Virus record (IMG/VR): IMGVR_UViG_3300043395_000246
Span: 1 to 23,349 of that record
DNA from: a virus
Reading direction: 5' to 3' (one strand)
Length of the DNA stretch: 23,349 bases
Position 1 is the first letter of the stretch; every line of letters begins with the position of its first letter. The notes beneath the pieces are model-generated. The model saw nothing but the letters and a program-made list of their open reading frames with translations. It ran no database searches and was not told where the DNA came from. A program made the position numbers and the translations under genes. Below, piece by piece: positions 1 to 23,349 of this stretch.

Positions 1-2383
1 CGCCAGCACCTCCAGCACCTCCAACAATTAATCCGATTGTTGAGGATGACCCACTTAAAAACCGCCCAGTTCCGTTAACATCCAGCTTATAGCCAGCGTC
101 TGTTGTTGTGCCGACAAGTAGGTTGCCACTTTGAGCAATTCTTACACGCTCTGTGTTGTTTGTCCCAAATGCGATTCCACTAAGTGAGTAGGCTTGTTTA
201 TTTGTAATTGAAAATAAATCCGTTGACTCGTCAAAAGTCATTGTCAATATTTCATAAACATTGTTCTGGGAACGAATAGACAAAACTGGATTTGAGGCTA
301 TGTTTAAGATGTTTAAACGGCCTCCTCCAGTTGAACCAGTACCAATTCCAACATTTGTCCCATTGTCAAATATCTGGCTATTACCAATCGTTGTACTTCC
401 AGTAAACTTAGGCAAGTAGTTAGTTGTTCCTGTTCCACCAACTGGATTGGCTGGAATGTCGCTTGTAAACGCTAAAGTTCCGCTCGCATCTTTTAAAGTG
501 TATGTTCTGGTCGATGCGTTATTAAATGCAAAGATTCCGTTATTATTTCCTCCTTTAGAAAAGTAAAGGTTATTACTTGCGTTAAATCCTAGAAAGTTAA
601 TAGATGCTGAATAGGAACCAGAATCAATTGGCGAATTCGCTAATACAGTCTTTTGGCTAGTTCCATTAACTACCAAATGCAAAGTATTTGTATTAAAATC
701 CTTTCTAGCCGTTACTGTTTGAACGGTATCTAACAACATATCACCAACGTTGTAAGTCCTATTAGCGCTTAAATCTTGAGTTGTTCCGTTTATGGTTAGT
801 GTTCTAGTTTCGGGAACTGGCGTATAACCTAAAGCGTTCTGCTTGTTGTTAAATGTAGTCCAATCGGTGCTAGATAGGAATCCACTTTGCGAACCGCTTG
901 CTTGCTGAATAGTAATATTAGGCGTTGTGCCTCCGCTGGATGCTAAAGGACTTGACGCAGTAACTGCGGTTACATAAGTTCCAGCCGCTTGGTATTGCGG
1001 AATATTTAAGGTGCTACCTACCAAAGTAGCCGCGCCACTTGTTCCAGTTGTGGTAAGCGTTAAAGCGTTTTGCTTTCCGTTAAATGTTGACCAATCAGCC
1101 GAACTCAAAGCACCACGATTAGAAGCTGAAGCAGTCGGTAAATTAAACGTATGTGTATCGACAGAACTCGCAATATTAAAGTCGCTTCCACTTGTCCCAA
1201 CCGCAAAGAATTGAACTTGGCTTGTCAATCCATTTAAAGCCGTTAAACCAGTTGTAAACGTGGTAATAACTTGGCATAAGTTATTGTCCTCAGTATGCAA
1301 AGTAATTGTACGGCCTGAATGCGTAACGTAAATTCTAATCGCCAATCTATCAGTCAAAGCCAAAGTTGTTGGCGGTACGGTCAAAGTTGAGAAATAAGCG
1401 TTTACGGTTGTACCAAAAGCGATTAACTCAGGATTAGTACTGCTAGACGCAATTAAAGTAAATGTTGAGCCGTCATACTTGTAAAGTTCAATATAAAATG
1501 ATGGAGAGCCTCCAGCACTTGACGCACTAAAATAGGTTTCAAAGTTCCAGTTTCCAGCTGGAATTTCTAGCTTATTTGGGTCGCCAGCATCGGTAATAAA
1601 TGAAGCAATGTAGCCATTAGCATTAATTGTAAAATCTGTCCCAGTTCCTAAAACTGGAGTTTTATTTAATTCTTTATAAGCAACTCCGCCAATTGTACCT
1701 TGGCTAACCGAGCCGTTTAAATAGTAATTAACAGATGCGCCTCCGCCAGTACTTGACGGAAAGTCTGCCAAAGAGCCATCGCCTCTAATGTATTGCGAAA
1801 CAGTTCCAGCGCCAGTAACGGCCAAAGTTCCAGCCGTTGTAACTGGACTATTTGCAACGTTAAAAGCGCTTGGCATAGTTAGACCAACTGAGGTAACTGA
1901 ACCAGTCCCGTAGGCCGTTGAATCAACCGAGCCGTCAGCCTTTAAAAATTGGCTAGACGTTCCGCCAGCCTTTACAAAAGTTCCAGCCAAAATGGATTGA
2001 GCGCCAAGGTTAACCGTAGTAACGGCGCCAGTATAAGGGACATATCCGCCGCTAGAATTTTCCCATTTAGACGTGGACGAGTTATAAACTAAAACCTGGC
2101 CATTAGTTGGCGACACAATAGACACGTCACCCAACTCGCTTAAATTAATGTCGGTCCTATCTACGTTTTCCCATTTGCCCGTTGTGCTATTGTATTGCAA
2201 TATCTGACCATTAATTAAGCCAGCAATGTCGACGTCAGTTAAACCCTCCAAAGACGTAGGGGCGCCTTGTATTAGCGTCCCCTTGGTCGTCTGTTTGTTC
2301 ATTCCGTCTTGCCAAATTAAAACAATGTCATTGTCGCCAACAGTTGACGCAATCGGAAAATCTATAAACCTTCTATTTGCCAT
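1..2383 (-). CDS. Phage tail fibre-like protein, 3' end outside the window
   Basis: The frame opens at ATG (2383-2381) with MANRRFIDFPIASTVGDNDI and stays open for about 794 codons to the window edge, so the C-terminus is missing. It probably forms the distal fibre or receptor-binding appendage. Near the N-terminus are two tandem units of the type NGQ-L-YNS-T-KWEN (about 2060-2230), then YVPYTGA and FLKADGS motifs. Two copies of a module with cores SSADWSTFNGKQNAL (near 1060-1115) and SSTDWTTFNNKQNAL (near 830-885) follow. Close to the edge is YKLDVNGTGRF, a phrase that in Bacteroidota phage fibres usually precedes a C-terminal region, often an S74-type self-cleaving chaperone; that part is not visible here. 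Composition is rich in Gly, Thr, Ser and Asn, as expected for a beta-rich trimeric fibre. It starts one base after the stop of the tail-tip gene. The general role is fairly sure; the receptor is unknown. Confidence 0.8.
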   Translation of the reverse strand, partial: MANRRFIDFPIASTVGDNDIVLIWQDGMNKQTTKGTLIQGAPTSLEGLTDVDIAGLINGQILQYNSTTGKWENVDRTDINLSELGDVSIVSPTNGQVLVYNSSTSKWENSSGGYVPYTGAVTTVNLGAQSILAGTFVKAGGTSSQFLKADGSVDSTAYGTGSVTSVGLTMPSAFNVANSPVTTAGTLAVTGAGTVSQYIRGDGSLADFPSSTGGGASVNYYLNGSVSQGTIGGVAYKELNKTPVLGTGTDFTINANGYIASFITDAGDPNKLEIPAGNWNFETYFSASSAGGSPSFYIELYKYDGSTFTLIASSSTNPELIAFGTTVNAYFSTLTVPPTTLALTDRLAIRIYVTHSGRTITLHTEDNNLCQVITTFTTGLTALNGLTSQVQFFAVGTSGSDFNIASSVDTHTFNLPTASASNRGALSSADWSTFNGKQNALTLTTTGTSGAATLVGSTLNIPQYQAAGTYVTAVTASSPLASSGGTTPNITIQQASGSQSGFLSSTDWTTFNNKQNALGYTPVPETRTLTINGTTQDLSANRTYNVGDMLLDTVQTVTARKDFNTNTLHLVVNGTSQKTVLANSPIDSGSYSASINFLGFNASNNLYFSKGGNNNGIFAFNNASTRTYTLKDASGTLAFTSDIPANPVGGTGTTNYLPKFTGSTTIGNSQIFDNGTNVGIGTGSTGGGRLNILNIASNPVLSIRSQNNVYEILTMTFDESTDLFSITNKQAYSLSGIAFGTNNTERVRIAQSGNLLVGTTTDAGYKLDVNGTGRFLSGSSSTIGLIVGGAGGAG

Positions 2384-2384
2384 G

Positions 2385-5300
2385 TTAATTTATTGGGTAA
2401 ACGTACGCCGTCGGTAATTGTCCAAAGGTAATTCTTGCCACGCGACTTGCCAAGTCGTATTCCCAGCCAATGACTTGCAAACGCACCGTGGAATAGCCAG
2501 TATAAAGCAATTGATTGGTAATATATCCAGTCCCAAAAGTCTCGCCTTTGCGTCTAAATGATCCCTCTAAGCGGTAACTTAAAGCGTTGTATATACTCAA
2601 CACATTGCGCGCGTAACAATCGCGCAAACGTGGCGAATAACCGCCCAAAAGCGCTTGGTTTTCAAACGAAATGTTTGTTTGCGTGTAGGTAATGGTCCCG
2701 TTTGCATTGACTTGCAACAAAAACGTCGAGGTTTGGTAATCGTTTCCGTTCGAATCTTTTAAAAAGACTTGAATTTGTATGTTTGCCTCGCCTGTATAAT
2801 CGTAACCATTAAAGGTTATCGTTACATTTCTTTGCGTGCTGCTAATTGTTGTAACCGACACGTTTAATTGTGCGCTTGGCGGCGGTGGATTTCCCGACAA
2901 ACTGCTTACTAAAATAAAAACAGAATCAATTGTAAACGTGCTGGCCGCTACAAATTGGCGCTGGTATTGACCCGTTACGGTTCCGCCTGAGAAATTAAGC
3001 GTATTGGCGCCTAACGTGTCAGTCAATCGGTTAACCTGAGTAACTGCACCGCTTGGGACCTGAATAATTCCTGGCGTATCGGCCAAAGACTTTTCAACAA
3101 AAACAATTGCTGGCAGTTCGCCTATTCTAAGCCAGTTTTTTGACGCAGTAATGCAAAGGTCGCTAAACTTTAAAGTGTCCTCGCGCAAACTTGTGTAATC
3201 CCTAGCCGTTTCGTAAATCTTTTTTACCTCGCTTGGGTTTTTCTTGCCCTCAAAGGTTGGAATTATCTTTGCAGCCGTTACTGTTGCGCTGCCAGTTGCC
3301 CCAAAATACTTTAATTCAATTGACAAAAACCCAGCCGTTGGCAATACAAAACTTGAAAGTTTAAACTTACGCGTGTCGTCGTCTTTTGTTGAGTAAAAAA
3401 CGAACGTATAATAGGTCTCGTCCCAAGCCAATAGGTTTAAACTGCCAACAATTGTCGTCCCTAAATACCTAATCGTTCCGCTGGAATCGACGTGCTTTAC
3501 TGCAATAGCCATTCCGCTGGCAGAGGTCAAGTAGTTAACATCAACTTCTAAGTCCAAACTTAATCCAGCAAAATCTAAGAAAATAGGCTTTGAAATAATT
3601 GGCTCGTCCGTCTCTTCGCCGTTTGGCATGAATCTAATGTCCCATGAAACGCCTTGCTCATTGTCGTAACCCGTTTGCGCTGGAATATTATTTGGAAAAA
3701 TTTGAATTACTGGCGTGTCAGGATCAGGCGTTATTGTCCAATCGTGAGGCTTGTAAGGCCCCTCCAAAAACCAACTGGATTCGTTAAACGATTCGCCGTT
3801 GGTAATAATTGACTGACCTAAATCGCCTTGCGTTAGCGTTAATTTTTTAATCGGTCGCTGATATTGTAGCAACTGGTCGCCGCCAACTGGAATCCAATTT
3901 GTTGCCGCGTTTGTTTGGTCTGCAATTGTTTGGATTTGTTCCGATTCGTTAGAATAACTAAGCATCGAGCGGTTGGTTCCTGAGTTAGCCAAAGCAATAA
4001 ACTTGGAATCGCCGTAGGTAACGCAAGTCCATTGGTTTAATTCGGGCGCCGTTACCAACGTCCAACTCAATGCGTCTTCGCTAATTGCAATTCTATTTGT
4101 GCCAGCCTGGCCAACCGCTACAAAAATGCCGTTTCCGTAGGTAATGCCAAACGGAATAATTGGCGACATACTTGTTGCCGTCCATGTAATCCCGTCGGTC
4201 GAGTAATTTGTGCCACTTGTAAACTTGCCCTCTGCAAAAGTTATGGCATTAGAGCCTAAATTAACATTTACTCCAGTCCAACTCGTTCCATTGGTAGAAT
4301 ACATCACGCGATTAGTGCCGTTGCTAGAAATAGCCACAAATTTACCATTACCATAAGCAACAGATTGCCAGTCGTTGTTTGCGCTTGGTGTCCGTTGTGT
4401 CCAGTTAATGCCGTCGGGTGAGGTCATTACGCGATTACCTGGCCCACCAAAAGCAACCGCAACAAAAAGGCCGTTTCCGTAAGTAATTGACTTGGCTTGT
4501 ATTTGGAATGCTGGGTTGTAACGTGTCCAACTTATTCCGTCGGTTGAAACTTCGACATTGGTTACAAAGGTACTTCCTGACAATTCACCGCCAACCGCTA
4601 CAAATTTGCCGTTTGCATAAATGATACTAGACAAGCCTGTTGAGCCAATTGTAACGCTTGTCCAATTAATGCCGTCAGTTGAATGCCTTAAAGTTGTTGA
4701 GGCGTTAGAAACGGCTACAAATCGACCATTTCCGTATGCTATGCCGCTGAATGGAAAAGACCCAGCCCCGTTTGTATACCATTGTTTGGCAGAGTCGAAA
4801 GCGTTATTTACAAAACTAGAAATTACCGAGCCGTCGGCATGGCTATGGACGTAAATAGTTGTCCCCTCAATGTTTCTTGCAATTGGTCGCTGAATTAACC
4901 AGCGGCCGTTTTTTTGTAGCAAAATCCAGCCAAAAGTTCGGCAAATTTCCAGCAAGAAATCGTAAGCATTTAGCCCTAATTCGTCAAAAGTGAACTCTTG
5001 GATTAGCAATTGTTCGCCAACCGCCTGGTCGAAAATTGACTTTGTGTTGTCCATTACTAGGCCCTCGTAAAGGTCATTACAAACCTCAATGTCCAAATCT
5101 AATTCCAAGCGGTTTAATTGCTCAAATATAAGGCTGCCAAGTTCGGTGTCTACACTTGGGCCAACCAAAGCAACCTCTTTAAGTTGCGCAAGTCCGTCGG
5201 TTGCGGTAACTACAACAGGGTAAGGAGGGTCTTGGAATGGCTCGCCAGTAATGTCGTTTAGCAAGTAGCCTTTAAATACAACGTCGCCCTCAAATTTATG

Positions 5301-5567
5301 CACAACTAAAAACTCACGATCTGAATAACTAAAGAAATTTCGAAAATCGGTCGTTTCTGTTGAGTAAAAACTAATTGTAAACGTGGTCGACATTATTGGC
5401 GTCGTAAGGTCCTCGTTGTCCTCGCGTTCGTATTTATGAACCGCTGGCACGTCTGTTGCAATTAATTCTGTTGACGTTCCAACAAATCCGTCCTGGTAAA
5501 TCTCAACGACGTTCGAATAATTGTCAACGTCTTTAAATGGTATTGTATACTTTAGACCGTATGCCAT
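2385..5567 (-). CDS. Tail-tip / baseplate hub-like protein with inserted seven-repeat propeller domain
   Basis: This 1060-residue protein lies between tape measure and fibre, the position of the tail-tip or hub protein in siphophages. Residues 1-225 look like a hub-type N-terminal region (starting MAYGLKYTIPFKDVDNYSNV, later GWILLQKNGRWLIQRP). At about residues 262-545 are seven imperfect repeats of about 35-45 residues with the pattern YGNGxFVAV followed by STDGINWT. They resemble blades of a BNR or sialidase-like beta-propeller, and seven is a usual blade number. After the insert the sequence resumes with QLLQYQRPIKKLTLTQGDLG and continues into beta-rich domains, ending near residue 1060 with TFGQLPTAYVYPIN. 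The ATG start lies 3 bases after the tape-measure stop. Role in tail-tip assembly is inferred from position; the inserted repeats suggest glycan or surface binding, which is inference only. Confidence 0.8.
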   Translation of the reverse strand: MAYGLKYTIPFKDVDNYSNVVEIYQDGFVGTSTELIATDVPAVHKYEREDNEDLTTPIMSTTFTISFYSTETTDFRNFFSYSDREFLVVHKFEGDVVFKGYLLNDITGEPFQDPPYPVVVTATDGLAQLKEVALVGPSVDTELGSLIFEQLNRLELDLDIEVCNDLYEGLVMDNTKSIFDQAVGEQLLIQEFTFDELGLNAYDFLLEICRTFGWILLQKNGRWLIQRPIARNIEGTTIYVHSHADGSVISSFVNNAFDSAKQWYTNGAGSFPFSGIAYGNGRFVAVSNASTTLRHSTDGINWTSVTIGSTGLSSIIYANGKFVAVGGELSGSTFVTNVEVSTDGISWTRYNPAFQIQAKSITYGNGLFVAVAFGGPGNRVMTSPDGINWTQRTPSANNDWQSVAYGNGKFVAISSNGTNRVMYSTNGTSWTGVNVNLGSNAITFAEGKFTSGTNYSTDGITWTATSMSPIIPFGITYGNGIFVAVGQAGTNRIAISEDALSWTLVTAPELNQWTCVTYGDSKFIALANSGTNRSMLSYSNESEQIQTIADQTNAATNWIPVGGDQLLQYQRPIKKLTLTQGDLGQSIITNGESFNESSWFLEGPYKPHDWTITPDPDTPVIQIFPNNIPAQTGYDNEQGVSWDIRFMPNGEETDEPIISKPIFLDFAGLSLDLEVDVNYLTSASGMAIAVKHVDSSGTIRYLGTTIVGSLNLLAWDETYYTFVFYSTKDDDTRKFKLSSFVLPTAGFLSIELKYFGATGSATVTAAKIIPTFEGKKNPSEVKKIYETARDYTSLREDTLKFSDLCITASKNWLRIGELPAIVFVEKSLADTPGIIQVPSGAVTQVNRLTDTLGANTLNFSGGTVTGQYQRQFVAASTFTIDSVFILVSSLSGNPPPPSAQLNVSVTTISSTQRNVTITFNGYDYTGEANIQIQVFLKDSNGNDYQTSTFLLQVNANGTITYTQTNISFENQALLGGYSPRLRDCYARNVLSIYNALSYRLEGSFRRKGETFGTGYITNQLLYTGYSTVRLQVIGWEYDLASRVARITFGQLPTAYVYPIN
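3933..4784 (-). repeat. Seven-repeat YGNGxFVAV / STDGxxWT domain within the tail-tip gene
   Basis: Seven successive repeats occur at about residues 262-545 of the tail-tip protein. Cores are YGNGRFVAV/STDGINWT, YANGKFVAV/STDGISWT, YGNGLFVAV/SPDGINWT, YGNGKFVAI/STNGTSWT, FAEGKFTSG/STDGITWT, YGNGIFVAV/SEDALSWT and YGDSKFIAL/LSYSNE. Repeat 5 is shortened and repeat 7 lacks the Trp motif, as expected for edge or closing blades. Flanking sequence reads as one hub-like protein interrupted by this block. Confidence 0.8.
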
Positions 5568-5570
5568 TGG

Positions 5571-7526
5571 TTAGAATTTTCTTGCCCGTGTTTTATTTGC
5601 TCGGTTTAGCGTTCCAACTAGGTTGTCGCCGCTGATTGTAAAGGTAACATTTCCACCCATCATATTTTGCAATTTAGACAAAGGTGCAATTACTTCAGGA
5701 TTCGTGCGCGCGCCTGTATATTCACCAACAAGCGCTGGCGTTGGTCCCGACACTATACCTCCATTAGCAAATGGCATAAGTCCGCCAATTCCTTTTGCGG
5801 CTCCGCCTTTTAATAAAGCACCAAAACCAGTTTTTGCGCCAGCCGCTTTACCAGCGGACATTACCGCGCCGCCAGTTAAAATGTTTAGCGTTATCGCTGC
5901 GGCAATTGCTGCGGCAAACTTTAAAACCATTTGCTTAAGCGCATCAAAAATGCCTTGGAATGATATTTTACCAGTCTCAGCAAGTTGACCAAGCGCTTGG
6001 CCAAACATATCGCCAACCATCAAAGCGGCGCCCATGTTTTGAGCCACTAATTGCGTTTCGTAGGCCATTTGCTTTTGTGCCTCAGTTGCTGCGTTTAAAC
6101 GTAAAACCGCGTCCTCAGGTATAATAATACCTGGCATTGTTGCGGCTATTTGCTTATTCATGTTCAAAATGCTTGCAGATGCGTTTTGAATCATGTTTAA
6201 ACGTTCGGGCGTTACTTGTTTACTTACGTCCGTAGGTTGTCCCCCAAATGCATCTCTTGGACCTACCTTTTTAAGCGTTGAGTTTTGTGTTTTTAAGAAT
6301 TCCGCCGCCTCTTGTCTTAGTTGTTTAATTCTTTGTTCGTGCGCTTTTTGTCTTGCAGCCGCTTGCTTTTCGACTTCGGCCGTGTTTGCTTTAGTTGCAG
6401 CCGTTGTTGTGGCAGTTGCGCCAGCCAATTCCTTTTCTGAGGCGGCTTGCTCTTTTCTTAATTTAACGTAGGTCGTATAAAGCGCTTTCGAATCTTCAAC
6501 AGTATTTCCTAAACGAATCATTTCGTTTAAGAATTTAGTTTGGCCCTCACCACTTATCAAAAACGAAAGGCTTAAATTATCAAATTCAGACGCTGCGTCC
6601 TTAATTGTTCGCGTTAAATCGTCAGTAGAATCGTTTACTTTTAACAAATACGTCCTCGCCTCATCGCTAGATTCTGCCAAAGTTTTAAATGGATTCATTA
6701 ACTCCATAATTTCGCCCATATTTCTAAGGGACGAAACAACGTTGTTTAAGTCTTTGACAAACCAGTTTATAAAGCCGCTAGACGAGTCGCCAATGTTTTT
6801 AAATAGTTGGGTGATGTTGTCTTCCAAGTTAGATATTACGCCGCCTGTAGTCTTGGAAATAGCCTCCATTGAACCAGCAACGCCCTCTAAATCACCAAGG
6901 CCCAACAAGTAGGCTTGTATTGCCTTATCTGATTTCTCAACCTCAGTCGTTATCCCTTTAAAAGTAAACTGGACGACGTCACCTTGCTGGCTGGCCTTTA
7001 TACCAAACTCTTTTAATCGTTCAAATTCACCGCTTTGCGCGTCCAAAATGGCCTCTGTCAACTGGTCAAATGACTTGCCAACAGATGAGGCAAGGTCTCC
7101 CAATTGTCTCATTTGTTCCATTGTCGGAATAAATCCGCGGTTGGCTAGTTTTACAAAAGCGTCTGTTAATTCGTTTACTTGAAAAGGTGTAGACGATGCA
7201 AAGTTTACAATTTGATTCATTGCCGACTGCGCCGCTGAATTACTACCAAGCGCGGTTGTTAAAACCGCCTCCATTTTTTGGAATTCAACGGTCGTGTCGA
7301 GTATTTTTTTACCTAAATTAATGAGTTGATCCGCAGCAAAAATGCCAGCCAAAGTTTTACCAACCTCAGAAAAAGCGCCCGACATTTTTTTAGTCGACTC
7401 AATAGAATTTTTATTGCTTTTTTCAATGGTCGAACCCATCTCGTTAACCTCAGATTTGAGGTCGGACATGGCTTTATTAAAGTCTTTTAATTGGGCGACT
7501 ATATCAACGTTTAATTTTGCGCTCAT
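5571..7526 (-). CDS. Tape measure protein
   Basis: At 651 residues this is a short tape measure, which sets tail length and is expelled into the cell at infection. The N-terminal third (KLNVDIVAQLKDFNKAMSDL, then STPFQVNELTDAFVKLANRG near residues 113-132) resembles the N-terminal domain of TP901-1-type tape measures. The middle is helical and Lys/Glu/Ala-rich (about residues 370-410, AEVEKQAAARQKAHEQRIKQ). A hydrophobic Ala/Gly-rich stretch follows (LKFAAAIAAAITLNILTGGA, roughly residues 535-560), then the typical C-terminal PFANGGIVSGPTPALVGEYT region. At about 1.5 angstrom per helical residue the tail would be near 100 nm. Its ATG overlaps the stop of the frameshifted chaperone (ATGA), and the tail-tip gene follows directly. 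Confidence is high from both sequence and position. Confidence 0.93.
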   Translation of the reverse strand: MSAKLNVDIVAQLKDFNKAMSDLKSEVNEMGSTIEKSNKNSIESTKKMSGAFSEVGKTLAGIFAADQLINLGKKILDTTVEFQKMEAVLTTALGSNSAAQSAMNQIVNFASSTPFQVNELTDAFVKLANRGFIPTMEQMRQLGDLASSVGKSFDQLTEAILDAQSGEFERLKEFGIKASQQGDVVQFTFKGITTEVEKSDKAIQAYLLGLGDLEGVAGSMEAISKTTGGVISNLEDNITQLFKNIGDSSSGFINWFVKDLNNVVSSLRNMGEIMELMNPFKTLAESSDEARTYLLKVNDSTDDLTRTIKDAASEFDNLSLSFLISGEGQTKFLNEMIRLGNTVEDSKALYTTYVKLRKEQAASEKELAGATATTTAATKANTAEVEKQAAARQKAHEQRIKQLRQEAAEFLKTQNSTLKKVGPRDAFGGQPTDVSKQVTPERLNMIQNASASILNMNKQIAATMPGIIIPEDAVLRLNAATEAQKQMAYETQLVAQNMGAALMVGDMFGQALGQLAETGKISFQGIFDALKQMVLKFAAAIAAAITLNILTGGAVMSAGKAAGAKTGFGALLKGGAAKGIGGLMPFANGGIVSGPTPALVGEYTGARTNPEVIAPLSKLQNMMGGNVTFTISGDNLVGTLNRANKTRARKF

Positions 7527-7885
7527 TTTATGGTTTTTGTTACTGTGTCAAAATTTGCTTCTTCTTCAAATTTAAGGTTTTGCCATTGTTTGCCAATTTC
7601 GTAAGCCTTGGCTTTCTCTTCAGCGGTTGGAATAACAATAGGTTTTGCATCTAATAAAGGAATGCGCCAATATTTATCAGGCTTTTTAATTAGGTCGGAT
7701 TTTTTGGTAACGTTTACATTATTTAACTGCACCCAAAGCGTCCTAAATAAATTCTCCTCTTTGCTTTGTCTTATTTGGTAACCGTAAGCGACCGACTGAT
7801 ACTCGGCAAAAGACATAAAATAAAAGGAGTCAGGCGCAATACCCAACTCCCCAATAGCATAATGGCAAACGTCTCTAAATGTTAT
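7523..7885 (-). CDS. Tail assembly chaperone, C-terminal part made by -1 frameshift (gpT-like)
   Basis: This frame lies -1 relative to the upstream gpG-like gene and ends by overlapping the tape-measure start. In frame it is open from 7897, directly after a TAA at 7900-7898, so entry from the upstream gene is possible only within the short overlap that contains the A10 run. From 7885 it reads ITFRDVCHYAIGELGIAPDS, then FYFMSFAEYQSVAYGYQIRQ, a pattern like small tail-chaperone domains encoded before tape measures. Independent starts would be TTG at 7846 or ATG at 7813, but both cut into this apparently conserved region and neither has a ribosome-binding site. The fusion product would be about 242 residues. 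In the family the frameshifted minor product recruits tail-tube subunits to the tape measure. The frameshift itself is inferred. Confidence 0.75.
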   Translation of the reverse strand: MTFRDVCHYAIGELGIAPDSFYFMSFAEYQSVAYGYQIRQSKEENLFRTLWVQLNNVNVTKKSDLIKKPDKYWRIPLLDAKPIVIPTAEEKAKAYEIGKQWQNLKFEEEANFDTVTKTIK

Positions 7886-7897
7886 TTTTTTTTTGAC
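7882..7897 (-). other. Programmed -1 frameshift site (A10 slippery run)
   Basis: On the minus strand ten consecutive A (7894-7885) are read as SKKK-stop in the upstream frame (TCA AAA AAA AAA TAA). A slip of one base back avoids the TAA at 7884-7882 and enters the downstream frame, whose previous stop is the TAA at 7900-7898. The overlap of the two frames is only about 16 nt and is almost entirely the homopolymer. I see no strong downstream hairpin and no clear Shine-Dalgarno-like stimulator. A sequencing error in the run is an alternative. Confidence 0.75.
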
Positions 7898-8250
7898 TTA
7901 CCAGCGTCTTCGCTTGGGTAATCCAACTTTGTAATTGAGGTAATACCTTGCATAATTACAAGCATTACATTGCTAACCTGGTCGGTTGGATTTGAATCCA
8001 CCCAATCAATAACATCTAAAAAATCCAAATTAAATTCTTTGTCGTGGTAAAGCGCATCGACGTACAAAGCAGAGTAAATAAACTTTGCAATTGCTTTAAT
8101 TTGACCAACGCCTGGCGTTGTCAGTTGCTCAATGGTTTGCTGCACGTCGTTTCCTTGCGTTTCGCTAAAATGCAATAAAGCACCCATCCCGAACTTAATG
8201 GAATAGGTGCTGCCATTGATTGTTATTATTGTTCGGCCTGTATGATTCAT
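7882..8250 (-). CDS. Tail assembly chaperone, N-terminal part (gpG-like)
   Basis: This is a 122-residue protein starting MNHTGRTIITINGSTYSIKF and ending DAGKSKKK at an A10 run. Size, the N-terminal INGSTYSIKFGMGALLHF pattern, and position between the tail-tube and tape-measure genes fit the first half of the two-frame tail chaperone found in siphophages (lambda gpG/gpGT logic). In that system the abundant short product coats the tape measure during tail assembly, and a minor -1 frameshift product adds the tube-binding domain. The ATG at 8250 lies 19 bases after the stop of tail-tube protein 2. Family membership is judged by context and architecture rather than by a diagnostic motif. Confidence 0.78.
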   Translation of the reverse strand: MNHTGRTIITINGSTYSIKFGMGALLHFSETQGNDVQQTIEQLTTPGVGQIKAIAKFIYSALYVDALYHDKEFNLDFLDVIDWVDSNPTDQVSNVMLVIMQGITSITKLDYPSEDAGKSKKK

Positions 8251-8269
8251 GGGCCTAATATAATAGAAA

Positions 8270-8692
8270 TTAAGTAGATGCTGGTACTACGGTGGCTTTT
8301 AGTAAAGGACCTTTTCCAGTAAATTCAACGGAATAAGTAACCGCTGCTTCCATTTCAGCGGAAACGCTGATTGAAGCAACAGATGCATTGCCGTAGAATA
8401 CTAAGTCGCCAGTCACGTTGGTAGTGAATTTCAAAGCCACAACACTTCGACCGCTCAAAAGCGTGTAAATGTCGCCAACGTTGTTGGTATCGTCAAACGC
8501 AACCAATCCGTCGGTTGAAATAGACCAATCGCGAAGACCAGCAATGTGGTCGGCCCATCCGCCGTCGTCTTTGCAAGTTGCATCTGCAAGGTCAACGTTT
8601 ACAGATAGTTCAGATGAGGTGGCGCAGCCAATCATAACGTTATTGAGGTAAACGTTTAGTAGCGTGCCGTTAAATTTGCCAAGTGTAGCCAT
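8270..8692 (-). CDS. Major tail tube protein 2
   Basis: At 140 residues this resembles TP901-1-type tail tube proteins: a small beta-rich protein with ATLGKFNGTLLNVYLNN at the start, WADHIAGLRDWSISTDGLVA in the middle (about residues 46-65) and a closing EMEAAVTYSVEFTGKGPLL (about residues 113-131). The same order of motifs is found in the next gene upstream, so the two are paralogues. It would polymerise as stacked hexameric rings around the tape measure. A promoter-like box (8722-8729) precedes it, so it may be expressed separately and more strongly than its paralogue; that would make this copy the main tube subunit, which is inference. The ATG at 8692 has an A/T-rich leader without a Shine-Dalgarno sequence. 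Confidence 0.82.
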   Translation of the reverse strand: MATLGKFNGTLLNVYLNNVMIGCATSSELSVNVDLADATCKDDGGWADHIAGLRDWSISTDGLVAFDDTNNVGDIYTLLSGRSVVALKFTTNVTGDLVFYGNASVASISVSAEMEAAVTYSVEFTGKGPLLKATVVPAST

Positions 8693-8721
8693 ATTTTTAG
8701 AGAGTTAATTCTATTTTTTTT

Positions 8722-8750
8722 TAAAAATAAAAGGACTTGCAAAAAATGCA
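8722..8750 (-). promoter_or_regulatory. Putative late promoter before tail tube protein 2
   Basis: On the minus strand a TTG lies 19 nt upstream of TATTTTTA (8729-8722), preceded by CCTTT and followed by an A tract. It resembles the Bacteroidota TTG and TAnnTTTG elements except that the final base is A. Nearly the same box precedes the protease and portal genes. The leader would be about 25 nt. Confidence 0.45.
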
Positions 8751-8762
8751 ATACAATAAAAT

Positions 8763-9227
8763 TTAAGTATAAACCAAAAAGTTTCCGTCTTGGTCAATAA
8801 TAATTTCGAATAGTTCGTCGATAATAAATCGTTCGGCTGGCAAAATGGTTGGATAAAGTCCGCCAACGCCTTTAAAGGTAGCCGTAATGCTTGCGGATTG
8901 TTCCATTGGCGCCGATTGGCTCAACGATTCAATCGTTGCCAAGCCAATAAATGTTAAATTGTCGTCCTGTCCAGCCGATAAATAAATGCGCTCGCGGTTA
9001 ATGTAAGCGTTGTATAAATCGCCAAAGGAATAGCCGTCCTGGATGTAAAGCGAATCGCTAGACAATGACCAAGACCCAAGACGCGAAACGTGATCTGTAA
9101 AAAAACCCGATTCGTTGCTGGTTTTATCCAACTGGCTCATTTCCGCTGATAAATTGTAAGCCGTAGACTTGGCCACGCGGTCAAGTCCAACGGTAACAAA
9201 TAAAGCGGAGCCGTTAACCTTACCCAT
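8763..9227 (-). CDS. Major tail tube protein paralogue 1
   Basis: This is a 154-residue protein from the ATG at 9227; an upstream in-frame TTG at 9242 would add five residues. I prefer the ATG because MGKVNG then aligns with the start of the neighbouring tail-tube gene, and the overlap with the upstream gene becomes a usual 8 bp (ATGGGTAA). Shared blocks with the paralogue are GKVNG, DHVSRLGSWSLSSDSLY, FGDLYNAY and SAPMEQSASITATFKGVGGL. The last 30 residues (ERFIIDELFEIIIDQDGNFL) are an extension missing from the paralogue. It may be a second tube subunit, a terminator ring or a decorated minor subunit. Family assignment is fairly sure, the division of labour is not. Confidence 0.72.
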   Translation of the reverse strand: MGKVNGSALFVTVGLDRVAKSTAYNLSAEMSQLDKTSNESGFFTDHVSRLGSWSLSSDSLYIQDGYSFGDLYNAYINRERIYLSAGQDDNLTFIGLATIESLSQSAPMEQSASITATFKGVGGLYPTILPAERFIIDELFEIIIDQDGNFLVYT

Positions 9228-9645
9228 CAATCCAATTTTCAATCGTTAAAATTTCCCGATGCACAATGTTTGTGTCGGTAATACTTGAAAGGCTAGTTTG
9301 TTGAACAAGTTTTGCAGTTACAATTTTGCCAAGGTCTAGCGGTAAGTAGTTTTCAGGATAACGGCAAACGATTTGTAAAATTCCGTCGGCTATTGTGTCG
9401 GCATCAATGCGTCCAAAAGGTGCAATTCCGCCAGTTACAACGTCCAAAGTTATTGTAGTTATATAGTTAAACTCCTGGTTGTCTTTATCGTCTTCTTGCG
9501 TTTGATTTCCTATTAAAATGTATGGAAATGCCGCCTCGTCAGGAGCAAACGTGTCGTAACATGGAATTTGTCCGCCTTTATAGGTTATTGTATTGTTTAA
9601 AGCCGTCCAGTAAGCCTTGCGCACAAATAGTTTTATATTTCTCAT
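9220..9645 (-). CDS. DUF3168-like tail completion / tail terminator protein
   Basis: This is a 141-residue protein located between the HK97 gp10-like gene and the tail tube, where many siphophages encode a DUF3168 tail-completion protein that caps the tail and joins it to the head. Visible features are an N-terminal helix (MRNIKLFVRKAYWTALNN), PCYDTFAPDEAAFPYILIGN (about residues 28-47), a central beta stretch FNYITTITLDVVTGG, and a C-terminal REILTIENWIDG. The pattern of PYI-IG followed by a strand-rich region fits the family. Its ATG overlaps the stop of the upstream gene by 4 bp. Assignment rests on gene order plus a moderate match. Confidence 0.65.
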   Translation of the reverse strand: MRNIKLFVRKAYWTALNNTITYKGGQIPCYDTFAPDEAAFPYILIGNQTQEDDKDNQEFNYITTITLDVVTGGIAPFGRIDADTIADGILQIVCRYPENYLPLDLGKIVTAKLVQQTSLSSITDTNIVHREILTIENWIDG

Positions 9646-10091
9646 TGCTTTTTATTCATTAATGTCGTTAACGTGCGCTCAATTTTCTTTGGCAATTCAG
9701 TTCGTTGCTTATAAACCTCAGGATAAAAAAACGGTCTTGCTGGCAAGTTTACTTCTTTAATTCCAGCGCCTTTGTATTGCTGGGCAAAATTGCTCAATTC
9801 GCTAGGGACCTTTACTTTTGTTCCAGTTCCAAATTCAACGTAAGGCGCATAAGACGCACCAACCTCAACGCCGCCAGTTACCTGGTTTTTGCTTACTTTT
9901 ATTGGCGTTGATTGAATGCTATTTTTTAGGGCGCCAGTATCAACCGCCACATTGCTTGCCGCTTCGCTTTCAATTTTAAGCATTGAGTCCTCTATTTCCG
10001 CGCGCACATAGTCGGAAACTTTGCCCTCTAAGTCTTTAAGATACTTATAAAAGGCATTTAGGCTTTGCTTGTTGAATTCAATGCTTAACAT
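9642..10091 (-). CDS. HK97 gp10-like head-tail / neck protein
   Basis: This 149-residue protein shows the family's signature blocks: VAVDTGALKNSIQ (about residues 48-60), YAPYVEFGTGTKVKVPSE (about 81-98) and LPARPFFYPEVYK (about 116-128). Members of this family sit in the neck between connector and tail tube and are needed for joining heads to tails or for tail completion. It starts immediately after the stop of the head-closure gene (TAA then ATG), so the two are translationally coupled. Confidence is high. Confidence 0.88.
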   Translation of the reverse strand: MLSIEFNKQSLNAFYKYLKDLEGKVSDYVRAEIEDSMLKIESEAASNVAVDTGALKNSIQSTPIKVSKNQVTGGVEVGASYAPYVEFGTGTKVKVPSELSNFAQQYKGAGIKEVNLPARPFFYPEVYKQRTELPKKIERTLTTLMNKKQ

Positions 10092-10433
10092 TTAGTCGCG
10101 TTCTATTGCAATAAATTTAATCATTCGGTCGTATTCTAAAACGTCAATTATTTCGCTAATTACTAGCGTTCTGCCAGCGTAATTAATATGCATTGACTTT
10201 GTAATTGTAACCAGCGGATTGTCGCGAATAATAACCTCCCATTGGTTTTTAATTACCATTTGATCCTCGCTATTTTGACGCTGGCCGCTTAGGTTTGTGA
10301 CCTTTGCCCAGCAAGTATAAGTAAGCGTTTGTTGCGAATAAAAGCCGCCGTAACCATCGCCAAAAAGGCTTGGATTAAAAAACGAAATTCGTTCGCGTAG
10401 GTCGCCCGCTTTAAGTTCCTTATTTGTTCTCAC
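10092..10433 (-). CDS. Head closure / head-tail joining protein
   Basis: This is a 113-residue protein with the features of the head-tail joining family (SPP1 gp16-like head closure): GDLRERISFFNP near residues 11-22, DGYGGFYSQQTLTYTCWAKV near 26-45, and a C-terminal strand pair ending MIKFIAIERD. The start is GTG at 10433, overlapping the TGA of the upstream connector gene by 4 bp; no better ATG exists. The protein would plug the connector after packaging and form the docking surface for the tail. Confidence 0.82.
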   Translation of the reverse strand: MRTNKELKAGDLRERISFFNPSLFGDGYGGFYSQQTLTYTCWAKVTNLSGQRQNSEDQMVIKNQWEVIIRDNPLVTITKSMHINYAGRTLVISEIIDVLEYDRMIKFIAIERD

Positions 10434-11017
10434 GCGCCAAACCAGTTATAAGTTTTATACGGCATTAATAACGCTTTAACGCCTAAAGGTGATTCAATAG
10501 CCTGTAAATCGCTGAAATCCTCGCGTCGTTCGTAAAGCGTGTTTACCATCATTTTAACCGCCAATTTAATGTCCTCAGGAACGGTTGTAAATCCAGCCGT
10601 ATAAACCAATTTAAATTTATAGGACTGAGCGCCGCCAAGAATAAACAACTTAGGAAACAAGCCAGCATTAACACGATACTGCAAAGGCGTTTCAACATTG
10701 TTTTCGTCTATTGTCACGCATTTGCTAATATTTGCCTCGTTTGTTAGCGGTCCGTATGGCATTTGGAACTGATAAGGGAACGTAAACGAGTCAATCGTTA
10801 CGGTCTTTAAAACAATGCTTTTGCCCATGTATGACTCGCAATGAACGCGAGCCATTTTAATAAGGCTAGTAATTAGCGCATCCTCAGAAAATCCGTCGAT
10901 TCTTGCGTATTCTTTAGCCTCTGCCAAAGTAATTGGCTCGGTTACGGTTCCCGTGCTTAGTTGTACCGCGTAGCCTGTAAAACTGCCATTGCTTGGCCTA
11001 TATAGTAAATCACTCAT
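10430..11017 (-). CDS. Head-tail connector (gp6-like adaptor)
   Basis: This is a 195-residue protein. EPITLAEAKEYARIDGFSED near residues 27-46 is the typical helical start of gp6/gp15-like connector adaptors, which form a ring under the portal. A C-terminal helix VKMMVNTLYERREDFSD is also usual. The ATG at 11017 overlaps the end of the glycosyltransferase gene (ATGAGTGA); an upstream TTG at 11041 would give a longer overlap and is less likely. It begins a tightly coupled series of connector and tail genes, each overlapping or abutting the next down to 8763. Confidence 0.8.
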   Translation of the reverse strand: MSDLLYRPSNGSFTGYAVQLSTGTVTEPITLAEAKEYARIDGFSEDALITSLIKMARVHCESYMGKSIVLKTVTIDSFTFPYQFQMPYGPLTNEANISKCVTIDENNVETPLQYRVNAGLFPKLFILGGAQSYKFKLVYTAGFTTVPEDIKLAVKMMVNTLYERREDFSDLQAIESPLGVKALLMPYKTYNWFGA

Positions 11018-11996
11018 TGTATTGTTTCTTTGCTTTGTCAACGATAAAATTAAAGAATCTTTCTAGTTCTTGGTCTTGGTATTTAAGGCGTTCCTCTGCA
11101 AGGTTGCGCATTATGTTTTGGTGGAAATCGTAAAGGATTTCGTCACTCATCAACTCTTCAATTTTTGCAGCCATTCCGTCCAAGTCGTTGCGGTCAAAGT
11201 AAAGGCCAGCGGCGCCAAGGCATTCCTTTAATCCATCTGTTGGCGTGCAAATTACTGGCAGTCGATTAATAGCCGCCTCTAAACCTACACGGCCATAGGA
11301 CTCATAAAACGATGGTACAAGCACAATGTTGGTTTTGCCATAAATCAAATGCACGTCAGGCGTTTGCGCAACGTACTTAAGATTTTTTAGCGTGTCGTCA
11401 ATAATTTGCTCTCCATAACTACCAAGCACGCCAAGAAATTTACGCTTTGGCAAGCGCTTTGCAAGTTCGATTAATATTTGGCCGCCCTTGTTTTCGTTGC
11501 AATTAATTAGGGTAATATATTGCCCATGCTTGCGGTTATATTTAACGTCCTCGGGAAAAATTGGAGGCTTGCAAACAATCGACGCATTTGGGTAAGGTCC
11601 GTTTTGTACATTCTTTTCGTTGGCCTTGTTGTTATAAACAACGTGAATGTTTTGCGCTTTAAATCTGACGTTTCTATAATCGGAATCGTTGTGACTTAAA
11701 AAAATCAATTGCTTTTTAAATTGTTTTGCCCAATTAATCGCAACGCCTGTATTGTCCAAATGGGTAAATATTACGCTTGCATTTTGTAAGGCTAGAAAAA
11801 AGTCGTTTGAATAATAGCCAGTAATAAATTTTATAAAACTAAACTTTTCGCCGTCGGGATAAATTTGGCTTTCGGGTAAAATGACCTCAATATTGCATCC
11901 TTTTTGGTGGAAATATTTGGCGTAATGCTGAACGGTCCACTCGGCGCCCGAGTTATGCGTTCCAGCCCAAGCGTGTACAAAAAAAACGATATTCAT
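11010..11996 (-). CDS. GT4-type glycosyltransferase in the structural module
   Basis: This is a 328-residue GT-B enzyme. The N-terminus MNIVFFVHAWAGTHNSGAEW gives the first strand and glycine-rich loop of an acceptor domain. The C-terminal nucleotide-sugar domain shows the EX7E motif in FYESYGRVGLEAA (E232, E240), followed by PVICTPTDGLKECLG. GT4 enzymes transfer sugar from a nucleotide-sugar donor; donor and acceptor cannot be read here. It sits just after the capsid terminator and overlaps the connector gene by 8 bp, so it is probably made with virion proteins. That suggests glycosylation of a virion protein or alteration of host surface glycans during infection; both are inference. At 328 residues it is slightly short for the family but looks complete. 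Confidence 0.85.
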   Translation of the reverse strand: MNIVFFVHAWAGTHNSGAEWTVQHYAKYFHQKGCNIEVILPESQIYPDGEKFSFIKFITGYYSNDFFLALQNASVIFTHLDNTGVAINWAKQFKKQLIFLSHNDSDYRNVRFKAQNIHVVYNNKANEKNVQNGPYPNASIVCKPPIFPEDVKYNRKHGQYITLINCNENKGGQILIELAKRLPKRKFLGVLGSYGEQIIDDTLKNLKYVAQTPDVHLIYGKTNIVLVPSFYESYGRVGLEAAINRLPVICTPTDGLKECLGAAGLYFDRNDLDGMAAKIEELMSDEILYDFHQNIMRNLAEERLKYQDQELERFFNFIVDKAKKQYNE

Positions 11997-12042
11997 GTTT
12001 TTTATTTTTGATTCGTTGAAAGGTATTGATTTTTAAATAAAT

Positions 12043-12071
12043 AAAAAAAAGCCCCGACGATTTGTCGGGGC
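12043..12071 (-). terminator. Rho-independent terminator after the capsid gene
   Basis: A perfect 8-bp GC-rich stem (GCCCCGAC / GTCGGGGC, 12051-12071, loop of 5) is followed on the minus strand by eight T. It lies 27 bp after the capsid stop and before the glycosyltransferase. Confidence 0.92.
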
Positions 12072-12097
12072 CTTAATCAAACTAAACACCTATTTAC

Positions 12098-13300
12098 TTA
12101 TACTGCGGAACCGTTAGCCAAAGCGGCTGCGAATGATCCGTAAACGATTGATTGAGTGGTATAAACTGCCAAAGCAATTCTTTCCTCAACGCGTACAGTT
12201 ACAAAGTTCTTAGTAACGTTGTCAGCATCCTGCTCAAAGAATTCAAGCGTAATGCCCTGACGTACGAACAACTGTGAACCAAGCGCAAAATCACCAACAA
12301 AGAAATCGCCAGCAACAACGCCATTGATTGCGTAAACTGGAACACCAAGGATAAACATTTGCCCGCCAGTCATTGAAACGTAAGACGGCAAAATGTATGC
12401 GCCGCTAGTTTCTTTAACAGATACCAAAGCAAGATAATCGCTTGGATTAATCATGATTGCGTTAGGGGAATACTCATTTTTAGTTGTTTGAACACTCGCT
12501 GCAGCCAAAACGTCAAATCTGTTAATTAGAGTACCGAATTTAACAGTAGTCCAAGCAGAGCCGTCAGTTGCAAAACCATTCAAGTTCTGACCAATACCGC
12601 TTCCGTACAAAAGTTGAGTGTCTTCTACGTTCAACAATTTGCTTGGCGCACGGCTGGAAAGATATGCAATCAAACCTGGGGTGTCGTCCAACATTTCTTT
12701 TGTCAATCTCATGAAAGTTGGGATTGTACGGATGGAACGATCTACCGCAGTCAAATCGAAATCAGACTGAGGCTTGGAGGAACCCTGAGCAGTTGGTGCC
12801 GCAGCGTTATCGTAAGCAGATTCGCGAACGAAACGGATAAGGTTAGAAGATGTTTGACCAACTGGCAACAATTGACGAACGTTAACCTTTCTGTTTGGAG
12901 TAAACTTCAAATCTGGAACTCTTTCCGCTGGGATAACTTCGCCAGTATAAGAGTTACCAATTGTCATGTCGCCGCCTTTCAATTCAAGGTCCAACTTAAC
13001 TTTGTTAGCGTTTCCGCTTTTGTAGTTTCCGAATGCGTCAGATGCAAAAGCCTTTTCCAATTCGCTGGAGAAAGAGTAACCTTTTGCAGCGCTAGCGAAA
13101 CCAGCCTGGGTTCTAGCGTCTACGCCGTCAAGTTGAGCCTGTAGCGCGTCTGCTTTTTCATTTAGTTTTGCGGTTTCAGCGCTTAGAGATTTTCTAAACT
13201 CTTCGCCCGCTTCTTTCATTGCCTTTACGTCGGAAATTAACGCTTCGTTGCTTTCCAATTTGGCAAGTACTGAATCCAATTGAGATTTAATTGCTTCCAT
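12098..13300 (-). CDS. Major capsid protein, HK97 fold
   Basis: At 400 residues this has the layout of an HK97-type capsid protein. An N-terminal coiled-coil delta domain (about residues 1-65, MEAIKSQLDSVLAKLESNEA onward) acts as internal scaffold and is normally cut off by the prohead protease. The mature part contains VRQLLPVGQTSSNLIRFVRE near 141-160, an E-loop-like segment with FDLTAVDRSIRTIPTFMRLT, LNVEDTQLLYGSGIGQNLNG, and the C-terminal FVTVRVEERIALAVYTTQSI. It starts 6 bp after the protease stop and is followed by a strong terminator, so protease and capsid appear to be a two-gene unit. The exact cleavage site is not obvious. Confidence 0.93.
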   Translation of the reverse strand: MEAIKSQLDSVLAKLESNEALISDVKAMKEAGEEFRKSLSAETAKLNEKADALQAQLDGVDARTQAGFASAAKGYSFSSELEKAFASDAFGNYKSGNANKVKLDLELKGGDMTIGNSYTGEVIPAERVPDLKFTPNRKVNVRQLLPVGQTSSNLIRFVRESAYDNAAAPTAQGSSKPQSDFDLTAVDRSIRTIPTFMRLTKEMLDDTPGLIAYLSSRAPSKLLNVEDTQLLYGSGIGQNLNGFATDGSAWTTVKFGTLINRFDVLAAASVQTTKNEYSPNAIMINPSDYLALVSVKETSGAYILPSYVSMTGGQMFILGVPVYAINGVVAGDFFVGDFALGSQLFVRQGITLEFFEQDADNVTKNFVTVRVEERIALAVYTTQSIVYGSFAAALANGSAV

Positions 13301-13306
13301 TTTGTT

Positions 13307-14014
13307 TTAAATAAATTTTTTAAGTTTTTGGTAATATTCAAATTCCAAAGCCATTGCAATGGACGGGTCTTCGTTGCTTTTGAATTGAGTTGCCTCGGAT
13401 TCTACAATTTCGACTGCTTGCAATGCCTTAAGATGGTTTTCAAGTTGTTTTAATCCTATTTCCAACTGAATCATTCCCTCGTCGGTAAGGTCGCCATTGC
13501 GCAAAATGTTGCAAAACTTAGCCAACATCTCTTCGCTTTTTGGCTTGTCCCATGATTTCATTGATTCAATCGGGGTGTTTGGATTGGCTCCCCAAGTTAC
13601 TGTTGAACCCTCCCAAAGTTTAATTTCTCTAATTTCTCGGTAACCAGCCTTATTGTCGGCCTTAATAATTTCAAAGCCAACAGAATGCTCGTTAAAAACG
13701 CCCTCTGCATAAAGTTTAATTACGTCTTTGCCGTAACTGGTCTCGGTAATCTTAGACGTAAAACGCAAGCCTTTTGCGTCTTCCATTAATTCCGTAGGCT
13801 TACCCAACGGCATTAAAGGGTTGTGCTGCAAAAGGTGCATGATTCTGTTGCGGCCCATTGGTCCGTTTTCGGCAACAGTCTTTTTGTAGGCGCCCGAAAC
13901 GATTACGTCTCCGTCCGAATCTATGTTATTGAATGCAGAAAAATAACCAGTTACGATGCCTTTAACATCGTCAACGTCTTCAATTATTCCCTGGCTAATA
14001 TTCTTGTAAATCAT
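13307..14014 (-). CDS. HK97-type prohead protease (peptidase U35)
   Basis: This 235-residue serine protease trims the capsid delta domain and scaffold during prohead maturation. Visible family motifs are GYFSAFNNIDSDGDVI (about residues 23-38), the likely catalytic His in LLQHNP (H64), EHSVGFEI with the likely catalytic Ser (S111), and IKLWEGSTVTWGANP (about 131-145). The C-terminal 80 residues are Glu/Lys-rich and helical, as often seen in the self-cleaved tail of this family. The capsid gene follows after 6 bp. A promoter-like box sits just upstream at 14029-14036, directly after the terminator of the preceding gene. Confidence 0.92.
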   Translation of the reverse strand: MIYKNISQGIIEDVDDVKGIVTGYFSAFNNIDSDGDVIVSGAYKKTVAENGPMGRNRIMHLLQHNPLMPLGKPTELMEDAKGLRFTSKITETSYGKDVIKLYAEGVFNEHSVGFEIIKADNKAGYREIREIKLWEGSTVTWGANPNTPIESMKSWDKPKSEEMLAKFCNILRNGDLTDEGMIQLEIGLKQLENHLKALQAVEIVESEATQFKSNEDPSIAMALEFEYYQKLKKFI

Positions 14015-14028
14015 TGCGTCTTTTTTTG

Positions 14029-14063
14029 TAAAAATAAAAGGCTATAAAAAAAAAGCAAACCAA
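14029..14063 (-). promoter_or_regulatory. Putative late promoter before the protease-capsid unit
   Basis: On the minus strand TTTG is followed after 19 nt by TATTTTTA (14036-14029) and then CAAAAAAAG. The plus-strand 17-mer CTTTTTTTGTAAAAATA is identical to the one before the portal gene. The TTTG overlaps the terminator hairpin of the upstream gene. Confidence 0.5.
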
Positions 14064-14077
14064 TAAATTACTGGTTT
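14046..14077 (-). terminator. Terminator overlapping the stop codon of the GT25-like gene
   Basis: The minus-strand hairpin AAACCAGTA / TATTGGTTT (14057-14077, one G-U pair, very small loop) is followed by GC and nine T (14054-14046). The TAA stop of the GT25-like gene (14070-14068) lies inside the hairpin. Confidence 0.7.
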
Positions 14078-14646
14078 ACAAAAAAGCCAACCCTTTGCTC
14101 AGATTCATAAAATAAACTTGTATAATCTTTAAATCCTCCCTCAATGTCGGAATCGCTTGGGCGCTGGTAACTTAGAAAAGGGTAAACAACATAACTGTTG
14201 CCTTTTGGATGGACTATTGTCCTATAATATTCGTCAATTGGCACGTCCAAATCTAATTCTGCCATTTCTTTTGCAAAGCGATGCGAATAAATTATTGCGT
14301 GCGTGGTCCAAGCGCCGTAGGTCCTAACCAATCGCTTGTTTATTCTGTCAATTCTTGGGTCTTTTATATTGGCCCCAAGCATCAACATATCCCAGCCAGC
14401 GGGCAAGTCATTGATTGCGTCTTGTAAATTTGTGGCCCAACCTCTAAACGTTGCGTCGTCCTCAAATATCAAAACGTCGCCCTCGCATTCTTGAAATATT
14501 TTTTTAAAGGTTTGTGCTAATCCAAGCCAGCCCCATTCGTGCTGGATTGCGCTTACTCGTTCCAAATTAAAATGAGGCGCCAATTCATTCATTGACGACC
14601 TCCATTTGTCTTTGCGGTGATCTAAGTTAATAACGTGTGCAATCAT
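14068..14646 (-). CDS. GT25-like glycosyltransferase in the head module
   Basis: This is a 192-residue protein with the GT25 (LPS biosynthesis type) pattern. It begins MIAHVINLDHRKDKW (strand, then the Asn-Leu and basic motif), has GDVLIFEDDATF with the metal/nucleotide-binding acidic motif E62-D63-D64, then RTYGAWTTHAIIYSHRFAKE (about residues 108-127) and VPIDEYY. The family transfers hexoses to lipooligosaccharide or to protein hydroxylysine-type acceptors; the substrate here is unknown. Its ATG overlaps the MuF-protein stop (ATGA), so it is co-translated with head genes, and its stop codon is inside a terminator hairpin. The placement between head morphogenesis and protease genes is unusual and suggests cargo acquired at the end of the portal operon. 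Confidence 0.8.
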   Translation of the reverse strand: MIAHVINLDHRKDKWRSSMNELAPHFNLERVSAIQHEWGWLGLAQTFKKIFQECEGDVLIFEDDATFRGWATNLQDAINDLPAGWDMLMLGANIKDPRIDRINKRLVRTYGAWTTHAIIYSHRFAKEMAELDLDVPIDEYYRTIVHPKGNSYVVYPFLSYQRPSDSDIEGGFKDYTSLFYESEQRVGFFVNQ

Positions 14647-15434
14647 TTGCGCATGGGTAAGCCGTCAACGTCTCGCATTATTCTAAACACAACTTTGCAT
14701 CGGCAATTACATATTTGGTCGGCGCCAGCACCTTGGGAGCCGTCGCCTGGTTGTCTCATCTCATCACCACCAACAATAAAATTTTGGTCAAATGGAATCC
14801 AAGGCTTTGCTTTCATTTCTGCATGATCAGGACGGGTGCGCGTGTCTGTCGCTGGAATCCATTTTTTTTCATACATAAAATCCGAGGTTTTAGACGACTC
14901 CATTGCAGCCACATTTGTTGCAATTACCATTTCAGTCCTAGCAATCAACTTGGCCCTGTTTTTAAATATTAATGCAATTGATTGCTCAATATTGCGCGCA
15001 ATTTCTAGCGCACCAAGACCCTCATTTAATCCTCCTAAAACAATATTTCGGATAATCTTTTGGCTTGTTCTGTTAATTTCTATTAGGGTTTGCGGCAAGT
15101 TTCTAACTGCAAACAAACGCATAAAGTCACGCCATCCAGCGCGTAATGCTTCTTTTGTGGCTTTTGTTGGCGGTTGTATTGCGTTATACATGGCGTCGGC
15201 GTATGCCGTTCCAGCCACAACGTAAAGGTTTTCCAAAGTGTCAGCCAAAGGCGCTGGACTAATTAGGTCAAATTGGTTTATATTACCTGGCGCTTGTTTT
15301 ATTGCGTCCAAATACGGTTGCATTTGCTTTTTTAAAGCCGTGTAAATTTGCTTTTCGTAGCGCTTTTCGTAACGTCTCTGCAATGCATCCAATTGCTTTG
15401 CAAGCGCTAAATCTTTTTTAGTTGGATTGGGCAT
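14643..15434 (-). CDS. MuF-like head morphogenesis protein
   Basis: At 263 residues this carries a C-terminal MuF / SPP1 gp7-type domain (about residues 155-250): NRAKLIARTEMVIATNVAAM, KWIPATDTRTRPDHAEM, then MRQPGDGS and the Cys motif QICNCRC. The N-terminal 120 residues are helical and basic. In the family this minor head protein is packaged in a few copies and helps capsid assembly or DNA ejection. It overlaps the portal gene by 17 bp, the usual portal-MuF order. There is no toxin domain fused after MuF. Confidence 0.88.
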   Translation of the reverse strand: MPNPTKKDLALAKQLDALQRRYEKRYEKQIYTALKKQMQPYLDAIKQAPGNINQFDLISPAPLADTLENLYVVAGTAYADAMYNAIQPPTKATKEALRAGWRDFMRLFAVRNLPQTLIEINRTSQKIIRNIVLGGLNEGLGALEIARNIEQSIALIFKNRAKLIARTEMVIATNVAAMESSKTSDFMYEKKWIPATDTRTRPDHAEMKAKPWIPFDQNFIVGGDEMRQPGDGSQGAGADQICNCRCKVVFRIMRDVDGLPMRK

Positions 15435-16794
15435 AATCTCCCAAATTGTCTACGTCGTCAATAGGTTGCGCTGAAAACTCGGACAAGGTCATTAAACCTT
15501 GCGGAATAAATGGTTGCTCCATTAATGTATTGTCAAACTCGCCGTAATTCATGGCCGCGCGCTTTTCGTTTGGAGTCAGCCACCAAGCCTGGGACAATTG
15601 GCCAACCAACTTATCCATGTCGTCCTGCATTTCAGGATAAGCCATATAATCAAAATCCAAAAACAGATTTTTATTACCATACGAGGACAAAAGCCAGTTG
15701 TTTAGCACGTCTCTTATTTCAATATGCAACGGACGCACAACGTTATTTATTAGGGCCTTGTAAGCCGTTTCGGTATTATTAAACGTGCTGGCCTCGGTAT
15801 CGCCTAGCAATTTAGCGTCCACTCCATAAACGCGGCATAATGAGCGTAAAATAACTTTTTGCGTGTCAATGATTGACATATCAACCGCGTTCATTCCCAT
15901 TTGCACCCAAGACAATTTCGCTGGCGTAATAATTACGTCGCCCGCTCTGTTTGCGCCCTGGTAATTTGCCGCGTAATCCTCTTTAAGGCCTTGCGCTTGT
16001 TCGCGTGTAATGTTTACCGTTCCGTCGCCTGTTAAAATACCGCGCGCACCCATGTTTTGCAGCATAGACAAAAGCGCTTGCTTGCCATCGTTAGACGTGG
16101 TTAGATCACGAACTGCGGACCGCAAAGGTGAGGCGCCATAAAGATGGTTAGCGGTTCCAGCGGTATAACTTAAATTAATGTTTTTTAAATGGCCAACATT
16201 TTTGGCATCAATGCGCTCGTAACCGTTATAAGTTAATCTGTATTCCTTAATCGGTTGGTTTAATCCACCGCTTATAATTTCCATGTACTGCGCTGGCAAA
16301 GAGTACAACGCAATGATTGGCGCGTTGGGTTGCTCGCCACGTCTAGCGCCGTAAATGTAAGCGTTGCCAGTAATTAGACGAAATGCAGCAATTTCCTTTA
16401 AAAGGTTGTCCCAAGTTTGAAACTCGTTTGGCTTTTTAAATAACTTTTCAAGTTCAGGAATATGAACCTCTTCCAATGCCTTTGTCTTTAGTCGCTCGGC
16501 TTGGAATTTAGCGCCTGAGTTTTCAAAGTTGCGAGACATTGATTTGTAGTAATTCAATGCCTTTTGATCCTTTACTTCATAAACAACAATTGGCGCGGTG
16601 CTTACCTTGTTAATGATTAAGTTGATAATTGCGTAAAGGTCAGAGTTAAGGTAAAGACCTTTTTCGATAAAATTTTGCGTTGTTGGTGCGGTCCAAATCA
16701 CGTTGTTTCCCAAGTAAGGGAAAACCGCGTTTAAATATGTGGAATCTTTTTGGTTAAAGCCTAGCGCTGCTTTAATTCTATCAATGTAATTCAT
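15418..16794 (-). CDS. Portal protein, HK97 family
   Basis: This is a 458-residue protein of the usual length for HK97-type portals, which form the dodecameric DNA channel at the capsid vertex. Typical regions are YLNSDLYAIINLIINKVSTA near residues 48-67, FRLITGNAYIYG near 137-148, YGASPLRSAVRDLTTSNDGK near 218-237 and VDAKLLGDTEASTFNNTETA near 325-344. The last is the stem-helix region conserved in the family. The ATG has a promoter-like box 17 bp upstream (16812-16819). It is followed by the overlapping MuF gene. Confidence 0.93.
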   Translation of the reverse strand: MNYIDRIKAALGFNQKDSTYLNAVFPYLGNNVIWTAPTTQNFIEKGLYLNSDLYAIINLIINKVSTAPIVVYEVKDQKALNYYKSMSRNFENSGAKFQAERLKTKALEEVHIPELEKLFKKPNEFQTWDNLLKEIAAFRLITGNAYIYGARRGEQPNAPIIALYSLPAQYMEIISGGLNQPIKEYRLTYNGYERIDAKNVGHLKNINLSYTAGTANHLYGASPLRSAVRDLTTSNDGKQALLSMLQNMGARGILTGDGTVNITREQAQGLKEDYAANYQGANRAGDVIITPAKLSWVQMGMNAVDMSIIDTQKVILRSLCRVYGVDAKLLGDTEASTFNNTETAYKALINNVVRPLHIEIRDVLNNWLLSSYGNKNLFLDFDYMAYPEMQDDMDKLVGQLSQAWWLTPNEKRAAMNYGEFDNTLMEQPFIPQGLMTLSEFSAQPIDDVDNLGDYAQSN

Positions 16795-16802
16795 TCCGTT
16801 TG

Positions 16803-16826
16803 CTTTTTTTGTAAAAATAGGCTATT
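16803..16826 (-). promoter_or_regulatory. Putative late promoter before the portal gene
   Basis: The minus strand carries ATAGCC then TATTTTTACAAAAAAAG (16819-16803), identical over 17 nt to the box before the protease gene. No TTG at 17-23 nt is present; the nearest is 24 nt upstream, so promoter activity is less certain than the motif identity. Confidence 0.4.
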
Positions 16827-16850
16827 AAAATAAAAAAATCATTCAATATT

Positions 16851-18068
16851 CTAAACGTGCCAAAAATCTTGGCTTGTTAACATTAATTCGGTAAATCCCC
16901 AAACCATTGCGTCGACGCGGTCAGGCGATTTGCCTTTGTTAGGTTCAAAGGTAACCATTTGATTTTCTAACAATGGGAAACTGCCAACGTGAAATATTTT
17001 GTGCTGTTCATAAAGCGAATAAATTGGCTCTGCCCTTACAAATTTTCCTTTTGTTGCAGTTACAAGTTTTATTCTTGCGGTCGTGTTTTGTGACCTCAAA
17101 ACGTTTTCGACCATGTCACCGCCTTGGTTTTTTTCAGCAACCACGCAATCAGCATTCCAATTTTTAAACGCTTGTAAGGCAACTGTTGCCCATTCCGTTG
17201 GCGAATATTTACCGCTAAGGTCCTCTAAAACGTAACCTTTGCCGTTGGCGTCTTTACCGCAAACAATTATACCAGTTTCGTCGCTTTCCATTGACGCGGT
17301 CGTTGCTGGGTCAATAGCGACAACAATACGCGAAAGTTCTGGCTTAGAGGTTACCCTTGCGCGTTCAATAATCGGTCGATTCCAAAGTAATCCCTCGGCA
17401 TCGTCTAGCCATTTACCCAAAAATAAATGCTCGTAACGGTGTTCGTTTTCTTGCTTAACTCGCTTTGCCTGATCAATAAATGACTGGCTTAAATTATGCT
17501 CGTTATCCAAATAGGTCGTGTGGATGTAACTTGTATCGTTTCGCGTATGCTTTACAAATCGGTTATAAATCCAATGACTTTTATAACTTGGATTCATTAC
17601 CAAAATAACGCGGTTTGGCTTATTTACTGCACGAATTGAAAGGTCGATGCGGTCAAAAACGTCCTCGTCCATTAATTCCTCCGATTCGTCAAGAATAAAA
17701 GTCGTAACGCCAGCAATTGACTTTAAGTTAGCGGTTGCGGTCCCTTGGCTGGTTTTTATGCCACGAAATAAAATCTTTGATCCTGTAGCCTTGTTAATAA
17801 TTTCGCTTTGGGTAATTTCAAAGTCCTCCGCCTTATTCATTAACTCAATTTTGTCGATAAATTCAGGGATGATTGAAATAAACGCACTTGTAAGCGTCCA
17901 ACGGGTAAACAGAATAACGTGGCCCTCCTCGTAAGTTAGGTTTAACAGAAACATTGACAACGTCCACGACTTGCCCGAACCACGACCGCCAGTAATTAGG
18001 TAATACCGCGTTTTAGGCGCCTCTAAAAATAGCGGCTCATATTTGTCAATTATTTGGATTTTATCCAT
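16851..18068 (-). CDS. terL: Terminase large subunit
   Basis: This is a 405-residue packaging motor. The ATPase domain has Walker A GGRGSGKS (residues 27-34) and Walker B FILDESEE (D127, E128). A coupling-type segment RVILVMNPSYKSHW follows at about 153-166. The C-terminal RNase H-like nuclease shows IVVAIDPATT (D253), VVAEKNQGG (E312) and SPDRVDAMVWG (D386) as the likely metal-binding acids. It overlaps the small subunit gene by 19 bp. All key residues are present, so it should be active. Confidence 0.96.
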   Translation of the reverse strand: MDKIQIIDKYEPLFLEAPKTRYYLITGGRGSGKSWTLSMFLLNLTYEEGHVILFTRWTLTSAFISIIPEFIDKIELMNKAEDFEITQSEIINKATGSKILFRGIKTSQGTATANLKSIAGVTTFILDESEELMDEDVFDRIDLSIRAVNKPNRVILVMNPSYKSHWIYNRFVKHTRNDTSYIHTTYLDNEHNLSQSFIDQAKRVKQENEHRYEHLFLGKWLDDAEGLLWNRPIIERARVTSKPELSRIVVAIDPATTASMESDETGIIVCGKDANGKGYVLEDLSGKYSPTEWATVALQAFKNWNADCVVAEKNQGGDMVENVLRSQNTTARIKLVTATKGKFVRAEPIYSLYEQHKIFHVGSFPLLENQMVTFEPNKGKSPDRVDAMVWGFTELMLTSQDFWHV

Positions 18069-18307
18069 TCGATTGGCGGCGTTACTTTCTCGCCTTGGGT
18101 TGTTACGTCAACGACTTGCTTAGGCATTCCAAAACGATAATTCAGCCAGCATTTAATTGCCTGAATGTCGCCGTCTTGGCATTTAACCCAAAGCGCACGC
18201 CAAGCGTCCTCAGGGACTGCAATCGCATCCATTTGCTCAATTATTTTTATTTCGTCGGCCTTTGGCTTTCTGCCTGAGCCTGGTATATATCCGCCTTTTC
18301 CAGCCAT
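18050..18307 (-). CDS. Putative terminase small subunit
   Basis: This is an 85-residue basic protein overlapping terL. GGYIPGSGRKPKADE at the start and GDIQAIKCWLNYRFGMPKQV near residues 46-65 are typical of short small-terminase-like proteins, with the GRKP segment as a possible DNA contact and the Gly-Asp-x-x-Ala-x-K helix near the middle. It is shorter than classical TerS proteins and has no full HTH that I can outline, so the call leans on gene order. It directly follows a terminator and a TATCTTTG element. Confidence 0.65.
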   Translation of the reverse strand: MAGKGGYIPGSGRKPKADEIKIIEQMDAIAVPEDAWRALWVKCQDGDIQAIKCWLNYRFGMPKQVVDVTTQGEKVTPPIEWIKSK

Positions 18308-18332
18308 TGGTTTTAATCGGTTAATCGATTGT

Positions 18333-18340
18333 CAAAGATA
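18333..18340 (-). promoter_or_regulatory. Putative promoter -7 element for the terminase genes
   Basis: TATCTTTG on the minus strand (18340-18333) matches the Bacteroidota TAnnTTTG element, starts right at the end of the upstream terminator's T tract and lies 26 nt before the ATG. No TTG is found at the usual 17-23 nt. Confidence 0.4.
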
Positions 18341-18365
18341 AAAAAAAGCCTAACCAAAGTTAGGC
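18341..18365 (-). terminator. Terminator overlapping the methyltransferase stop codon
   Basis: On the minus strand a perfect 7-bp stem GCCTAAC / GTTAGGC (18365-18348, loop TTTG) is followed by seven T. The TAA stop of the methyltransferase (18362-18360) is part of the stem. Confidence 0.85.
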
Positions 18366-18920
18366 CTTATCAAATACCATTATTGTGTATCCAAACCACG
18401 ACGCATTTGTTGCCGCGTTCCTAATCGTTTGGGAGTCCTTTTGATTGTGCTTAAATCCTCGGTCCTCAATTTGGCCAATAATGTAGTCGTTGTTTTTGCA
18501 GTTAACGTGACCGCTTCCACCTTGTCCCTCGACTGCCCAACTAATAACCAAATGCTTTTTGGCGTGCTTGGTAATGTTGTCAATAAATTGATCCTCAAAT
18601 TCCGCTGGGATATGCTCGCCAACCTCTAAAGCAATAACAACATCAAATTTTTTACCTAAATAAAATTGCTTAGATAGGTCCAACACCTTTGCAATTCCAC
18701 CGCTTAGCGTTTCCGTGTTTGGATTTCCATCGTATGCCTCAACCTTGTAACCATCGGCTTTAAAAGCCTTTGCATAGTCACCTAAACCACAACCAAAGTC
18801 GACAACTGTCTTGGCTTGTTTATCTGCTAAATACTGCGACAATGCCGCGCAAATGCTGCGGTCGTGAATGTGTCCTGTTTCGTCTGTTGTCTCCCAAAAT
18901 CCTAAATCGTTGATCTGCAT
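18360..18920 (-). CDS. Class I SAM-dependent methyltransferase, substrate unknown
   Basis: This 186-residue Rossmann methyltransferase has motif I VVDFGCGLGDYAKAF (about residues 39-53), the acidic residue after strand 2 in VEAYDGNPN (D64), and a motif IV region FDVVIALEVGEHI (about 94-106). There is no NPPY or PCQ motif, so it is not a typical DNA-base methyltransferase; small-molecule, glycan or protein substrates are possible. It stands alone between two terminators with a weak TAACTTTA element before the ATG. Such isolated units in phages are often accessory cargo. It may act with the two glycosyltransferases on a surface glycan, but nothing in the sequence proves this. Confidence 0.8.
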   Translation of the reverse strand: MQINDLGFWETTDETGHIHDRSICAALSQYLADKQAKTVVDFGCGLGDYAKAFKADGYKVEAYDGNPNTETLSGGIAKVLDLSKQFYLGKKFDVVIALEVGEHIPAEFEDQFIDNITKHAKKHLVISWAVEGQGGSGHVNCKNNDYIIGQIEDRGFKHNQKDSQTIRNAATNASWFGYTIMVFDKA

Positions 18921-18942
18921 TTTTATTTTTTTTTAAAGTTAG

Positions 18943-18970
18943 AAAAAAAACCTTGACTGATTAGCCAAGG
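18943..18970 (-). terminator. Terminator after the 83-residue unknown gene
   Basis: On the minus strand the 7-bp stem CCTTGGC / GTCAAGG (18970-18951, one G-U pair, loop of 6) is followed by eight T (18950-18943). It closes the XRE-containing unit. Confidence 0.82.
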
Positions 18971-18997
18971 CTTTTAACAAACATAAACCCAAAAAAA

Positions 18998-19249
18998 CTA
19001 CATTAATAATATTGTTTGCCCAGTTGGCTCACCTACAAAATTGCAAAGTTTGCCGTTCCATTCAAATCTAACTTCTTTCTCGCGCCCTTGGTAAGCGGCT
19101 GCCAATGTCCTAATTTGACGTTGCACAAGTTCAATGCACTCAAATTTCCCTTTGCCTTTGTTTGACCATGGGGACCATTGACCGTCTCGTAATCGGTAAC
19201 GTATTTCTAACGAATAATCGGGCTTTGTAACTGGCAAACCTTTAGGCAT
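18998..19249 (-). CDS. Unknown 83-residue protein downstream of an XRE regulator
   Basis: I do not recognise this family. It is a basic protein rich in aromatic residues, with YSLEIRYRLRDGQWSPWSNK at about residues 12-31 and a second strand pair EVRFEWNGKLCNFV near 59-72, joined by a helix FECIELVQRQIRTLAAAYQG. A small alpha-beta fold seems likely, with no signal peptide or membrane segment. The ATG overlaps the stop of the XRE gene by 8 bp (ATGCCTAA), and a terminator follows, so both genes form one transcript. It might be a partner or target of the regulator, but no toxin motif is visible. Confidence 0.7.
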   Translation of the reverse strand: MPKGLPVTKPDYSLEIRYRLRDGQWSPWSNKGKGKFECIELVQRQIRTLAAAYQGREKEVRFEWNGKLCNFVGEPTGQTILLM

Positions 19250-19445
19250 CTTTTTGCTTTATTACTACCTCCAAACCAATTTCGTCGCAAATCTTTCGCA
19301 AGTTCAAAAGGCTAATCGATTCCAAGCCATTTTCGACGTGATTTATTGGCGCGTGACTCAATCCAATTTTCTTGCACAAATCCAATTGGTTGTAGCCAGC
19401 GGCTTTGCGTGCTTTCTTAATTAGTAAACCCTCGTAAATGCTCAT
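19242..19445 (-). CDS. XRE-family HTH transcriptional regulator
   Basis: This is a 67-residue single-domain Cro/C1-type protein. The helix-turn-helix is LIKKARKAAGYNQLDLCKKI (about residues 8-27) followed by GLSHAPINHVENGLESISLL, with the usual Leu-x-x-Ile-Cys helix 5 after it. It has no dimerisation or peptidase extension. A well-formed Bacteroidota promoter lies just upstream, and the start ATG is only about 10-15 nt from the expected transcription start. It may control this short unit or the phage's early genes; there is no divergent promoter partner as in classical lysogeny switches. Confidence 0.85.
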   Translation of the reverse strand: MSIYEGLLIKKARKAAGYNQLDLCKKIGLSHAPINHVENGLESISLLNLRKICDEIGLEVVIKQKDA

Positions 19446-19461
19446 TGTTTTAATCTTTACG

Positions 19462-19489
19462 CAAATATAAGGTTGCGATTTAAATCCAA
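19462..19489 (-). promoter_or_regulatory. Bacteroidota-type promoter of the XRE unit
   Basis: On the minus strand TTG (19489-19487), a 17-nt spacer, then TATATTTG (19469-19462), an exact match to TAnnTTTG. The ATG of the regulator follows 17 nt after the -7 element. Confidence 0.75.
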
Positions 19490-19509
19490 GTTATAAAGGT
19501 GATTTTTGT

Positions 19510-19851
19510 TTAAAACGGCAGTAAATTATAAATCCCCATTTGTATGAACTCCTCGCCTTTCTTTACAATGCATTTGCGAACGTTTAACTCGAAAACCTTT
19601 GAATCATTAAAGCCGTATTTTTTTTGCGCCAAATCCAATAATAACTTTACAGGATTGTCAAGGTCAGAGGCTTTGTTGCTAAATCCAAAAAAAAACTCAA
19701 TCCTAAGCATTTGGTCAGGATCAATCTTTTTTGGCGGCATTTGCAAAAGCATTGCCTTTTCGTACTCCTTGTAAATAGGAGTTTTAAAACGTTTCCCTTG
19801 CCAAGCCAAATTAACGCTTAAAGGCTTTTCGTTTATTTTAAAAACAATCAT
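19510..19851 (-). CDS. RusA-type Holliday junction endonuclease
   Basis: This is a 113-residue protein matching RusA in size and layout. PLSVNLAWQGKRF is at about residues 10-22, the catalytic region KASDLDNPVKLLLDLA (D63, D65) at about 60-75, and YGFNDSKVFELNVRK (D83) near 79-93. RusA enzymes resolve branched DNA during phage recombination and packaging. Where E. coli RusA has a pair of Asp residues, the first is Asn here (N82) and the second Asp is kept. The gene overlaps the membrane-protein gene by 4 bp and ends the replication operon, before the XRE promoter. Confidence 0.85.
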   Translation of the reverse strand: MIVFKINEKPLSVNLAWQGKRFKTPIYKEYEKAMLLQMPPKKIDPDQMLRIEFFFGFSNKASDLDNPVKLLLDLAQKKYGFNDSKVFELNVRKCIVKKGEEFIQMGIYNLLPF

Positions 19852-19997
19852 TTACATCGCTCGTAAATCCAAGACCAAGCCAACGTCCACAATGCCAGCA
19901 AAACTATAAAAAGCAAAAGGCTGGCAATTTTTAGCAGCGTTAGCAAGCAAATGCCCACTAACGCCACAAAGATTGCGTATAAATCGTTTTTTTTCAT
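19848..19997 (-). CDS. Small 49-residue membrane protein
   Basis: The frame runs from ATG 19997 to TGA 19850-19848: MKKNDLYAIFVALVGICLLT, then a long hydrophobic stretch ending in WIYERCK. Residues 7-45 are almost wholly hydrophobic, enough for one long or two short membrane helices, with a Lys at residue 23 that may mark a turn. The N-terminus is basic and the last residues are charged. It abuts the preceding stop (TAA then ATG) and overlaps the RusA start (ATGA), which is strong evidence of a real coupled gene. Function is unknown; a holin or an early membrane effector are possible, but the gene order with recombination genes does not favour lysis. Confidence 0.75.
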   Translation of the reverse strand: MKKNDLYAIFVALVGICLLTLLKIASLLLFIVLLALWTLAWSWIYERCK

Positions 19998-20318
19998 TTA
20001 AAATGGTAAGGCATCATTTTCAACTATTCGCTTTTCTGTAAAGTTTACTTTTACAGATTTTAACTTTTCCAAAAGTTCCTGTTGTGTCGGTTGGTTTGCA
20101 ACTTGCAATCCATCTTTTTGGTATACCTCCAAATAATGTGTTGGCTTGCCCTCGATAATTTCTTTTTTTTCCTTAATGTCAAGGTTGACCCATTCAGCGT
20201 CGTTGTCGTTAAGGTATTTTAAAAGGTTTTCTAAGTCTTTTCTTGACTGACTTACTTTCCACATTTCACCAAACTTGGTTTGGATTTTCTTTGCGTTACC
20301 GCCGTAAATTTTGCTCAT
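19998..20318 (-). CDS. Small replication-region protein with SSB-like C-terminal tail
   Basis: This is a 106-residue protein I cannot place in a named family. It starts MSKIYGGNAKKIQTKFGEMW, which looks like a short strand-rich region, has helical and charged stretches in the middle, and ends ENDALPF. An acidic tip with final Pro-Phe is the hallmark by which single-stranded DNA-binding proteins recruit repair and replication partners. The position between a DNA methyltransferase and a RusA nuclease fits a role in ssDNA handling. Overlap with the methyltransferase stop is 4 bp. The ssDNA-binding call is inference from tail and context. Confidence 0.6.
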   Translation of the reverse strand: MSKIYGGNAKKIQTKFGEMWKVSQSRKDLENLLKYLNDNDAEWVNLDIKEKKEIIEGKPTHYLEVYQKDGLQVANQPTQQELLEKLKSVKVNFTEKRIVENDALPF

Positions 20319-21274
20319 AATGTTAACTGGTTGTTTAATTGATTGTATTGATCTATTGCTTTAAATATTTGGTAAACTACTTGCGGAACTACTGCGTTTC
20401 CTCCTGCTTTGATTGATTCGTTTCTCCATTTAGAAAAGGTAATAGAGTCCAATCTGTCGGAAATCCCATCATCTCCATCACAAATTGGGGCGACAGTTGG
20501 GAAGTTGTCCCATTTGGATTTAAATCCATCGCTAATTGTTTTAAAGGATAATGCAGATTTACACCTTTTTCCGCTTGCATTTTTTTTCTCTCCTGATATT
20601 TGTCTACTTTTTGTGCTGAATTCCAATCGAAAGCATTCGGAGTTGGAAACATTCCCGAATAAAGGATTTGACTGAGTAGGCAATTGTATTTGTTGTTTGG
20701 GTGAGGTGATTGATTCAATCCTTTTTCTGTCCTCTTCCTTTGTCTCGTTTGATATTCCTCTGGAGTTTCTGCTATCTGAACAAGACTTGGAGTAAGCAAT
20801 AAACCAAATTCTGTCTCTTTTGTGAGGTGCGTTGACGCTTGCAGCTGGAAGAATAAACGATTGTACTTCGTAGCCTTCAGTTTCCAAATTAGTTTGCACC
20901 TCTTCGAAGACCAACCCTCTGTTCCAATTAATAATGCCGTGAACGTTTTCGCCCACAACCCAGGTCGGCTGAATTTCTCGAATTGCTCTAAGCATCTCGG
21001 GCCATAAATGGCGCTCGTCTTCTTTTCCGAGTCGCTTCCCAGCCGATGAGTATGGCTGGCAAGGGAAGCCGCCTGTAAGGATGTCAATTGTTCCTCTGTG
21101 AATAGAGAAATCTGTCTTGGTGATATCATTATAAGTAATCGCTTTTGGCCAGTAATATTTTAAAACTTTTTGTCCGAACTCATTCCATTCGCAATGGAAA
21201 ACGTTTTCCCAACCCATCCATTCTGAGGCTAAATCAAAGCCTCCAATTCCGCTAAATAATGAGCCGTGCCTCAT
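20315..21274 (-). CDS. DNA (cytosine-5) methyltransferase
   Basis: This is a 319-residue C5 methyltransferase. Motif I is FSGIGGFDLA (about residues 7-16), motif IV GGFPCQPYSSAGKR with catalytic C72, motif VI GENVHG (E109), motif VIII HKRDRIWF (about 151-158), and motif X GGNAVVPQVVYQIF (about 291-304). The region between motifs VIII and X is short and low in similarity to known target-recognition domains, and its reading is complicated by a second open frame in the same DNA. No restriction enzyme gene is visible, so the enzyme probably protects phage DNA from host restriction or marks it. It is coupled by 4-bp overlaps to both neighbours. Confidence 0.93.
   Translation of the reverse strand: MRHGSLFSGIGGFDLASEWMGWENVFHCEWNEFGQKVLKYYWPKAITYNDITKTDFSIHRGTIDILTGGFPCQPYSSAGKRLGKEDERHLWPEMLRAIREIQPTWVVGENVHGIINWNRGLVFEEVQTNLETEGYEVQSFILPAASVNAPHKRDRIWFIAYSKSCSDSRNSRGISNETKEEDRKRIESITSPKQQIQLPTQSNPLFGNVSNSECFRLEFSTKSRQISGEKKNASGKRCKSALSFKTISDGFKSKWDNFPTVAPICDGDDGISDRLDSITFSKWRNESIKAGGNAVVPQVVYQIFKAIDQYNQLNNQLTL
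20389..21129 (-). CDS. Possible second protein nested out of frame in the methyltransferase gene
   Basis: A 246-codon frame, shifted +1 relative to the methyltransferase and on the same strand, opens with an ATG at 21129 (MISPRQISLFTEEQLTSLQA) and lies wholly inside the gene. Its first part overlaps conserved methyltransferase motifs and so could be only a shadow. The last third is different: GMFPTPNAFDWNSAQ near residues 159-173 and LSPQFVMEMMGFPTDWTLLP near 212-231 resemble a motif set that I recall from phage proteins associated with cytosine methyltransferases. In that stretch the methyltransferase frame (residues about 205-250) is poorly conserved in character. It may be a true overlapping gene, the remnant of a fused domain, or an artefact. 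Confidence 0.35.
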   Translation of the reverse strand: MISPRQISLFTEEQLTSLQAASLASHTHRLGSDSEKKTSAIYGPRCLEQFEKFSRPGLWAKTFTALLIGTEGWSSKRCKLIWKLKATKYNRLFFQLQASTHLTKETEFGLLLTPSLVQIAETPEEYQTRQRKRTEKGLNQSPHPNNKYNCLLSQILYSGMFPTPNAFDWNSAQKVDKYQERKKMQAEKGVNLHYPLKQLAMDLNPNGTTSQLSPQFVMEMMGFPTDWTLLPFLNGETNQSKQEETQ

Positions 21275-21900
21275 ATTAACTGATCCAAGTTTTTTCCGTC
21301 CTTAATCGCCTGTAAAATAAACAATTTCCAAATCTTATTCTTGGTTTTAGCCCCAACTGTTGATTCTTCAACGTATCGCGTTGTTAACCGCAATTCGCGG
21401 CGCACGTCGCTTTCTAATTCTTCAACGTTAAAGTCCCAAGGTTTTAAAATTCCTTTTTCTTGAAATCTGTTAAACCAATAAACTCCCCATTCAGCAATGT
21501 GTCTGCACGTTCCCGTTTCTTTCGCGTGCTGGTAATTATCGCGAAAGGTTTGGCGTCCAATTTCTTTCCAATGCTCAATCTCTTCGTTTGTGTATTCGCG
21601 CTCCTTGTTGTTTAGCGCTTGCACCTCCTGAACAATTTGGCTTTGGTGGTGCGCATAGTATTGATTTATCCAAACGCTCACCGTCTTTTCGTTAACGTGG
21701 TAAAAATCGCCGTATTGGCCCCTCATTCCAGCGTGTAAAATATAGTCAACTCGCTGGTCAGTCATCCAGCCATAGGAGCCAAACAACTTGCTAAGGCAAG
21801 CCAGCAATTCGTTGGCTTCTTCTTTTTTGTATTCTTTAAATTGCTTTAGACCGCAAACAAATTCCATTTTGCGTAGATGCGTTAAAATAATCTCATTCAT
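21271..21900 (-). CDS. Unknown replication-region protein (209 residues)
   Basis: I do not recognise a firm family. The protein is largely helical and Glu/Lys-rich, with GMRGQYGDFYHVNEKTVSVW near residues 58-77 followed by INQYYAHHQSQI. That resembles proteins placed after initiator genes in Bacteroidota phages and mobile elements. A second helical segment (EIGRQTFRDNYQHAKETGTC) and a basic C-terminal helix NKIWKLFILQAIKDG follow. There is no Walker motif, so it is not a DnaC-type ATPase. It overlaps the DnaD-like gene by 8 bp and the methyltransferase by 4 bp, indicating co-translation; a helper role in replication initiation is plausible only from position. Confidence 0.7.
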   Translation of the reverse strand: MNEIILTHLRKMEFVCGLKQFKEYKKEEANELLACLSKLFGSYGWMTDQRVDYILHAGMRGQYGDFYHVNEKTVSVWINQYYAHHQSQIVQEVQALNNKEREYTNEEIEHWKEIGRQTFRDNYQHAKETGTCRHIAEWGVYWFNRFQEKGILKPWDFNVEELESDVRRELRLTTRYVEESTVGAKTKNKIWKLFILQAIKDGKNLDQLI

Positions 21901-22639
21901 TTTTTAGGTGTTTTTCTCGTTGCAAATCTTCATAAATTTCGTCGAAAACGTTTCGACTTTTTGACTTTTCAATTGGCTTGTTGTATGTGCTTTTTGTTTT
22001 GCTTTGAAAGGTGATTGAATTTTTAACAAAATAATTAAAGTCCCTTTTTAAGTCTTGGATTGTTTTAAATTCTTTTCCCTCATTTACTGCCAAATATTCA
22101 ACCAAATATTTTTCCAACTGGAAGTCATTTATTTCGTGTATTGTTTTTAACTGACTTGCAAAAGGAATTTGCATTGGTAATTCTTTAAAAAACTCGTCGT
22201 CTATAATATATCTATTTAAAATTATTTCATTCTTTATTTCTTTTACTTCTTTAGTTGGTTTCACTTGCGTTTCACTTGCGTTCCAGTTGCGTTTCACTTG
22301 CGTTTCACTATCGTTTCGCTCACCTTGGTAAGTGTCATATTTACAGATAGTTATCCGTGTCGTTACCGTTTCGCTTTTTAACACAATCATTGAATCTTTT
22401 TCGAGCATTTTTAAAAACCTCAAAACCTTTGATTTGTTAATTTTCCAGCGATTTGCCCAAGTTTCATAAGAGTAAACAACCTCACCTCGGCTAACCTCTA
22501 TAACCTGGCCCTTTATTAAAACCTTTTTAGGTTCAATGTTGGCTTGCATTAATATGTCTAGCCACCACTTTAAGAATTCAGGTTTTTGCCAAATCCAATG
22601 CTCATTCAATTGCCTATGTAACTTGATCCAGCCGCTCAT
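21893..22639 (-). CDS. DnaD-like replication initiator with internal origin repeats
   Basis: This is a 248-residue protein. Residues 1-105 form a winged-helix domain with the phage replication pattern: GWIKLHRQLNEHWIWQKPEF, then VIEVSRGEVVYSYETWANRW, KINKSKVLRFLKMLEKDSMI and TTRITICKYDTYQ. A linker follows with an 11-residue duplication (SETQVK at 111-116 and 122-127). The C-terminal part (FQLEKYLVEYLAVNEGKEFK onward) is helical and charged, consistent with a DnaD-like or helicase-loader-binding region. The linker DNA consists of 11-bp tandem repeats, suggesting that the origin is inside the gene. Expression starts behind a structured leader that ends in a terminator 12 bp before the ATG, so transcription of this gene and those below it may be attenuated. 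Confidence 0.82.
   Translation of the reverse strand: MSGWIKLHRQLNEHWIWQKPEFLKWWLDILMQANIEPKKVLIKGQVIEVSRGEVVYSYETWANRWKINKSKVLRFLKMLEKDSMIVLKSETVTTRITICKYDTYQGERNDSETQVKRNWNASETQVKPTKEVKEIKNEIILNRYIIDDEFFKELPMQIPFASQLKTIHEINDFQLEKYLVEYLAVNEGKEFKTIQDLKRDFNYFVKNSITFQSKTKSTYNKPIEKSKSRNVFDEIYEDLQREKHLKNE
22190..22255. other. AT-rich tract next to the iteron-like repeats (possible unwinding element)
   Basis: The stretch beside the 11-bp repeats is dominated by A and T (for example TATAATATATCTATTTAAAA, 22202-22221) and codes for the linker of the initiator. In phage origins inside initiator genes an AT-rich unwinding element commonly adjoins the repeats. The role is inferred from arrangement. 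Confidence 0.45.
22259..22324. repeat. Iteron-like 11-bp tandem repeats, putative replication origin
   Basis: On the plus strand the unit TTTCACTTGCG occurs exactly at 22259-22269, 22270-22280 and 22292-22302. Variants with two changes are at 22281-22291 and 22303-22313, and a degenerate copy is at 22314-22324. The 11-bp period is about one helical turn and not a multiple of three, so the peptide repeats only every 33 bp. It lies inside the initiator gene, as the origin does in lambda O and several Gram-positive phages. Confidence 0.65.
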
Positions 22640-22650
22640 TTAAATAAAAT

Positions 22651-22682
22651 AAAAAAGCCCAACAGGTGAGAGACTGTCGGGC
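22651..22682 (-). terminator. Terminator / attenuator in the leader of the initiator gene
   Basis: On the minus strand a 9-bp stem GCCCGACAG / CTGTTGGGC (22682-22657, one G-U pair, 8-nt loop) is followed by six T, an A and more T. It lies between the promoter and the ATG at 22639, so readthrough is needed to express the gene from this promoter. Confidence 0.85.
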
Positions 22683-22736
22683 TAGGTTTAGTTAACCTAT
22701 GGAATTATTCTTGCCTCTCACCTCAGGAATAATTCG
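22651..22736 (-). ncRNA. Structured leader RNA (three hairpins, complementary loops) upstream of the initiator gene
   Basis: Between a promoter and the initiator ATG lies a compact segment predicted to start at about 22736. Hairpin 1 (22735-22702) has a 9-bp stem GAATTATTC / GAATAATTC with a 16-nt loop. Hairpin 2 (22699-22683) has a 6-bp stem TAGGTT / AACCTA with a 5-nt loop. Hairpin 3 (22682-22657) is a 9-bp terminator stem with loop TCTCTCAC and a following T tract. The loop of hairpin 1 contains AGGTGAGAG (22723-22715), exactly complementary to CTCTCACCT of hairpin 3 (22672-22664), seven of these bases being in its loop. It could be a small RNA, an attenuator, or both. I do not recognise a known family. 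Confidence 0.65.
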
Positions 22737-22741
22737 TTTTT

Positions 22742-22769
22742 CAAATATAACAATTTTTAAATTATCCAA
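22742..22769 (-). promoter_or_regulatory. Bacteroidota-type promoter for the leader RNA
   Basis: On the minus strand TTG (22769-22767), a 17-nt spacer, then TATATTTG (22749-22742), an exact TAnnTTTG. Spacing and -7 octamer are identical to the promoter of the XRE unit. Transcription would start a few bases before hairpin 1. The TTG lies within the last codons of the small HTH gene. Confidence 0.75.
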
Positions 22770-22911
22770 CTAAATACCGACGCTTTAGTTCAGTATAAAT
22801 TGTGCCATAACATCGGTCAAGTTCGATTGCAATTACTTTAATTGGCTTTCGGTCTTGCCAGCATTCAAATATTTTTGCCTTTTCTTCGTCACTTATTTTT
22901 CGCCTCTTCAT
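22762..22911 (-). CDS. Small 49-residue HTH protein
   Basis: The frame runs from ATG 22911 to TAA 22764-22762. It reads MKRRKISDEEKAKIFECWQD, then RKPIKVIAIELDRCYGTIYT and ends ELKRRYLVG. The sequence outlines three short helices with a resolvase- or homeodomain-like helix-turn-helix: IKVIAIELD, a turn, and GTIYTELKRR as the recognition helix. It overlaps the upstream gene by 23 bp and reads on the same strand. It may be a small early regulator or DNA-binding accessory. The call rests on pattern; the length leaves little more to judge. Confidence 0.7.
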   Translation of the reverse strand: MKRRKISDEEKAKIFECWQDRKPIKVIAIELDRCYGTIYTELKRRYLVG

Positions 22912-23254
22912 GGTCCTTTAAAATTTGGTCTATTGCTGCCAAGCAATCATGAAACACCAAGCCTCCCTGGTCGATTGAATTGTGCAACCGCTCAAATAAA
23001 CTGACAAACTCGTGAAACTGTTTTATAGTCACCTCGCCGCCGTCGTAATTTTCTAAGAATCTAAATGCCTCGGTCGACTTACGCTTTAGCGCGTTAATCA
23101 TATTTTTGTGCTTTGTCTTTAAATCACCGTCAAAGGCTTTCAGCATTGTCACGTCCTCGTAATAATCCAACATGATTTCCTGGAGCGCCAAGTAAACCAA
23201 GTATTTTTGGGTTGCACGATGGTTCAATTCCAAAATTATTTCTTCCCGTGTCAT
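22889..23254 (-). CDS. Unknown 121-residue helical protein
   Basis: I do not recognise this protein. It is predicted helical and charged throughout (MTREEIILELNHRATQKYLV at the start, LKTKHKNMINALKRKSTEAF near residues 45-64, FHEFVSLFERLHNSIDQGGL near 80-99). It has no cysteine clusters, membrane segments or nucleotide-binding motif. The ATG overlaps the stop of the upstream winged-helix fragment by 4 bp and its end overlaps the small HTH gene. It belongs to the early replication gene string, so an early accessory role is likely but unproven. Confidence 0.65.
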   Translation of the reverse strand: MTREEIILELNHRATQKYLVYLALQEIMLDYYEDVTMLKAFDGDLKTKHKNMINALKRKSTEAFRFLENYDGGEVTIKQFHEFVSLFERLHNSIDQGGLVFHDCLAAIDQILKDHEEAKNK

Positions 23255-23349
23255 TTCTTTAAAATATAGCGTGCAACTCTTTTCCCGTTTTCCAACGTAA
23301 CCATATCGGTCACAATGTTTAAACCTTTGTCTCTTAGATCAGCGATTCG
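23251..23349 (-). CDS. Winged-helix DNA-binding protein, C-terminal fragment
   Basis: Only the last 32 codons are inside the window: RIADLRDKGLNIVTDMVTLE, then NGKRVARYILKK and TGA. The pattern R-I-x-x-L-R-x-x-G-x-x-I followed by a GK-x-x-x-Y-x-L strand is typical of the wing of small helix-turn-helix proteins (HTH_39-like) common in phages and mobile elements. The stop overlaps the next ATG (ATGA). Start and N-terminus lie outside. Confidence 0.6.
   Translation of the reverse strand, partial: RIADLRDKGLNIVTDMVTLENGKRVARYILKK

Follow-up and report, generated by a model that had tools for sequence, protein, structure and literature searches.

The window, by which we mean the whole stretch of 23,349 nucleotides analysed here (IMG/VR record IMGVR_UViG_3300043395_000246), can be assigned to a tailed phage by its genes for terminase, portal and capsid, which share the same strand. 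Judged from the promoter type, its host would be a member of the Bacteroidota. Near the end of the window, a leader segment lies between a small helix-turn-helix (HTH) gene and the gene of a replication initiator. Listed in the direction of transcription, the features of this segment are:

22762-22911, minus strand: 49-aa helix-turn-helix protein, HTH_38 (Pfam, E 1.5e-8), directly upstream of the leader
22767-22769, minus strand: promoter -33 element TTG (sequence)
22742-22749, minus strand: promoter -7 element TATATTTG of the Bacteroidota type TAnnTTTG, with a 17-nt spacer from the TTG (sequence)
22702-22735, minus strand: hairpin 1, stem GAATTATTC-C-TG / CA-A-GAATAATTC, loop AGGTGAGAGG (fold and covariation)
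22715-22721, minus strand: kissing sequence X = GTGAGAG in the hairpin 1 loop (perfect complement of X')
22683-22699, minus strand: hairpin 2, TAGGTT-AACTA-AACCTA (fold and covariation)
22656-22683, minus strand: intrinsic terminator hairpin AGCCCGACAG-TCTCTCAC-CTGTTGGGCT (terminator scan and covariation)
22666-22672, minus strand: kissing sequence X' = CTCTCAC in the terminator loop (sequence; complement of X)
22651-22656, minus strand: T tract (T6), predicted 3' end of the short RNA (sequence)
21893-22639, minus strand: DnaD-like helicase loader / replication initiator, 248 aa (PHROG 2514, E 2.4e-33)

The stop codon of the HTH_38 gene (22764-22762) overlaps the -33 region of the promoter, and the initiator ATG at 22639 follows the end of the terminator after a gap of 11 nt. 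Shortly downstream of the initiator lies a gene for a C5 cytosine DNA methyltransferase (20315-21274, minus strand; PF00145, E 5.3e-47), which is overlapped by a second long open frame at 20389-21129. Inspection of the translations by eye also revealed glycosyltransferase-like frames at 11010-11996 and 14068-14646 (both minus strand) among the head and tail genes.

An earlier note on this DNA had described a promoter, three hairpins and a terminator with a T tract, and sequence and folding analysis placed each of them on the minus strand where that note had seen it. The expected transcription start also coincides with the beginning of hairpin 1, as proposed. In the window, the terminator scan recognized an intrinsic terminator with a hairpin of 10 pairs followed by T6. 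The 86-nt RNA folded into exactly three hairpins with -28.3 kcal/mol (z = -4.2), and none of 200 shuffled sequences folded as well as the native one. The loop of hairpin 1, previously given as 16 nt, does exist but is better described as 10 nt (8 nt in some alleles), because the pairs T22725-A22712 and G22724-C22713 extend the stem. Across the 23.3-kb record, the sequence GGTGAGAG was found at two places only, one on each strand, and both fall within the leader element.

Relatives were collected with a 17-nt loop 1 pattern, three initiator searches, a class II initiator search and terminator-only patterns, which yielded several hundred loci. Several matches of the 17-nt pattern turned out to be unrelated coding sequence and were discarded. 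The leader element was found to be conserved in about 100 distinct relatives, which are uncultured phages. Among the 26 records with a significant match to the RNA model, each contained one copy; weak model matches on the reverse strand are an effect of the near-palindromic layout and do not represent additional elements. Two contigs of 30-48 kb from the model search (L284, L314) carry the same alleles with a different first hairpin. A generic scan for a hairpin followed by a T run, with a complement of its loop upstream, returned 81 matches, almost all of which were this element and 79 of which had a promoter-like box.

We then looked beyond these phages. In 84,980 bacterial and archaeal genomes, the terminator pattern matched nine chance terminators, none with an upstream partner. 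The RNA model gave no match in 395 Bacteroidota genomes, a scan run without a positive control genome. DNA similarity searches of a named phage collection detected no leader, and the relatives of the initiator in that collection are less than 60% identical. Finally, the earlier note knew of no described family with this layout, and indeed Rfam 15 contained no family that matched at the gathering threshold, and a permissive scan gave no family either, C4 (RF01695) included.

Covariation in relatives, the check suggested in that note, was analysed for the stems and for the loop-loop pairing, and clear covariation was found in both. The outcomes that would have spoken against the note's reading, stems lacking compensatory changes or relatives without complementary loops, were not observed. 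The stem of hairpin 1 was paired in 99.4% of cells and that of the terminator in 98.7%, both with compensatory changes. Hairpin 2 was paired in 82% of cells, with both sides changed at three pairs. Taken over the class Ia stems, 95.8% of cells were paired and both sides had changed in 112 cells (versus 31 in shuffles), and pairing dropped below 56% when the alignment was slid by one column; in class Ib, 93.3% were paired. An exact TAnnTTTG box was present within 20 nt 5' of hairpin 1 in 67 of 94 leaders, compared to 1.5% of background windows, and 44 of the 102 leaders examined had a TTG separated from the box by 17 nt.

In all 106 unique leaders, the loop-loop helix was Watson-Crick paired at 7 of 7 positions, while its sequence varied among eight alleles that share the form GTNNNAG/CTNNNAC. 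Five of these alleles were frequent (GTAGGAG in 28 leaders, GTGAGAG in 21, GTGGTAG in 20, GTCGGAG in 17 and GTGGAAG in 13) and three were rarer (GTCGCAG in three, GTAGCAG and GTTGCAG in two each), the GTTGCAG leaders belonging to a second architecture (II, see below). When terminator loops were redealt among the leaders, on average 20 and at most 34 leaders kept a complete helix in 2,000 shuffles, versus the 106 observed. A single pair of leaders illustrates the process: over the 84 nt compared, L169 and L062 differ solely by a T to A change in loop 1 and a compensatory A to T change in the terminator loop. Within the kissing helix, positions 1, 2, 6 and 7 were invariant and the middle three varied, and neither G-U nor broken intermediates were seen. 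Of the nine complementary nucleotides noted earlier in the window, the seven that lie in both loops are conserved, but the outer two are lost in GTGGAAG- and GTCGGAG-type relatives; since other alleles do not keep them, the 9-nt complementarity of the window is best read as a conserved 7-nt core plus two nucleotides.

Some of these numbers depend on how the leaders were found. The set of 106 was recruited partly via the complementarity itself, so the terminator-only and initiator-anchored evidence is less biased. With the terminator-only pattern, a complementary 7-mer was detected within 75 nt upstream in 118 of 120 distinct phage contexts; of the two exceptions, one is a contig with just 7 nt ahead of the terminator and the other an unrelated sequence. 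Since this pattern fixes the outer loop letters CT..AC, the search itself accounts for part of their conservation, yet the same outer letters stand in class I loci that were anchored on the initiator and not chosen by the terminator pattern. Furthermore, the class Ia alignment (MAFFT, covariance model) shifts loop 1 by one column where the loop length differs. Because joint alignments of the class Ia types misplace loop 1 in this way, kissing pairs were counted from anchored 7-mers.

The alleles are nearly orthogonal. Cognate 7-mers pair with -8.7 to -10.7 kcal/mol, and nearly all non-cognate pairs are weaker than -7. The exception is GUUGCAG with the partner of GUCGCAG, a non-cognate and poorly separated combination at -8.4 kcal/mol. 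Different alleles also co-exist within single metagenomes: 3300044846 alone contains GTGAGAG (L022), GTCGGAG (L377), GTAGGAG (L275) and GTGGTAG (L319). That the leader is a structured RNA with loop-loop pairing is, on this sequence evidence, near certain. Because the loops remain a perfect match even though the sequence of that match differs between phages, the kissing-loop leader is unlikely to be a coincidence and is probably a genuine RNA switch of an undescribed kind.

The position of the leader is constant, too. Among distinct contexts, the end of the matched terminator lies 6-19 nt before an ATG, always directly before the start of a gene on the same strand. This invariable position fits both roles envisaged by the earlier note, an attenuator of the initiator or a stable small RNA with the initiator expressed by readthrough. 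On the whole, the interpretation given in that note is partly supported. The downstream gene nearly always encodes a replication protein (PHROG_2514 DnaD-like, Lin1244_N/DUF7833, DUF6291 or BT4734-like primase), with an HTH_36 protein and a DUF3223 protein among the others. In two phages, a PDDEXK-like gene (MANKF...) is placed between leader and initiator (L245 at about 2150, L353 at about 5990). HTH relatives ending in ..LVG* were found upstream of nearly all class I leaders, the class of the window. Identical or nearly identical HTH proteins, together with the same downstream gene family, are combined with four or five alleles; thus the leader behaves as an exchangeable cassette whose recognition is self-contained. 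Promoter, hairpins and terminator move together before several unrelated replication genes, which agrees with the proposal that the RNA is one unit.

Another shared element was noticed in the initiators themselves. Proteins with unrelated N-terminal domains (DnaD-like, Lin1244_N/DUF7833, DUF6291) end in a common C-terminal tail like NVFDEIYEDLQKQKHLKNE, encoded at 21893-21975 (minus strand) in the window and at the 3' ends of the genes in L110, L195, L117 and others. It was recognized from short matches to residues 222-248 or 203-229 in the initiator searches and may serve as a docking peptide for a helicase or loader partner that these proteins have in common.

In another phage branch, homologous initiators are preceded by architecture II (L077-L090, L389-L462). 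Here, a short hairpin stands at the transcript start and its loop pairs inside a terminator loop of 22-26 nt, with an unstructured AU-rich spacer between the loops. Loop sequences include GTTGCAG, AGGCAG, GTGCAG, GGCTCGAC, GGCTGGAC, GCTCTCACA, GAGTCTCA and CTTCCAAC, and the 5' stems, read by eye, co-change as AGGT/ACCT, GGGT/ACCC, CGGT/ACCG, GAGTT/AACTC and GGTTC/GAACC. A different small gene takes the place of the upstream HTH gene. In a subset of ten loci with three allele types (IIa), a third copy of the 5' loop lies directly 5' of the ATG and covaries with the other two sites; in L389, L392, L403 and L459, for example, it lies no more than about 15 nt ahead of the initiator ATG. This three-site covariation suggests that translation is controlled too in that branch. 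At class I start codons, there was no third copy of X or X', and within 2 kb the 7-mer of the own allele was not in excess. Having no third copy at the start codon, class I, to which the window belongs, lacks a second target of the P4 or C4 type.

What could such a leader do? Transcription that enters the initiator from this side must pass the terminator, so by position the leader would act as an attenuator, and an attenuator or leader-RNA role is likely. Our preferred reading, to which we assign a probability of roughly 0.55, is that this attenuator and small RNA sets initiator expression by loop-loop recognition that acts also between RNA copies. Most transcripts would stop at the terminator and give a compact RNA of about 85 nt, and the initiator would be expressed from those that read through. 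By pairing with the terminator loop, loop 1 would alter, up or down, how often RNA polymerase stops. Because its partner is the loop and not an arm of the terminator, pairing need not block the terminator stem; it might hinder or help closure of the hairpin at the polymerase exit. The short RNA from one phage genome could pair with the nascent leader of another genome of the same allele, which would provide dosage feedback on the initiator. We think that pairing acts between copies too because both partners reside in an exchangeable cassette that has diversified into well-separated alleles. Alleles of similar strength but different sequence, co-existing on interchangeable flanks, are what one would expect if each RNA had to recognize its own kind, which makes this interpretation attractive, and allele-specific recognition between phage copies is possible. 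In a bolder version, a variable 7-bp loop-loop code would be contained with both its halves in the RNA of about 85 nt, the short RNA would recognize leaders of its own allele only, and co-infecting phages would in this way count or exclude each other at the initiator; this version is put forward tentatively and has the odds against it. Lysogenic immunity of the P4 type is unsupported, since no relative was present in the bacterial genomes searched.

Kissing might instead be confined to a single transcript, in a purely cis-acting attenuator that tunes or senses something else (candidates being the upstream HTH protein, NusA-like factors or transcription speed), with allele diversity as neutral drift. 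In class I, the partners are indeed always in the same RNA, 40-45 nt apart, the leader sits directly before the gene, and the AU-rich unstructured spacer of architecture II would allow both loops to meet. Kissing within one RNA could likewise preserve complementarity, with drift and recombination generating the alleles. However, the four invariant positions, and the fact that neither G-U nor broken intermediates were seen, go beyond what one would expect from simple drift. Moreover, rough A-form estimates give about 80 Å end to end for hairpin 1, kissing helix and terminator, whereas the linker with hairpin 2 folded spans about 40 Å; with so short a linker left by folded hairpin 2, the fully folded class I complex looks strained in cis. 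We consider an attenuator acting in cis alone rather unlikely. Still less probable is a stable small RNA of the phage that stands alone and acts on other targets, closed and protected by the kissing interaction and next to the initiator by accident. Stable RNAs typically begin with a 5' hairpin and end in a strong terminator, as is predicted here, and a single copy per record would suit such a molecule. But a free-standing RNA does not need a place directly upstream of a same-strand gene, nearly always one for replication, in all of about 100 distinct contexts, and class I leaves no invariant free loop for a target because the loops themselves are the variable part.

Three further explanations carry little weight. 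In many plasmids, a separate antisense RNA transcribed from the other strand controls the initiator leader (pT181 type; PMC4878617), but an opposite-strand TAnnTTTG box within 200 nt accompanied only 11 of 105 leaders, at scattered positions, and there was thus no conserved facing promoter; we regard such control as very improbable here. The complementary 7-mers could also form an inverted repeat in the DNA that binds a protein, for instance the HTH protein whose gene adjoins nearly all class I leaders. We rejected this operator, the chances of which are slimmer again, as one and the same HTH protein can accompany four different alleles, both 7-mers fall exactly in the loops of covarying stems and the spacing between them varies between architectures. 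An ordinary promoter and terminator with complementarity by chance, each element being common by itself, is refuted by the covariation in every one of the 106 leaders and has next to no probability left.

Taken together, these leaders make up a well-defined and undescribed family of structured phage RNAs. Their loop-loop covariation is unusually clear, and they stand where a phage commits itself to replicating its DNA. Their alleles amount to a natural collection of kissing loops on terminators that are largely orthogonal to one another, which makes both the mechanism and RNA-based compatibility of phages directly testable, and they could serve as ready-made orthogonal transcription regulators in Bacteroidota.

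Among known regulators, the C4 antisense RNA of phages P1 and P7 is derived from a leader and pairs with the transcript it comes from, close to where the gene under its control begins. Class IIa could pair near the gene start in the same manner, but the leaders match no Rfam covariance model of C4 (RF01695) and class I is without a start-codon target. The CI RNA of satellite phage P4 (seqA/seqB/seqC immunity) represses replication genes by pairing with leader sites upstream and downstream of itself, which leads to premature termination (PMC4825925). Like it, the leader described here stands before a phage replication gene and contains self-complementary segments, in our case predicted from the sequence, and class IIa even shares the layout of an upstream target, a complement in the RNA and a second, downstream target. 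Class I, in contrast, is without the downstream copy. Furthermore, CI RNA is cut from a longer transcript, whereas the phage leader has its own promoter and intrinsic terminator, and the two share neither sequence nor Rfam similarity.

In Gifsy-1, a single promoter gives rise to the short, Rho-independently terminated IsrK RNA and to a longer readthrough mRNA, on which the short form acts in trans (PMC4825925). However, IsrK switches on translation of a small ORF that leads to AntQ, and it differs from the phage leader in structure and gene. Plasmids offer the closest parallel for specificity. In attenuators of the pT181 type, the replication initiator is controlled through an antisense RNA made separately, together with an antiterminator in which an upstream segment pairs with the terminator stem arm (PMC4878617), and in RNAI of IncB/IncK about three apical loop nucleotides set the incompatibility group (PMC10724649). 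The phage leader would likewise control an initiator via kissing loops and, as in pT181, a terminator, and the variable central triplet of its loops resembles the three specificity nucleotides of the plasmid RNAs (PMC4878617, PMC10724649). Yet both of its partners reside on one sense RNA instead of involving a separate antisense RNA, and its conserved pairing targets the terminator loop rather than, as in pT181, an arm of the terminator stem. The leader thus appears to resemble P4 CI, pT181 and IsrK in principle and, by the tests made, to be a member of none. If recognition between phages proves true, phages would have their own equivalent of plasmid incompatibility groups, built from one sense RNA with the terminator loop as its target.
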